Shown in pieces: positions 1 through 64,000 of a stretch of DNA of 64,000 nt (its first letter is position 1; the number at the start of each line of letters is the position of its first letter). This stretch comes from Marinomonas alcarazii (GTDB taxonomy: Bacteria > Pseudomonadota > Gammaproteobacteria > Pseudomonadales > Marinomonadaceae), in contig NZ_QKLW01000001.1 in NCBI RefSeq assembly GCF_003208215.1, forward strand, positions 496,001-560,000, written 5' to 3'. The position numbers and the translations under genes are program-made. A model generated the notes under the pieces. The model saw only the letters and a list, made by a program, of their open reading frames with translations. It had not been told where the DNA came from and ran no database searches.

Positions 1-1
1 C

Positions 2-403
2 GATGTGGCGATTTGGCTGATCGATTTACCAGAAAACGGTGAATGGACGCTGCCAGCAGCGTCTGCGAAGCTGAGCCGCACGCTTTACTTCTTTGAGGGC
101 GAAAAGGTGACACTGGATGACACGACTGCTTCTATCAACGAAGCGTTTGTTTTGAAAAGCGATGCGCCTTTAGTGCTTAAAAACAAAGGTAAGAAAGCGC
201 GTTTCTTGTTGTTGCAAGGTCGTCCAATTGGTGAGCCAGTGGAACAGCATGGTCCATTTGTGATGAATACAAGAGCCGAGTTGCAGCAAGCTTTTAGTGA
301 CTATCAGCGTACGCAATTTGGCGGCTGGCCTTGGCCACGTCATGACCAAGTGCATGATAAAGCGAAAGGACGATTTGCTGATCACGGTAATAGCAAAGTC
401 TAA
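2..403 (+). CDS. Pirin-family protein, C-terminal part (truncated at window edge)
   Basis: The reading frame is already open at base 2, so the gene begins before the window; the GTG at base 5 is only an internal codon. The visible 130 or so residues match the C-terminal cupin half of pirins: the segment LLQGRPIGEPV followed by HGPFVMNT and the closing FGGWPWP motif is typical. Pirins are bicupin proteins with a metal site, usually in the N-terminal half, and some have quercetinase activity; the metal ligands are outside this window, so activity cannot be judged. Confidence 0.85.
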   Translation, partial: DVAIWLIDLPENGEWTLPAASAKLSRTLYFFEGEKVTLDDTTASINEAFVLKSDAPLVLKNKGKKARFLLLQGRPIGEPVEQHGPFVMNTRAELQQAFSDYQRTQFGGWPWPRHDQVHDKAKGRFADHGNSKV

Positions 404-430
404 GCGACTAGTACTCATGGCCTTTGCGGT

Positions 431-865
431 TTAATGCTTTGCAGGGGAAAAGACCCAAAAGCGAGAGAAAGCGTAATTGAGGAATAAACCCACTAGTATG
501 CCAGGTATCATTGCCAGATAAGGCCACAAGAGACTAAACGTTGGATTGTGCAGTGCTGGTGGTTGTGACATGAGTATTAGGTAGCAGCCCCAATTAGGTA
601 CAAAGGCTACAACAGAGCCGCCGAGAAATTGCGTTAACTGCAATACGGCGGCTTTTTTGTTTGTGTTGTCTGTGTTTACATCGCTGAAAGTTATGCTGCG
701 ATTCCACCACCAGTTTGAGCTTGCGGCGATCCAAAAGGCAATGCCTCGTGCGACTGCCGGAGGTAGCCAGATAGCCAGCAGTAGCATGCTGCTAAGGTCG
801 ACTAAGAAGCCAATGCCGCCCACAATGGCGAAGCGTACAAATGTATGTTTAAAAATGTGTCTCAT
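431..865 (-). CDS. GtrA family membrane protein
   Basis: A 144-residue protein with four hydrophobic segments (about residues 10-32, 38-55, 76-100 and 112-135) and the GtrA-type start FVRFAIVGGIGFLVD. The motif SNWWWNRSITF between segments 2 and 3 matches the family pattern N-(F/Y)-xxxRxxxF. GtrA-like proteins are thought to move or present undecaprenyl-phosphate-linked sugars across the inner membrane for surface polysaccharide modification. No glycosyltransferase partner lies beside it here, so the substrate is unknown. It is divergent from the FMN reductase at 953. Confidence 0.8.
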   Translation of the reverse strand: MRHIFKHTFVRFAIVGGIGFLVDLSSMLLLAIWLPPAVARGIAFWIAASSNWWWNRSITFSDVNTDNTNKKAAVLQLTQFLGGSVVAFVPNWGCYLILMSQPPALHNPTFSLLWPYLAMIPGILVGLFLNYAFSRFWVFSPAKH

Positions 866-952
866 GGTGGCATTCTAAATACAGTTACATCAAAAAAAGA
901 TGAAACGCTTGTTATCGTCGCTTTTAACATTCCTGAAATAGAAGGATCGAAC

Positions 953-1468
953 ATGAAAATACTTGCATTTGGTGCTAGCTCAAGTCGCCAGTCAATTAAT
1001 AAGGCTTTGGCCAGTTATACTGCAAATCTCGTTGAGGGGGCGGAAGTAACTCTGCTTGATCTGAACGATTTTGAAATGCCGCTTTTTAGTGAAGACTTCG
1101 AAAAAGAATTTGGTGTTCCGGCTAAAGCGCAGATCTTTGTCGATGCCATTGCTCAAGCGGATGCGATCGTTGCCTCTTTTGCCGAACATAATGGTACTTA
1201 TTCCGCGGCCTATAAGAATATCTTTGATTGGGCGTCTCGTATTGAAAAAGCGGTTTTTCAAAATAAGCCGATTGCGGTGCTTTCCACATCACCTGGCCCT
1301 GGTGGTGCGAGCAGTGTGCTTGCTCAAACGGTGAACAGCATGCCATTTTTCAAGGGTAATGTTGTTGGTAGTTTAAGTGTGCCTAACTTTTATGATGTGA
1401 TGAAAGACGGTGAAATTGTTGACGAGTCTGTTAAACAGGCGCTGTCGGGTATTGCTGCAAAGTTTTAA
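953..1468 (+). CDS. NADPH-dependent FMN reductase family protein
   Basis: A 171-residue flavodoxin-fold reductase. The start at 953 (MKILAFGASSS) is chosen over an upstream ATG in the same frame because GAAGGA lies seven bases before it and the family begins with this beta strand. The phosphate-binding loop GASSSRQSINKAL and the segment EHNGTYSAAYKNIFDW match the family's FMN-binding loop and its YNxSYPxxLKNxxDW motif. It probably reduces FMN or quinone and azo substrates with NADPH in the cytoplasm; the substrate cannot be told. It stands 41 bases ahead of the nitronate monooxygenase, so the two flavin enzymes may share a transcript. Confidence 0.85.
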   Translation: MKILAFGASSSRQSINKALASYTANLVEGAEVTLLDLNDFEMPLFSEDFEKEFGVPAKAQIFVDAIAQADAIVASFAEHNGTYSAAYKNIFDWASRIEKAVFQNKPIAVLSTSPGPGGASSVLAQTVNSMPFFKGNVVGSLSVPNFYDVMKDGEIVDESVKQALSGIAAKF

Positions 1469-1509
1469 GCTGTTGCTCTGAAATTTTTAGTTAAATATAA
1501 GGAAACCAG

Positions 1510-2556
1510 ATGAAGGAATCTCGTATCTGTGAATGGTTGGGAATAGATTCTCCCATTATTCAGGCGCCTATGGCGGGCGTTCAAGACAGCGCTTTAGCTA
1601 TTGCTGTATCGAAAGCGGGTGGCTTGGGCTCTTTGCCTTGCGCTATGTTGAGCGTGGACGATATTGCTCATCAGGTTTCTTTAATTAAAGCGGCTACGGC
1701 TAAACCTTATAACCTGAATTTTTTCTGTCATAAAACAGCAGAATACGACGAACAAAAACATCAGCAATGGCGGGCTTTATTGAAACACTACTTTGACGAG
1801 TTTTCTGGTCAATATGATGAGTCAGTAAAGGCGGCTTCGCGTATGCCTTTTAGTCATGATATTGCTGATGCGATAGAGGCGTTTGCTCCACCTGTTATTA
1901 GTTTTCACTTTGGCTTGCCTGATCCGGACTTGCTGGCTCGAATTAAGCGCTGGGGGACGAAGGTGTTGTCTTCGGCAACGACGTTGGAAGAGGCTATTTG
2001 GCTGGAAGAGAATGGCGCCGATGGTGTTATTGCACAGGGTGTTGAAGCGGGTGGACATCGTGGCATGTTTCTTTCGAACGATGTTTCTACGCAGGTTGGG
2101 CTGTTTTCGTTATTGCCTCAGATTGTGAATCGAGTCGCTATCCCTGTTGTTGCGGCTGGTGGTGTTTGTGATGCTCGCAGCATTAATGGTGCATTGGCAC
2201 TTGGTGCTGGGGCGGTGCAAATAGGAACGTCCTATTTGTTGTGTGATGAAGCTAAAACATCGGCGTTGCATCGCGCAGCATTAAAAAGCCAAAAAGCTCA
2301 CCATACCGCATTAACCAATGTATTTACGGGACGACCAGCAAGAGGAATCGCTAACCGAGTTATGAAAGACCTTGGTTATATGAATGATAATGTTCCTGAG
2401 TTTCCACATGCCTCAATGGAAATGGCGCAGTTAAAAGCTCTGGCAGAGAAGCATGGTTCGGATGGCTTTTCTTCTTTGTGGAGTGGTCAGAATGTGTCAG
2501 GTTGCAAAGAAATATCGGCTTTTGAATTAACTAAGCAATTTGCCGATGTTTGTTGA
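1510..2556 (+). CDS. Nitronate monooxygenase (2-nitropropane dioxygenase family)
   Basis: A 348-residue TIM-barrel flavoenzyme. The N-terminal motif PIIQAPMAGV, the central GVIAQGVEAGGHRG, then PVVAAGGVCD and GAGAVQIGTSYL are the FMN-phosphate-binding signatures of class I nitronate monooxygenases. These enzymes oxidise alkyl nitronates such as propionate-3-nitronate using FMN and oxygen, mostly as detoxification. AAGGAAA about seven bases before the ATG is a good ribosome site. It follows the FMN reductase, which fits a small flavin-dependent detoxification pair. Confidence 0.9.
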   Translation: MKESRICEWLGIDSPIIQAPMAGVQDSALAIAVSKAGGLGSLPCAMLSVDDIAHQVSLIKAATAKPYNLNFFCHKTAEYDEQKHQQWRALLKHYFDEFSGQYDESVKAASRMPFSHDIADAIEAFAPPVISFHFGLPDPDLLARIKRWGTKVLSSATTLEEAIWLEENGADGVIAQGVEAGGHRGMFLSNDVSTQVGLFSLLPQIVNRVAIPVVAAGGVCDARSINGALALGAGAVQIGTSYLLCDEAKTSALHRAALKSQKAHHTALTNVFTGRPARGIANRVMKDLGYMNDNVPEFPHASMEMAQLKALAEKHGSDGFSSLWSGQNVSGCKEISAFELTKQFADVC

Positions 2557-2668
2557 GTTACCTTATAAAGCATTCCTTTATGGAATCTAAAATATAAGAT
2601 TTATTCCTTTTACAAATACTTCTCTTAACCTCATGCTAGCGCCTTTGAATCGAATTTAAGGCGTTGAT

Positions 2669-3556
2669 ATGTGGATCTTCATTACTCTGTTTGCGGCTGG
2701 TTGTCAGTCTATTCGAACGGCGTATCAAAATACTCTGGCTCGTGAAGCGGGCTTTTTGCATGCCACCATGTCGCGTTCTTTGTATGGCTTGCCTTTAGTT
2801 TCCCTGTATCTTGCTGTGTGTTGGTATCTGTTTGGTGGGGTGTCAGTTGATAATAATCCGCGCTTCTTTGTTGCGGCGAGTGTGTGTGCTATTGCGCAAA
2901 TGATGGCGACGTATTTTATGTTGCGAGCTTTTCAGTCTGGCAGCTTTGCGCTGGGGACTTTGTTGGCGAAAACGGAAGCGGTGTTGGCCGCTTTGATTGG
3001 TTTGCCCTTGCTGCATTACACGTTAACGATTGGTTCCTGGGTTGGCATTTTTTTAGGGGTGCTGGGTGCGGTTGTAATGAGTGTAAAGTGGCAGAATATT
3101 AAGCGAGCTCATAAAGACATATCTTTGTTGTTGGGCTTGGCGAGTGGTTTCTGTTTCGCCGTTACGTCTGTTGCGGCATCGATGGCCAGCCATTCGTTCT
3201 CTGGCTCTTTGATAACCAGTGCGGGTGTGACGCTTTGGTATGTTTTGGCCATGCAGTCTCTTATTTTATGTGGTCTTCAAATTTATAGGAGTCGAGATCT
3301 GTTAGCACCATTTAAAAATGAATTGGCGTTAAGCTGTAAAGTGGGTGTGCTAAGCTCATTAGGTTCTATTGGTTGGTTTACCGGCTTTGCTTTGGTGAAT
3401 CCGGCCTTGGTAAAAACGTTAGGGCAAATTGAAATCATTGGAACCTTGTATTATTCGAAGGTGCGCTTCGCTGAAAAACTCACGAAACAACAGTGGATTG
3501 GCGGTGCTCTTATTGTAATGAGTGTTATCTTGGTTGTGACATCGACCGTTAAGTGA
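2669..3556 (+). CDS. EamA/DMT superfamily permease
   Basis: A 295-residue integral membrane protein with about ten hydrophobic helices arranged as two EamA repeats (roughly residues 1-140 and 150-293). The second repeat ends LIVMSVILVVTSTVK, as usual for drug/metabolite exporters. Inner-membrane efflux is likely; the substrate cannot be inferred. Its stop codon is six bases from the ATG of the VOC protein, so the two are cotranscribed. Confidence 0.85.
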   Translation: MWIFITLFAAGCQSIRTAYQNTLAREAGFLHATMSRSLYGLPLVSLYLAVCWYLFGGVSVDNNPRFFVAASVCAIAQMMATYFMLRAFQSGSFALGTLLAKTEAVLAALIGLPLLHYTLTIGSWVGIFLGVLGAVVMSVKWQNIKRAHKDISLLLGLASGFCFAVTSVAASMASHSFSGSLITSAGVTLWYVLAMQSLILCGLQIYRSRDLLAPFKNELALSCKVGVLSSLGSIGWFTGFALVNPALVKTLGQIEIIGTLYYSKVRFAEKLTKQQWIGGALIVMSVILVVTSTVK

Positions 3557-3562
3557 GTGTGT

Positions 3563-3919
3563 ATGGAATCGAATAAAATCAATTACGTTGAATTGCCAGC
3601 GCGTGACTTGGCGTTAAATAAGGCTTTTTTTACTCAGGTGTTTGGCTGGGGGTTTAAAGACTATGGGCCAGAATATTCAGCATTTGAAAATGCAGGATTG
3701 GATGGCGGTTTTTTTCAGGCAAACTTTTGTTCAAGGCCTCAAAATGGCGCGGCGCTGATTATCTTATACAGTCATGAACTCGAAGTGGTATTTGAAAAAG
3801 TACAAGCGGCGGGTGGAACGATTGAACAAGTAATTTTTGACTTCCCAGGTGGTCGTCGTTTTCACTTTCTGGATCCGTGTGGTAACGAATGGGCGGTATG
3901 GAGTGAGCCTAACAACTAG
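3563..3919 (+). CDS. VOC family (glyoxalase/bleomycin-resistance fold) protein
   Basis: A 118-residue single VOC domain beginning INYVELPARDLALNKAFFTQVFGW, the canonical first beta-alpha-beta unit, and ending FLDPCGNEWAVWS, the canonical last strand. ATG at 3563 is preferred to the in-frame GTG at 3557, which is only one base past the preceding stop codon. VOC proteins bind a divalent metal and carry out isomerisations, dioxygenations or antibiotic binding; nothing here fixes the reaction. It probably shares a transcript with the upstream DMT permease. Confidence 0.8.
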   Translation: MESNKINYVELPARDLALNKAFFTQVFGWGFKDYGPEYSAFENAGLDGGFFQANFCSRPQNGAALIILYSHELEVVFEKVQAAGGTIEQVIFDFPGGRRFHFLDPCGNEWAVWSEPNN

Positions 3920-3920
3920 A

Positions 3921-3962
3921 CATTAAAGGCCTTTGCATCGCTTAACGTAAAGGCCTTTAATG
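3921..3962. terminator. Bidirectional terminator-like hairpin between convergent genes
   Basis: Arms of 14 bp (CATTAAAGGCCTTT and its exact reverse complement) are separated by 14 bases and sit between the convergent VOC gene and ansA. The A/T-rich arm ends would serve both strands. Confidence 0.6.
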
Positions 3963-3965
3963 CAT

Positions 3966-5006
3966 TTATAGGGAGCTAAATTCACCGCAATAATTTGTAT
4001 TCCACTTTTCTAGAATGCCGTAATAGTTTTCCCCTTTGGCAATCAGCCAATGGAGCTTGCAGAAGGCTGCCTCCAAGGTCATGTCTCTACCACTTAATAC
4101 ATTCATTGACGATAAGATGGATCCCGCTGCATAAGCGCCCTGAGACACACCACCATGTAGGCATTGGGTCAAATTCACGACGCTCTTTTTGCGTAACATC
4201 GCTTCCGTTAAGAAGGATAAAAACGCAGGGTTCTGATCAGGTACATTGCCTGCACCGTAGGTTAATAGAACAATGGCTTTGCAATCTTCGTCGTCTAATA
4301 AGCTTTGATAGATGGCTGTTGGTTGGCTTGGGTGCAGGGTGATGATACCAACAGCACCTGTTTTAAAGCTGACAATATTGTTTTCAATTGAGGTGGCTGG
4401 GTTTTTCGTATCGTCTTCTTTGCTCTTTATCATGCGATCAGGATACAACCGCATCTCGATATCAAGCTTGCCTAATAAATCGTCATTGGGCGTGTGGAAG
4501 GCTTCAATGCAATGACTGCTGACTTTTTGAATACGGCTGCCACGCATGAGCTTGCCTGCAAAAACTAAACTCACATCCGGTATTTTATGGGAGACTGCCA
4601 GTGACAATGCGGCTTCTAAGTTGGAGCTGGCATCACTGCGGTTCATGCCCAAGGGGATTTGAGAGCCTGTTAAGATTATGTTTTTCGTACAAGCACCCAG
4701 CATAAAAGACAAAGCCGAGGCCGTGTACGCCATGGTGTCCGTGCCATGAAGAATGATAAAGCCATCGTAATCTTGCCAATGGGTTGCAAGAATGGACACT
4801 AACTTTGTCCAGTGCTTAGGCGTAATGTTGGCGCTGTCAATTAAAGGCGAAATTTCCAATACTTCAAAAGAGGGAAGCGTGTTGATGCTCGCCCCTAATG
4901 CCATTTCAATGCGCTCTTGCAAGCCAGAAGCAGGGGCCAAGCCCTGCTCTGTTTGTACCATGCCTATCGTGCCGCCTGTATATAAAATGAGGACTTGTGC
5001 GCTCAT
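3966..5006 (-). CDS. ansA: L-asparaginase, cytoplasmic type I
   Basis: A 346-residue enzyme hydrolysing L-asparagine to aspartate and ammonia. The N-terminal YTGGTIGM motif (residues 9-16) supplies the nucleophilic threonine, and ILHGTDTMAYTASAL (about residues 85-99) supplies the second catalytic Thr-Asp pair. There is no signal peptide, so it is the cytoplasmic low-affinity type. It overlaps the end of aspA by four bases, so translation is probably coupled: asparagine to aspartate here, then aspartate to fumarate by AspA. Confidence 0.92.
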   Translation of the reverse strand: MSAQVLILYTGGTIGMVQTEQGLAPASGLQERIEMALGASINTLPSFEVLEISPLIDSANITPKHWTKLVSILATHWQDYDGFIILHGTDTMAYTASALSFMLGACTKNIILTGSQIPLGMNRSDASSNLEAALSLAVSHKIPDVSLVFAGKLMRGSRIQKVSSHCIEAFHTPNDDLLGKLDIEMRLYPDRMIKSKEDDTKNPATSIENNIVSFKTGAVGIITLHPSQPTAIYQSLLDDEDCKAIVLLTYGAGNVPDQNPAFLSFLTEAMLRKKSVVNLTQCLHGGVSQGAYAAGSILSSMNVLSGRDMTLEAAFCKLHWLIAKGENYYGILEKWNTNYCGEFSSL

Positions 5007-6406
5007 AAGACAACCTTGCTAGGCGATAACATGGATTGTGGGCTTAGCAGAATATTTACTTGGTCTTCCGTAAGCAGGTTTTCTTCAATCACTAAGGTTT
5101 TAACGGTATTGCCTGTATGCAGTGCAGTATTGGCTATACGTGATGCGTTGGCGTAACCAATGTGTGGAACCAAGGCTGTGATAATGCCTATGCTGTTTTC
5201 AACATGACCTGCGCAAACGGCTTCGTTTGCTGTGATGCCACGTATGCAACGATTCTCTAACATCTGACAAGCTTCTTTGAGCATTTTCAACGAATTGAGT
5301 ACGTTATAAATGATCATAGGTTCCATGGCGTTTAGCTGTAATTGACCGGCTTCAGCGGCCAATGTTACGGCAAGATCAGAGGCGATAACTTGATAAGCGG
5401 TTTGGTTCATCGCTTCAGGGATCACGGGGTTTACCTTGCCCGGCATGATGGAAGAACCAGGCTGCATAGCAGGGAGGTTGATTTCGCCTAAGCCAGTTCT
5501 AGGGCCACTGGACAGTAGGCGTAAGTCGTTGCTCATCTTGCTGAGTTTGATGGCTAGACGTTTCAGAATGCCGGAGAAAAACACAAAGGCGCCCATGTCG
5601 GAGGTTGCTTCGACTAGGTTGCTTGCTGGCACAAGTGGTTTTGTCGAGATGGTTGCTAGCTTCTCTACCACCCGTTTAGCATAGCCTTCTGGCGTGTTGA
5701 TGCCAGTGCCGATTGCCGTGCCGCCAAGGTTTACTTCGCACAGTAGGGTGCATGCTTCACGAATTCGGTCAATGTCTTCGCCAAGAGTGACGGCAAAGGC
5801 GTCGAATTCTTGGCCTAATGTCATTGGGACTGCGTCTTGCAGTTGCGTGCGACCCATTTTTACAATGTGAGCAAACTCACGAGCTTTGGCCTCTAGTGTT
5901 TCTTTTAGGGAAGCAAGGCTTGGAACAAAGTTATCTGCCGCAAATTGAATGCCTAAACAAGCCGCCGTTGGGTAGGCGTCGTTAGTGGATTGTGAGCGGT
6001 TAACGTCGTCATTGGGATGCAGGTATTTGTATTCACCTTTTTCATGGCCCAATTTCGTTAATGCAATGTTGGCAATCACTTCGTTGGCATTCATGTTGGT
6101 TGATGTGCCAGCGCCGCCTTGGATCACATCAACAATAAATTGATCGTGATACTGGCCTTGAATTAAGTCTTGGCAGGCAAATACGATGGCGTCTGCTTTT
6201 TCAGTAGAAAGCAGCTTCATTTCTTGGTTGGTTCGAGCGGCAGCGGCTTTTACCATGGCTAACGCTTTGATTAGCTCTGGGAAATGCGAGATTGGAACGC
6301 CTGTGATCGAAAAGTTTTGCGCAGCACGTAATGTTTGTATGCCATAAAAAGCATCTGCTGGAACGTCCATGTTGCCAAGTAAATCGTATTCAGAGCGAGT
6401 ATTCAT
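5003..6406 (-). CDS. aspA: Aspartate ammonia-lyase (aspartase)
   Basis: A 467-residue member of the fumarase/aspartase superfamily that deaminates L-aspartate to fumarate and ammonia. The signature loop GSSIMPGKVNP is at residues 317-327 and carries the catalytic serine; the GAGTSTNMNANEV segment (about 98-110) and RSQSTNDAYPT (138-147) are the other conserved regions. It is the first intact gene of a leftward unit with ansA after the broken amino-acid symporter, which fits uptake and catabolism of Asn, Asp or Ala. Confidence 0.93.
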   Translation of the reverse strand: MNTRSEYDLLGNMDVPADAFYGIQTLRAAQNFSITGVPISHFPELIKALAMVKAAAARTNQEMKLLSTEKADAIVFACQDLIQGQYHDQFIVDVIQGGAGTSTNMNANEVIANIALTKLGHEKGEYKYLHPNDDVNRSQSTNDAYPTAACLGIQFAADNFVPSLASLKETLEAKAREFAHIVKMGRTQLQDAVPMTLGQEFDAFAVTLGEDIDRIREACTLLCEVNLGGTAIGTGINTPEGYAKRVVEKLATISTKPLVPASNLVEATSDMGAFVFFSGILKRLAIKLSKMSNDLRLLSSGPRTGLGEINLPAMQPGSSIMPGKVNPVIPEAMNQTAYQVIASDLAVTLAAEAGQLQLNAMEPMIIYNVLNSLKMLKEACQMLENRCIRGITANEAVCAGHVENSIGIITALVPHIGYANASRIANTALHTGNTVKTLVIEENLLTEDQVNILLSPQSMLSPSKVVL

Positions 6407-6420
6407 CTTGTGTTTCCTGA

Positions 6421-6445
6421 CACCTCACCGAGTGACGGTGAGGTG
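6421..6445 (-). promoter_or_regulatory. 10-bp perfect hairpin upstream of aspA
   Basis: CACCTCACCG and its exact reverse complement flank a 5-base loop, between the symporter stop codon and the aspA start. There is no T-run on either side, so it is more likely an RNA-processing or stability hairpin than an intrinsic terminator. Confidence 0.5.
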
Positions 6446-6462
6446 AAACCTAGGTTGAGTGA

Positions 6463-7888
6463 TTAACGGTGAGAGTCGTTAGTTGGCCAAGATTCTTGGT
6501 CCAGCTCTAAGTCTTGAAAGCGAACGGCTTCAAAGGTCGGTGTTTTGTTGCCTTCTTTGCGTTGATCGTCAAAGTCTTTCATCACGCGCTTAGCCACTTT
6601 GAATAGCAGAGCAAGAGCAAACAAGTTAACCAATGCCAATAGACCCATACTTAAATCCGCGAAAGCAAATACAGTGCCTAGGTCAAGGATTGCCCCAGTG
6701 CAGCATAGGCAAATGATGATGACGCGAAAAGCGTTCATGTAGAAACCATGATTGCCAGATTTCGTTAGATAGCTAACGCTGTTTTCACCTAGGTAGTAGT
6801 TGTACAAAATGGTACTAAAACCAAATAGTAGCAAGGCAATACTGACAAACATACGGCCATAATCACCCATGTGAGTGGCGAGAGAGGCTTGAGTCAGAGC
6901 GACGCCTTGAACGGTGTCTGTGCTGCTTGGGTCATACGCGCTGCCAAGAAGAATGATCAGAGCGGTACAAGTACACAATACGATGGTGTCGATAAATACA
7001 GAGAATGCTTGCACGATACCTTGGTTGGCAGGGTGTGGAATATGCGCAACGGCTGCTACGTTTGGCGCGCTACCCAGACCGGCTTCGTTAGAGAATAGAC
7101 CGCGTTTTACACCCATTAGGATGGCTGCCCCTATGCCTCCACCAAATGCTGGTTCTAGGCCAAAGGCACTTTTAACTATCATAACTAATGTATCTGGAAT
7201 TGCGCTGAGGTTCATCGCAAGTACGATCAGAGCGATAAGTAAATAACCGCCAGCCATGATAGGTACTAAGATTTCAGCCACTTGAGCGATGCGTTTTACA
7301 CCGCCGAAAATGATTAGACCAACAATGAGCGCCATGCCAATGCCGCTGTAGTAAGGCTGGATACCAAAGGCATCTTCTAATGAAGTTGCAACCGAGTAGG
7401 ATTGAAGTGTCGTGAAGGCAATGCCGAATGTGGCTAATAACAATACAGAGTAAAGTACCGCAAGCCATTTCCAGTTTTTACCTAGACCACGCTCTATATA
7501 AAATGCTGGGCCACCACGGTAAGAACCGTCACTATCTGCCCGATTTATAAGTTTGTGCCAATAGACATTCTACAAAGCTGGTTGCCATGCCCATTAGGCC
7601 AACAATCCACATCCAGAAAATAGCACCTGGGCCACCGATTGTGATCGCCACAGCTACGCCGGCAATATTACCGCCACCGACACGACCTGCTACAGATAAG
7701 ATTAAGGCTTGAAACGAACTTAAGTGTTTGCCGTCTGCTTCATGGTGTTTGGCTGTTAGTATGCTAAACATGTTGCCAAAGTAGCGGAACTGCACGAATC
7801 GGGTTGCAACGGTAAACCAGATGCCAAGGCCGATTAACACCGCAATAAGGACTTTGCTCCAAAGCAAGTCAGTGAGAAGGGATAGCAT
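6463..7888 (-). pseudogene. Alanine/glycine:cation symporter (AGCS), frameshifted
   Basis: Two adjacent reading frames together make one AGCS symporter. The N-terminal part (7532-7888) ends FVECLLAQTYKSGR and stops. The other frame continues immediately with ADSDGSYRGGPAFYIERGLG, the expected next segment, and then runs to 6463 with the remaining membrane helices. One extra base in a CCC run at 7539-7541 (GGG on the coding strand) explains the break; deleting one base restores YKSADSDGSYRGG. No other defect is visible, so this is either a recent inactivation or a sequencing error. The family couples Na+ or H+ to uptake of alanine or glycine; it lies ahead of aspA and ansA on the same strand. 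Confidence 0.85.
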
Positions 7889-7992
7889 GAATCATAACTC
7901 CTAGTGTTTTTAGATTTATTAAGGGGGTATTGAGGTGCCCATTGGAACGAAAAATAAGTACTAAGGGGAGTTCGTAAATAGGTGCGATCTGA

Positions 7993-8025
7993 TGCTAGTT
8001 GGTGCTATGGTAGCATCAACTAGCA
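7993..8025. promoter_or_regulatory. 15-bp inverted repeat, candidate operator
   Basis: TGCTAGTTGGTGCTA is followed after 3 bases by its reverse complement with one mismatch (14 of 15). It lies in the 226-bp gap between the divergent symporter and the XRE-like regulator at 8115. A symmetric site of this length is a good candidate binding site for that regulator, which would control both directions; this is inference from position. Confidence 0.5.
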
Positions 8026-8114
8026 CTATTTTGTGCGTGTTAAATAGTTTGTGATTTATTACACTAGCGGCGAATTTATGTTGGTATGCAAAATAAGATT
8101 AAATAGGACTCATC

Positions 8115-8930
8115 ATGGTTCAACATTTTGCGGATAATTTGCAGTTGTTGTGTAGCTACTACAAATCGGTTGCGGATGTATGTCGTCGACTGCATATTAA
8201 TCGTGCGCAATTTAATCGATATCTCAATGGCACAACTATGCCGAGCAACAGTACGCAGCGCCGTATCTGTGAGTTTTTTGGTGTAGAGCCTCATGAAATG
8301 ATGCTTGCCCATGAGCAGTTCGTTAAGTTGGTGCAGGCGCGTCCGATTCGTCAGACTGAAGAGGTCAAAGCTCTAACGCCTGAACAGCTGCAATTTGATC
8401 GACTTAACCAGTCTGGTCAGTTGGGTTTGGCAAAATATAATGGTTACTATTTTGAGTATTATTACTCTATGGCGTGCCCAGGGAAAATATTACGTACCTT
8501 GGTTCATATAGAGTCGCAAGACGGTAAGACCTATTATAAACGTATAGAGCGACTGAACCCGCGCAATATTAAAAAGTCGTTCCATGGTGTTTATAATGGT
8601 TTTGTGCAATTGCTTTCGGACCGATTGTTTTTGCTAGACTTTGAAAGTCAGACGCACGTGGAAATGACCCAGACTATACTTTACCCTTCTTTTCGAAATC
8701 GCGTTGAGCGCTTAACAGGCTTGCGTCTAGGAGTGTCAGGTAGTGGCGAAAGAGCGCCTTGTTGCGTGCGAGTTGTGTACGAATATTTGGGGAAAAATAT
8801 AAACAAAAAGTACGCAGTGGCCCATTGTGGTTTATATGATCCGGAGAGCGAAGAGATAGACGAGGATATTTGCCAGTCAATCAAAAATGATATGACGGAA
8901 GGTGACTGGCATTTTAGAGCGCGATTTTAA
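8115..8930 (+). CDS. XRE-type helix-turn-helix transcriptional regulator
   Basis: A 271-residue protein. Residues of about 8-62 form a Cro/C1-type helix-turn-helix (SVADVCRRLHINRAQFNRYLNG, then RRICEFFGVEPHEMM), with the recognition helix NRAQFNRYLNG. The following 200 residues are a sensory or oligomerisation domain I do not recognise. It is divergent from the AGCS-aspA-ansA unit, with an inverted repeat between, so it may regulate amino-acid use. It ends in a 4-base overlap with the convergent small gene at 8927. Confidence 0.8.
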   Translation: MVQHFADNLQLLCSYYKSVADVCRRLHINRAQFNRYLNGTTMPSNSTQRRICEFFGVEPHEMMLAHEQFVKLVQARPIRQTEEVKALTPEQLQFDRLNQSGQLGLAKYNGYYFEYYYSMACPGKILRTLVHIESQDGKTYYKRIERLNPRNIKKSFHGVYNGFVQLLSDRLFLLDFESQTHVEMTQTILYPSFRNRVERLTGLRLGVSGSGERAPCCVRVVYEYLGKNINKKYAVAHCGLYDPESEEIDEDICQSIKNDMTEGDWHFRARF

Positions 8931-9124
8931 GCGTCTTCTGTCTCGTTTGTATCAGGTGTTTCAGTAGCGGCTTCAATGTTTGGGTTAGTTGCCGCTTCGG
9001 CTTCCATTTTTGCGCGTTCAGCCTTAGATATGTACTTAGGTTTCGCCTTTTTAGGGTTGGCCTTTAGGTTGGCTTGCTTAATGCGCTTGTCGTATATGCT
9101 TTTGATCTTTTTACGGCGATTCAT
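8927..9124 (-). CDS. DUF2986-like small basic protein
   Basis: A 65-residue protein with a lysine/arginine-rich N-terminal half (MNRRKKIKSIYDKRIKQAN, then PKKAKPKYISKAERAKME) and an acidic, threonine-rich tail. The KYISKAERAK segment and the start match the DUF2986 family of small proteins found in marine gammaproteobacteria. Its function is unknown; the charge pattern suggests nucleic-acid or ribosome contact, but nothing shows it. Confidence 0.75.
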   Translation of the reverse strand: MNRRKKIKSIYDKRIKQANLKANPKKAKPKYISKAERAKMEAEAATNPNIEAATETPDTNETEDA

Positions 9125-9187
9125 GTGTTGTTCCTAAAATGATGCATTTATGTAATTTCAAAATCCAAGAATGACATTCAAGGAACG

Positions 9188-9222
9188 AAAAAAAAGCCCT
9201 GATCAATGATCAGGGCTTTTTT
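9188..9222. terminator. Intrinsic terminator of the ancestral host tRNA-Leu gene
   Basis: A 14-bp hairpin (AAAAAGCCCTGATC, loop AAT) with A and T runs on both sides lies five bases beyond the CCA end of the tRNA-Leu 3' half on the minus strand. It would have ended transcription of the intact host tRNA gene and may also serve the opposite strand. Confidence 0.8.
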
Positions 9223-9226
9223 ATGT

Positions 9227-9279
9227 TGGTACCAGTAGGCGGACTCGAACCGCCACACCCGAAGGCAACGGATTTTGAA
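9227..9279 (-). pseudogene. 3' half of split host tRNA-Leu(CAA)
   Basis: Read on the minus strand this is the anticodon loop, 3' anticodon stem (UCCGU), variable arm, a perfect T stem (GGCGG with CCGCC around UUCGAGU), 3' acceptor strand UACUGGU and encoded ACCA. It has no 5' half next to it; the sequence beyond the anticodon loop is the mobile element. The missing 5' half is at 16293-16333: joined at the shared 9-bp core the two give a complete leucine tRNA with acceptor GCCAGUG/UACUGGU and anticodon stem ACGGA/UCCGU. In the integrated state it cannot make a tRNA. Confidence 0.9.
9271..9279. repeat. Left attachment core (attL)
   Basis: GATTTTGAA, identical to 16293-16301. On the tRNA strand it reads TTCAAAATC, covering the anticodon loop and the first stem bases. 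The flanking bases differ: CG on the host side here, and CTTAT on the element side. Confidence 0.8.
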
Positions 9280-9339
9280 CTTATACTGGCTTTACAAAAA
9301 CCCTTGAAAATCATAATCTTATAGCTGATTATAAAGTTG

Positions 9340-9361
9340 CTATGCAACTTTCTATGCAACT
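9340..9361. repeat. Left arm-type repeats, candidate integrase binding sites
   Basis: CTATGCAACT occurs twice, at 9340-9349 and 9352-9361, starts 12 bp apart; the first copy also closes an 8-bp inverted repeat (AAAGTTGC/GCAACTTT). Near-identical TATACAAC repeats lie at the other end (16199-16219). Paired short repeats near both att cores are the usual layout of tyrosine-recombinase arm sites. They also sit just before the integrase start, so binding could autoregulate it. Confidence 0.55.
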
Positions 9362-9382
9362 ATTGAGATAAGAGATTGCCAT

Positions 9383-10726
9383 ATGTTACCAAAATACGAG
9401 CGTTTAGCGAAGAATTTAGCGATTTATCGACTTAAAAATTCTAAAAATTTCTATGCCCGTATTCGTGTTAACGGGGTAGAGATAAAGCGAAGTTTGAAAG
9501 TTGCTGATGAAGATGAAGCAAAATTTCGAGCTTGGGAGCTTCGATCAGAGCTTGAAAATCGAAACAAGCAGGGTTTAGCTATTTTAGCAAATAAGAAAAT
9601 ATATGTTGAAGATATTATAAATAATGTAATTATTCAGTTAGATACTAAAAAAACACAACTACAAATCTATAAAGACTATAAAACAGTCTTTTCAAATTTC
9701 ATTATTCCTTTTTTTAAAAACGTCGAAATTATTGATTTTACAACTAAAAAAATTAGAGATTATTTTGATAGTCAAGAATTATCTGTTACGAGAAAAAACA
9801 TTAATAAAACTTGTTTTAAAATGATACTTGAATATTTAGAAGAAGAAAAAATAATTAAGAAAAATGATATTCCTATAATTCCTAAGGTAAAATCTTTTAA
9901 AGTTGAGGCAAGAGACGCTTTTAATGATGAAGATTTAAAGATTATTTTAGAGTATCTACCAAACTTTCACGAAATAGAAAAAAATGGACGAAAAGCTAAT
10001 TTTAAGACCGTTGAATATAGAAAAATATTAAATGAATACTTTATTATTTTGTTAGAAACGGGACTAAGGACGGGCGAAGAATTTATAAATTTGCGATTTA
10101 ACGATATAAAAAAGAAAAAACATTCATATTATAAAGATGATTTATTAATTGAAAATGATAATTATCTTGTAAAAATAACGAAAGGCAAGACTAAAAAATA
10201 TTCAAACGGTCGTGTTATTGCTTTAAGCTCAAAAGCAATAAATGCAATAGTTAATATTGCGAAAATCACCCAACAAGATAAAAACATCACAACTGAAAAT
10301 TTTATATATAGTAATAAGTTAATTCTAGAAACTTCTTTTAATAAAATCGCAGAATTTAGCGATATTTTTAAACAATTCACAGATTATTTAAAAGAAAGTA
10401 ATTTAATAAATACTCATTATACTTTATATAGTTGTCGTCATACATTCATTACTAAAAGATTAACGCAAGGCGTAGATATTTATCTAATTGCGAAATATGT
10501 TGGTAGTTCCGTTGAAATGATTGAAAAGTATTATGATAGTTATAAATTATCACAGCAAGTGCATATAGATAGTTTAACAAATTTTAATCGTGATGAATTA
10601 GAGCTAAAAGCGATTCTTAATAATATCTCGTATACTGATTATGATGATATTCCGCCCGATCCTACAGAAGCTGATCTTAAAAAGTTCCATAGAGATGCGG
10701 AAGAGTTTTTTAAAAATAATCAATGA
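9383..10726 (+). CDS. int: Tyrosine recombinase (integrase) of the element
   Basis: A 447-residue site-specific recombinase. Residues 1-65 resemble an arm-binding domain (YARIRVNGVEIKRSLK), about 75-165 the SAM-like core-binding domain, and about 175-395 the catalytic domain. The visible catalytic set is R229 (ETGLRTGEE), a beta-strand lysine in TKGKTKK (about 267-271), R352 and H353 in SCRHTF, and Y383 or Y384 in EKYYDS. The usual GHS motif is GSS here (about 374-376), so the last His/Trp ligand is not conserved. It is the first gene inside the left junction and must have cut the anticodon loop of tRNA-Leu. Its codons are AT-rich, unlike the host. Confidence 0.92.
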   Translation: MLPKYERLAKNLAIYRLKNSKNFYARIRVNGVEIKRSLKVADEDEAKFRAWELRSELENRNKQGLAILANKKIYVEDIINNVIIQLDTKKTQLQIYKDYKTVFSNFIIPFFKNVEIIDFTTKKIRDYFDSQELSVTRKNINKTCFKMILEYLEEEKIIKKNDIPIIPKVKSFKVEARDAFNDEDLKIILEYLPNFHEIEKNGRKANFKTVEYRKILNEYFIILLETGLRTGEEFINLRFNDIKKKKHSYYKDDLLIENDNYLVKITKGKTKKYSNGRVIALSSKAINAIVNIAKITQQDKNITTENFIYSNKLILETSFNKIAEFSDIFKQFTDYLKESNLINTHYTLYSCRHTFITKRLTQGVDIYLIAKYVGSSVEMIEKYYDSYKLSQQVHIDSLTNFNRDELELKAILNNISYTDYDDIPPDPTEADLKKFHRDAEEFFKNNQ

Positions 10727-10746
10727 ATTAAAACTCAATTTTTATT

Positions 10747-11232
10747 ATGAAAAAATATGAAATAATCAAAGAACTAAGTGAAATAAAAAAACGAAAGAGT
10801 GGTTGGACTTATATTTTAATTTCCAAGGATAAAAAATATATGAAAATAGGGAAAACTAATTCTGACTTATGTAGAAGAATAAAAAATATAAATTCTGATA
10901 TAAATTATAAAGAATATAATTTTTCTTTTTTTATGGCGGTTAATTCGTCTAAACTAGAATTGTTATTTTTGACTTATTTTTCTCAATACAGAGCTTGTTA
11001 TCGTTGGAGTGATGGGAAAAACTCATTCACAGGTTTAAATCAAAAAGATTTAAGAGAAAAGGCAAGAAAAAAAGCAAATGAAATTTATAGCTCACCAACT
11101 TATCAAGAGATAAATAAAATATTATATGAGCATTCACAAATAACAAGATTAGAACTTTTTAAAATTCCACCGAGAAAAATAGCTTATAAATTAGATGCTA
11201 TTATTAATGATTTGATTAATAATTTAAAATAA
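10747..11232 (+). CDS. GIY-YIG / T5orf172-like domain protein
   Basis: A 161-residue protein whose first 100 residues fit the GIY-YIG nuclease fold as seen in T5orf172-type domains: GWTYILI (GIY position, residues 19-25), YMKIGKT (YIG position, about 31-37), then the arginine pair in LCRRIKNIN and a metal-binding candidate glutamate in SSKLELLFL. It starts 20 bases after the integrase stop and is probably cotranscribed. It could be a nuclease of the element; GIY-YIG enzymes are also common homing endonucleases of group I introns, but this gene is about 4.6 kb from the intron and not inside it. Its substrate is unknown. Confidence 0.65.
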   Translation: MKKYEIIKELSEIKKRKSGWTYILISKDKKYMKIGKTNSDLCRRIKNINSDINYKEYNFSFFMAVNSSKLELLFLTYFSQYRACYRWSDGKNSFTGLNQKDLREKARKKANEIYSSPTYQEINKILYEHSQITRLELFKIPPRKIAYKLDAIINDLINNLK

Positions 11233-11394
11233 ATACATTTCAACCAGAAAAGGCCGCTTGCGGTCATTCTCTTTCTTCTATCATATATTATATGTATATC
11301 CTTATTTGTGATTAATATAGATATTTATAATCTATATTTTCAACTTCTCAAACAATTTGACAGATCAATCTAATATGCTAAATGTATTATATTG

Positions 11395-11520
11395 CAAGTA
11401 GAAAGTTGGGTTCCCCAACTTAACTTGATTTTCTCCGAAAATATGAAATTTAATAAATTAAATTTGAGAGATAGATATAAAATAAACAGCATAATTTTCC
11501 GCGTTGCACTTGGATAAATT
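11395..11520. other. Candidate oriT / mob control region
   Basis: The 310-bp gap 11233-11542 ahead of mobC holds no gene. It contains a perfect 8-bp inverted repeat with a 3-base loop (AAGTTGGG/CCCAACTT, 11403-11421) in an AT-rich setting and a lone GC-richer stretch CCGCGTTGCACTTGG around 11499-11513. Position directly upstream of mobC-mobA and the hairpin-plus-conserved-stretch layout are typical of origins of transfer. I cannot match a known nic sequence, so this is a location guess. Confidence 0.35.
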
Positions 11521-11542
11521 ATAAACAAAAAAGGAATTGTAA

Positions 11543-11911
11543 ATGGAAAACAAAAGTAAAAACAATAGAAGAAAAAGCATTCACATAAGATTAGATGATT
11601 CAACTTTCGAATTGTTAAACGAGCAAAAAAGAAACTCAGGTTTTAAAAACTGGGAAGCTTTGATAATTCATTATATGAATAATGGAAAAGGCTTTAAAAG
11701 TGTTTATGTTGATAAAGATGGACATTCTTTAAAAGTATTAAATCACCTTATTAAGTATGGAAACAATCTTAATCAATTAGCTAAAATAGCAAATGAAAAA
11801 AAATCACTGAATGATGATGATATAAAGAAAATAAAAGATTTTCTTCATCAAGGTATTAAAGCTAAAAATTATTTCACAAAACACGTAAAGCAAGCGGGAA
11901 GGGGGAAATAA
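11543..11911 (+). CDS. mobC: MobC-like relaxosome accessory protein
   Basis: A 122-residue basic protein. The start (KSIHIRLDDSTFELLNEQKRNSG) looks like a ribbon-helix-helix DNA-binding unit, and the C-terminal half holds YGNNLNQLAKIAN, the hallmark (G-x-NLNQ-xA-xxxN) of MobC proteins. MobC binds oriT and opens DNA near the nick so that the relaxase can cut. AAAAGGA lies about eight bases before the ATG. Its stop codon overlaps the relaxase start by one base (TAATG), so translation is coupled. Confidence 0.82.
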   Translation: MENKSKNNRRKSIHIRLDDSTFELLNEQKRNSGFKNWEALIIHYMNNGKGFKSVYVDKDGHSLKVLNHLIKYGNNLNQLAKIANEKKSLNDDDIKKIKDFLHQGIKAKNYFTKHVKQAGRGK

Positions 11912-13905
11912 TGGCTATTTTCTCACTAAAACACGAAGCTACAACGATTAAGCAATTAAAAAAAGTTGTCAAATATAACAGCAATAACAAGCTAGGATTA
12001 AACAATTCTAATAATCCTAGATTGATTTCTGTTAGTTCTAATTGCGGTTATTGCTCAAATATAAATGATCAAAACGACTATAACCAGCTCGTAGATAACT
12101 TTATATTGTCAGTTGATGCTAATTCACAACTATCTAAAAATTCTCGCCAAAAATATCTATACGAGCATTCTATAATATCTTTTTCTAATGAAGATGATGA
12201 AAAGTTAGGTATGACCAACGCTTTAAAATTAGCTATAAAAACAGCTAAAAAATACGATCCTAATTTTGAAAAAACGCCATATATGATCTGGCCGCAGGTC
12301 GATAGTGGAAAGCTTCACTTTCACCTTGTGCGAGGTTATCACGACGAAATGGGCAACTACCATAGACAGAGTAATTCAGGGCTTAAAAGACAGGCAGCAG
12401 TTCAAAAAATCGAAAAAGATTATAAATTAACTTTAACGGGAAAAAATAATCCAGAAAATTACATATGGAAAATAGACGCTAACAATAAAAAAAAGAAAAT
12501 ATATGTTGCAAATTTAAGTGATGATCATAAAAAAATAGCTAAAAATAAATCAATTGATTATGATTTGAAAATTGACGAATTGGGCAATATTAAATATTCT
12601 TTGAAAACAAAAGAAAATAAATTAATTTCAGATATAAATAAGAATAAAGATATTCATAGAGAAAATAAAAAAATAGTTAATAATAAAATAAATGTAATCT
12701 ATGGAAAAATTACAGAATTAGAAAAGCCTATTAAATACAGTGTTTTTCAAATTTTTAAAAACTGGTTTACTGATCAAGTAAAAATTGACAAAGAATATAA
12801 GCAAAGCTTAATGAATGAGAATAAAAATGAAGTTTCAAAGCTTCAGGGTAAAATAGAAAACGACAGGGATAAAAGAAAAGATATTCATTACAATTTAATT
12901 GATAAAAAATTAATCAATGAGAAAGAAATTAATATCGTTAATAATAAAAAAAGACATATTTTAAATAAAAAAGATGATCTTTTAAATGATGATGATATTT
13001 TCTCAAATCTTAAAAACACTGTTAATAATGCTTATAGGAATTCTAAAAGTACAAAAGAATTTATTGATATACTAAATGATAATAAGATAGAAATTTATGT
13101 AAATAAAAGAGATAACGGAACAGGAGGAATAACATTCACATCATTAGATTATGATATTTCTCTTGCTGGCGGAAAAATTAACTCATATTTGACTTATGGC
13201 AAGATTAAAAAAAATGATGCTGACTTGTTCGAATACTTAAACAATAGAAGTTTTAAAAATGGTGAAAAATTAAGTATTGGTAATGATTTTAATGTCAAAG
13301 ATTTAAACTATAATTATAAGCAAGTTAGAAACACTGATGGTTCTTTATCGATTTTTTACAACAAAAAAGATGAATTAAAAAGACCAAATAATTTTAATTT
13401 AAAGATAAGTGAAGATAAAAAAACTATCTCATTAAGCCCAAATTCTAATACTTTTGATTTAGAATTGACTTATAAAATAGCAAAAGAAAACGGCTGGAAG
13501 GGTGCAAGTTCACAAAATAAAGAACTTACTTTAAATTCTATGAGAATATCATTTAAAAATAACAAAGATGATTTATTCTTTTTTCAATTAGAAAATTCTT
13601 TAATCTCTCTGGATGATGTCAAAAGTGTTGTTTTAAACGAAAAAATGAGTAATTCAAACTTGATCAATCTGTATGATAATAAATTAACAAACAATAGTAT
13701 TGATGAGCAAAGACAATTTGTATTATCAAATTTAGATAAAAGATATAATGTTAATTATGTTAAGCAAGAATTAAATAAAGATAGATCATTAAAAAGTATA
13801 TTAAATGACAAAGACGACTTAATAAGACTTAAAATAGATCATAAGAATGATTTAAATAATAATGTGAGAATTGAAAATTCAAATAAAAAACGTTATAAGT
13901 TTTAA
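11911..13905 (+). CDS. mobA: MobA/VirD2-like relaxase
   Basis: A 664-residue mobilisation protein. The relaxase domain fills about residues 1-190: H86 in YEHSIISF and the metal-binding H136-x-H138 in LHFHLVRGYHDEMGNYHRQ are the conserved relaxase histidine motifs. The nucleophilic tyrosine should be near the N terminus (Y22 is the first candidate; unproven). The rest is lysine/asparagine-rich, low in GC and partly coiled-coil; I see no helicase or primase motif. It would nick oriT and lead the strand into a recipient using another element's secretion system. It ends in a 4-base overlap with the convergent gene at 13902. Confidence 0.85.
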   Translation: MAIFSLKHEATTIKQLKKVVKYNSNNKLGLNNSNNPRLISVSSNCGYCSNINDQNDYNQLVDNFILSVDANSQLSKNSRQKYLYEHSIISFSNEDDEKLGMTNALKLAIKTAKKYDPNFEKTPYMIWPQVDSGKLHFHLVRGYHDEMGNYHRQSNSGLKRQAAVQKIEKDYKLTLTGKNNPENYIWKIDANNKKKKIYVANLSDDHKKIAKNKSIDYDLKIDELGNIKYSLKTKENKLISDINKNKDIHRENKKIVNNKINVIYGKITELEKPIKYSVFQIFKNWFTDQVKIDKEYKQSLMNENKNEVSKLQGKIENDRDKRKDIHYNLIDKKLINEKEINIVNNKKRHILNKKDDLLNDDDIFSNLKNTVNNAYRNSKSTKEFIDILNDNKIEIYVNKRDNGTGGITFTSLDYDISLAGGKINSYLTYGKIKKNDADLFEYLNNRSFKNGEKLSIGNDFNVKDLNYNYKQVRNTDGSLSIFYNKKDELKRPNNFNLKISEDKKTISLSPNSNTFDLELTYKIAKENGWKGASSQNKELTLNSMRISFKNNKDDLFFFQLENSLISLDDVKSVVLNEKMSNSNLINLYDNKLTNNSIDEQRQFVLSNLDKRYNVNYVKQELNKDRSLKSILNDKDDLIRLKIDHKNDLNNNVRIENSNKKRYKF

Positions 13906-14534
13906 TAGTAAAACTTATAGTGTTCTTCTAAAACTGGGGAATTTTTATTTTTGGGATATTTATATTCGACATCTACATTTAAGCTTTTAAAAGCTTGTTT
14001 AATTTTGAATATTCTTCTGTCTCTTCGCTCAATTTTATACAGGTCTAAAACTTTAAATAAATAATTTACGTCTAAATAGCCACTTGGTTTCATCGCTAAA
14101 ATCATCGCTAATTTAGTTGTTCTTATATCCTTTATACTTTTCAATGTTTTTAGTTCTAATTTATTAAAACCGCTTTTTTCCATAGTTTTTATATATAAAT
14201 CAGTAAAAGTAAAACTTATGGTTTTATTTTCTAAATCATAATCAATAAAATCGAAAAATTTTGACATTGTTATTTCATTAGTTCTTAAAAACTTTTCGAT
14301 ATAAATAAAACTTAAAGTAGCTCTACATAAATAACTATCACTTGCAAAAAAGTTTTTTAATGAAAAAGTCAAATAGTTTTCATTTGTTTTGTTATTCTTA
14401 TAAATCATCGTTGCGTTTGATAAGATCGCAACAAATAGTTTAATGTCGTGATTTTGTTTAAAATCAAATAATTCATAATGTAGTTTGTTTTCTCTGTTCA
14501 TTAATTCTCTCGCTATTGTAAAGTATTGGATCAT
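13902..14534 (-). CDS. Candidate replication initiator (Rep_3-like)
   Basis: A 210-residue protein I cannot name with certainty. It is leftward, convergent with the relaxase, and its upstream region holds five iteron-like repeats. The pattern fits a two-winged-helix plasmid initiator: an N-terminal part with a beta strand and helix (YLTFSLKNFFASDSYLC), a central ISFTFTDLYIKTME strand-helix, then KDIRTTKLAMILAM, GYLDVNYLFKVLDL and RDRRIFKIKQAFKSLN resembling the second winged helix of RepE/Pi-type proteins. AAGGA lies about nine bases before the ATG. The role is inferred from context and pattern; an element-specific regulator is the alternative. Confidence 0.5.
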   Translation of the reverse strand: MIQYFTIARELMNRENKLHYELFDFKQNHDIKLFVAILSNATMIYKNNKTNENYLTFSLKNFFASDSYLCRATLSFIYIEKFLRTNEITMSKFFDFIDYDLENKTISFTFTDLYIKTMEKSGFNKLELKTLKSIKDIRTTKLAMILAMKPSGYLDVNYLFKVLDLYKIERRDRRIFKIKQAFKSLNVDVEYKYPKNKNSPVLEEHYKFYY

Positions 14535-14604
14535 TTTTTATATTCCTTAATGTATAATTTTTAAAATTAAACTGTGAAGAAATACATTTTTAAAAATTTA
14601 ATCA

Positions 14605-14703
14605 TTGACTTTATAACAATTAAATGTATATTAATTTATATCTTCTTGGCGGAAGTTTAATTTTTTAAAAGTCGCATTTATTAATTTGAATGCGACTTTT
14701 TTT
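14605..14703 (+). ncRNA. Candidate antisense (countertranscribed) RNA upstream of rep
   Basis: A promoter-like pair, TTGACT (14605-14610) and TATATT (14627-14632) with 16-base spacing, is followed by about 65 bases ending in a strong terminator: a 12-bp hairpin AAAAGTCGCATT/AATGCGACTTTT (14667-14700) and T-run. The short transcript would run opposite to the rep leader. Its 5' part forms a small hairpin, CUUC-UUGGCG-GAAG (14642-14655), whose loop has the YUNR U-turn motif used for kissing by plasmid copy-control RNAs. The stem is only 4 bp. I see no open reading frame in it. Confidence 0.42.
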
Positions 14704-14769
14704 GTTAATAATTTCAATTAATCATATTTTTTTAAATTGTCAAATTATGTATTGAAGTGTTGGGTCAAA

Positions 14770-14890
14770 AAGCTTAATTGTGGTGTGTGTGATTGAAAGT
14801 GAAAGCTTAATTGTGGTGTGTGCAAAGTAAAATAGTGGTGGATGAAGAAGTAAAATAATGGTGGATGAAGATGTAAAATAATGGTGTCCT
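14770..14890. repeat. Five iteron-like direct repeats, candidate replication origin
   Basis: A 20-bp unit recurs at 14770, 14803, 14825, 14848 and 14871. The first two copies are identical (AAGCTTAATTGTGGTGTGTG), the next two read AAGTAAAATARTGGTGGATG, and the last is degenerate at its end. Spacings are 33, 22, 23 and 23 bp, about three or two helical turns, so all copies face the same side of DNA, as in Rep-binding iterons. AT-rich sequence with a short inverted repeat (ACTAAT-GTAA-ATTAGT) follows. The rest of the gap 14891-15197 shows only AT-rich sequence and no gene. Confidence 0.65.
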
Positions 14891-15166
14891 AATAATATAG
14901 ATTACTAACTAATGTAAATTAGTAACTAATTTAGAATCTTTAATATAGATAAAAAGTACTTAGATTTTCTTTCTTTTATTTTTCGCAAAAAGACGCAAAA
15001 AACAAAAGCAAGACTTATTAAGTGCATAAAGAGATATGCCGCGCGCGGCTTTTCTGGAAGTGCCAAAGATTGAAAGTGATGATTATATAAAGAGTTTAAA
15101 CGATGTTTTAAGCGTGTTTTGCAATTCTTTGATGTGAATGGTTAAGATATTAAAGAGATATGCCAC

Positions 15167-15187
15167 AAAAGCCCCATAAAGGGGCTT
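15167..15187 (-). terminator. Weak terminator after the small secreted-protein gene
   Basis: GCCCC and GGGGC around ATAAA, with TTTT following on the minus strand, ten bases beyond the stop codon of the gene at 15198. It resembles the hairpin at 15804-15836. Confidence 0.5.
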
Positions 15188-15197
15188 GAAGAGTGTT

Positions 15198-15497
15198 TTA
15201 TATACTAGAATTCATTGCTAACGATAATTTCAAGTCAATTCCAGCTCCTATTTGAATAGTGCAGTAAGTATATACTCTTGTCATTGCTTTAAGTTGTTCA
15301 TCTGATGACATGAGATCAAATTCTAATTCTTTTTGAGAAAAAATTAAGCTCTGATGGAATACATTCATAAAATTTTGATTGAAAGATCGATCTGATAAGA
15401 CTTTTCTATATTCATCTGTATACTCACTGCATCTATCAAGTGCGAAAGAATTTAAGCTAAATACTGAAATTAGAGTTGTTAATAATATTTTTTTCAT
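15198..15497 (-). CDS. Small secreted protein of unknown function
   Basis: A 99-residue protein starting MKKILLTTLISVFSLNSFA, a clear Sec signal peptide with cleavage likely after SFA (about residue 19). The start at 15497 is preferred to an in-frame ATG 42 bases upstream because AGGAG lies nine bases before it. The mature part of about 80 residues is helical-looking and has two cysteines (RCSEY near its N terminus and YTYCTI), which could pair in the periplasm. I recognise no family. As element cargo it could be an exclusion or periplasmic fitness factor; that is a guess. Confidence 0.6.
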   Translation of the reverse strand: MKKILLTTLISVFSLNSFALDRCSEYTDEYRKVLSDRSFNQNFMNVFHQSLIFSQKELEFDLMSSDEQLKAMTRVYTYCTIQIGAGIDLKLSLAMNSSI

Positions 15498-15803
15498 TTT
15501 TTGATAATCTCCTATATATATCAATATATATAAAAGCATTATCTTACATTAAGTCAATATATAAGCTTTCAATATTGACAACTTGAAAAAAATATAAATA
15601 AAATAGGCGTATAAAAACTAACTGAGTGATATGAATCTTGAATTACCAATATGTTAGTAGTATTTGGTATAAAGGGATTCTAAATCGTTATATTTTATTG
15701 TTCATTTCGATTTTATTATAATTCTGTGTTGAATTTTCTGCTTTATATATAATTTACTTTTGGCTTCTAAGGTAAGTTATATTATAAAAATTGATATATT
15801 TGA

Positions 15804-15836
15804 TAAAAAAAAGCCCCTATAAAGGGGCATTTTTTT
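15804..15836 (-). terminator. Terminator of the element tRNA-Leu gene
   Basis: GCCCC/GGGGC hairpin followed by eight T on the minus strand, directly after the CCA end of the intron-containing tRNA (15839). The gap 15498-15838 upstream of it holds nothing else that I can see. Confidence 0.8.
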
Positions 15837-15838
15837 AA

Positions 15839-16184
15839 TGGTAGCGGTAGCCAGACTCGAACTGGCACGCCCGAAAGCACAGGATTTTGACTTTTAAAGG
15901 ACTATATCATCACCCTAAAGTAGGGGCTGGACGCTGTTTCACAAAGCTATTAACACCTTGCTAATTCCTGTTATTAAGCCTATTCGCATAAGCTCAGGTA
16001 GTCTCTGAACCTTCCCAGCTCTGTGGGCTTGGCTGCTGATCGTCGGTCAGGAGTTCCAGCAATTCATCCAGTTTTTACAATGTAATTACTTACAAAGTGG
16101 ACCCATTATTTTTTTCTTTCTGCTTTAAATAAGCAGTTTTTAGACACATTAATCCAGCGTGTCTACCAATTCCACCATACCGCC
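15839..16184 (-). tRNA. Element-borne tRNA-Leu(CAA) interrupted by a group I intron
   Basis: Two exons on the minus strand: 16184-16152 (5') and 15890-15839 (3', including encoded CCA). Joined, they give an 85-nt leucine tRNA: acceptor GGCGGUA/UACCGCU with G1-U72, U8, a leucine-type D arm (UGGAAUUGGUAGACAC), anticodon loop UUCAAAA with anticodon CAA, a long variable arm (UGCUUUCGGGCGU), a perfect T stem (GCCAG/CUGGC around UUCGAGU) and discriminator A. One mismatch, U28-U42, is in the anticodon stem. The acceptor differs from that of the host split tRNA-Leu, so this is not a duplicate of the host gene. It lies inside the element, between the terminator and the right arm sites, and would read UUG codons in place of the broken host tRNA. 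Confidence 0.88.
15891..16151 (-). other. Group I self-splicing intron (261 nt) in tRNA-Leu anticodon loop
   Basis: Conserved core on the minus strand: P AAUUGCUGGA (16055-16064), Q GAUCAGCAGCC (16031-16041), R GGUUCAGAGACUACCU (15996-16011), S GAUGAUAUAGUCC (15899-15911). Pairings found: P4 UGCUG/CAGCA; P7 GACUA/UAGUC; P3 CUGGAU (16066-16071) with GUCCAG (15927-15932); P8 CCCUA-CUU-UAGGG (15913-15925); P7.1 AGCUUAU-GCGA-AUAGGCU (15977-15994); P7.2 CAAGG/CUUUG (15942-15960). The guide GUCCA (16098-16102) pairs with 5' exon UGGAU, ending in the required U-G wobble, and the adjoining UGG pairs with 3' exon UCA (P10). The intron ends in G. P7.1 and P7.2 point to a subgroup IA-like fold. No open reading frame lies inside. 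Confidence 0.9.
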
Positions 16185-16198
16185 ACAATCTTCAAAAG

Positions 16199-16219
16199 CT
16201 ATACAACATTTATACAACT
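16199..16219. repeat. Right arm-type repeats, candidate integrase binding sites
   Basis: CTATACAACA (16199-16208) and TTATACAACT (16210-16219), starts 11 bp apart, match the CTATGCAACT pair at the left end in all but one or two bases and have the same orientation. They lie between the element tRNA and attR, which places that tRNA inside the element. Confidence 0.5.
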
Positions 16220-16236
16220 TTTTTTAACTTTTTCAA
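16209..16236 (-). promoter_or_regulatory. Candidate element promoter for the intron-containing tRNA
   Basis: On the minus strand TTGAAA (16231-16236) and TATAAA (16209-16214) with 16-base spacing, about 25 bases before the tRNA 5' end. It would let the circular form express the tRNA. The -10 box overlaps an integrase arm repeat. Confidence 0.5.
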
Positions 16237-16292
16237 AACTGTATGTTGATGATTTTAAAGAATATTTTCTTAAAAATATGATAAACCGTTTC

Positions 16293-16301
16293 GATTTTGA
16301 A
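16293..16301. repeat. Right attachment core (attR)
   Basis: GATTTTGAA, identical to the left core at 9271-9279. Host tRNA sequence (TCCGTCGTG) follows it on the right; element sequence (CCGTTTC) precedes it on the left. Confidence 0.8.
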
Positions 16302-16333
16302 TCCGTCGTGTCTACCAATTCCACCACACTGGC
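16293..16333 (-). pseudogene. 5' half of split host tRNA-Leu(CAA)
   Basis: On the minus strand: acceptor GCCAGUG, U8, a leucine D arm (GUGGAAUUGGUAGACAC), anticodon stem ACGGA and loop UUCAAAA, then one base of the 3' stem before element sequence takes over. After the core the sequence (GAAACGG) cannot close the anticodon stem. The matching 3' half is at 9227-9279. Its promoter remains intact, so a dead 5' fragment is probably still transcribed. Confidence 0.9.
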
Positions 16334-16352
16334 CTTGAAAAAGGTGAGGCGT

Positions 16353-16380
16353 ATTTTAGGGTATTTCCAATATATGTCAA
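16353..16380 (-). promoter_or_regulatory. Promoter of the ancestral host tRNA-Leu
   Basis: Consensus TTGACA (16375-16380) and TAAAAT (16353-16358) with 16-base spacing on the minus strand, about 20 bases before the tRNA 5' half. After integration it reads through the broken half and attR toward the element tRNA about 110 bases further on. The remaining 110 bases to queA hold no clear signal. Confidence 0.8.
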
Positions 16381-16491
16381 CGCTAATAAGGAAAATTTTT
16401 TATCTTTTTCACTTCTGGTGGCTTGGAAGTACCTTTTTAGACGGATTTTCGCTAGAATGCTGGGTCGTTTTTTCTAGGTAGCTTTCTTTCC

Positions 16492-18704
<2,213 letters not shown>

Positions 18705-18775
18705 TAAACAAAATCATGCAAATTTCTTGAAAAAGAGTTTGCAACAGTTTCATAAACCATTGGAGAGTTAACACC

Positions 18776-19102
18776 ATGATCGCATTGATCTCACCAGCTT
18801 ACGCTGAAGGCGGCGCACCAGCAGATGCAGGTATTTTTAACCTAGTGCTTCTTGCTGGCTTCGTTGTTATTTTTTACTTCCTTATGTGGCGCCCACAAGC
18901 AAAGCGTGCAAAAGAGCATAAAAACTTGATTGCATCTTTGGCGAAAGGTACAGAGGTAGTAACTGGCGGTGGTGTATTGGGTAAAGTATCTAAAGTAGAT
19001 GATAACTACGTAGTGCTTGAAGTGGCGGAAGGCATTGAGATGAAATTCCAAAAGTCTTCTGTTGCAGCTGTTTTACCTAAAGGAACGTTAAAGTCTATTT
19101 AA
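18776..19102 (+). CDS. yajC: Sec translocon accessory protein YajC
   Basis: A 108-residue single-span inner-membrane protein: short N-terminal segment, hydrophobic helix of about residues 21-40 (FNLVLLAGFVVIFYFLMW), the typical RPQAKRAKEH and then a small cytoplasmic domain (VVTGGGVLGKV, YVVLEVAEGIEMKFQKSSV). It associates with SecDF and YidC. GGAGAG lies nine bases ahead. A hairpin separates it from secD. Confidence 0.93.
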   Translation: MIALISPAYAEGGAPADAGIFNLVLLAGFVVIFYFLMWRPQAKRAKEHKNLIASLAKGTEVVTGGGVLGKVSKVDDNYVVLEVAEGIEMKFQKSSVAAVLPKGTLKSI

Positions 19103-19111
19103 CCTTTCTTA

Positions 19112-19137
19112 GAAAAGCGCCTTTACGGCGCTTTTCT
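19112..19137 (+). terminator. Hairpin between yajC and secD
   Basis: AAAAGCGCC/GGCGCTTTT around TTTAC followed by CTTCTTT. It looks like an intrinsic terminator of partial strength that would lower secDF relative to yajC, since no separate strong promoter is visible in the 40 bases that follow. Confidence 0.6.
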
Positions 19138-19180
19138 TCTTTATCGATCTATTCATTTTTTTAGGTTTAAAGGATTTTTC

Positions 19181-21031
19181 ATGCTTAACAAGTACCCCTT
19201 GTGGAAGTATTTGCTAATTCTTCTAGTTTTGGCTTTGGGGCTACTCTATGCCTTCCCAAACCTTTATCCGGATGATCCAGCGCTACAATTATCTACTCAA
19301 AAAAGTACTGCTATTGTTGATGAGCAGTCGTTGCAAAAAGCAAAAAATGCGCTTGCTGAAGCGAATATAGAATTAAAACAAGCAGAGCTTACTTCTGCTG
19401 GTGGTACCTTGCGCTTTAATAGTGGTGAGGACCAACTTGCTGCCAAGCCTGTTGTAGCGGCAGCTTTGGGTGAAGACTTCGTAACGGCGCTTAACTTGGT
19501 GCCAACAACACCTGATTGGTTGTCTTCTTTGGGAGCTGGGCCTGCTAAGTTGGGTCTTGATTTACGTGGTGGTGTGCATTTCTTGCTGGAGGTGGATACA
19601 CCTGCAGCACTGAAGCAAAGACTTGAAGTCAGCGCCAGCGAAATGAAAGCCGCGTTACGTAATGAGCGAATTCGCTATCGCAGTGTTGATGTTGAAGATG
19701 GTATTTTGTCTATTCGCTTCTTGAAAGAGTCCGATCTGGATTTGGCGGAAACGCTTCTGAAACGTGACTTCTCGGAATATCGCTATGCGACGCAGCAGGA
19801 CGGCAGTGATTTCTACTTGAATGTGAGCTTTACAGAAGCCGCTAAGAAAGAAATTGAATCCTACGCTTTGCAGCAAAACTTAACCACATTGCGAAATCGT
19901 GTAAACGAGTTGGGTGTGGCTGAGCCTTTAGTGCAGCGTCAGGGCAGTAACCGTATTGTGGTTGAATTGCCAGGTGTGCAAGATACAGCGGCAGCGAAAC
20001 GTATTATCGGCGCAACCGCTAACCTTGAATTCCATTTGGAAGCAGGCTTAGACGATAAAGGTGCCGATATTGAAACATTGGCGTTCCGTGATGGCAGTGG
20101 TCGTACTGCACGACTAGAGCGTGACCTTATCATTACTGGTGACAGTGTTTCTGATGCGAGTTCTTCTTTCGACGAAAATGGTCGCCCACAGGTAAATATT
20201 AACCTGGACTCCAAGGGTGGCAAGCAGATGAGTAAAGTGACTCGCTCTGCTGTTGGTCGAAATATGGCAGTTGTATTTATTGAACACAAATCTCGCAGTC
20301 GTTTTGTTGAAAAAGATGGCAAAATGGAAGAAGTGCGTAGAAGCTATAGCGAAAAAGGGATTATTTCTTTAGCGACAATCCAAACGACGCTAGGTAATTC
20401 ATTCCGTATTACGGGGCTTGATAGTCCTCGTGAATCTTCCGAACTTGCCTTGTTGTTACGTGCTGGTGCCTTGGCTGCGCCAATTTACTTTGTTGAAGAA
20501 CGTACTATTGGACCAAGCTTGGGTGCTGAAAATATCAAGCTGGGTGTGACTTCTGCTCAAATTGGTTTGCTGGTTGTGATGTTGTTCATGCTGGTTTACT
20601 ACAAGGTGTTTGGTATTTTTGCCAACATTTCTTTGGCGCTGAATATCATCCTTCTGATGGCGTGTATGTCGTTGCTTTCTGCTACGTTAACCTTGCCCGG
20701 TATTGCCGGTATTGTGTTGACGATGGGGATGGCGGTGGATGCCAATGTGTTGATTTTCTCGCGAATAAAAGAAGAGCTGGCGAACGGAACGCCGAGTCAG
20801 CAAGCGATACATTCTGGTTTCAACCGCGCATTCACTACGATTTTTGATGCCAATATAACAACATTATTGGTTGCTGTTATCTTGTTTGCAGTAGGAACTG
20901 GGCCGGTTAAAGGGTTCGCCGTAACCTTGTCACTGGGTATTATTACTTCGATGTTTACAGCGATTGTTGTAACGCGTGCACAGGTGAATCTTGTGTATGG
21001 CGGTCGTAAAAACAAAAAACTGTATATTTAG
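19181..21031 (+). CDS. secD: Protein translocase subunit SecD
   Basis: A 616-residue RND-family protein. One N-terminal membrane helix (residues 9-27) is followed by a large periplasmic region with the LGLDLRGGVHFLLEVD motif, and five C-terminal helices beginning at about residue 445 (KLGVTSAQIGLLVVMLFM), including GIAGIVLTMGMAVDANVLIFSRIKEEL. With SecF it uses the proton gradient to pull preproteins through SecYEG on the periplasmic side. secF starts nine bases downstream. Confidence 0.95.
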   Translation: MLNKYPLWKYLLILLVLALGLLYAFPNLYPDDPALQLSTQKSTAIVDEQSLQKAKNALAEANIELKQAELTSAGGTLRFNSGEDQLAAKPVVAAALGEDFVTALNLVPTTPDWLSSLGAGPAKLGLDLRGGVHFLLEVDTPAALKQRLEVSASEMKAALRNERIRYRSVDVEDGILSIRFLKESDLDLAETLLKRDFSEYRYATQQDGSDFYLNVSFTEAAKKEIESYALQQNLTTLRNRVNELGVAEPLVQRQGSNRIVVELPGVQDTAAAKRIIGATANLEFHLEAGLDDKGADIETLAFRDGSGRTARLERDLIITGDSVSDASSSFDENGRPQVNINLDSKGGKQMSKVTRSAVGRNMAVVFIEHKSRSRFVEKDGKMEEVRRSYSEKGIISLATIQTTLGNSFRITGLDSPRESSELALLLRAGALAAPIYFVEERTIGPSLGAENIKLGVTSAQIGLLVVMLFMLVYYKVFGIFANISLALNIILLMACMSLLSATLTLPGIAGIVLTMGMAVDANVLIFSRIKEELANGTPSQQAIHSGFNRAFTTIFDANITTLLVAVILFAVGTGPVKGFAVTLSLGIITSMFTAIVVTRAQVNLVYGGRKNKKLYI

Positions 21032-21040
21032 GAGGGTGCC

Positions 21041-21955
21041 ATGAAAGTGACAAATATTCCGTTTATGGCAATGCGTAAAATCGTCGCAGCCTTTTCTCTT
21101 GTTTTGATTCTTATCTCTCTGGGTTCTTTGGCAACAAAAGGGCTGCAGTTTGGTTTGGACTTTACTGGTGGTACTTTGATCGAGGTGGCTTATGAAGAGG
21201 CACCTAAACTTGATGACGTTCGAGCTTTGCTGGCTGAAAACGGCTATACCGATGTAGTGGTGCAAAACTTTGGGTCACCAACGGATGTAGTGGTTCGTAT
21301 GGCTAACTCTTATACGCCAACATTGGGTGATGAGGTGTTATCAACTTTGCAGAATCATGGTGAGACTAACGTTTCGCTTCAGCGTTCTGAGTTTGTTGGT
21401 GCGCAAGTTGGTGAGGAGTTGCGTGAGCAAGGTGGTCTGGGCATGTTACTTGCCTTGGCAATCGTGATGATTTACGTTGCTGTGCGTTTCCAGTTTAAGT
21501 TCTCTGTTGCCTCTGTAGCGGCTTTGATACACGACGTTATTATCACGTTGGGCTTCTTTTCTCTTTTTGAGGTGGAGTTTGACCTGACTGTGTTAGCGGC
21601 GTTGCTTGCTGTCGTTGGTTACTCCCTAAACGATACCATTGTCGTGTGTGACCGTATTCGAGAGAATTTCCGTATCATGCGTGACACAACGCCTTTCGAC
21701 TTGGTAAATGAGTCGATTAACCAAACGCTTGGTCGTACTTTGATTACGTCTTTAACGACCTTGTTTGTGTTGGTGGTTTTGTTTGTTGCGGGTGGCGAAG
21801 CTATTCACAACTTCTCTATGGCGTTATTGGTAGGGATTGTGATCGGTACTTATTCTTCTATTTTCGTAGCGGCAAATTTATTGCTGGGTATGAATGTGAC
21901 ACGTGAAGATTTGGTGCCAACACCAAAAGAAGAGTTAGAAGACGATATGCCTTAG
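21041..21955 (+). CDS. secF: Protein translocase subunit SecF
   Basis: A 304-residue partner of SecD with six membrane helices, the periplasmic motif LQFGLDFTGGTLIEV near residue 45 and the conserved GYSLNDTIVVCDRIREN. AGGAGG just before the ATG is a strong ribosome site. A terminator follows at 21979. Confidence 0.95.
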   Translation: MKVTNIPFMAMRKIVAAFSLVLILISLGSLATKGLQFGLDFTGGTLIEVAYEEAPKLDDVRALLAENGYTDVVVQNFGSPTDVVVRMANSYTPTLGDEVLSTLQNHGETNVSLQRSEFVGAQVGEELREQGGLGMLLALAIVMIYVAVRFQFKFSVASVAALIHDVIITLGFFSLFEVEFDLTVLAALLAVVGYSLNDTIVVCDRIRENFRIMRDTTPFDLVNESINQTLGRTLITSLTTLFVLVVLFVAGGEAIHNFSMALLVGIVIGTYSSIFVAANLLLGMNVTREDLVPTPKEELEDDMP

Positions 21956-21978
21956 TGGTTAAGCTTCTTCTGATGCAT

Positions 21979-22007
21979 AAAAAAGCCTGCTTCGTGCAGG
22001 CTTTTTT
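21979..22007 (+). terminator. Intrinsic terminator of the queA-secF region
   Basis: AAAAAAGCCTGC and GCAGGCTTTTTT around a UUCG-type loop, 23 bases after the secF stop codon. Confidence 0.88.
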
Positions 22008-22097
22008 ATGTGCTTTAATCGGTGGGTGTCACCTTCTTTTGGGTGAGTGATTGTTATTTTGTTTGAGTGTTGGCTTTAATAGGGTGAATTGTTTTAT

Positions 22098-23087
22098 ATG
22101 CATTATTTTTTACTTAGCGCTGTGATATTGCTTTTTAGTGTTCAAGCTAAGGGGTTAGATTTTAGTGATATGGATAAAACAGCCCAAGGTTTTCCTAATA
22201 TTAAAACGGTACAGATTGCCTACAAAGGAGAGGTGGTTTGGGCAAAGGCTTACAACAAGGCTGATCTTGATGCGGTTGCCAATATTAAGTCGGCGTCAAA
22301 GTCACTGATGTCGGCAATCGTTGGTATGGCGATTGAGCGTGATGTTATTCAGGGTGTCGATCAAACTATTGTGTCGATTCTTGCTGATCAACTGCCAAAA
22401 GATCCAGATCCGCGTTTGAAAGAGATTACAGTGTCGCATTTGCTTTCAATGCAGGCGGGACTAGAGCGTACGTCTGGTCGGTATTATGGGCGTTGGGTGG
22501 CGAGCAATAATTGGGTTCAGGCGGTGCTGGCGCGACCTTTTGTGTCCGAGATTGGCGGTGACATGCAGTATTCAACAGGAAATACGCATCTTTTGTCTGC
22601 GATCATCATGCGTCAGAGTGGTAAGAATACTTATCAGCTCGCCAATAAGTGGTTTAACGGTTCTGGTGTGTGGATTCAGAGTTGGGAGACTGACCCTCAA
22701 GGTGTTCCAATGGGAGGTAATCAAGTTGGTATGACGCCAGCTTCACTTTTGGCGTTTGGTGAGTTGTATCGAAGGGGTGGAGTCACCAAAAAAGGTAAGC
22801 GGATTCTTTCTAAAAAATGGATAGAGGAAAGTTGGCAGCCAAGGACGCAGTCGCGCTTTCATCGTGGTCTATATGGGTATGGTTGGTTTATTCAAACCTT
22901 TGCGGATGTTCAGGGCTACTATGGTTGGGGTTATGGTGGGCAAATGATTTATGTGCTGCCAGATTTGGACTTAACGATCGCTATTACATCCGATGAGTAT
23001 TTGCCTTCAGGCAAAACAGGCTATCGTGATTCGCTGCATGAGATGGTTAGTCAGGACATTATCCCTGTTATCCAAGCTGCTAGGTAA
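22098..23087 (+). CDS. Serine hydrolase of the beta-lactamase/PBP class C family
   Basis: A 329-residue periplasmic protein. The first 18 or so residues (MHYFLLSAVILLFSVQA) are a signal peptide. SASKSLMSA holds the SxxK nucleophile motif, YSTGNTHLL the catalytic tyrosine and GYGWGGQMIYVLP lies where the third (K/H)xG motif is expected. ATG at 22098 is preferred to the in-frame TTG at 22089, since AGGGTG is 11 bases away. It could be a peptidase, esterase or penicillin-binding enzyme; real beta-lactamase activity is not implied. Confidence 0.85.
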   Translation: MHYFLLSAVILLFSVQAKGLDFSDMDKTAQGFPNIKTVQIAYKGEVVWAKAYNKADLDAVANIKSASKSLMSAIVGMAIERDVIQGVDQTIVSILADQLPKDPDPRLKEITVSHLLSMQAGLERTSGRYYGRWVASNNWVQAVLARPFVSEIGGDMQYSTGNTHLLSAIIMRQSGKNTYQLANKWFNGSGVWIQSWETDPQGVPMGGNQVGMTPASLLAFGELYRRGGVTKKGKRILSKKWIEESWQPRTQSRFHRGLYGYGWFIQTFADVQGYYGWGYGGQMIYVLPDLDLTIAITSDEYLPSGKTGYRDSLHEMVSQDIIPVIQAAR

Positions 23088-23115
23088 CTCTTTTTAGTTT
23101 TGTCTTTCATGTGTA

Positions 23116-23144
23116 AAAGTCTACTCAATCCAAGAGTAGACTTT
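23116..23144. terminator. Hairpin between convergent genes
   Basis: AAAGTCTACTC and GAGTAGACTTT around a 7-base loop between the serine hydrolase and psd. Short T runs lie on both sides. Confidence 0.6.
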
Positions 23145-23156
23145 CTGCTTTACGGC

Positions 23157-24020
23157 TTATTCTTTCTCGTTGACTGTACCGAAATGCATACCCATTTTGG
23201 TTGGTGTTTCTGCTTGAAGAGACGCTTCCCAATTGACGGCGTTCTTACCGAATAAAACGATGGCGGTTGATCCTAGTTTGAATCGGCCCATTTCTTCGCC
23301 TTTCTTGATCTCTATGTTGCTTAGTTCTTTGTAATCCCATGTCACGACATTCTTGTTGAATGGTGTGACTTGTCCTGCCCATACGGTTTCTATGCTGGCT
23401 ACAATCATGGCGCCAACAAGTATGACGGCCATTGGACCAGCTTCTGTTTCAAATAGGCATACTGTGCGTTCATTACGAGCAAAAACGTTAGGGATTTGTT
23501 CTGCCGTGACTTTGTTGACCGAGAAAAGCTTTCCTGGAATGTGGATCATTTTGGTTAACTTGCCAGTGAGTGGCATGTGAACGCGATGATAGTCTTTTGG
23601 AGATAGGTATACAGTGGCAAAGGAGCCGCCAAGAAAATCGTTAGACAAGGAGGCATCACCACCAAGAAGGCTTGTTAGGCTGTAATGATGGCCTTTTGCT
23701 TGAAATAGTGTGCCGTGTTCAATCTTGCCTAGTTGGCTAATCGCGCCGTCCGCAGGGCAGGCAATGCTATTCTTTTCTTCGCAAATAGGGCGCAGTTCTG
23801 GGCGAATAGCGCGTGTAAAAAAATCGTTGAAGTTGCGGTAGGACAGCGCGTCACTGTTAACGGCTTCCGACATGTCGACTTGGTATTTTTTAACAAATTG
23901 GTTGATAAAGGTGTTTTTAACCCATGAGTTTTCGCATTCGGCGATCTTACCAATGACTCTTGATAATGTTTTTTGTGGTGTGATGTGTTGCGCAAAGGCG
24001 AAAAGTTGGTCTTTAGTCAC
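23157..24020 (-). CDS. psd: Phosphatidylserine decarboxylase proenzyme
   Basis: A 287-residue membrane-associated enzyme making phosphatidylethanolamine. The self-cleavage site LGST is at residues 249-252; cleavage before S251 yields the pyruvoyl prosthetic group. RNFNDFFTRAIRP and DYHRVHMPLTGKL are the other family signatures. It lies beside the HDOD gene and near motAB, rsgA and orn, a neighbourhood also known from Pseudomonas. Confidence 0.95.
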   Translation of the reverse strand: MTKDQLFAFAQHITPQKTLSRVIGKIAECENSWVKNTFINQFVKKYQVDMSEAVNSDALSYRNFNDFFTRAIRPELRPICEEKNSIACPADGAISQLGKIEHGTLFQAKGHHYSLTSLLGGDASLSNDFLGGSFATVYLSPKDYHRVHMPLTGKLTKMIHIPGKLFSVNKVTAEQIPNVFARNERTVCLFETEAGPMAVILVGAMIVASIETVWAGQVTPFNKNVVTWDYKELSNIEIKKGEEMGRFKLGSTAIVLFGKNAVNWEASLQAETPTKMGMHFGTVNEKE

Positions 24021-24056
24021 GTTTATTATCCTAGTAGGTGAAGTTTGAATAAATGT

Positions 24057-25538
24057 TTAAATTGGATTGTGGCTTACAAGAGACACAATCTGTTTTAGGC
24101 TTGTGAAGTCTTTTTCGTTAAATTCGCCGCGAGTTTCTAGCCAAAATATAACCGTTTCTCGCTCTGCTGTTTGTGTAGAGGCGAGCATGAGGTGGCCGTT
24201 AGGGTCTATTATTTGGGCTGCTGTGTGCGGCAGGTCTTTTAATATTCTGTCTAGTTTTTTACCGAAAAGATGTGTTGCTGACTTTTTGGTTGATAGCTTG
24301 CTAAATAGGGTAGAAGGTGCGTCCCATTTTATGGTTTTCAGAATGTTGATATTGTAGCCATATTGGAAGATCGGCGACACAGTGCTTTTGGATTGTTTGA
24401 ATAGTATGACGTGCTGTGCGGTTGGTATGGCTTGTTTAATCGTTTTCAAAGCCATATTAGCTTTTTGCTTTGAGTCATAAATATCGTGTTTGCCCAATGC
24501 TTTTTTGAGTGTGGCAGTGGGGGATGCTTTGTTGGTATCACTGATGCTGGTCTTATTGCCAGTATATAAATTTGGGTCTAGTAGTTGCAGTGCTAAAGGT
24601 GCTCTTCCGCCATTATTAAACAGTTTTGCTGCTTCTGCGCTGGCAAGGTGTGCGGTTTGGATCACTTCTCCTACATGACGATGCATAACGGTTGCGACAA
24701 CACGATAGAAAAAAGGCAGGTTTTTAGAATCCCAGCCCCTTAAATCTGCTTCATGGGTTAGCTTGGTTGCGCAGTATGAAAAAATCAGTGGGTTGTTTAT
24801 TAGTATTGTTAGTCTTTTGTCTTCAGAAAAACCAGGTAGTTCTTCTGGGTGGTGGGCTAAGTGTGCCAGGCTTTGCAGTTCTTTTTTATTCGGTATGAAC
24901 TTGGTAGAGAAGGACTCAATAACCTTGTTTGGTGTGTTCCAATGGGTGCACAAATGCACAGTCAGTTCGTCTATGCGACAGCCTAAAACGTTCAATTCGG
25001 CTTGGCTTTGTTTTTCGCCTTGGCTGATCTTGTGCTTAATTTCCATCATGGTTGGATAGGCGTAAAACCACAGTAGCCATCTTGCTGCATCGCGAAATAA
25101 GGTGATCCAAAAAATATCATCCTCGTGGCTGGTGAGTTTCTCAATCGACCAATGTCTCGCTATGGTGGCTGCTTCGTAGCTGGTTTGTATTTCACTAAGA
25201 AAGGCTTTGATATGTGGTGGATTGTTTTTTGGATAGAATTTGTAAGGTGCAAAAACGGAAAAAATCTTTCCGATACCACTCATGCCAACCATTGATGCTG
25301 CGTGGAAAGGATTTTTTATTTCATTGTTTTTATTAGGTATTATTCGGTTTGCTTCGTTTAATATCGCGAAGGCTAATAATGGGTCAGAGGCGATATTGGC
25401 TTGCATGCCATCAAGTGTGTCTTCTGTTCTCGCTATTTGGGTTTTTAGACGAGACAAGCTTACCGCTTTCACGGGAAATTGTTTGCTTTTTAGAAAATGT
25501 AGCCATTCATTTAGGCCAGAAGGTGACTTGTCTATCAT
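24057..25538 (-). CDS. HDOD-domain protein
   Basis: A 493-residue protein. About residues 15-215 fit an HDOD domain: FPVKAVSLSRLKT, DPLLAFAILNEANR, ASMVGMSGIGKIFSVFAP and a helical bundle ending WIEKLTSHEDDIFW-like segments. The C-terminal 200 residues, with strand-rich stretches such as AQHVILFKQ and GYNINILKTIKWD, look like a degenerate GAF-like sensory domain (guess). HDOD proteins lack the metal ligands of HD phosphodiesterases and act in signalling. It is probably transcribed away from motAB. Confidence 0.75.
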   Translation of the reverse strand: MIDKSPSGLNEWLHFLKSKQFPVKAVSLSRLKTQIARTEDTLDGMQANIASDPLLAFAILNEANRIIPNKNNEIKNPFHAASMVGMSGIGKIFSVFAPYKFYPKNNPPHIKAFLSEIQTSYEAATIARHWSIEKLTSHEDDIFWITLFRDAARWLLWFYAYPTMMEIKHKISQGEKQSQAELNVLGCRIDELTVHLCTHWNTPNKVIESFSTKFIPNKKELQSLAHLAHHPEELPGFSEDKRLTILINNPLIFSYCATKLTHEADLRGWDSKNLPFFYRVVATVMHRHVGEVIQTAHLASAEAAKLFNNGGRAPLALQLLDPNLYTGNKTSISDTNKASPTATLKKALGKHDIYDSKQKANMALKTIKQAIPTAQHVILFKQSKSTVSPIFQYGYNINILKTIKWDAPSTLFSKLSTKKSATHLFGKKLDRILKDLPHTAAQIIDPNGHLMLASTQTAERETVIFWLETRGEFNEKDFTSLKQIVSLVSHNPI

Positions 25539-25660
25539 AGCTGGTTACATTGAGAGCTCATGTTGGTGGTTTTTAAAAAGTTGCTCTTATATTTCGGTTC
25601 TTATTAATCATACTGTATATTGAGATAAGAGCATACTTTGTCAGTATTAAGGAAGGTAAT

Positions 25661-26515
25661 ATGTTTGCATTAGCTGGTTTGCTAGTGGTCATTGTTAGTG
25701 TGGTGTTTGGCTATATTGCTTCCCATGGGAATATGTTGGCCCTATGGCAACCTTTTGAGGTTATTATCATCTGTGGTGCAGCGCTTGGTGCTTTCATGGT
25801 TGCCAATCCTTTTATTGTGCAGAAAAAAGTAATTACCATGCTGCCGCAGGTGTTTACTGGAAGCCGTCACAATAAGACTTTTTATCTGCAGTTGTTAGGC
25901 TTGATGTATTGCCTTTTTCAAAAAAGCCGACAGCAAGGTTTTTTATCGATTGAAGAAGACATTGAGTCGCCTTTTACGAGTGAGTTGTTTGCTCGATTTC
26001 CCGATGTCGTTCGGGATCATGAGGTCGTTGATTTTTTAACGGATAACTATCGGATTTTTACCTTAACAGGATTGCCTGCTTATGAGATAGAGGCAATTAT
26101 GGATAATGAAATTGAACAAATTCAGGAAGAGTTGGTTGCACCAAGTCATGCCTTGACTCGTGTGGCTGAAGGGTTGCCAGGCTTTGGTATTGTGGCGGCT
26201 GTGTTGGGTATTGTTATTACCATGGGGTCGATCGGTGGGCCGCTGGAAGAGATCGGTGCTCATGTTGCCGCTGCGCTAGTAGGGACATTTCTAGGGATAT
26301 TTTTTGGTTATGGTTTTGTGGGGCCTATGGCTTCTCATTTGGAGAATTTGGGTACCCATGAGTTAAAAGCATACCTATGTATTAAAGCGTGTTTGAATTC
26401 GATTGTGTCAGGCTATGCTCCGCCAGTCGCGGTAGAAACTGGCCGCAAGTTGCTTCCACCTGAAATGCGTCCGAGTTTTATTGAGCTATCTGATGGCCTT
26501 AAGCAGTATCGCTAG
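25661..26515 (+). CDS. motA: Flagellar motor stator protein MotA
   Basis: A 284-residue inner-membrane stator subunit with four hydrophobic helices, a large cytoplasmic loop between the second and third, and the conserved LPGFGIVAAVLGIVITMGSIGGP at the third helix, holding the key proline. The C terminus MRPSFIELSDGLKQYR fits MotA. AAGGAAGG lies just ahead of the ATG. It forms the proton channel with MotB 33 bases downstream. Confidence 0.93.
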   Translation: MFALAGLLVVIVSVVFGYIASHGNMLALWQPFEVIIICGAALGAFMVANPFIVQKKVITMLPQVFTGSRHNKTFYLQLLGLMYCLFQKSRQQGFLSIEEDIESPFTSELFARFPDVVRDHEVVDFLTDNYRIFTLTGLPAYEIEAIMDNEIEQIQEELVAPSHALTRVAEGLPGFGIVAAVLGIVITMGSIGGPLEEIGAHVAAALVGTFLGIFFGYGFVGPMASHLENLGTHELKAYLCIKACLNSIVSGYAPPVAVETGRKLLPPEMRPSFIELSDGLKQYR

Positions 26516-26548
26516 TATGCAAGAGCGCAAGAATAAGAGGTGTGAGCA

Positions 26549-27454
26549 ATGGCTATAGGTACTAATGGCTTAGTTATTCGTCGAGTCAAAAAAATCAAAA
26601 AGGGCGGTCATCATGGCGGCGCTTGGAAGATAGCCTTGGCGGATTTTGCTTTGGCAATGATGGCGCTGTTTTTGGTTTTATGGATCATGAGCGTGGCCTC
26701 TCCAGAGGAGTTAAAAAGTATTGAAGGTTACTTTCAAGATCCAATGGGGCAGTCAACGGCCGGCTTTAGTGCTAATCCGATTGATCTAGGCGGAAGTCCT
26801 GCCAAAAGTGCTGAAAAGAAGCTAGATTTGCAACTGCCTGATCCTGGTAGTGTTGATGTGCCTTCTCGTGATGATCGTTTGGGTAATGGGCCTGATTCTG
26901 CGGAGTCAAAGAGCATCAACGATATGTTGCAAGAAGAGGTGGGGAAAATGAATGTCCTGCTTTCTCAGCAGCAAAACATGCGTATCGAAATCACGCCTCT
27001 TGGTGTGCGTATTACGTTGTTGGACGACCCTGATAAGCCCATGTTTGAGCGTGGCAGTGCGCGAATGATGCCTGATATAGAAAATACTCTCCTTACCATG
27101 TCGCCAATTTTTAATAAGGTCTCTAACCCTATTGTCATCACGGGGCACACGGATTCGTCAAAATTTAATGGTGGGCGTTTGGATAACTGGGATTTGTCAG
27201 CGCTAAGGGCGAATGCGGCTCGTCGAATATTAGAAGAAGGCGGCGTGCCTGATAAGCGTATTGCTCAAGTGATAGGTTTGTCTGATTCGGTCCCTTATAA
27301 CCGTTTTGATACCGAGAGTGCCGAGAATAGACGAATCAGTATTACTTTGTTAACGGATGATGCTTATAAAAAATTGCTGGATCAGAATCGCCGTAATTTC
27401 GGTGATGCTGCCCAGCAACCTAGTGTCAAACTTACGCCAGAAGCGGTTTTTTAA
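26549..27454 (+). CDS. motB: Flagellar motor stator protein MotB
   Basis: A 301-residue protein with a short cytoplasmic start, one membrane helix (about residues 27-50) holding the proton-carrying D32 in ALADFALAMMALF, a linker, and an OmpA-type peptidoglycan-binding domain from about residue 150 (IVITGHTDSS and DNWDLSALRANAARRIL). It anchors the stator to the wall. It ends in a 4-base overlap with the convergent rsgA. Confidence 0.95.
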   Translation: MAIGTNGLVIRRVKKIKKGGHHGGAWKIALADFALAMMALFLVLWIMSVASPEELKSIEGYFQDPMGQSTAGFSANPIDLGGSPAKSAEKKLDLQLPDPGSVDVPSRDDRLGNGPDSAESKSINDMLQEEVGKMNVLLSQQQNMRIEITPLGVRITLLDDPDKPMFERGSARMMPDIENTLLTMSPIFNKVSNPIVITGHTDSSKFNGGRLDNWDLSALRANAARRILEEGGVPDKRIAQVIGLSDSVPYNRFDTESAENRRISITLLTDDAYKKLLDQNRRNFGDAAQQPSVKLTPEAVF

Positions 27455-28485
27455 AACGCCTGATTTTCACGTATCGAATGTTTAATTCTTAAGAAGCTTT
27501 GGAAGCGGTGTTCTGTTATTTCACCTTTTTCCAAGGCTTCAAGAATCGCGCAGCCTGGCTCTTTTTCGTGAGCGCAATCTCGGAATCGGCAGTAGCCGAT
27601 ATGCGGTCGAAATTCGATAAAGCCGTTCAGTAACTCATCTTCTGAAATGTGCCATAAACCAAATTCACGTATTCCTGGTGAGTCAATGAGGTCGCCGCCT
27701 TTTGGCATATGGAATAGTCTGGCTGTGGTGGTGGTATGTACGCCTTTTTTACGTTTCTGAGAAAGCTCACCCACGCTGATATCTATATCTGGGAGTAGGG
27801 TGCCGATAAGCGACGATTTACCTACGCCTGACTGTCCAACAAAAACGCTGGTTTTGTCTTGTAAGAATCCATACAGCGACTCCATTCCAGCTTGGTTTTT
27901 GATGGAGGTTCTGATGATGTTGTAATTCAGGTCTTCGTAGGTTTTAAGTAGATTGTCTAAATCTTCTTTGTTTTTGTCGTCAATTAAATCGCATTTGTTA
28001 AGTAGTATGACAGGTGGAATGCCAACGGTTTCTGCAGCAACTAGGTAGCGATCAATTAAATTGGCGTGCGCAACAGGCTCTGCAGCAATCACAACAATAA
28101 TGTGATCTATGTTTGCTGCGACGGGTTTTATCCTGCCGTGCATATCTGGGCGAGATAAAGACGTGTGTCTTGGTGTGGTTGCGACCACGACACCGCCCTC
28201 ATTTTGTTTCGGGCGCCAAACGACTTTATCGCCTGTCACAAGTTGGCCTAGATTGGCGCGTAGGTTGCAGCGGGTAGATACGCCAAGAAATGGTTCTTGA
28301 GTGCCTTCCACTTCAACTTGTGTTCCGAAATGAGAAATAATGATGCCTTCAGTTTCGGCTCCAAGGTCTGATGACTGAAGAAGTTCCTCGGCGACCTCTC
28401 CTCTTTTTTGAGTGCGTTCAACGCGCTCTTTGTGGATTTTTTCGATTCGCCAAGTTTGTTGTTTAGTAAGTTTTCGCTTCGACAT
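27451..28485 (-). CDS. rsgA: Ribosome small subunit-dependent GTPase A
   Basis: A 344-residue circularly permuted GTPase for late 30S maturation. Order of motifs: OB fold (about 40-100), G4 LNKCDL, G1 GQSGVGKSSL, then G3 DSPGIREF, and the C-terminal zinc site in CRFRDCAHEKEPGC. The first 35 residues are a basic tail. It is divergent from orn, 74 bases away. Confidence 0.95.
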   Translation of the reverse strand: MSKRKLTKQQTWRIEKIHKERVERTQKRGEVAEELLQSSDLGAETEGIIISHFGTQVEVEGTQEPFLGVSTRCNLRANLGQLVTGDKVVWRPKQNEGGVVVATTPRHTSLSRPDMHGRIKPVAANIDHIIVVIAAEPVAHANLIDRYLVAAETVGIPPVILLNKCDLIDDKNKEDLDNLLKTYEDLNYNIIRTSIKNQAGMESLYGFLQDKTSVFVGQSGVGKSSLIGTLLPDIDISVGELSQKRKKGVHTTTTARLFHMPKGGDLIDSPGIREFGLWHISEDELLNGFIEFRPHIGYCRFRDCAHEKEPGCAILEALEKGEITEHRFQSFLRIKHSIRENQAF

Positions 28486-28559
28486 TAGATTCGTCTGGTC
28501 ATAAAGTAAGGCGCATAGAGTATAATGCTTGGCATTGATAATAAAGGATTTGGAAGGTT

Positions 28560-29117
28560 ATGAGCTTAAATGATGAGAATTTAGTGTGGATCGATCTTGA
28601 AATGACCGGATTGAACCCAGAAACGGACACAATTATTGAGATTGCAACCGTGGTTACGGATAAGCACCTGAACGTTTTGGCAAAAGGTCCTAGCCTTGCT
28701 ATACATCAAGAAAAAGCGGTGATGGACGCGATGGATGAGTGGTGTACACAGCATCATGGTGATTCTGGCTTAACAGCAAGAGTGTTGTCGTCGAGCATAA
28801 GCATGGCGCAGGCAGAGGAAGAAACCATTCAGTTCTTGGCGCAATATGTGCCAGCAGGTAAATCGCCAATTTGTGGTAATAGTGTTGGGCAAGATCGTCG
28901 CTTCTTGTACCGTTACATGCCTAAGTTAGAAGCATTCTTTCATTATCGTTATTTGGATGTCAGTACCATTAAAGAATTGGCAAGACGTTGGAAGCCAGAG
29001 GCATTAGAAGGATTTACTAAATCAGGCTCACATTTGGCAATGGATGATATTTTAGAGTCTATTGGCGAATTAAAGCATTATCGTCGAACTATGTTTGGTA
29101 TGGGCGATAAATCTTAA
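28560..29117 (+). CDS. orn: Oligoribonuclease
   Basis: A 185-residue DEDDh 3'-5' exonuclease that degrades 2-5-nt RNAs and pGp[13 protein letters not shown] holds the first DxE pair, [13 protein letters not shown] the second aspartate and [12 protein letters not shown] the final histidine and aspartate. GGAAGG lies just before the ATG. Its place beside rsgA is conserved in gammaproteobacteria. Confidence 0.95.
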
Positions 29118-29174
29118 TAGCATATGCTGCTAATCTAACCTGTTCTTGTTATGAGTTGGTGGGTTCTGTGCCCA

Positions 29175-29927
29175 CTAACTCAGTCCTGTCACACCATCCC
29201 ATATTAGCTTGATTCCTGTTAGGAAAAGAAAGCCGTACATGAATTTGAAAAACACGGCCGTGGAAAGTTTGTAATGCAGCCATGCGCCAAGTTGGACGCC
29301 AATAAACGCAACGGGTGTAAAGCAAAGTGATAACAGGATGTTGGTGCTGTTGAGTTGTCCAAGCATGCCGTATGGAATGAGTTTTACATAGTTTATTGCT
29401 GTGAAGATGACGGCTGCTGTAGCCACGTATTGTGTTTTGTCTAGGTTTGCTCTTAATAGATAGACGCTCATGGGTGGTCCGCCAGCGTGGGCTATAAAAC
29501 TGGTGAAACCGCCAAGGGTGCACCAAAGCTTGCCAGTGAACGAATGCAGAGGTGGTCGCTCTGTTGCGCTGTTTTTTCTTGGCCATGAGTTCAGTGTGAA
29601 GCCAACAGCAATAATGCCAACCATTATTTTTAACCATTCAGCAGAGAACCATGACGCTGTTAAGCCACCAATAACAACGCCGATGATGGCGGCAGGTATG
29701 CATTTGATTAGTTGTTCTGTGTTCCACTTTTTCCAAAACTTCTGCACAGTGAAAATGTCCATGATACAGAGTATGGGGAGCATTATGGCGGCGGCCAGAG
29801 TAGGGGAGGTTTGGAGTGAAATAAGCGGTACAGCAAGTATGCCGAAAGCGCCAGAGAAACCACCTTTAGAAATGCCAGTAATAAATACGGCAATGGCGAT
29901 GAGTGACATAAGCAGCCAATCCATAAG
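29175..29927 (-). CDS. TauE/SafE-family sulfite/anion exporter
   Basis: A 250-residue permease with about eight hydrophobic helices in two repeats; family motifs include GGFSGAFGILAVPLIS (first repeat) and GFTSFIAHAGGPPMSVYLL (second). Start at 29927 (MDWLLMSL) is preferred to the ATG 42 bases upstream because AGAGGA is about six bases ahead of it. The substrate may be sulfite or another small organic anion; it is unknown here. Confidence 0.85.
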   Translation of the reverse strand, partial: LMDWLLMSLIAIAVFITGISKGGFSGAFGILAVPLISLQTSPTLAAAIMLPILCIMDIFTVQKFWKKWNTEQLIKCIPAAIIGVVIGGLTASWFSAEWLKIMVGIIAVGFTLNSWPRKNSATERPPLHSFTGKLWCTLGGFTSFIAHAGGPPMSVYLLRANLDKTQYVATAAVIFTAINYVKLIPYGMLGQLNSTNILLSLCFTPVAFIGVQLGAWLHYKLSTAVFFKFMYGFLFLTGIKLIWDGVTGLS

Positions 29928-30085
29928 TGTCCTCTGGTTAGATGTTTGTGGTGAGCGGTAAAAATGCATATTGATTATGGGGGATTGCCACTTGTTTCAA
30001 AAGGCTTCTGTATTAGAATTGTCAGAAATTAATGAGCCATGTGATTGGTGTTTGCTCTTTTTGAGTAGAGAAGGATTGGTAAGTG

Positions 30086-30556
30086 ATGCAAATAGAGAAA
30101 GATGTTTACGGTGAAGAGTCGATGGAAAGTCTAGGCGGGGCTGTTTCCTTGGCTTTAAAAGCGGGCGCGGTTGTGTATCTAGAGGGAGACCTTGGTATGG
30201 GTAAAACCACGCTTGTTAGAGGTATGTTGCGTGGCTTAGGTCATTTGGGGCCAGTTAAAAGTCCTACTTATACGATTGTTGAGCCCTATGAGTTATCCGG
30301 CCTTGAAGCATTTCATTTTGACCTTTATCGCGTTTCAGATGCGGAAGAGCTTGAATTTATAGGGATTCGTGATTATTTCTCGGATGGCGCTTTGTGTTTA
30401 ATTGAATGGGCTGAAATGGGGCGTGGTATTTTGCCTGAGGCAGATTTGATTGTTTCATTGAGCTTGATTCGTCAGGGTCGCCATGTGGTGATAGAAGGCG
30501 TTACTGAAAAAGGTTTGGCGGCTATAAATACGCTGCAAAATGTCATAACGTCTTGA
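30086..30556 (+). CDS. tsaE: tRNA threonylcarbamoyladenosine biosynthesis ATPase TsaE
   Basis: A 156-residue P-loop protein (Walker A LEGDLGMGKTTLVRG, then SPTYTIVEPYE and the Walker B region FHFDLYRV). With TsaB and TsaD it forms t6A at position 37 of ANN-decoding tRNAs. ATG at 30086 and GTG at 30083 are both possible, with AAGGA about ten and seven bases away. It leads the amiB-mutL-miaA-hfq-hflX series. Confidence 0.93.
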   Translation: MQIEKDVYGEESMESLGGAVSLALKAGAVVYLEGDLGMGKTTLVRGMLRGLGHLGPVKSPTYTIVEPYELSGLEAFHFDLYRVSDAEELEFIGIRDYFSDGALCLIEWAEMGRGILPEADLIVSLSLIRQGRHVVIEGVTEKGLAAINTLQNVITS

Positions 30557-30642
30557 TGTATAGACGTCTTTACTCTAAGTAAGATTGAGATCCATGTAAT
30601 CAGCAGTTATAGTGTGTCAGATATACTAGCTAGCTGTCTGAT

Positions 30643-31971
30643 ATGCATACTAAATTTCGTACTTATTTATTTGTTTTTTTCTCTTTTATTGTCTCCTTAA
30701 CTGCGGCAAATGCTTTTGCTGCAGAAGTGAGAGACATTCGTGTCGCTCAGCAAGAGGGTGTGACACGTTTAGTTTTTGAGCTTTCTGATGCTTCGGAGCA
30801 TCGTATATTTCCTCTTTCCAACCCAGAGCGAATAGTGCTCGATGTGAGTAACGTCGACTTAAATACCTCTGTGGTTAATGGCTTGTCGGCTTTGTCTTCT
30901 GATGTTTTGATGCGAGTTCGTTACGCTAAGCGAGACAATGGTGTTCGCTTCGTGTTGGATTTGGCTCAAAAGGCAAAAGCGAAGAGTACTGTGTTGGCGG
31001 CAAATGGTACTTATGGCCCGAGAATATTGGTTGAGCTTGAGTATGGCGTCAGCAAACCGGTGACGGTTGTAAAAAGCTTAGCGAATTTATCCAAAGAAAA
31101 GCGTGATATCGTTATTGCGATCGATCCTGGACACGGTGGAAAGGATCCGGGTGCTTTGGGGCAGTACAATGTTCGTGAAAAAGACATAGTGTTGTCGATT
31201 AGTAAGGAACTGGCTCGACGAATAAATGCGGTTGATGGCTTTAAGGCTGTGTTGACGCGATCAACTGATACCTATCTTCAATTGCGTGACCGTTCTCGTG
31301 TGGCGCGTGAAGCCAATGCTGATTTGATGATTTCCGTGCATGCGGATGCTTTTACAAAATCGAGTGCTCGCGGGGCTTCGGTGTGGGCTCTGTCATTGAG
31401 TGGTAAAAGTTCTGAAATGGGTCGCTGGCTGGCGCAACAAGAAAACTCCGCCGATTTGGTGGGTGGCATTTCTTTGGATGACAAAGATCAGTTGCTTGCT
31501 GAAGTCTTGCTTGATATGTCAATGAACTCGACGATTCAGATGAGTCTGAATATTGGTGAAAGTGTTCTCGGTGAGATGAAAAATGTGGCTGTCTTACATA
31601 AAGGCAGCGTGCAGCAAGCAGGCTTTGTGGTGCTGAAATCACCAGATATTCCGTCTATTTTGATTGAAACTGGCTTTGTATCAAACAAGACGGAAGCCAA
31701 GAATTTATCGAGCAGAACATATCGCGTAAAGTTGGCTGATTCTATTTCTAAAGGTGTCATCGAATACTTTACCAAGAATGCACCAGATGGAACCTTAGTG
31801 GCTTGGAAGCAAAAGAAACATTCTGATTATGTGTATACCGTTAGTAAAGGTGATACTTTGTCTGAAATTGCTAGACGCAATCAGGTGTCTTTACCTACTT
31901 TAAGGCAAGCAAATAATCTAAGTAACGATGTTATTTGGATTGGTCAAAAGCTTGTTATACCTGCCGGCTAG
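30643..31971 (+). CDS. amiB: N-acetylmuramoyl-L-alanine amidase with AMIN and LysM domains
   Basis: A 442-residue periplasmic cell-separation enzyme. Order: signal peptide (1-27), AMIN domain (about 30-135), Amidase_3 zinc catalytic domain (about 155-380; IDPGHGGKDPGA with the first histidine, SVHADAF with another, SILIETGFVSN with the catalytic glutamate), and one LysM domain (396-440, YTVSKGDTLSEIARRNQ). It cuts the amide bond between MurNAc and the stem peptide at the septum. Confidence 0.94.
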   Translation: MHTKFRTYLFVFFSFIVSLTAANAFAAEVRDIRVAQQEGVTRLVFELSDASEHRIFPLSNPERIVLDVSNVDLNTSVVNGLSALSSDVLMRVRYAKRDNGVRFVLDLAQKAKAKSTVLAANGTYGPRILVELEYGVSKPVTVVKSLANLSKEKRDIVIAIDPGHGGKDPGALGQYNVREKDIVLSISKELARRINAVDGFKAVLTRSTDTYLQLRDRSRVAREANADLMISVHADAFTKSSARGASVWALSLSGKSSEMGRWLAQQENSADLVGGISLDDKDQLLAEVLLDMSMNSTIQMSLNIGESVLGEMKNVAVLHKGSVQQAGFVVLKSPDIPSILIETGFVSNKTEAKNLSSRTYRVKLADSISKGVIEYFTKNAPDGTLVAWKQKKHSDYVYTVSKGDTLSEIARRNQVSLPTLRQANNLSNDVIWIGQKLVIPAG

Positions 31972-32030
31972 AATCTAATTGTCTTATGCTCTTGTGTTGA
32001 ACTAAAGAGCTCAGAAATCAAAGGTCGTTC

Positions 32031-33962
32031 ATGAAAAGAATTAATCTTTTATCTCCGCGTTTAGCTAACCAAATCGCAGCGGGAGAGGTGGTTGAGCGAC
32101 CAGCCTCCGTTGTGAAAGAGTTGCTTGAAAACAGTCTTGATGCTGGGGCCACTCAGCTTGATATCGATGTCGAGCAAGGTGGCGTTAGGCGCATAAAGAT
32201 CCGTGATAACGGCACTGGAATCATGAAAGATGATTTGTCTTTAGCGTTAAGCCGACACGCAACAAGTAAAATAATTACTTTAGATGATTTGGAAGCTGTC
32301 TGTACGTTGGGGTTTCGTGGTGAAGCGCTAGCCAGTATTAGCTCTGTGTCAAGAATGCACCTTACCTCTCAGGCCGAAAATGAAGAAGAAGCGTGGCGTG
32401 TAGAGGCAGAAGGCAAAGATATGGCGACGGCAATTCGTCCCGCTTCTCACCCTCAAGGTACGACGATCGATGTGCGGGATTTGTTCTTTAATACGCCAGC
32501 TCGTCGTAAATTCCTGCGTACTGAAAAAACCGAATTTGCCCACCTAGAAGAGGTGGTGAAGCGTTTGGCGCTGAGTCGCTATGAAACAGGTTTTCGCTTA
32601 AGTCATAATGGTAAGCAGGTATATGATCTTCGCCCAGTGACAGATCAGCTCCACGCTGAGCATAGATTGGCCACTTTGCTGGGTAAGAAATTTATAGAGA
32701 ATTCGTTGACGCTTGATGTGGAAGCGGCTGGCTTGCGTTTGTGGGGCTGGATTGGTTTGCCCACATTTTCTCGTTCCCAAGCGGATTTGCAATACTTCTT
32801 TGTAAATGGTCGGGTGGTTAAAGATAAATTGGTCGCCCACGCCGTTCGTCAGGCTTATCGTGATGTTTTATATAATGGCCGTCATCCAACGTTTGTTTTA
32901 TATCTTGAGTTAGACCCTTCTACAGTAGACGTAAACGTACATCCAACAAAGCATGAAGTGCGGTTTCGGGATGGGCGTTTGGTGCATGATTTCTTGTTTA
33001 GTCGAATTCATAAGGCTATCGCTGATGTGCGTCCTGAATCGGATGGGGCGCCAACGGGTATGCAGGATTCAGCCGCCAGTGAACCGTCTTCATACGGCTC
33101 AAATATTACAGAGCAGTCCGCTTTGCAGCTATCGAATCGTCCTGCGGCGTCTGGCATGGAGTGGATGCAATCTCGTTCACCTTCTGGTTCTTTGGGTTCT
33201 TCAGAGGTGCGTGGTCAGCTTGATGGTATGCGTCGGCTGTCTGGTTATGCTCAGGAATATGCGTCTGCGACGGAGGAGGTTGATCCTGAGACGGGTGAGG
33301 TGAGAGAAGTTGCTCCTTCAAGCTCTCTAGGGCAATCTGGCGACCCTTTTGCGAGATCAGATGCTGATTATCAAGCTGTGCCGCCTTTAGGTTTTGCGGT
33401 GGCTCAGTTGCATGGGGTTTATATTCTTTCCGAGAGTGAGCAAGGGTTGATTTTAGTCGACATGCACGCAGCACATGAGCGAATAGTATATGAGCGCATG
33501 AAGACGGCTTTTTATCAAAAAAACATATCGTCTCAGCCGCTATTGGTGCCGATCAATGTGTCTGTATCGCAAAGTGAAGCCGATTTGGTAGAAGAAAGTG
33601 GCAATGTGTTTGAGTCGTTCGGCTTTCGAGTAGAAAGAACGGGATTAGAAAGTGTCATGGTTCGAGAAGTTCCTATTATACTGATTCGAGGGGACGTTGA
33701 AGGATTGGTGCGCGATGTTATAAGTGATTTATCGATCAATGGGGTGTCTGACTTGATGGAGTCTAGGGCGAATGAGCTGATGGCTTCCATGGCTTGTCAT
33801 GGTGCGGTGCGTGCTAATCGTAAGTTGACTATTGCTGAAATGAACAGTCTTCTCCGAGATATGGAGGTGACTGAGCGAAGTGGACAGTGTAACCATGGCC
33901 GACCAACTTGGGCGCATTTGACAATGTCTGACTTGGATAAACTTTTCTTGAGAGGGCGTTAA
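32031..33962 (+). CDS. mutL: DNA mismatch repair protein MutL, endonuclease-type
   Basis: A 643-residue GHKL ATPase: N-terminal motifs [28 protein letters not shown] and [10 protein letters not shown], a low-complexity linker (about 330-445) and a C-terminal dimerisation domain. Residues 477-488 read [12 protein letters not shown], matching the endonuclease motif DxHA(x)2E(x)4E found in MutL of species without MutH and absent from E. coli MutL. It therefore probably nicks DNA itself. miaA begins one base after its stop codon. Confidence 0.94.
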
Positions 33963-33963
33963 T

Positions 33964-34896
33964 ATGACGAAGCCACATGTTGTTTGTTTGATGGGGCCGA
34001 CGGCTTCTGGAAAAACAGGGCTGGCCGTTGAGTTGGCTGAGCACCACGATTTTGAAATTATTAGTGTGGACTCCGCTCTGGTTTATAAGGGGATGGATAT
34101 CGGCACGGCCAAACCGGATGCAGCGTTGCTTGCAAGGGCTCCTCATAGGCTAATTGATATTATTGATCCGCTTGAATCTTATTCTGCGGCCGATTTTGTT
34201 TTGGATGCGGTTGAGCAGTCACAAGAGATTATTGCGAAAGGTAAAACACCGCTTTTGGTAGGCGGCACTATGATGTATTTCAATGCGCTGCAAAAAGGTT
34301 TGGCTGAAATGCCGCAAGCCGACGCTGAGTTGCGCGCTTTGATTGAGGCTGAGGCTTTAGAGAAAGGCTGGGGGGCTTTGCATGAAGAGTTGCAGAGGTT
34401 TGACCCAGAAGCCGCTTCTCGTATTCACCCTAATGACCCTCAAAGATTGCAGCGTGCTATTGAAGTGTATCGTTTGACGGGTAAGACTATGACTCAGTTT
34501 TGGGAGCAGCAAGAAACTGTGTCTTTGCCATTTGATATGATTAATATGGCCGTGATGCCGAAAGAGCGAAGTGTCTTGCATGAGCGAATAGAGCAGCGCT
34601 TTTATGAGATGATGGACCAAGGTTTTTTGGCTGAAGTAGAAGGTTTGTACCGCCGCGGTGACTTGTCTATTGATATGCCATCTATGCGCTGTGTCGGATA
34701 TCGACAGCTATGGCAATATTTAGACGGTGCTGATTTGCTAGATGATGCTATCTTTAAAGGAGTGGTTGCGTCTCGTCAGTTGGCAAAAAGGCAGCTTACT
34801 TGGTTAAGGGGCTGGGAGGATCTGATGATTTTCGATAGTTTGTCGAAAGATCTTGTGCCGGAAGCCTTGAATTACATAGAAAGCAGGATTATATAG
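33964..34896 (+). CDS. miaA: tRNA dimethylallyltransferase
   Basis: A 310-residue enzyme adding dimethylallyl to A37 of tRNAs that read UNN codons. P-loop [11 protein letters not shown] at the N terminus, then [27 protein letters not shown] and [14 protein letters not shown] are family motifs. Leucine tRNAs reading UUG, such as the element tRNA in this window with A37, are normal substrates of the enzyme. Confidence 0.95.
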
Positions 34897-34985
34897 GGGA
34901 AATCGGTAAAAATTTGGTGTAGTATCTACAGTATTGTTTTATCAATATTTAATTTAATATTTTTTGCTTGTTTAAGGAGATCACA

Positions 34986-35231
34986 ATGTCAAAAGGGCAA
35001 TCATTACAAGACCCTTATCTAAATATTCTACGTAAAGAAAGAGTGCCAGTATCTATCTTTCTTGTAAATGGAATTAAACTTCAAGGTCAAATCGAATCAT
35101 TCGATCAGTTTGTGATTCTATTGAAAAATACTGTTAGCCAAATGGTTTACAAACATGCCATTTCTACAGTTGTACCTTCCCGTACAATTCGCGTTCCGTC
35201 TCCTGATCAGCCGGAAGATGAAGCTGAATAG
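34986..35231 (+). CDS. hfq: RNA chaperone Hfq
   Basis: An 81-residue Sm-like hexamer subunit that pairs small RNAs with mRNAs. [20 protein letters not shown] and [19 protein letters not shown] form Sm1, [12 protein letters not shown] is Sm2. The start at 34986 has AAGGAGA seven bases ahead; the in-frame ATG at 34968 lies before that site and is not used. The acidic C-terminal tail is short. Confidence 0.96.
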
Positions 35232-35266
35232 TTTGTCTGTAACAAGGCGAACAGAGGAATACTAGA

Positions 35267-36556
35267 TTGTTTTTTGAACGTCCAGATAGTGGTGAAATAG
35301 CTGTATTGGTTCATATAGATTTTCATGAGCAAAATGAGTCTTATGGGCCGGAAGAGTTTGTGGAGCTTGCTATTTCTGCTGGCGCCGATCCTGTTGCTGT
35401 TGTATCAGGGTCGCGTCAGCGTCCTGATGCCCGGTACTTTATTGGCACCGGTAAACTAGCAGAAATAAAAGACATTGTTGATCGAGAAGAAGCTCAAGTG
35501 GTTCTTTTCGATCATGCTTTGTCTCCTTCCCAAGAGCGTAACTTAGAAAGTGTATTGCAGTGTCGTGTGCTTGATCGCACAGGACTGATACTTGATATAT
35601 TTGCGCAGCGTGCACGTACCCATGAGGGTAAATTGCAGGTTGAGCTAGCGCAGTTGCAGCACATGTCTACTCGTCTTATTCGTGGTTGGACGCACTTAGA
35701 GCGCCAGAAGGGCGGTATAGGTATGCGTGGTCCAGGTGAAACTCAGCTTGAGACTGACCGTCGATTATTAAGAGAGCGCATTAAAGCGATTCAAAAGAGA
35801 TTGGCGAAAGTGGGGTCTCAGCGAGATCAAAACCGCCGATCCCGTGATCGATCTTCAGTGCCAACGGTCTCGCTGGTTGGTTATACCAACGCAGGTAAGT
35901 CAACCTTGTTTAATCGGGCGACGGGGTCAGAGGTTTATGCGGCTGATCAGTTGTTTGCCACATTGGATCCGACACTGCGTCGTTTAGATATTGAGCAGGT
36001 TGGTTCGATTGTCTTGGCTGATACGGTTGGTTTCATCCGTCAGTTGCCGCACCGATTAATTAAAGCGTTTCAGGCGACATTGAAAGAGTCTTCAGAGGCT
36101 GATTTGCTTTTGCATGTTGTTGATGCTGCCGATATTTCTCGCGAAGAGAATATGAAGCATGTGGATTCTGTGCTAGAAGAGATTGGTGCTAATGAAGTGC
36201 CAACGCTTAAGGTGTTTAATAAAATAGATGCTTTGCCTACCGCAGAACCTCGAATAGATCGTGATTCGGACGGGAACCCTTTAAGAGTTTGGTTGTCTGC
36301 TCGTGATGGTCAAGGTATTGATTTGCTTAAGCAGGCAATTGCAGAGCTTTTAGCGGAAGACGTTTTTAATGAAACTCTTTACTTGTCGAACAAGTATGGT
36401 CGATTAAGAGCTATGCTGTTTGAGCATGGGGCAGTGAAATCGGAGCGCTTTGATGAGATGGGCCGATTTGTCCTTGATGTTAAGTTGCCTAAAAAAGATT
36501 ATTTGCAAATTTTGGCTCGCGCTGGCATGTCTGAGGATCAGATTGAAGCTGTGTAA
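35267..36556 (+). CDS. hflX: GTPase HflX
   Basis: A 429-residue ribosome-associated GTPase that splits stalled or heat-damaged ribosomes. The N-terminal HflX domain is followed by the GTPase domain with GYTNAGKSTLFN (G1), DTVGFI (G3) and FNKIDAL (G4). It starts with TTG at 35267; AGAGGA about nine bases upstream supports this rare start, and the sequence FFERPDSGE from there is the conserved N terminus. Confidence 0.93.
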   Translation: MFFERPDSGEIAVLVHIDFHEQNESYGPEEFVELAISAGADPVAVVSGSRQRPDARYFIGTGKLAEIKDIVDREEAQVVLFDHALSPSQERNLESVLQCRVLDRTGLILDIFAQRARTHEGKLQVELAQLQHMSTRLIRGWTHLERQKGGIGMRGPGETQLETDRRLLRERIKAIQKRLAKVGSQRDQNRRSRDRSSVPTVSLVGYTNAGKSTLFNRATGSEVYAADQLFATLDPTLRRLDIEQVGSIVLADTVGFIRQLPHRLIKAFQATLKESSEADLLLHVVDAADISREENMKHVDSVLEEIGANEVPTLKVFNKIDALPTAEPRIDRDSDGNPLRVWLSARDGQGIDLLKQAIAELLAEDVFNETLYLSNKYGRLRAMLFEHGAVKSERFDEMGRFVLDVKLPKKDYLQILARAGMSEDQIEAV

Positions 36557-36595
36557 GCTGTCAGGATTATCATTAAAATAAAGTGGAGATGTAGT

Positions 36596-37840
36596 ATGGC
36601 CTGGAATGAACCGGGTAATAACGACAATGACCCATGGAATCCAGATAAAAACCGTAATAATGGTGCTGGACGCCCAGATGGAGATCGTGAAAAGGAAACC
36701 AACAATGACCCATGGGGCCGCAAGCCTAGTGGGAATGAACAAGGTCCTCCAGATTTGGATGAGGCTTTCCAGAAATTGATGGGGATGCTAGGCGTTAAAA
36801 AGTCCCGTAAATCTGGTGGTTCTAATGGTGGTGGCTCTAATTTTTCGGGCAAAATCGGTGGTGGTTTAATCGCTATTGCGCTGATTGCTCTGCTTGCTCT
36901 TTGGGCAGCTACGGGCATTTACCAAGTGGATCAGCAAGAACGAGGCGTAGTGCTTCGTCTAGGTAAATATCACTCTACAGTTATGCCAGGTCTGCATTGG
37001 AATCCTCCGATGATTGATACTGTTAGTAAGGTTAATGTGACGAAAGTTCGTTCCCATGACCATAAAGCACTTATGTTGACGGTGGATGATGCCATTGTTG
37101 AGGTTGGTGTTTCTGTTCAGTATTCGGTTCAAGATCCAAAGAACTTTTTGCTGAATGTTCGTAATCCTGAAGAGTCTTTGGCTCAGGCAACAGAAAGTGC
37201 TTTGCGCCATGTTGTGGGTAGCTCTGAAATGGATCAAATCTTAACGGAAGGTCGTGAGTTGTTAGCGTCAGAGGTTAAGGCTCGTATCCAAGACTACAGC
37301 AATGCTTATGGTACTGGTGTTTTGATTTCGAAAGTTAACGTTGAAAATACGCAAGCACCAACTCAGGTGCAGGAAGCGTTTGATGACGTTATTAAGGCGA
37401 AAGAAGATGAGCTAAGAGTCCGTAATGAAGCGGAGTCTTACGCAAATGGTATTATTCCTGAAGCACGTGGTCGTGCGCAGCGTATCAGAGAGGAAGCTGA
37501 AGCTTACCGTTCTGAGATTGTTGCTCGAGCAAGTGGTCAGGCTGATCGTTTTGATAGACTGTATCGAGAATATACGAAAGCGCCAGACGTTACTCGTCGC
37601 CGTTTGTATATTGAGACAATGGAATCCGTCTATAAAGATGTGAATAAGGTTGTTGTGGATACTGAAGGTGGAAATAACATGATGTATTTGCCTTTGGATC
37701 AGTTAATGAAGCAGCGTGCAGAGTCGTCTAAGGGGTCTGGGTCTTTGAATTCTAGCAATGTTGGAATGTTGACTGACCAAGTTCTTGAAGAGATTCGTAA
37801 ACGTCAAAGTGCAACAATTCGTAGAGAGGGCAGAAACTAA
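36596..37840 (+). CDS. hflK: FtsH modulator HflK
   Basis: A 414-residue SPFH-domain membrane protein. A glycine, asparagine and proline-rich cytoplasmic tail (1-80) precedes one membrane helix (about 85-105) and a periplasmic band-7 domain (ERGVVLRLGKYHSTVMPGLHWNPP). With HflC it forms a cage around FtsH and tempers its proteolysis. Its stop overlaps the hflC start by one base (TAATG). Confidence 0.94.
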   Translation: MAWNEPGNNDNDPWNPDKNRNNGAGRPDGDREKETNNDPWGRKPSGNEQGPPDLDEAFQKLMGMLGVKKSRKSGGSNGGGSNFSGKIGGGLIAIALIALLALWAATGIYQVDQQERGVVLRLGKYHSTVMPGLHWNPPMIDTVSKVNVTKVRSHDHKALMLTVDDAIVEVGVSVQYSVQDPKNFLLNVRNPEESLAQATESALRHVVGSSEMDQILTEGRELLASEVKARIQDYSNAYGTGVLISKVNVENTQAPTQVQEAFDDVIKAKEDELRVRNEAESYANGIIPEARGRAQRIREEAEAYRSEIVARASGQADRFDRLYREYTKAPDVTRRRLYIETMESVYKDVNKVVVDTEGGNNMMYLPLDQLMKQRAESSKGSGSLNSSNVGMLTDQVLEEIRKRQSATIRREGRN

Positions 37841-38721
37841 TGAGAGGCTTTTCTTTTTCCGTTTTATTTGTTGCTCTTCTCGGTGTGCTAGTTGCTTCAC
37901 AAACACTTTTTGTGGTGAGTGAAACAGAGCGTGCGGTTGTTCTTAAGTTTGGTGAAATTGTTCAGGATGATGTTCAGCCTGGCCTTCACTTTAAGCTTCC
38001 GATTATGAACGAAGTCAAAAAGTTTGATGCTCGAATTTTGACAATGGACTCTCGTCCTCAGCGTTACTTAACGCTAGAGAAGAAGGCTGTTGTTGTGGAT
38101 TCTTACGTCAAATGGAAGATAGACTCTGTAGCTAAGTATTACCAAGCAACGTCTGGTGATGAGTTTGTGGCGAACCGCGTTTTGTCTTCTCGTGTTGATA
38201 CGGGACTTCGAAATAAATTCGGTGAGCGTACTATGCACGAAGTTGTTTCTGGTGAACGTGACCAGTTGATGACAGGTTTGCGTGATGAGCTAAATCAGGT
38301 TGCTCAAAATGAATTGGGTATCTCAATTGTTGATATCCGAGTTAAGCGAATTGATTTACCGCCAGATGTTAGTGAGTCTGTTTATCAGCGAATGAGAACT
38401 GAGCGTGAGCGTGAAGCTCGTGATCACAGATCGAAAGGTTTGGAGTTGGCTGAAGGTATTCGAGCAGATGCAGATCGTCAACAAGTCGTTTTAGAAGCAG
38501 AAGCACAGCGTGATGCTGAAATGATTCGTGGTGATGGTGATGCTAAAGCAGCCGCTATTTACTCTAAAGTTTATAAGCAGGATCCTGAGTTTTACGAGTT
38601 TTATCGTAGCCTTCAGGCCTATCGTGAAAGCTTTAGTGGTAGCAATGATTTGTTCGTGCTTGAGCCTGATAGTGAATTCTTCAAATATTTGAATAGCTCT
38701 ACTAGCAGTGGTTCTAAATAG
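37840..38721 (+). CDS. hflC: FtsH modulator HflC
   Basis: A 293-residue partner of HflK with an N-terminal membrane helix (residues 5-25) and an SPFH domain (ERAVVLKFGEIVQDDVQPGLHFK), then a long alanine and glutamate-rich coiled-coil helix. It is somewhat shorter than the E. coli protein, mainly in the helical part. Translation is coupled to hflK. A terminator follows. Confidence 0.94.
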   Translation: MRGFSFSVLFVALLGVLVASQTLFVVSETERAVVLKFGEIVQDDVQPGLHFKLPIMNEVKKFDARILTMDSRPQRYLTLEKKAVVVDSYVKWKIDSVAKYYQATSGDEFVANRVLSSRVDTGLRNKFGERTMHEVVSGERDQLMTGLRDELNQVAQNELGISIVDIRVKRIDLPPDVSESVYQRMRTEREREARDHRSKGLELAEGIRADADRQQVVLEAEAQRDAEMIRGDGDAKAAAIYSKVYKQDPEFYEFYRSLQAYRESFSGSNDLFVLEPDSEFFKYLNSSTSSGSK

Positions 38722-38790
38722 AGTAGATATTCATCAATAATCGTGCATGAGACCTATTTGTTAAAATGGGAAACATGGTACTATTACACA

Positions 38791-38814
38791 AACCGGGCCA
38801 AGCCCGGTTTTTTA
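38791..38814 (+). terminator. Intrinsic terminator after hflC
   Basis: AACCGGGC and GCCCGGTT around CAA, followed by a T-run, 70 bases after the hflC stop codon. It separates the hfq-hflC unit from the next genes. Confidence 0.88.
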
Positions 38815-38836
38815 ATGGTCAAAATAAAGAGAATCT

Positions 38837-39034
38837 ATGCAGGAATTGTTGCAGTCGCTGCTGGTTGGCGTCAGCCTTTTATTGATCGCTGAGGGCTTTT
38901 TGCCGTTTTTAGTTCCGAATGTTTGGCGGGAGATAATGGTGAAAGCTATCGCGAGCTCAGATTTAAATTTACGTATTCTGGGCGCGGTTAGTATGTTTCT
39001 TGGATTAATGCTTCTTTTGCTGACTCGAAGCTAA
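38837..39034 (+). CDS. DUF2065 small membrane protein (YjeT-like)
   Basis: A 65-residue protein with two hydrophobic helices (about 4-25 and 43-62) and the family ends AEGFLPFLVPNVWREIM and GAVSMFLGLMLLLL. Found between hflC and hisZ/purA in many gammaproteobacteria. Function unknown; it ends 12 bases before hisZ, so it is probably cotranscribed with it. Confidence 0.85.
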   Translation: MQELLQSLLVGVSLLLIAEGFLPFLVPNVWREIMVKAIASSDLNLRILGAVSMFLGLMLLLLTRS

Positions 39035-39046
39035 GAGGACAATTTA

Positions 39047-40225
39047 ATGACATTAGCAGATCGCTGGTTACTTCCTGAGGGCGTTGATGAAGCGTTGCCT
39101 GAACAGGCGGCTAAGATCGAGCACCTTAGAAGAACTCTGCTTAATCTCCATGAGAGCTGGGGATATCACTTAGTAATACCTCCTCTATTAGAGTATCTGG
39201 ATTCCCTTCTAACGGGAGCAGGCTCAGACCTAGAAATTGAAACCTTTAAAGTAATTGATCAGTTGTCAGGTCGACTTTTAGGTATTCGTGCCGATTTTAC
39301 ATCCCAAGTTGCTCGTATTGATGCTCATTGTCTTAAAGATGATGGGGTGCAACGTTTGAGTTATTGCGGCAGTGTTTTAAGAACCATGCCGGCTGGCCTA
39401 GATGGCACACGTAGCCCTATACAATTAGGGGCAGAAATTTATGGTCATGGCGGCGTAGAAAGTGATGTTGAGGTTTTATCCTTGATGTTGCAAACCTTAT
39501 CTACAGCCGGTTTGTCTAATCTTGTTCTTGATCTTGGGCATGTTGATGTGGTGAGTGGCGTTCTTGCTGCTTGCGATCTTAATGCAGATCAAGAAAGTAA
39601 GTTGATTGAATTATATAAGGCAAAAGATTTGCCTGAACTTGACCGCTACGTGGAAAGTCTTGATGGCTTGAGTGCAGACCAGCAGCAGTGGTTAGTTGGT
39701 TTGCCGCGTTTGTGTGGTGGCAAAGAGGTATTGAAACGTGCGATGGATTTGTTGGGGAATGTGAATGAATCTATTCGTGAGGCCATTGTTTTGCTTCAAA
39801 AAGTGAGTGATTCAATTTGTCAGCGTTTTCCTAATGTAGGTCTTCATTTCGATCTAAGCGATTTGGTTTCCTATAGCTACCATACTGGTGTTGTTTTTGC
39901 GGCTTATGTTCCTGGTCATGGTAATGCCATTGCTCGAGGCGGACGCTATAACAATATTGGACAAGTGTTTGGTCGTTCACGCCCAGCTACGGGTTTTAGT
40001 ACGGATGTGAAAGCCTTGGTTGCTTTAACTGATGTTGTGGTGAATAAGCCAAAAACGGTTCTGTCGCCAATTTGCTCAAGCGATGCGCTTTGGCAGAAAG
40101 CAAACTCCTTACGAAGTGAAGGGTATCGAGTGATAGAGGTCTTGGATGATGTCTACGCTGGAGATGCGGACTTTAAGTTGGAATTTGTTGATGAGACTTG
40201 GCAGTTGATGCCGATTCAGAGCTAG
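39047..40225 (+). CDS. hisZ: ATP phosphoribosyltransferase regulatory subunit
   Basis: A 392-residue paralogue of histidyl-tRNA synthetase that lacks tRNA charging and activates the short-form HisG in the first step of histidine synthesis. The class II core is visible (PPLLEYLDSLLTGAG, FTSQVARIDAH, GHGNAIARGGRYNNIGQVFG), but there is no anticodon-binding domain. It lies 38 bases before purA, the usual gammaproteobacterial arrangement. Confidence 0.92.
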   Translation: MTLADRWLLPEGVDEALPEQAAKIEHLRRTLLNLHESWGYHLVIPPLLEYLDSLLTGAGSDLEIETFKVIDQLSGRLLGIRADFTSQVARIDAHCLKDDGVQRLSYCGSVLRTMPAGLDGTRSPIQLGAEIYGHGGVESDVEVLSLMLQTLSTAGLSNLVLDLGHVDVVSGVLAACDLNADQESKLIELYKAKDLPELDRYVESLDGLSADQQQWLVGLPRLCGGKEVLKRAMDLLGNVNESIREAIVLLQKVSDSICQRFPNVGLHFDLSDLVSYSYHTGVVFAAYVPGHGNAIARGGRYNNIGQVFGRSRPATGFSTDVKALVALTDVVVNKPKTVLSPICSSDALWQKANSLRSEGYRVIEVLDDVYAGDADFKLEFVDETWQLMPIQS

Positions 40226-40248
40226 AATTTTCTTTAAGAACTATCTAA

Positions 40249-41562
<1,314 letters not shown>

Positions 41563-41586
41563 TTTGATTTGTTTAATGGGGTGATT

Positions 41587-41615
41587 AAAAAGCTGCTTTT
41601 TTAGCGGCTTTTTTT
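41587..41615 (+). terminator. Terminator after purA
   Basis: AAAAAGCTGC and GCGGCTTTTT pair with one wobble around a 7-base loop and run into T, 24 bases after the purA stop codon. Confidence 0.75.
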
Positions 41616-41767
41616 GTATTTTTAACTCGCTAAGTTCATCTTATTAGCATTCTTTGTAAATAGAGTGAAAAGAGGGGGCGGTGTTTGTTGGGGGCTGATG
41701 TAATATTTACAATTGAAATTAGGGCAGCGTATTTGCTGTTTGAATAGTAAAATGAAGAGGAATATTT

Positions 41768-42466
41768 ATGGTTAAGTTATTGCTTGCTGATGATGATGCT
41801 CGTTTATCGGATTTGATTAAAGAGTACTTTGATGGTGAGGGTTATGATGTCACTCATGCTTGGAATGGCAGAGAGGCGTTGGAGCTTATGGCTGTGAATA
41901 TGCCGGATATTGTTATTCTTGATGTTATGATGCCTGAGTTAGATGGGTTTGAAACGTTAAAGCAAATCCGTAATAAGAGTGCGGTGCCGGTTATTATGTT
42001 GACTGCCAAGGGTGATGATATTGATCGTATTCTTGGTTTGGAAATGGGTGCGGATGATTATTTGTCTAAGCCGTTTAACCCGCGTGAGTTGCTAGCACGT
42101 ATCAAGGCTATTATGCGTCGTGCAAGCCAAGAACGTGAAGATGATCCTACTGCTGACATTGAGCTTTCTGGTGTGTTGCTACGTCGTAAGGATCGTACGG
42201 TTTATTTGAATGGTGAGTTGGTTGAGTTGACGACGTCTGAATATACACTGCTTGAGTGTATGTTAATGGCGCCAGGTCAGGTGTTGACTAAGCAGGAGCT
42301 TTCAGAAAAAGCTTTAGGTCGTAAATTAACTATGTATGATCGCAGTTTAGATATGCATATTAGTAATTTGCGTAAAAAAATTGGTAATTTAGAAAATGGT
42401 GATCCTCGGATTAAAACAGTACGAGGTGTTGGTTATATATTTGTATCGAATGAGCAAGGTGCTTAG
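41768..42466 (+). CDS. cpxR: CpxR-like OmpR-family response regulator
   Basis: A 232-residue regulator: receiver domain (1-120) with acidic pocket ADDDARL, phosphoacceptor D52 in ILDVMMPE and MLTAKGDD, then a winged helix (about 130-228). The segment LSEKALGRKLTMYDRSLDMHISNLRKKIG closely matches CpxR. It would bind promoters of envelope-stress genes. The kinase follows six bases later, so the pair is an operon. Assignment to Cpx is by sequence likeness. Confidence 0.85.
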   Translation: MVKLLLADDDARLSDLIKEYFDGEGYDVTHAWNGREALELMAVNMPDIVILDVMMPELDGFETLKQIRNKSAVPVIMLTAKGDDIDRILGLEMGADDYLSKPFNPRELLARIKAIMRRASQEREDDPTADIELSGVLLRRKDRTVYLNGELVELTTSEYTLLECMLMAPGQVLTKQELSEKALGRKLTMYDRSLDMHISNLRKKIGNLENGDPRIKTVRGVGYIFVSNEQGA

Positions 42467-42472
42467 TTTTTC

Positions 42473-43780
42473 ATGAAAAATACTTTTCTGCGCGTGTTTT
42501 TGGTTGTACTGCTGTCAAACATTGTTGTTGTCAGTATTGGTCTAGGGATGGTCCAATTTATTCAAAAACGCAATCAGGTATCAGCTGACTTGCTCGGAGA
42601 TGTGGGTGTTCAGTTGGTGGCTGGGTATGAAAAGTTCGGTATAGACTCCTTGCAAGAGGAAACCGAAAAAGCTGAGAAGCGGCTGTCTGGTACGATTTAT
42701 TTATATCAGGAAAATGGTCGTCCTCTATTAAAGCCATTGCCTCGTAACTTTAGGGAGCAAAACACGCCTGATGCAACAGGTCGTCCTTCGGCGGACTTTT
42801 TGCACAGCCAGTTTATTCAGGTGATAGGTGGGAATAATGTCCAGTATTTGCTGATATTTAAACCAAACCCTGAAATTAACTCGCTTGCACCAGAGGCTGT
42901 GGTTGGATTTTCATTGTTAGGCTTGTTGGTTTCGAGTGGTGTGTTGGCTTATTGGTTATTAGGTCCTTTGCTTAAGTTGCAGCGAGTTGCTCGCTCATTT
43001 GGTCAAGGGGATATGACGGCAAGGGTCGAGAATAAGTTGGCTCGACGGAGTGATGCTGTTGGTAAGTTGGCGCGTGAGTTTAATGAAATGGCGGTGCGAA
43101 TTGAGACGCTCTTATCCTCTAAAGAGCGCTTGATGCGTGATGTGTCTCATGAACTTAGAACGCCATTGGCTCGAATTGAAGTGGCTTTGACCATCGCTGA
43201 GGATAAATATGGTTTAGAAGCTCAAAAAGGCTATTTATCTAGGATTCGCACGGAACTGCATGAGCTGGATGAATTGATTGGTCAGGTTCTTACGTTGAGT
43301 CGACTTGAGGCGGCTTCTTTGATCAAAGAAGAAATGAATCTACGTCAGTGGCTCGATGACATTGTGGCTGATGTTAGTTTTGAGAGTCAGCTTAAAGGAA
43401 TTACTGTTACGCGATTGGGGCGAGCGCCTAAAACCATATTGGGTGATCCGCTTCAGTTACGACATGCTATTGAAAACGTGCTTCGTAATGCCTGCTTTTA
43501 TGCAGGGTGTGGTGGTGTGATCGAGGTCGAAACGAGTGAAAAGGCTGGGATGGCTTACATATATGTACGCGATAACGGCCCCGGTGTATCTGATGATAAA
43601 TTAGAGAAGATTTTCCATGCCTTTTATCGATCCTCTGAAGCGCGAGAGGCTAATAGCGGTGGCTTTGGTGTTGGGCTTACTATATCTCAGCGAATAATTC
43701 GGGCTCATAAAGGGCAGATAACGGCAAAAAACCGAGAAGAAGGTGGCTTGGAGGTGTGTTTTCAGTTGCCTGTTGCTTAA
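42473..43780 (+). CDS. cpxA: CpxA-like sensor histidine kinase
   Basis: A 435-residue membrane kinase. Two helices (about 7-28 and 143-163) frame a periplasmic sensor of about 115 residues, followed by HAMP (165-217), HisKA with H226 in RDVSHELRTPLARIE, and an ATPase domain with DNGPGV and GGFGVGL. It would sense envelope stress and phosphorylate the regulator encoded just upstream. Its sensor is shorter than in E. coli CpxA. Confidence 0.85.
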   Translation: MKNTFLRVFLVVLLSNIVVVSIGLGMVQFIQKRNQVSADLLGDVGVQLVAGYEKFGIDSLQEETEKAEKRLSGTIYLYQENGRPLLKPLPRNFREQNTPDATGRPSADFLHSQFIQVIGGNNVQYLLIFKPNPEINSLAPEAVVGFSLLGLLVSSGVLAYWLLGPLLKLQRVARSFGQGDMTARVENKLARRSDAVGKLAREFNEMAVRIETLLSSKERLMRDVSHELRTPLARIEVALTIAEDKYGLEAQKGYLSRIRTELHELDELIGQVLTLSRLEAASLIKEEMNLRQWLDDIVADVSFESQLKGITVTRLGRAPKTILGDPLQLRHAIENVLRNACFYAGCGGVIEVETSEKAGMAYIYVRDNGPGVSDDKLEKIFHAFYRSSEAREANSGGFGVGLTISQRIIRAHKGQITAKNREEGGLEVCFQLPVA

Positions 43781-43860
43781 TCTGTAATATTTTAAAATCG
43801 AATAAAATTTTCTGTTGGCAAGAAAGCGCTTGTTATTACCTGCGTAGATAAGTAATATGC

Positions 43861-44215
43861 GCGTCGCAAGTTGGCTAGGCAGTCGCCGCTCAATTTATTG
43901 GGGGGAGGAAAGTCCGGGCTTCGCAGGGTAAAGTGCCAGGTAACGCCTGGGGGGCGTGAGCCTACGGAAAGTGCAGCAGAAAATATACCGCCTAAGCAGT
44001 TTACTGCCGGTAAGGTTGAAATGGTGCGGTAAGAGCGCACCGCGCGACTGGCAACAGTTCGTGGCAAGGTAAACCCCACTTGAAGCAAGACCAAATAGGA
44101 ACTCTTTGGCGTGACCCGCGCTGAGTTCGGGTAGGTTGCTAAAGACGTGCAGTGATGTACGTATTAGATGAATGACTGTCCACGACAGAACCCGGCTTAT
44201 CGGCCAACTTGCACA
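43861..44215 (+). ncRNA. rnpB: RNase P RNA (class A)
   Basis: The catalytic RNA of RNase P. The ends GCAAGTTGGC (43866) and GCCAACTTGC (to 44212) form P1. GGGGAGGAAAGTCCGGGCT and the 3' ACAGAACCCGGCTTAT are the universal P4/CR regions, and GGTAAACCCCACTTG and AGCAAGACCAAATAGG are also conserved. It matures tRNA 5' ends, including the intron-containing one here. Ends are exact to a few bases. Confidence 0.95.
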
Positions 44216-44355
44216 TTTCCCTTCTTTTTTATTCCTTTGTCGCTTGAGCGATATTCTTTGTACACCTTTGCTTTTTTCGTAGATCTGCTTTCAAAAGAAG
44301 TTGTTGTTTTCCCTTTTATTTTTTTCGTGATTGTTCTTAAGCCTAGACTTTTGTG

Positions 44356-44379
44356 GCCGCCTTTTTTGGCGGCTTTTTT
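44356..44379 (+). terminator. Terminator downstream of rnpB
   Basis: GCCGCC-TTTTTT-GGCGGC followed by six T, about 140 bases after the RNA end and before the mraZ promoter. The stretch between holds no gene I can support. Confidence 0.85.
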
Positions 44380-44419
44380 GTGTCTGTCGTTTTTCTATTT
44401 TAATTATTATCGATATTTT

Positions 44420-44495
44420 TTTACTATTTTTCCAAAAAAGTGTTAAATTGTGGGATAAAGTGTCGATAAGTGGGATATGACAATGTTTCGTGGGA
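44420..44495 (+). promoter_or_regulatory. mraZ promoter with MraZ-box repeats
   Basis: TTTACT (44420-44425) and TTAAAT (44443-44448) with 17-base spacing. TGGGA then occurs at 44451, 44471 and 44491, with the weaker TGTCG at 44461: a 10-bp register like the TGGGN-N5 repeats bound by MraZ in other bacteria. The last copy lies inside the mraZ coding region. Autoregulation of the whole cluster by MraZ is likely. Confidence 0.7.
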
Positions 44496-44938
44496 TTCAT
44501 CAGGTAAGCGTTGATGTGAAGGGGCGAATGTCGCTCCCTGCACGCTTGCGCGATGATCTCGCCCAATATGACGATGATGGTGTCGTCGTTACCATTGATC
44601 CCGTGTCGAGATGCTTGTTGCTTTACCCCTTGTCAGAGTGGGAACAGATCCAGCAAAAGTTAGATAAGTTGCCAACTTTCCAGCCACAAGCGCGCCGTTT
44701 ACAGCGTCTTTTAGTTGGTCATGCGACTGATTTAGAAGTGGATAAAGCTGGGCGAATTTTGCTTCCTGCGCCACTGCGTGAATTTGCTCGACTGGATAAA
44801 AAGCTGACGATTCTTGGTCAAGGCAAAAAATTAGAAATTTGGAGCCAAGAAGAGTGGGAAGCACAACGAGAAGATTATTTGTCCCAAGATGCTCTTGGAG
44901 ACTTACAAACTGAAACCATGATGGATATTTCTTTATGA
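44477..44938 (+). CDS. mraZ: Transcriptional regulator MraZ
   Basis: A 153-residue protein made of two SpoVT-AbrB-like swapped-hairpin repeats, seen as VDVKGRMSLPARLR and VDKAGRILLPAPLRE. It binds its own promoter repeats and represses the dcw cluster. ATG at 44477 and 44483 (MFRGIHQV, the commonest family start) are both possible. It overlaps rsmH by four bases. Confidence 0.94.
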   Translation: MTMFRGIHQVSVDVKGRMSLPARLRDDLAQYDDDGVVVTIDPVSRCLLLYPLSEWEQIQQKLDKLPTFQPQARRLQRLLVGHATDLEVDKAGRILLPAPLREFARLDKKLTILGQGKKLEIWSQEEWEAQREDYLSQDALGDLQTETMMDISL

Positions 44939-45873
44939 CAAAGACGATGGCAGAACACATAAGCGTCATGCTTAATGAGTCCGTCGATATGCTCGTAACT
45001 GACACGAATGGCCTGTATGTAGACGGGACGTTTGGCCGTGGGGGGCATACTCGTTTGGTTTTAGACCGATTAGACAAAGGCCGATTGCTGGGATTTGACA
45101 AAGATCCTGTGGCAATAGGTTATGGCAAAGCATTAGAGCAAGAAGATTCACGCTTCTCTATTGTTCAAGACAGTTTCGCGAACATGGCTGAGCATATTTC
45201 AAGTGTGTTTGGTGTTGATAGAGTGGATGGCGTGATGATGGATTTGGGGGTTTCTTCTCCTCAAATTGACGATGCTGAACGTGGCTTTAGTTTTATGAAT
45301 GATGGCCCGCTTGATATGCGCATGAATCCAGATAAAGGCTTAAGTGCTGCTGAATGGATTGCTTCTGCTGGTGAAAAAGAAATGGCCGATGTGATGTATC
45401 AATATGGCGAAGAGCGATTCTCCCGTCGTATTGCGAAGGCGATTTGTGAGTACCGTGCACATACTCCAATCCTGACAACGCTTCAGCTTTCTAAAATTGT
45501 TGCTGAGGCTAACCCTGCTTGGGAAAAAGGCAAAAATCCAGCGACTAGAGCATTTCAGGGTATCCGAATTCATATCAATAATGAGTTAGGCGACTTGGAA
45601 GTAGGCTTAGATGCGGCGGCAGAAGCATTGAAAGTGGGTGGGCGCTTGGCGGTTATCAGTTTTCATTCTCTTGAAGATCGAATTGTTAAGCGCTTTATGA
45701 AGTTGAAATCAAAAGGGCCTGAGCTGCCAAGACATTTGCCTATTCGTAACGCACACCTCGACATTAAATTTAAGACGGTTGGTAAAGCGATTAAGCCTTC
45801 TCAATCAGAGGTGAGTGAAAATGTGCGCTCGCGTAGCGCTGTGTTACGAGTGTTGGAGCGAGTCAGTGATTAA
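44935..45873 (+). CDS. rsmH: 16S rRNA m4C1402 methyltransferase
   Basis: A 312-residue AdoMet-dependent enzyme methylating N4 of C1402 in 16S rRNA. EHISVMLNESVDML and YVDGTFGRGGHT form the N-terminal and AdoMet-binding motifs, MMDLGVSSPQID and VISFHSLEDRIVKRFM are further signatures. It overlaps both neighbours slightly. Confidence 0.95.
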   Translation: MTKTMAEHISVMLNESVDMLVTDTNGLYVDGTFGRGGHTRLVLDRLDKGRLLGFDKDPVAIGYGKALEQEDSRFSIVQDSFANMAEHISSVFGVDRVDGVMMDLGVSSPQIDDAERGFSFMNDGPLDMRMNPDKGLSAAEWIASAGEKEMADVMYQYGEERFSRRIAKAICEYRAHTPILTTLQLSKIVAEANPAWEKGKNPATRAFQGIRIHINNELGDLEVGLDAAAEALKVGGRLAVISFHSLEDRIVKRFMKLKSKGPELPRHLPIRNAHLDIKFKTVGKAIKPSQSEVSENVRSRSAVLRVLERVSD

Positions 45874-46144
45874 GTCGCGCTTTTCGCCGCTGGTGTTTGC
45901 TGTCGGTGTCGTGTTGCTGGCTATCGTTTCAATTGCTGTTGTTATTCAAGTTTACGACTTTAGAAAAGACTTTTCTTACCTTCAAACGTTGAAGCAAGAC
46001 GAAGTGGATTATGAAGTGAAATGGGGGCAGTTGCTTCTTGAGCAAAGTGCTCTGACTCAGCCTAGCCGCTTAGAGCAAGCGGCTATTAAAGATTTAAATA
46101 TGCATGCTCCTTCTCAGGATGAATTGATAATAGTGAAACCATGA
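45866..46144 (+). CDS. ftsL: Cell division protein FtsL
   Basis: A 92-residue bitopic divisome protein: short cytoplasmic tail, one membrane helix (about 7-28, PLVFAVGVVLLAIVSIAVVI), then a periplasmic coiled coil (KQDEVDYEVKWGQLLLEQSAL). It starts with GTG at 45866, inside the end of rsmH, with GGAG seven bases ahead. The N-terminal tail is shorter than in E. coli. It overlaps ftsI by four bases. Confidence 0.88.
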   Translation: MIKSRFSPLVFAVGVVLLAIVSIAVVIQVYDFRKDFSYLQTLKQDEVDYEVKWGQLLLEQSALTQPSRLEQAAIKDLNMHAPSQDELIIVKP

Positions 46145-47904
46145 AAATTGATAATAGTGTTCACATACCAGGAAAATGGCGCTTTAGGTTTGTATATGCT
46201 ATCGCCTTGTTGTTGTTCCTCATTGCTGGGGGGCGACTGTTTCATTTGACGGTTGTTGATAAAGCTTTCCTACAAAACCAGGGTGAAATGCGTGCAGTGC
46301 GCACTGAGTCTATTCCTGCAACGAGAGGCATGATTTTAGATCGTCGAGGTGAGCCTTTGGCGGTAAGTACACCAACATGGACTATTATTGCAAACCCAAA
46401 AGCACTGTGGAAAATGCCTCGCGATCCTTCTATGAATATTGGCCCTGAACAAGAAATTAAGCGCCTTGCTGAGGTTATGGGTGTAGGGCGAGCGTGGTTG
46501 CAAGAACGGTTTGAAGCCAATAAGACGCGTTCTTTTATGTATCTTAGACGCCAAATTCCTCCCCATGAAGCTGATGCTATTATGGCGGCGCATGTTGTCG
46601 GTGTGAGTAAGACGAAAGAATATAAGCGATTTTACCCAGCGGGCGAGGTTGCAGCCCATGTTGTTGGTTTTACTAACATCGATGACAAAGGCCAAGAAGG
46701 CATAGAGCTTGCTTACGATAAAGCGCTGGAAGGTCAGCCTGGCCGACGCAGTTATGTGAAGGATCTATCGGGCAATATTATTCGTGGTGTCGGTGTGGAT
46801 GAAACGGAGCACCCTGGTGAAAATATTGAGCTTAGTATTGACCTGAGATTGCAATATTTGGCTTATCGAGAGCTTAAAGCTGCGGTTCAAGAGCACCGAG
46901 CTACATCCGCTTCTGCTGTGATTTTGGATGTGAAAACCGGTGAGATTTTGGCTATGGTCAATCAGCCATCTTATAACCCGAATGACCGCTCTAAACTAGA
47001 ATATGAAGAGTTGCGTAACCGTGCAGTGATCGATTTATTTGAGCCTGGCTCAACCATGAAGCCTTTTACTATTTCGGCTGCTTTAATGTCTGGCCAGTAC
47101 ACAACTGAAACGACCATTGATACTTCTCCAGGTTATTTGCGCTTTGGTCGATTTACGATTCGTGATGCTGCCAATTATGGTGTGATTGATTTTGAAAAAC
47201 TATTAATCAAATCAAGTAACGTTGGGGCATCAAAGATTGCTTTGTCACTACCGCAAGACGCGGTTTGGAATATGGACTATGAATTAGGCATAGGTTCACC
47301 AGTTGGCATTGGCTTTCCGGGTGAGGCTTCTGGGGTTCTTCCTTCTCATCCTAAATGGCATCCGTCAGAGATTGCGACGTTATCGTATGGATACGGTTTA
47401 TCTGTTTCCACATTGCAGTTGGCTCAGGCTTATATGACATTGGCTAATGATGGTTATCGTGTGCCTGTGACTATTTTTAAACAGGATGTTCCGGCTGATG
47501 GTAAGCAGGTTATTCCTCAAAAAGTAGCGCGTGATGTTGTGAAAATGATGGAGTCTGTTGTTCAAAAAGGCTCTGGTAAAGCGGCAAAAATTCCCGGTTA
47601 TCGTGTTGCAGGAAAGACAGGTACGGTTCATAAAGTAGGCTCGAAAGGGTATGAATACGACCAGTATATCGCTTTGTTTGCAGGTGTTGCTCCGGCCTCT
47701 AACCCTAGATTGGCAATGGTCGTTATGGTTAATGATCCTAAAGGTCGCGAGTATTATGGCGGTGAAGTGGCTGCTCCTGTTTTTTCACGCGTGATGGAAG
47801 GGGCGTTAACAACATTGAATATTTACCCAGACCTGCCCGAAGGACTTAGAGAGGTGCGTTTGGAACCCAAGAAAGTGCCATATCAAGTTGTGCAGGGTGG
47901 TTAA
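46141..47904 (+). CDS. ftsI: Peptidoglycan D,D-transpeptidase FtsI (PBP3)
   Basis: A 587-residue septal transpeptidase. Membrane anchor at about 15-35, a non-catalytic pedestal domain (TRGMILDRRGEPLAVS), then the catalytic domain with EPGSTMKPFTI (SxxK), KSSNVG (SxN) and AGKTGTVHKV (KTG). It cross-links septal peptidoglycan made by FtsW. murE follows with no gap. Confidence 0.95.
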   Translation: MKIDNSVHIPGKWRFRFVYAIALLLFLIAGGRLFHLTVVDKAFLQNQGEMRAVRTESIPATRGMILDRRGEPLAVSTPTWTIIANPKALWKMPRDPSMNIGPEQEIKRLAEVMGVGRAWLQERFEANKTRSFMYLRRQIPPHEADAIMAAHVVGVSKTKEYKRFYPAGEVAAHVVGFTNIDDKGQEGIELAYDKALEGQPGRRSYVKDLSGNIIRGVGVDETEHPGENIELSIDLRLQYLAYRELKAAVQEHRATSASAVILDVKTGEILAMVNQPSYNPNDRSKLEYEELRNRAVIDLFEPGSTMKPFTISAALMSGQYTTETTIDTSPGYLRFGRFTIRDAANYGVIDFEKLLIKSSNVGASKIALSLPQDAVWNMDYELGIGSPVGIGFPGEASGVLPSHPKWHPSEIATLSYGYGLSVSTLQLAQAYMTLANDGYRVPVTIFKQDVPADGKQVIPQKVARDVVKMMESVVQKGSGKAAKIPGYRVAGKTGTVHKVGSKGYEYDQYIALFAGVAPASNPRLAMVVMVNDPKGREYYGGEVAAPVFSRVMEGALTTLNIYPDLPEGLREVRLEPKKVPYQVVQGG

Positions 47905-49371
47905 ATGGGGCAATTAAGACATGATCAATTACTTAAATTGGCGGGTTACTCTGTAGAGGGTAATCCGCATTCTGCTTTTTATAGCCGGTTAGAAACCGAT
48001 AGTCGTAAAGTGGATGAGGATTGCGTTTTTTTTGCCTTGCCGGGTGTTACATCTAATGGTTGGGACTATTTGGATAATGTTGCTGCCTTAGGTTGCAAGG
48101 TGGCCGTTGTGCCTTCTGACCTGAACTTACAGCACGATAACATAGAACTCATTTCTGTCGCTGATCCTGCGGCGTTGTTAGTGTCTTGTTTGCATGGCTT
48201 TTTTGGTAGTATGCCCGGGCATATGGTGGCTGTAACTGGCACAAACGGTAAATCTTCCATTTGCTTTTATATTGCTCAACTGGCGAATTTTGTGGGCTTC
48301 AACAGCGGTTTGGTTGGAACCTTTGGCGTTGGGGCTTTAGGGGATTTGGCCGAAGCAAAACAAACTACGCCAGATCTTTTGTCTTTGCATCTTACTTTAA
48401 TGAATATGGCTGAAAAGGGCGTAAACTTTGTTGCCTTTGAAGCGTCTTCTCATGCTTTGGATCAAGGGCGTATAGAAGGGGTTCCTTTTCAGACGGCGGT
48501 ATTTTCAAACCTTTCTCGTGATCATCTGGATTACCATGGTGATATGAATGCCTACGCGTTGGCTAAGCGGCGCTTATTTTCTGTAGAGACGGTGTCTCAT
48601 TCTGTCTTTTGCCTTGATGATTCTTATTCTGGTTTTATGGCTGAGGGTGCGACTACGTCGGCCCGTCATACCTATAGCGAGCATAACCCCGAAGCGGATT
48701 TTTATGTTAAGCAATTAACCCTTGAGCCGACAGGGAGTCGTTTTTTGCTTTGTCATCCTGAAGGGGAGTCGTCGGTATTTTTGCCTTTATTGGGGCGTTT
48801 TAATATACAAAATGCTTTGGCTGCACTGGCGAGTCTTTGGTATGACGTCGAAGATAAGCAGGCGTTGATATCAGGTCTGTCTTCGTTACGCGGCGCGCCC
48901 GGACGTATGGATAAGGTGCAATGTCCAAATGCACCTATTGTAGTGGTTGATTACGCACATACGCCGGATGCTTTAGAAGTTGCGCTGCAAGCATTGAGAG
49001 AACATGCCAGTGGGCGCTTGATTTGCGTGTTTGGCTGTGGAGGCGATAGGGATCGTGGTAAACGACCTTTGATGATGGCGGCCGCTATGCAAAATGCAGA
49101 TTATGTTTGGTTGACGTCGGATAATCCGCGTACAGAATCAATAGACCAGATTTTTGCAGATGTGTTGTCACAGACAAATGAGGGTGAGGCATTTAGTTTT
49201 GAGCCCGATCGTAGAGTGGCAATTCAGCAGGCTATTTTGTCTGCAGGGCCGAACGATGTTGTGTTGATCGCTGGAAAGGGTCATGAGTCTTATCAAGATA
49301 TAAAGGGTGTTAAGCATCATTTTGACGATAAAGAAGAGGCTCTGAAGGGGGTGAAAAGCTATGTTAATTAA
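47905..49371 (+). CDS. murE: UDP-MurNAc-tripeptide synthetase (meso-DAP adding)
   Basis: A 488-residue Mur ligase adding meso-diaminopimelate to UDP-MurNAc-Ala-Glu. TGTNGKSSICF is the ATP loop, EASSHALDQGR is conserved, and SDNPRTES contains DNPR, the mark of meso-DAP specificity. It overlaps murF by 11 bases. Confidence 0.95.
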   Translation: MGQLRHDQLLKLAGYSVEGNPHSAFYSRLETDSRKVDEDCVFFALPGVTSNGWDYLDNVAALGCKVAVVPSDLNLQHDNIELISVADPAALLVSCLHGFFGSMPGHMVAVTGTNGKSSICFYIAQLANFVGFNSGLVGTFGVGALGDLAEAKQTTPDLLSLHLTLMNMAEKGVNFVAFEASSHALDQGRIEGVPFQTAVFSNLSRDHLDYHGDMNAYALAKRRLFSVETVSHSVFCLDDSYSGFMAEGATTSARHTYSEHNPEADFYVKQLTLEPTGSRFLLCHPEGESSVFLPLLGRFNIQNALAALASLWYDVEDKQALISGLSSLRGAPGRMDKVQCPNAPIVVVDYAHTPDALEVALQALREHASGRLICVFGCGGDRDRGKRPLMMAAAMQNADYVWLTSDNPRTESIDQIFADVLSQTNEGEAFSFEPDRRVAIQQAILSAGPNDVVLIAGKGHESYQDIKGVKHHFDDKEEALKGVKSYVN

Positions 49372-50707
49372 TCTTACTCTTTCAGATATTGCACAAGCTT
49401 GTAATGGCGAGCTTGTTGGTGATGATTGTGAAATAAACGCAGTTGTTACGGATACAAGAAAAATCACAAGTGGCTGTATTTTTGTCGCTATTAAAGGTGA
49501 ACGTTTTGATGGTCATGATTATGTCACTCAAGCGATAGATGGTGGCGCGCTTGCTGTTGTCTCTGAGCGCGATGTAGATGTGCAAAATTACGTTAAAGTG
49601 AGCAATACAACATTAGCTTATGGCGCAATAGCCCGCTTGGTTAGAGATGCCTTTAAAGGTGAAGTTGTCTGTATTACCGGTAGTAATGGTAAAACAACCG
49701 TAAAAGATTGGTTAGCTCAGTCTCTTAGCAATAAAAATGTGTTAAAAACACGCGCCAATTTGAACAATCAAATTGGTGTGCCGCAAACATTGCTTGAACT
49801 GGAAGAGAATCATCAAGTTGCAGTCATTGAAGCGGGTACCAGTTTTACGGGTGAAATTCCGTTATTAGCAAAAATAGCGCATCCGGATATAGTGATATTG
49901 ACGAATGCCAGCGGAAGTCATTTTGAAGGGCTAGGCGATCTTGGAAGTATAGCCAAGGAAAAGGGCGCATTAATATCTGGCTCTTCATCTGCTGCTAGTG
50001 TCATTTTGAACGCCGATGATGAGTATTTTGATTATTGGTGTGGCTTGGCTGGTGATCGTAACGTCTATTCGTTTGGCTTTACTGCAGCGGCGAGTCTCTA
50101 TGCCTCTGAAATAGTTTTAGGTGCAGAGTCTAGTTCAGCACTGTTTCATTATGATGGGGAAGCTTTACCCGTCACTATCGCAGGTGCTGGAAAGCATCAA
50201 ATTGCCAATGGCATGGCGGTTGTTTTAGCTATGTTGATTCTAGGTATTGATTTTAAACAAGCGACTGATAAATTAGCCGCACCTGTGCTGGTATCAGGGC
50301 GATTAGAGCGCCTTAAGGCAAAAAATGGCGCTCTTATAATTAATGATTGCTACAATGCCAGCCCAAAGTCAGTTGAGGCTGCAATAGATGTGTTATCGAT
50401 GCAGTCTGTAGAAGAGACCTGGTTAATTTTAGGGGCTTTAGGTGAATTGGGTGAGCAGCGAGATGCGATTCATTATGGCTTGGGTGAATATGCGAGAGAT
50501 AAAGGAATATCTTATTTGATTTGTGTCGGCCCGGTAGCGAAAGTTGCTGGAGTGGCATTTAGGGATAAAGGGGGAAACGCAATATTTTGTGAAACCCATA
50601 ATGAGGCGGCGACGGTTGTTAGACCTCTAGATAAAAAACACGCCATTTTAGTAAAGGGATCTCGGTCCGCTAAAATGGAAAATGTCATTGAAGCATTAAT
50701 CAATTAG
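49361..50707 (+). CDS. murF: UDP-MurNAc-pentapeptide synthetase
   Basis: A 448-residue Mur ligase that adds D-Ala-D-Ala to the tripeptide. [14 protein letters not shown] is the ATP loop; [16 protein letters not shown] and [16 protein letters not shown] are MurF signatures. It supplies the soluble precursor used by mraY 14 bases downstream, and uses the dipeptide made by ddlB of the same cluster. Confidence 0.95.
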
Positions 50708-50721
50708 GATATTCCTTAACA

Positions 50722-51804
50722 ATGTTACTTCTGCTCACGGCGTATTTAAGTAAATACCATACCTTTTTTACCGTATTCAATTATTTGTCTTTGCGTGCCA
50801 TTTTGGGTGTGCTTACCGCGTTGGCTATTTCTCTTTTGATAGGGAATAAAGTCATTGTTTTTTTGCAGCGTTTGCAAATTGGTCAGTCTGTTCGTAATGA
50901 TGGCCCTCAGACACATTTGTCTAAAGCTGGCACCCCGACCATGGGCGGAGCGCTGATCATATTTTCTATCTCTGTGAGTACATTGCTCTGGGGCGATTTG
51001 CGTAACCAATATGTTTGGGTTGTTTTGTTGGTTATGCTGGCATTTGGTGTTGTTGGTTGGGTCGATGATTATCGCAAAGTGGTTGAGAAGAACTCGCGTG
51101 GCCTTCCTAGTCGTTGGAAGTATTTTTGGCAAAGTGTGTTTGGTCTAGCGGCTGCCTTTTATTTGTATTACACAGCGAGCACTCCGGCTGAAACGGCGCT
51201 GATTGTGCCTCTCTTTAAAGATGTTGCCATCCCTTTAGGTGCGTTTTTTATTGTGCTGACGTATTTCGTAATTGTCGGTACGAGTAATGCTGTGAACTTG
51301 ACGGATGGTTTAGATGGGTTGGCGATTCTGCCGACGGTTTTAGTCGGTGGAGCACTTGGTGTGTTTGCCTACCTGACCGGTAATATACGATTTGCAGATT
51401 ATTTGCTTATCCCATATGTGCATGGTTCTGGGGAGTTGCTGGTGTTTTGTGCCGCCCTTGCCGGGGCTGGTTTGGGCTTTTTGTGGTTTAACACTTACCC
51501 TGCGCAAATTTTCATGGGCGATGTTGGCTCTTTGGCTTTGGGGGCAGCATTAGGAACCATTGCTGTGATTGTTCGCCAAGAATTGGTGTTGTTCATCATG
51601 GGCGGTGTTTTTGTTATGGAAACAGTGTCTGTCATTTTGCAGGTTGCCTCTTATAAGCTGACCAAACGAAGAATATTTAGGATGGCACCAATCCATCATC
51701 ACTTCGAATTAAAGGGCTGGGCTGAGCCTAAAGTGATTGTTCGTTTTTGGATTATCACTGTTTGTCTTGTTTTAGTAGGTTTTGCAACCTTAAAAGTACG
51801 CTAG
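50722..51804 (+). CDS. mraY: Phospho-MurNAc-pentapeptide translocase
   Basis: A 360-residue membrane enzyme with ten helices that moves phospho-MurNAc-pentapeptide to undecaprenyl phosphate (lipid I). GWVDDYRKV holds the aspartate pair, [11 protein letters not shown] and [11 protein letters not shown] are the other catalytic loops on the cytoplasmic side. The length equals that of E. coli. Confidence 0.96.
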
Positions 51805-51813
51805 GAGTTTTGC

Positions 51814-53163
51814 ATGTCGTTGATCGGGTCAGATCGGATAAGAGCCGTTGTCGGCTTGGGAGCGACAGGCTTGTCTTGTGTGCGCTTTTTGGCTAGCAAG
51901 GGAATTGAATTTTACGTGGTGGATTCTCGTGAAAATCCACCTGGCTTGGAAGAGGCAAAAAAACTTTGCTCTGAAGAGCGGATCTTTACTGGTGATTTAG
52001 AGGTGCTTGAAACCCTTGGGGTGACAGAGCTGTTTGTAAGTCCCGGTATCGCGTTACGCACACCTGTTTTGGCTCGCCTTGCTGAGCGTGGTGTGGCTAT
52101 GCGTGGTGATATCGATTTGTTCTGCGATTATGTTGATGCGCCTTTTGTTGCTATTACAGGATCGAACGCCAAAAGTACGGTAACGACTTTGGTCGCATTA
52201 CTGCTTCAGGCGTGTGGTAAAAATGCTAAGGCAGGCGGTAATCTAGGCTTGCCAGCTTTGGATTTGCTGGCTCCTAATACTGATTTCTATGTGCTTGAGT
52301 TGTCTAGCTTTCAGCTAGAAACGACACATGCTCTTCAGGCTGATTTGGCCTGTCTCCTGAATGTTTCCGAAGATCATATGGATCGTTATAAAGATCTTTA
52401 TGAGTATCAGCGGGCTAAGCAAAAAGTCTATCGCGGTTGTAAAGCGGCCGTATGTAATAAACAGGATATCTTGACGGCTCCGCTGTTGGCTGAGGGCGTC
52501 CCTGTCCGTGCTTTTACGACTAAAAGCCCCGATCTAAAAGAGTACGGCATGCTTAAGGATGGGGATGGTGCTTGGCTTTGTCGTGGTGTTGAAAGGCTGT
52601 ATCACACTTCTCAAATCGCCCTAAAGGGCTCTCATAATCATGCCAATGTCTTGGCTGCTCTGGCGATGATTGAGTTGTTGGGTGTGGATGTCATGTCTGA
52701 ACCTATTGCTAAAGTATTAAGCGAATTTGGTGGTTTGCCACATCGTTGTGAGACGGTTCGTACGCACAATGGGGTTACTTACATCAATGACTCAAAAGGC
52801 ACAAATGTGGGGGCAACCTTAGCGGCGCTTCAAGGGCTTGGCTCGTCTGCGACTAAAAATATTGTACTGATTGCCGGCGGCGAAGGAAAAGGGGCCGATT
52901 TTCGAGCACTTGCTAAACCTGTAAAAGATTTTGTACGCACCACGTATTTGTTTGGGAAAGACGCAGAACGAATCGCTGAAGTGTTGCCCGCAGATGCTGA
53001 AGTAAAGCACTTTGATACCTTGGATCAAATTGTGGCCAGTATCGGGCAGGATGGCAAAGAGGGAGATATTGTTTTGTTCTCGCCTGCTTGCGCCAGTCTA
53101 GATATGTATAAAAATTATGAAGTACGCGGTGAGCATTTTGCTCGGTTGGTTAATGCATTATGA
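51814..53163 (+). CDS. murD: UDP-MurNAc-Ala D-glutamate ligase
   Basis: A 449-residue Mur ligase adding D-glutamate. GLGATGLSCVRFL is the N-terminal nucleotide-like fold, ITGSNAKSTVTTL the ATP loop, and NDSKGTNVGATLAAL the C-terminal motif. It overlaps ftsW by four bases. Confidence 0.95.
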   Translation: MSLIGSDRIRAVVGLGATGLSCVRFLASKGIEFYVVDSRENPPGLEEAKKLCSEERIFTGDLEVLETLGVTELFVSPGIALRTPVLARLAERGVAMRGDIDLFCDYVDAPFVAITGSNAKSTVTTLVALLLQACGKNAKAGGNLGLPALDLLAPNTDFYVLELSSFQLETTHALQADLACLLNVSEDHMDRYKDLYEYQRAKQKVYRGCKAAVCNKQDILTAPLLAEGVPVRAFTTKSPDLKEYGMLKDGDGAWLCRGVERLYHTSQIALKGSHNHANVLAALAMIELLGVDVMSEPIAKVLSEFGGLPHRCETVRTHNGVTYINDSKGTNVGATLAALQGLGSSATKNIVLIAGGEGKGADFRALAKPVKDFVRTTYLFGKDAERIAEVLPADAEVKHFDTLDQIVASIGQDGKEGDIVLFSPACASLDMYKNYEVRGEHFARLVNAL

Positions 53164-54347
53164 AATGGTTGAAGGTATTTGACCGAGTTTCTATTCGTGA
53201 ATTTGCTCAGGTCGATGCGGTTTTCGTAGCTTCTGTTGTGGCTATTCTAGCGCTTGGAATGGTGATGGTTTCAAGTGCTTCCATTTCTATATCTGAAAAT
53301 ATTCACGGTCACCCTTACTTTTTTATGGTGCGACAGGCTCTGTATCTGATTATTGGTTTGATTTCAGGTTGGATTTTATTGTCATTGCCGACAAGCCAGT
53401 TGCATAAATGGGGCATTTTGATGATGGGCTTGTCGCTCATCTTACTTATTCTTGTGTTGATGCCGGGGATTGGTAAGAGTGTTAATGGCAGTCGTCGCTG
53501 GATTAACCTTGTCGTGTTTAACCTTCAGGCGTCTGAAGTCGCTAAAGTCTGTATGGTGGTTTACGTCTCTGGTTATCTGGTGCGTAGAGCGGATCGAGTG
53601 CGAGAAGGTTGGGTGGGGTTCGTTCTTCCTCTTTGTCTTTGTAGTATTTTTCTATTGTTTCTCTTGTTTGAGCCAGATTTCGGTGCGTCCGTTGTTCTAC
53701 TTGGTACGGTGATGGTGCTGCTCTTTTTGGGCGGCGCGCCTTTGTATCAGTTTTTATTGCTGATGATCGGTGCGGTTTTGATGCTAGGCGTCGTTGCAAT
53801 TTCAGAAAGCTATCGATTGAAACGTTTGATGAACTTTATCGACCCTTGGGCGGATCCGTTTAATGAAGGCTATCAGTTGAGTCAGGCCTTAATTGCTTAT
53901 GGTCGCGGGGAATGGTTTGGTTTGGGGCTTGGTAATAGTGTGCAAAAGCTATCTTATCTGCCGGAGGCGCATACGGATTTTGTGTTTTCCATTTGGGTTG
54001 AAGAAACCGGTATGTTTGGTGGTTTGTTGCTGATCTTTCTGTTTGCAGTGATGGTGGCGCGGGCTTTTAAAATTGGTCGTCGTGCTATGACTTTATCTCG
54101 CCCGTTTGCTGGCTATATGTGCTTCGGCTTTTCCATTCTTATTTTGGCTCAGGTAATCATTAATATTGGCGTGAATACAGGCTTTTTACCGACTAAAGGA
54201 CTTACGTTGCCTCTTATTAGTTATGGTGGCAGTAGCCTGATTATTACTTTGAGCAGTTTGTTTGTTGTTGCGCGTGTGGATATTGAAAATCGACGTGTTG
54301 AAAACGATTCGGGAGAATCTTCTAAATTGAAAGAGAGTGCAGCATGA
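53160..54347 (+). CDS. ftsW: Septal peptidoglycan glycosyltransferase FtsW
   Basis: A 395-residue SEDS protein with about ten membrane helices. PDFGASVVLLGTVMVLL holds the conserved aspartate region, and TGFLPTKGLTLPLISYGGSS is the SEDS signature. It polymerises lipid II at the septum with FtsI, encoded in the same cluster. It overlaps murG by four bases. Confidence 0.95.
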   Translation: MKWLKVFDRVSIREFAQVDAVFVASVVAILALGMVMVSSASISISENIHGHPYFFMVRQALYLIIGLISGWILLSLPTSQLHKWGILMMGLSLILLILVLMPGIGKSVNGSRRWINLVVFNLQASEVAKVCMVVYVSGYLVRRADRVREGWVGFVLPLCLCSIFLLFLLFEPDFGASVVLLGTVMVLLFLGGAPLYQFLLLMIGAVLMLGVVAISESYRLKRLMNFIDPWADPFNEGYQLSQALIAYGRGEWFGLGLGNSVQKLSYLPEAHTDFVFSIWVEETGMFGGLLLIFLFAVMVARAFKIGRRAMTLSRPFAGYMCFGFSILILAQVIINIGVNTGFLPTKGLTLPLISYGGSSLIITLSSLFVVARVDIENRRVENDSGESSKLKESAA

Positions 54348-55417
54348 GTGGTGTAAATAAGGTCATTATTATGGCTGGCGGAACGGGTGGCCATATTTAT
54401 CCAGCATTGGCTTGTGCTCATAGTTTTAGGGACAAAGGTTTAGATGTTCAGTGGTTAGGTTCGAAAGGAGGCATGGAAGAGTCTCTTGTGCCTAAGCAGG
54501 ATATTGTTTTGCACTCTTTATCTATTAAAGGCGTGAGAGGTAAAGGATTACTTGGTTTGTTGGCAGCGCCGTTTAGAGTGTTGCATGCGATAGGCCAAGC
54601 TGTGGCCGTTTTGCAAAAGGTTAAGCCTGATGTTGTGTTGGGCATGGGCGGGTTTGTGGCAGGCCCTGGCGGTGTGGCAGCTCGACTTCTGGGAATTCCT
54701 TTGGTTATTCATGAGCAAAATGCCATTGCTGGGACAACAAATAAATTACTGTCCAAAGTGGCAAGTTTAAGGTTACAGGCTTTTGATGGTGCTTTGCCAA
54801 AGGCTATTAGTGTTGGCAATCCAATTAGGAACACTATTTTAGATCAGCGGGTTCGTGAATCTAGAAGTGGTGTTGCGCGACCGCTGCGATTACTTGTTGT
54901 AGGCGGTAGTTTGGGAGCTAAGGCAATTAACGATGTGGTCCCGCAAGTTTTGGCGCAATGGCCTTTTTCTCAGCGGTTAGATGTTTGGCATCAAACCGGA
55001 GTTCGTAATTTTGATGCGGTCTCAGACATGTATCGTGAGGCTGGAGTGGATGCACGGGTTGAGCCTTACTTGGATAACATGGATCAAGCGTATTATTGGG
55101 CGGATATCGTATTGTGTCGGGCAGGTGCTATGACGGTAAGTGAGCTGGCCATTGCTGGGCTGCCGTCTATTTTGGTTCCATATCCTTACGCAATTGACGA
55201 TCATCAAACGGCCAATGCACTGTATTTAGAAAAAAATGGAGGCGCTTATTTATTGCCTCAACCACAGTTAACTTGTGAAAAAATCATTTCATTGCTTTCT
55301 GAGTTTGTAGAGAGTGAAGAGACATTATTGAAAATGGGTGAGCAGGCCAAATTGGTTGCTCATCCAAATGCAACACAAGATGTTGTTGCACACTGTTTAA
55401 GGTTAATTAAATCATGA
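54344..55417 (+). CDS. murG: Lipid II synthase MurG
   Basis: A 357-residue GT-B glycosyltransferase at the inner face of the membrane that adds GlcNAc to lipid [15 protein letters not shown] is the N-terminal glycine loop, [11 protein letters not shown] and HEQNAIAG follow, and [13 protein letters not shown] with [12 protein letters not shown] bind UDP-GlcNAc. It overlaps murC by four bases. Confidence 0.96.
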
Positions 55418-56835
55418 TGAATAACAAAACTCAGTACGATATTCCGACAATGCGTCGTATCCAAAATATTCACTTTATCGGTATTGGTGGTGTTGGGATG
55501 TGTGGTATTGCCGAGGTGTTACATAACCAAGGCTATCAGGTATCAGGGTCAGATCTTAAGGCGTCCTCGACAACAGAGCGACTTGAAGAGTTAGGGATCA
55601 AAATTTATCTCGGCCATTTAGAAGAAAACGTGTATGACGCCCATGTTATTGTGGTGTCTACTGCGGTAAATGAGCAAAACCCAGAAATTATTTGGGGGAA
55701 AGAGCATCGTATTCCTATTGTTCGTAGAGCGGAGATGTTGGCGGAGCTTATGCGTTATCGCCATGGCATTGCGGTTGCTGGTACCCATGGCAAAACAACC
55801 ACAACAAGTTTGATGGCGTCTATTTTGGCGTCAACTGGTGAGGCACCAACCTTTGTAATCGGTGGTCGTTTAACCAGTGCTGGCGCGAATGCGCAATTGG
55901 GTAGCAGTGCGTATCTTGTTGCTGAGGCGGATGAGAGCGATGCTTCTTTCCTGCATTTGCAGCCACAGACAGTCATAGTGACCAACATTGATGAAGATCA
56001 TATGGATACTTACGATGGTGACTTTGAGAAAGTGAAGCATACATTCGTAGAGTTTGTGCATAACCTGCCATTTTATGGTTTGGCAGTGTTGTGTGTTGAT
56101 GATGAAAATGTTCGCGAAATTCTGCCATTACTGAGTCGTCCTGTTTTGACTTACGGGATAGATCAAGTGGCTGATTTCTATGCGACCGACATTGTCCAAA
56201 CTGGTCGCTACTGCGAGTTTTTAGCCCACCGTCCTGAGGGTGAGCCGCTGAAGATTCGTTTGCCAATGCCTGGGCGTCACAATGTATTAAATGCGCTTTC
56301 AACGATTGCAGTAGCAACAGATTTAGGTGTTGATGCCAGTGCTATTCAGGCTGGTTTGATGGGGTTTGAAGGGGTTGGTCGTCGCTTCCAAGAACAAAAA
56401 CCGTTAGAGCTTCCGAACGGGTCTAATGTGATGTTTATTGATGATTATGGTCACCACCCGAGTGAAGTTTTGGCAACGATAAAGGCAATTCGTGCAGGTT
56501 GGCCAGAAAAACGATTGGTGATGGTGTATCAGCCGCATCGTTACACTAGGACTCGCGACCTTTACGAAGATTTTGTTCGGGTTTTGTCTCAGGTGGATGT
56601 GTTGCTGCTGCTTGATGTTTATTCAGCTGGAGAAGTCCCGATTAACGGTGCTGACAGTCGTTCTTTGTGTGGCAGTATTCGTCAGCGTGGTAATGTTGAT
56701 CCTATTCATGTTGGCGGTGAGGCGGATTTGCGTTCCATTTTAAGTAATGTCCTGCGTGAGGGAGATTTGTTTATTACGCAAGGTGCTGGTGACATTGGCA
56801 TGGTATCGAAAAACTTATCAGTGAGCGGAATTTAA
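55414..56835 (+). CDS. murC: UDP-MurNAc-L-alanine ligase
   Basis: A 473-residue Mur ligase adding the first L-alanine. [18 protein letters not shown] binds the UDP-sugar, [14 protein letters not shown] is the ATP loop, and [14 protein letters not shown] is a MurC signature. ddlB begins one base after the stop codon. Confidence 0.95.
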
Positions 56836-56836
56836 G

Positions 56837-57790
56837 ATGTTAAAAACACTAAAAGAAGCAGTGATTGCTGTTATTTATGGTGGCCGCTCGGCTGAACGTG
56901 AAGTGTCGATGCAAAGCGGTCCTTTGGTCGCGGAAGGCCTTAGGTCAAAAGGTTTCCAGGTTGTAGAAGTGGATCTTTATGGCGCTGATGGGCTGTTGGA
57001 TCCTATTGTGCAATTGCAGTCTGTATCATTCGATGTGGCGTTCATCGCTTTGCATGGTGGTGAAGGTGAGGATGGTCGAGTTCAAGCTTTGCTTGAAATG
57101 CTTGGTAAGCCTTATACGGGAAGCTCGCCTTTGGCTTGTGGGTTGGCAATGGATAAAGTGCTAACTAAGCGCTTTTGGCATGGTATTGGTATTCCGACGC
57201 CAGCTTATTTGTCTTTTGTTGGGCATGCTGATGCAGATGTCATTGAAGAACAGATGTCTTATCCAGTGATAGTAAAGCCTTCAAGAGAGGGGTCTACTAT
57301 TGGAATTAACAAAGCCACTAACAGAGCGGAGCTTGATGAAGCGCTTCTTAAGGCGCTTGAGTATGACTCTGATGTTCTGGTTGAGGAGTTTGTTGATGGG
57401 CCTGAATTCACGATAACGATTATCGATGACGTGGCTTATCCTCCAATAGGGCTTAAGCCTGCCCCTGATCATAAGTTGTATGACTATGAGGCAAAATACA
57501 TTGCGGATGATACCGAGTATCTACTACCTTGTGGCCTGAATGAAGATGATGAAAATGAGCTGCAAATGCTGGCGTTGGATGCTTATCGCTCATTGGGTTG
57601 TTCTGGTTGGGGGCGTGTTGATGTAATGCGCGATCAAGCTGGGGTCTTTTGGGTGTTGGAAGTGAATACCGCGCCGGGTATGACATCTCATAGTTTGGTT
57701 CCTATGGCGGCTAATTATGTTGGAATTGACTATGCTTCATTAGTAGAGAAGATTGCGCAAAGTGCTTGGGATAAAGTTGGGCGTAACTAG
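56837..57790 (+). CDS. ddlB: D-alanine--D-alanine ligase
   Basis: A 317-residue ATP-grasp enzyme making D-Ala-D-Ala. YGGRSAEREVSMQSG is the N-terminal signature, VKPSREGSTIGINK and LVEEFVDGPEFTITI the ATP-grasp region, and LEVNTAPGMTSHSLVP the metal and substrate loop. It feeds murF. Confidence 0.95.
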   Translation: MLKTLKEAVIAVIYGGRSAEREVSMQSGPLVAEGLRSKGFQVVEVDLYGADGLLDPIVQLQSVSFDVAFIALHGGEGEDGRVQALLEMLGKPYTGSSPLACGLAMDKVLTKRFWHGIGIPTPAYLSFVGHADADVIEEQMSYPVIVKPSREGSTIGINKATNRAELDEALLKALEYDSDVLVEEFVDGPEFTITIIDDVAYPPIGLKPAPDHKLYDYEAKYIADDTEYLLPCGLNEDDENELQMLALDAYRSLGCSGWGRVDVMRDQAGVFWVLEVNTAPGMTSHSLVPMAANYVGIDYASLVEKIAQSAWDKVGRN

Positions 57791-57793
57791 CGT

Positions 57794-58474
57794 ATGAGAA
57801 TAGCGGCACTCATTGGGGCGATTTTATTAATATTGGTGGCGACATTTCAGGGAAATGAATCCTCTGAAACTTGGTTTGCTATCGAGAATATTGAGATCAA
57901 AGGGGATCTGAAATATGCAAAGAAAGCAGAGTTGCAGTCCGATTTTTCTTCTTTGCTCAATCAGAGCCTTTTAAGTGTTTCTTTGTCGGACGCCTTAGCG
58001 ACAGTTTTGTCATCAGAGTGGGTGGCAAGTGCAGAGATTCGTAAAGTTTGGCCAAATACGTTGCAGGTGCTTGTTCATGAGCATACGCCTCTAGCATACT
58101 GGGGGGATAGGCAAGTTCTTTCCACCTCTGCTGCCGTTATTACTCCAAAGACGGTGCCTGATTTGCCGCTTACTCGGCTTTATGGTCCAGAAGGTTCAAG
58201 CGATATTGTGCTCGAGCAGTTTGGTTTAGTAAGCCAAGTGCTTGCTTCCTCTTCATTGCGGATATTTTCTCTCACCTTGGAGCCAAGGGGGGCTTGGAAT
58301 ATTGTTTTTACCAATGGAGTAGCCGTCAAGCTAGGAAGAACCGAGATATTAGAACGGTTACAGCGCTTTATAGCGGTGTATAAAAGTGATTTATCGGGTA
58401 GAATAGATCAAATAACGTCTGTCGATGCTCGCTATCCTCATGGGGTAGCAGTGGGTTGGGCAAAAAATAAATAA
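57794..58474 (+). CDS. ftsQ: Cell division protein FtsQ
   Basis: A 226-residue bitopic protein, shorter than E. coli FtsQ (about 276), mostly because its cytoplasmic tail is almost absent: the membrane helix begins at residue 3 (IAALIGAILLILVATF). A POTRA domain (about 29-100, FAIENIEIKGDLKYAKKAEL) and the FtsQ domain (VRKVWPNTLQVLVHEHTPLAYW-like) follow. It links the early divisome to FtsL and FtsW-FtsI. Confidence 0.88.
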   Translation: MRIAALIGAILLILVATFQGNESSETWFAIENIEIKGDLKYAKKAELQSDFSSLLNQSLLSVSLSDALATVLSSEWVASAEIRKVWPNTLQVLVHEHTPLAYWGDRQVLSTSAAVITPKTVPDLPLTRLYGPEGSSDIVLEQFGLVSQVLASSSLRIFSLTLEPRGAWNIVFTNGVAVKLGRTEILERLQRFIAVYKSDLSGRIDQITSVDARYPHGVAVGWAKNK

Positions 58475-58549
58475 TGTTGGCCTGTTTGTTGCTTTTTTGT
58501 ACAGCATGAAGAGGGTCTCCATAAAAACACGTAATGCCGGGAAGGTAAA

Positions 58550-59821
58550 ATGATAGTCGGTTTGGATGTAGGCACATCGAAAGTTATCTGTTTGGTTGGC
58601 GAAGTTCTAGCTGATGGTAGTTTGGAAATTGTCGGTATTGGCTCTCATAGTTCAAAGGGTATGAAGCGTGGTGTTGTCATCAATATTGAGTCAACAGTGC
58701 AGTCTATCCAAAGAGCTGTTGAGGAAGCTGAATTGATGGCAGGTTGTAATATACATTCTGTTTATGTCAGTGTTGCTGGGAGCCATATACGCAGCTTGAA
58801 TTCTCATGGCATTGTGGCGGTGAAAAATGGCGAAGTGCAAAAAGAAGATATTGATCGAGTCATTGATGCCGCGCAAGCTGTGCCAATATCTTCAGATCAG
58901 CGAGTGATACATATTCTGCCTCAGGAATACCACATAGATTCGCAGGAAGGCATCAAAGATCCTTTGGGAATGTCTGGTGTTCGTTTAGAGGCCAATGTCC
59001 ACTTAATCTCAGGCGCCGTGAACGCTGTGATGAATGTGGAGAAATGTATTAAGCGTTGTGGGTTGGGAGTGGATGGTGTCATTCTCTCACAGCTGGCTTC
59101 CAGTGAATCTTCACTAAGTGAAGATGAAAAAGATTTAGGTGTTTGTTTAATAGATATCGGTGCAGGAACGTCTGATATCGCAGTTTGGATTGATGGCGCG
59201 TTGCACCATACTGCAGTGGTTCCGGTGGCGGGTGATCAGGTCACGAATGATATTTCGATGGCTCTGCGTACTCCGACTCAACACGCAGAAGAAATTAAAG
59301 TGAAGTATGCTTGTGCAATGTCTTCTATGGCTTCTGCTGAGCAGGTTCTTCAAGTGCCAAGTGTTGGGGATCGTCAACCAAGATCTATTACACGCCATGC
59401 CTTAACTGAAGTTGTAGAGGCTCGGTATGAAGAAATTTACAATTTAGTTTTAGATGAGTTAAGGCGCAGTGGATATGCTGAGCGTATCCCTGCAGGTATT
59501 GTAATTACTGGGGGTACGTCCCTAATGGAAGGGGCAGCTGAACTGGCGGAGAAGGTTTTCCAGATGCCTGTTCGACTATCTTTACCAGATAGTACTAAAG
59601 GAATGTCGGACATTGTCGATAACCCTATATATTCAACAAGTGTTGGATTATTGGCTTATGGCAGTAAAGAGGCTGAAGTAACGGAAATCTCGAAACGAAT
59701 GATGTCTAAGACGCAAACTAAACGAGAAACGTCAGTTCTGGCACCTAAAGAAATCGGGTCATCCTTCAGTGCAGCGAAGGCGTGGCAGAAACTTAAACAC
59801 TGGTTTCAAAGTTATATTTAG
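58550..59821 (+). CDS. ftsA: Cell division protein FtsA
   Basis: A 423-residue actin-fold ATPase that tethers FtsZ to the membrane. VGLDVGTSKVICLVGE is the phosphate-1 motif, LIDIGAGTSDIAVW phosphate-2 and GIVITGGTSLMEG the adenosine motif. The end AWQKLKHWFQSYI is the amphipathic membrane-targeting helix. The 75-base gap to ftsQ carries AAGG just before the start. Confidence 0.95.
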   Translation: MIVGLDVGTSKVICLVGEVLADGSLEIVGIGSHSSKGMKRGVVINIESTVQSIQRAVEEAELMAGCNIHSVYVSVAGSHIRSLNSHGIVAVKNGEVQKEDIDRVIDAAQAVPISSDQRVIHILPQEYHIDSQEGIKDPLGMSGVRLEANVHLISGAVNAVMNVEKCIKRCGLGVDGVILSQLASSESSLSEDEKDLGVCLIDIGAGTSDIAVWIDGALHHTAVVPVAGDQVTNDISMALRTPTQHAEEIKVKYACAMSSMASAEQVLQVPSVGDRQPRSITRHALTEVVEARYEEIYNLVLDELRRSGYAERIPAGIVITGGTSLMEGAAELAEKVFQMPVRLSLPDSTKGMSDIVDNPIYSTSVGLLAYGSKEAEVTEISKRMMSKTQTKRETSVLAPKEIGSSFSAAKAWQKLKHWFQSYI

Positions 59822-59860
59822 TCAGAAGTGATTACGAATTTATTGAGGAGCGATAAGCCC

Positions 59861-61093
59861 ATGAATGTCTTTGATTTAGCCGAAGATAATCTATCAGATA
59901 ATGCTGTTATTAAAGTTGTTGGTGTTGGCGGTGGCGGTGGTAATGCCGTGCGTCACATGCTTGAGAACCGATTGGAAGGTGTGGAATTTATCTGTGCTAA
60001 CACGGATTCCAAGGCTCTGATAGGTTTCGAGACAGGTGTTTCTTTGCAACTGGGCTCAACGATCACAAAAGGATTGGGTGCAGGTGCAAACCCTGAGGTG
60101 GGGCGCGACTCCGCTTTAGAAGACCAAGAAAAGATTACCCAGTTGTTAACTGGCGCTGATATGGTTTTTATCACCGCTGGTATGGGCGGTGGTACAGGAA
60201 CAGGTGCTGCTCCCGTTATTGCTAAGGTGGCTCGTGAGCTTGGTATATTGACGGTTGCTGTTGTTACTAAGCCTTTTCCGTTTGAAGGCCGTCGTCGAGC
60301 ACGCGTTGCAGAAGATGGTGTTAAAGAATTGCGTGAAAATGTCGATTCATTAATAACAGTACCGAATGAACGCTTGTTACCAGTATTGGGAAAAAATATT
60401 TCCCTGCTGAAGGCATTTGGTGAAGCAAACAATGTTTTGTTTAATGCGGTTCAGGGTATAACAGATTTGATCATGCGACCTGGTTTGATCAACGTCGACT
60501 TTGCAGACGTAAGAACGGTTATGTCTGAGATGGGTATGGCGATGATGGGGACGGGGTCTGCATCAGGTGAGGATAGAGCGAGAGTGGCTGCTGAGGCCGC
60601 AATTCACAATCCATTGCTTGAAGACATCAATCTTAGAGGTGCACGTGGTGTGCTGGTAAACATTACAGCCAACGAAGAAGTTGGGTTGTCCGAGTTTACT
60701 GAGGTTGGTGGAATTATTGAAGAATATGCATCGGAAGATGCTACTGTCGTAATTGGTTGTGCTATCGATCCTAGTGTAGGTGATGAGATGCGAGTTACGG
60801 TGGTTGCTACTGGTTTAGAGGGTCGTACCGCAGTTGAAATGAAGTCTGCTGTTGGTGAATCTGCTGTCTCTCAACCGGTTATGACAAAGGTGGAGCAACA
60901 AGTTGTAGAAAACACTGAAGCGCAAGTTTCAGTGGCTCCTCCTGAGTCTAAGCCTTCGCTTAATACCAAGGTGGAAGTTGTAGAGAAAAACTTGGATGAA
61001 AAGAAAGAATCAACGGATTCATCTTCTATTTCAAGTGGCGATAAATTGTCATATTTGGACATTCCAGCGTTTTTGCGTCGACAAGCTGATTAG
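59861..61093 (+). CDS. ftsZ: Cell division protein FtsZ
   Basis: A 410-residue tubulin-like GTPase that forms the Z ring. [14 protein letters not shown] is the N-terminal nucleotide loop, [15 protein letters not shown] the tubulin signature; an acidic, low-complexity linker (about 320-390) leads to the C-terminal peptide [12 protein letters not shown] that binds FtsA. ATG at 59861 (MNVFDLAED) matches the family; the GTG at 59828 would add 11 unusual residues. GAGGAG lies 12 bases ahead. Confidence 0.95.
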
Positions 61094-61198
61094 TTTCAGC
61101 AAAAACGATGCAATATCAAAAGGTTGGATTGTATATAAAATGTGTTATTGATATTATTTGTAAAGAATAGTATCCAGTCATAAAAATGTAGGAATCAA

Positions 61199-62116
61199 AT
61201 GGTACGCCAACACACACTAAAGAACATTATTCGAGCTACTGGAGTGGGTTTACACTCTGGCGAGAAGGTGTATTTGACATTAAAACCTGCTCCTGTGAAT
61301 ACGGGTATCGTATTTGTTCGTACAGACTTGGATCCAGTTGTAGAGATTCATGGCGATGCGAAGGCAGTAGGGTCAACAAATTTTGCTACGGCTTTATGTC
61401 AGGGTGATGTGAAGGTTAGTACTGTAGAGCATTTGTTGTCAGCCATGGCTGGTCTAGGTGTTGATAACGCCTATGTAGAAGTAAGCGCTAGCGAAATTCC
61501 TCTTATGGATGGAAGTGCAAGCCCTTTTGTTTTCCTTCTGCAGTCTGCTGGTTTGGAAGCTCAAAACGCACCGAAGAAATTCATTCGAGTTAAGAAGCCT
61601 ATTCGAGTTGATGAGGGCGATAAATATGCCTCTCTTGAGCCTCATTCAGGTTTCCGACTGTCGTTTACAATTGACTTTCAGCATCCTGCCATTGGTGAAG
61701 ATGTGCAAAGCACGTCGTTTGATTTTTCAACGACTACTTTTGTGAAAGAAATTAGCCGCGCACGTACTTTTGGTTTTATGAAGGATCTAGAATACTTCAA
61801 AAATAATAACCTTGCTCGTGGCGCAAACATGGAAAATGCCATTGTTCTTGATGACTATCGCGTCCTGAACGATGAAGGTTTGCGTTACCGTGATGAGCTA
61901 GTGCGTCATAAGGTATTGGATGCGATTGGTGATCTTTATCTTTTGGGTCACAGTCTTATCGGTGAATACAAAGCTTATAAATCAGGCCATGCTTTGAATA
62001 ATAAACTTTTGTTAGCTTTGCTTGAGCATCAAGACGCTTGGGAATATGTTGTTTTCGAAGATGAAGCGCAAACAACGCCTATTTCTTATGTGGAGCCAGC
62101 TTTTGTTGGCGCTTAA
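61199..62116 (+). CDS. lpxC: UDP-3-O-acyl-GlcNAc deacetylase
   Basis: A 305-residue zinc enzyme for the committed step of lipid A synthesis. [16 protein letters not shown] holds the first zinc histidine, [17 protein letters not shown] the second histidine and aspartate. [11 protein letters not shown] is the N-terminal signature. The 105-base gap to ftsZ may hold its own promoter. A terminator follows. Confidence 0.96.
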
Positions 62117-62142
62117 TAAGTGATTAATTCTTAACCGAATAC

Positions 62143-62173
62143 AAAAAAACCAGACAATATGTCTGGTTTTTTT
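62143..62173. terminator. Terminator after lpxC
   Basis: AAAAAAACCAGAC and GTCTGGTTTTTTT around AATAT, 26 bases after the lpxC stop codon. It closes the division cluster. Confidence 0.9.
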
Positions 62174-62259
62174 GTATTTAGGTCCTTGATATTTCATGTT
62201 TTGTCTCACATTACCGTGGTAGACTGTGTTTATTACTAATTGGCTACGTTGAGTTCAAG

Positions 62260-64000
62260 ATGTTAGGAACCGTAATTAAAAAAATTGTCGGCACAAAGAA
62301 TGACCGAGAAGTAAAACGATATAAAAAAATCGTTACGCAAATTAATCAATTCGAAGAATCTCTCAAAAAATTATCAGACGATGATTTGTCAGGAAAAACC
62401 AGCGAGTTTCGTGAACGTTTAAATAAAGGCGAATCACTTGATTCTATTTTGCCTGAGGCGTTTGCTGTTGTCAGAGAAGGCAGTAGTCGTGTGATGGGGA
62501 TGCGCCACTTTGATGTGCAGCTCATTGGTGGAATGGTTTTGAACGAAGGTCGAATTGCAGAGATGCGAACAGGTGAAGGTAAAACGCTTGTTGCAACGCT
62601 TGCAGTGTATTTGAACGCATTGACGTCTAAAGGCGTTCACGTTGTTACGGTGAATGATTACCTTGCTAAACGTGATGCGAATTGGATGCGTCCACTTTAT
62701 GAATTTTTAGACATGAGTGTCGGTGTTGTTTTTTCTGGTCAAGATCGTGATGAGAAGAAGTCGGCTTACTTATGTGATATCACCTACGGAACGAACAACG
62801 AATTTGGCTTTGACTATCTTCGTGACAATATGGTGTTCCGCCTAGAAGATCGTGTTCAGCGTGATTTGAACTTTTCTGTAGTGGATGAAGTCGACTCCAT
62901 CCTAATAGATGAGGCGAGAACGCCTCTTATTATTTCTGGTGCTGTAGAAGACAGTTCTGAGCAGTATCGTAAGATTAACCAGTTGGCGCCATTACTGACC
63001 AAGCAAGAAAGTTCTGACGATGCTGAGGGTGATGCGGCTACTGGGCATTATATTTTTGATGAGTCGCAGCGCAGTATCGAGTTAACCGAAGAAGGTCACT
63101 CGTTTGTTGAGGCGTGGCTGGTAGAGCAAGGATTGTTGGGTGAAGGTGAAAGCCTTTATGCGGCAGGAAATCTTTCTTTATTGCACCATGTTCATGCGTG
63201 TATGAAGGCCCATGTTATCTTTAAGAAAAACATTGATTATGTGATTCAAGGAGATCAAATCGTCATCGTTGACGAGCATACGGGTCGTACCATGCCAGGT
63301 CGTCGTTGGTCTGAGGGTATCCACCAAGCAGTAGAAGCAAAAGAGGGTGTGACGATTCAGGCGGAAAGTCAGACATTGGCGTCGACGACTTTCCAAAATT
63401 ACTTCCGTCTATATGACAAATTATCTGGAATGACGGGTACAGCCGATACGGAAGCTTTTGAGTTTCAGCAAATTTATGGTCTATCCGTCATTGTTATTCC
63501 GACCAATCGTCAGGTTCAGCGTAAAGACTATAACGACCTTATTTACATGACGACGGAAGACAAGTTTGAAGCGATTGTCTTGGATATTGAAGAAATTATT
63601 CAGCAAGGGCGTCCTGTATTAGTGGGTACGGCTTCTATTGAATATTCTGAGTTGCTGTCAAATTATCTTGAGAAGAAAAACGTAAAACACAATGTTCTAA
63701 ATGCTAAACAGCATGAGCGTGAAGCTCAGATCATTGCAGATGCGGGTCGTCCTGGTGCTGTTACCATTGCTACCAATATGGCGGGTCGTGGTACAGATAT
63801 TGTATTGGGTGGTAATTTGCAGGTTGAGATTGATCAGCTGGGCGAAGGAGCTAGTCAAGAAAGTATCGATGCGTTGAAGGCGGATTGGAAGTCTCGAAAT
63901 GAGTCTGTATTGGCTGCCGGTGGTTTGCATATCATTGGTACTGAGCGTCATGAGTCTCGTCGTATTGATAACCAGTTGCGTGGACGTGCAGGGCGTCAAG
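62260..64000 (+). CDS. secA: Preprotein translocase ATPase SecA (truncated at window edge)
   Basis: The reading frame is open from the ATG at 62260 ([20 protein letters not shown]) to the end of the window, 580 residues, with no stop codon. [16 protein letters not shown]-type Walker A ([13 protein letters not shown]), [19 protein letters not shown] (DEAD-like) and [13 protein letters not shown] (motor domain 2) are clear. SecA drives preproteins through SecYEG using ATP; secD and secF are at 19-22 kb. The C-terminal wing, scaffold and zinc tail lie outside. Confidence 0.96.

Follow-up and report, generated by a model that had tools for sequence, protein, structure and literature searches.

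The window analyzed here is a stretch of 64,000 nucleotides from Marinomonas alcarazii, on the minus strand of which ARAGORN, run in its intron mode, finds a tRNA-Leu(caa) gene at positions 15839-16184, with a mature form of 85 nt and a 261-nt intron placed after the 33 nt of exon 1. An initial annotation made from the sequence alone had given the same coordinates, intron length, leucine tRNA and cut after U32, and the two agree to the base. That annotation had also anticipated that a standard tRNA finder would probably miss the gene or return only a fragment; without the intron option ARAGORN reports no tRNA anywhere in the window. Read along the minus strand, the 5′ exon extends up to U32 (16152..16184) and is followed by the group I intron between U32 and U33, which ends in a G (15891..16151), and by the 3′ exon from U33 to the CCA (15839..15890), the exons being placed by ARAGORN and the sequence itself and the intron by RF00028, ARAGORN and covariation. 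The annotation had proposed a search with the Rfam group I covariance model as a check, and this gave a match to RF00028 at 16140-15879 (minus strand) with 62.6 bits against a cut-off of 50 and an E-value of 1.7e-13. From the sequence alone the cut might also be placed one base further on, as both possible junctions have a U; on the basis of the terminal-G rule and the U.G pair we favor U32/U33 as the splice junction. The predicted spliced form is a cloverleaf with a CAA anticodon and a long variable arm, called as tRNA-Leu(caa), with a single mismatch, U28.U42, in the anticodon stem. The pairing of U28 with the intron guide is nevertheless intact, which looks as though P1 had been preserved at the stem's expense. 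With 261 nt, the intron lacks the length for a homing endonuclease. A terminator-like hairpin with a T-run lies 3′ of the gene (15813..15828, minus strand), five such sites having been found against 0.6 expected. Elsewhere, the window holds an ordinary bacterial class A RNase P RNA (43867-44215, plus strand; 326.7 bits).

The initial annotation knew of no tRNA-Leu(CAA) case on an integrative element in a marine gammaproteobacterium. The intron is not unique: the same U32/U33 site of tRNA-Leu(CAA) is filled in eight further genomes (G097, G272, G126, G246, G112, G285, G116 and G013), and we aligned the nine introns. Pairs were counted on a group I structure from P1 to P8, comprising P1, P2, P3, P4, P5, P6, P6a, P7, P8 and two hairpins, with 62 pairs that include no tRNA stem and, of the exon, only the part forming P1. 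On this structure 94.6% of the cells are paired in the nine homologs, and 25 of the 62 pairs show changes on both sides, compared to 15.2 ± 2.1 in shuffles (0 of 500 as high) and 3-8 when the structure is slid; a second measure, that of further pair types, is less clear (46 versus 40.5 in shuffles, with 19 of 500 as high). The covarying helices are P1, P2, P3, P5, P6a, P8 (80% of cells paired) and the two hairpins after P7. All nine sequences pair in P4, P6 proper and P7 (with five of five pairs in every sequence for P7), and these helices are invariant; covariation is thus uninformative on them. Together with the RF00028 match, the 25 covarying pairs uphold the identification of a group I intron in a tRNA-Leu(CAA) on the minus strand, and the core helices placed at the outset, P3, P4, P7 and P8, all pair across the nine homologs. 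The same applies to the proposed P1 guide ending in a U-G wobble: GUCC and one further base form a helix with exon positions 28-32 that covaries at position 28 (C-G in seven, U-A in M. alcarazii and G-C in one), and the splice-site U.G is retained in nine of nine, with the terminal G present in the alignment. The 3-bp P10 was also read by eye in the M. alcarazii sequence (UGG with UCA, including one wobble), and by the same means some homologs were seen to have fewer P10 pairs. Among the readings discarded were a guide at a nearer GUGUCU, replaced by the GUCC of alignment columns 93-96, whose helix covaries, and a structure from RNAalifold (32 of 84 pairs). In the latter, nine of the 32 are tRNA stems, and helix 13 pairs the intron with the exon outside the group I fold and never covaries; for this reason the pairs were recounted with P7 and P8 written in. 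A chance resemblance or pseudo-intron was ruled out by the Rfam E-value and the covariation.

The intron-bearing gene lies near one end of an element that splits a resident tRNA-Leu(CAA) gene. The 5′ half of the latter (16293..16333, minus strand) carries the 9-bp integration core TTCAAAATC in its anticodon loop (16293..16301, minus strand) and is followed by non-tRNA element sequence; the 3′ half with its CCA is found at 9227..9279 on the same strand, with the same core at 9271..9279, the core-to-core span of the element being 7,022 bp. Joined at the core, the two halves are identical to an intact second copy in the same genome (G000:C1:112242). An integrase and a split target with an identical core at both ends are thus present, as in tRNA islands; the restoration from an attP fragment that marks such islands is absent, a separate whole gene being carried instead. 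As the 5′ half does not continue into a tRNA 3′ half, integration leaves the resident gene unrestored. The whole substitute gene starts 108 nt inside the element end; the core is missing from its DNA, where the intron splits it, and is restored in the spliced form. The initial annotation had placed the gene on a mobile element, as the PF00589 integrase and the resident tRNA split with the same core at both ends bear out. It overlooked the main point, namely that the element-borne tRNA replaces the resident gene split by the element, with the intron lying inside the integration core.

Within the element, the tyrosine integrase (447 aa; 9383..10726, plus strand; PF00589, E 1.2e-9), whose relatives are found at split tRNA-Leu genes, is followed by a small protein with a domain match to the MUG113/T5orf172/GIY-YIG-like group (10747..11232, plus strand), which has no match in three related Marinomonas elements. 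Next come a MobC-like mobilization protein (11543..11911, plus strand; PF05713, E 2.1e-5) and a 664-aa protein (11911..13905, plus strand) that is relaxase-like solely by its position after mobC and an HFH motif recognized by eye, no family, plasmid or structure match having been found for it. On the minus strand lie a 210-aa protein kept in all four Marinomonas elements (13902..14534) and a 113-aa protein without a match in the related elements (15198..15539). These contents point to an integrative element that is probably mobilizable. A role of the GIY-YIG-like ORF as a homing endonuclease of the intron is not supported, as it has no counterpart in the intron-bearing elements of G097; its one weak PADLOC match, to a Csm2-like protein, was taken as chance. 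A sigma-70-like promoter with 11 of 12 consensus matches precedes the resident 5′ half (16353..16380, minus strand), two such sites having been found on both strands against 2.2 expected; it may also drive the substitute tRNA. A queA-like gene, recognized by eye, comes next on the far side of the resident 5′ half.

Relatives of the integrase at E ≤ 1e-15 were found in three of the 48 genomes of the genus: M. alcarazii, G097 with two copies, and G193 (M. pollencensis) with one. A pattern for split 5′ halves that is blind to introns recovered the same four sites in these 48 genomes and none further, and at all four the 5′ half continues into non-tRNA sequence. The two copies in G097, a one-contig genome of another species, are 99.84% alike over 7,379 bp and occupy one resident tRNA-Leu(CAA) gene each; two patterns found no intact tRNA-Leu(CAA) in this genome, whose substitute has a perfect anticodon stem. 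The substitute of G193 is intronless. The integrase, mobC, the 664-aa protein and the 210-aa protein are common to all four elements, and the integrase is 88% identical between closely related elements with and without an intron in the substitute. A further Marinomonas, G398, has, 111 nt past a truncated 5′ segment of a tRNA, a tRNA-Arg(UCU) containing a group I intron (L024, 8376-8837), with a resolvase-like ORF and large ATPase-like genes (named by eye) among its neighbors; the other end was not found.

Beyond the genus, a Saccharospirillum (L015) has an integrase of 33% identity with a split tRNA-Leu(UAA) and an intronless substitute. In G015 (L017), an integrase of 28% identity adjoins a tRNA-Leu(CAA) 3′ half, the split 5′ half and an intronless substitute being on another contig, and in G382 (L016) an integrase relative adjoins an intact tRNA-Leu(CAA). 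No integrase relative was found in plasmid and phage records or in viral contigs, and the intron-bearing gene had no match in plasmids; pattern scans gave one chance match in a phage gene in the viral contigs and two loci in genome contigs, the chosen patterns probably being poor. RF00028 matches were recovered in 56 of 369 genomes of the class (70 matches) and in 32 of 390 genomes of the order (42 matches). At 26 of the 30 best class loci they are tRNA introns, with ARAGORN calling those of tRNA-Ile(CAU) Gln or Met. Many gammaproteobacteria have introns in tRNA-Ile(CAU), Leu(UAA), Arg(CCU), Lys(CUU) and others at which no split half was found (L034-L103). A search of up to 2 kb upstream at 40 of the 70 class loci, with far less sequence at some (e.g., L083), found a split half of the same tRNA for none of 36 tRNA introns, L073 having a 13-nt repeat of the tRNA start upstream; the idea that all tRNA introns in the class are carried by islands was therefore rejected.

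In the order, inspection of the flanks showed that 11 of the 42 intron matches adjoin a split resident tRNA of the same kind, equivalent to 11 of 38 tRNA introns, as four matches (L106, L111, L147 and L166) are not in a tRNA recognized by ARAGORN. These are the introns of M. alcarazii, G097 (twice), G126 and G272 in tRNA-Leu(CAA), of G212, G192 and G377 in tRNA-Leu(UAA), and of G114, G117 and G251 in tRNA-Ile(CAU), with the tRNA-Arg(UCU) of G398 from the genus search as a twelfth case. Both halves were found for M. alcarazii, the two G097 elements, G126 (16 kb), G212 (96 kb), G192 (51 kb) and G251 (8.8 kb, with a PF00589 protein), and only the 5′ half for the remaining cases within the sequence examined. 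The G251 integrase was missed by a screen with profiles from the M. alcarazii integrase family and recovered with Pfam. The 96- and 51-kb elements of G212 and G192 (L156-L157, L168-L175) have an integrase-like ORF at the far end, confirmed by PF00589 and PF13356 for G212 only, with MerR-like and reductase-like ORFs nearby (by eye) and the intron-bearing tRNA-Leu(UAA) at the opposite end. Ten of the 11 halves stop within or at the anticodon loop; that of G251 stops in the T-loop. A comparison of cut sites with the Islander base rate is weak: seven of eight lineages are cut in the anticodon loop (p = 0.051), the lineages having been picked by eye and G398 omitted as its cut is unclear. In G114 (L150), a split tRNA-Ile(CAU) 5′ half lies upstream, and the 3′ part of a different tRNA lies downstream, its T-arm about 75 nt after the intron-bearing gene. 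In G334 (L197), 10.5 kb separate two intact tRNA-Leu(CAA) genes of the same orientation, and an ordinary island may lie between them.

We also sampled tRNA-Leu(CAA) genes without regard to introns. The 5′-half pattern matched in 237 of the 390 genomes of the order, and eight of the 150 sites listed were judged split by eye. A whole substitute is present at all eight, four with an intron (M. alcarazii, G097 twice, and G126) and four without (G193, G015, G180 and G003); G272 is also split, lies outside the 150 and was left out of this count. Introns are commoner in substitutes (4 of 8) than in other tRNA-Leu(CAA) genes (5 of 147; Fisher p = 3.4e-4, or 0.017 with close kin collapsed and substitutes at 2 of 5), an enrichment that is only suggestive since the count of five is probably too low. 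The 147 comprise 142 intact genes and five intron-bearing ones with no split half found (G246, G112, G285, G116 and G013), the latter coming from a separate search with stricter filters; some of these are on short contigs, and only those of G116 and G013 could be assigned to a resident locus. In G003 (L195, 14907-15156), the order is a resident 5′ half, an attachment arm, a second tRNA-Leu(CAA) 5′ half, a similar arm and a whole intronless substitute. The simplest reading of this single case, seen from 5′ halves only, is that a second, related element entered the intronless substitute of the first, an insertion that a core interrupted by an intron would not allow.

Hairpins between the 5′ strand of P7 and the 3′ strand of P3 are a trait of subgroup IA, and the classical tRNA introns belong to IC3. 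The tRNA-Leu(CAA) intron has two hairpins in this position, and hairpins also occur there in the introns found to be closest to it outside tRNA-Leu(CAA), which lie at marine-phage DNA polymerase genes. The sampled tRNA-Ile(CAU) introns have such a hairpin as well, and it is absent from those of tRNA-Leu(UAA) and tRNA-Arg where P7 could be placed. The intron matches 42 phage records, the best at 83.8% over 142 nt, with the context viewed for two and Rfam run on one. In one of the phages, Vibrio phage 424E50-1 (L018, 1411-1972), two successive group I matches, neither annotated in the record, begin where the annotated DNA polymerase gene ends. A tree built from short, divergent sequences, mostly with intron ends as given by ARAGORN and with 12 nt of exon 2 included in the M. 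alcarazii row, unites the tRNA-Leu(CAA) and phage introns with a support of 0.905, the tRNA-Leu(CAA) introns as one group reaching only 0.54. In the same tree the element-borne tRNA-Leu(UAA) introns of G377 and G212 pair apart from the sampled resident ones. As the element-borne introns are scattered over several places in the tree, the association between intron and element probably arose more than once.

The sequence itself shows the split resident gene, the core, the whole substitute with its intron, the covariation and the lack of the core in the substitute's DNA, and we regard it as highly probable that this substitute replaces the resident gene and yields an 85-nt tRNA-Leu(CAA). In the mechanism we envisage, the tyrosine integrase would insert the element at the core TTCAAAATC in the tRNA-Leu(CAA) anticodon loop; this would destroy the resident gene, with no rebuilding from an attP fragment, and the element would supply its own whole tRNA-Leu(CAA) from 108 nt inside its end. 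In the precursor of this substitute, the guide is predicted to pair with exon positions 28-32, the cut to follow U32 and the 261-nt intron to leave, giving an 85-nt tRNA that would be charged and used by the cell. Lastly, the intron would keep the substitute from becoming an integration target itself. On the sequence evidence, splicing and substitution are likely, and the masking of the integration site by the intron is plausible.

The role of the intron can be read in two ways. The first casts it as a neutral passenger, a selfish ribozyme that colonized tRNA-Leu(CAA), with the element capturing such a gene or the substitute being colonized later, to no benefit; we give this nearly an even chance. 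It accounts for the same intron at the same site in the two genes beside queA (by eye) in G116 and G013, where no split half was found, and for its lack in four of the eight substitutes of the intron-blind sample. The placement of the tRNA-Leu(CAA) introns beside those of marine-phage DNA polymerase genes fits it too, as does G251, whose anticodon-loop intron masks nothing, since the cut is in the T-loop. The second reading holds that the intron breaks the core against insertion by the same or a rival element while splicing repairs the RNA, making it a domesticated self-immunity device gained repeatedly with different integrases and tRNAs; in this full form we hold it tentatively, as somewhat less likely than not. 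It is favored by the position of the intron in the core, by G003 and by the enrichment. The latter, whose five cases among other genes may be an undercount, stands against a mere passenger, as does the separate pairing of the element-borne tRNA-Leu(UAA) introns of G377 and G212. The coincidence of intron and core is partly built in, since the intron mode of ARAGORN searches the anticodon loop only. The intronless substitutes of M. pollencensis, G015, G003, G180 and Saccharospirillum and the T-loop cut of G251 speak against masking as a rule, and the same intronless cases rule out that a substitute needs an intron at all.

The reading in which the element-borne gene substitutes for the resident one also has to be weighed against the possibility that it is a decaying, unused tRNA, with the second resident copy or tRNA-Leu(UAA) doing the work. 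UUG can be read by tRNA-Leu(UAA), and E. coli tolerates the loss of tRNA-Leu(CAA). The M. alcarazii substitute may be dispensable, since an intact second tRNA-Leu(CAA) is present and its own stem has the U28.U42 mismatch. Yet the compensating changes in tRNA stems and intron helices across the nine sequences, and G097, where two patterns find no intact gene and the anticodon stem of the substitute is perfect, make decay improbable. An ordinary tRNA island, restoring its tRNA in the way described for such islands in passages of PMC4383910, with the apparent split being a second, older fragment, is very improbable: it is excluded for the M. alcarazii element, as the two halves have an identical core and, when joined, reproduce the intact gene exactly, and it is at odds with the non-tRNA sequence after the 5′ half at all four Marinomonas sites. 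An assembly error or chance resemblance has nothing found in its favor and a negligible probability, given the Rfam match and a second species whose genome, assembled in one contig, has this arrangement in two places.

If substitution is correct, tRNA-targeting elements would have a second way of sparing the host, by replacing the whole gene rather than restoring it from an attP fragment. Such elements would probably be misinterpreted or overlooked by island finders that assume restoration and tRNAs without introns. Group I introns, usually viewed as passengers, are here linked to integration sites, and the system would allow a direct test in bacteria of the idea that introns protect tRNA genes from integration, since a single integrase and a single core occur with natural substitutes of both kinds, intron-bearing and intronless. 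G097 further offers a natural in vivo test of splicing, as the patterns find no intact tRNA-Leu(CAA) beside its intron-bearing ones.

Known bacterial tRNA group I introns include those of cyanobacterial tRNA-Leu(UAA) and tRNA-fMet, of tRNA-Ile(CAU) in Azoarcus and of proteobacterial tRNA-Arg(CCU), and a tRNA-Leu(UAA) intron from a gammaproteobacterium was reportedly described in 2002. The intron studied here resembles them in its anticodon-loop site, lack of an ORF and length of about 250 nt. It differs in its tRNA and position (tRNA-Leu(CAA) at U32/U33, whereas the sampled tRNA-Leu(UAA) introns follow U34), in the two hairpins between P7 5′ and P3 3′ that it has in common with phage introns, and in being borne by a mobile element, within a substitute for a split gene. 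Among the records listed in searches of the mainly open-access literature, none reports a tRNA-Leu(CAA) with a group I intron at U32/U33, or substitute tRNAs with introns on islands of bacteria; the terms "integrase", "genomic island" and "attachment" are absent from the main text of a review of bacterial group I introns (PMC3984707), and the passages of PMC6125680 and PMC11835236 concerned add nothing on the question. Like islands of the Islander class, the element has a tyrosine integrase, a short core in the anticodon loop and a resident tRNA split at both ends; unlike them, it has an attP without tRNA restoration and carries a whole substitute, a gene unseen by ARAGORN in its default mode.

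Archaeal tRNA introns are cut by a protein endonuclease. That introns shield tRNA genes from integration is an idea from archaea, set out in passages of PMC3293823, PMC4390854 and PMC4090602, the first of which raises the possibility that an element is protected by the intron it brings. A close parallel is the Caldiarchaeum tRNA-Thr, discussed in PMC3293823 in connection with the idea of Randau and Soell, where an element-brought intron inside a tRNA attachment site is likewise a proposed bar to further integration; there, however, an archaeal tRNA intron lies in a reconstituted tRNA, whereas here a ribozyme in a bacterium lies in a separate substitute beside the split gene. The group I introns in the T-loop of tmRNA (PMC11915505) similarly occupy a tRNA-like gene often targeted by islands, but in a resident gene, and the passages in question do not tie them to the attachment sites of islands. 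Finally, the IStrons (PMC4227781) also combine a group I intron with a mobile element, which keeps the harm of insertion small; in these, intron and transposon form one unit inserted in genes, whereas in the Marinomonas element the intron sits only in the substitute tRNA.
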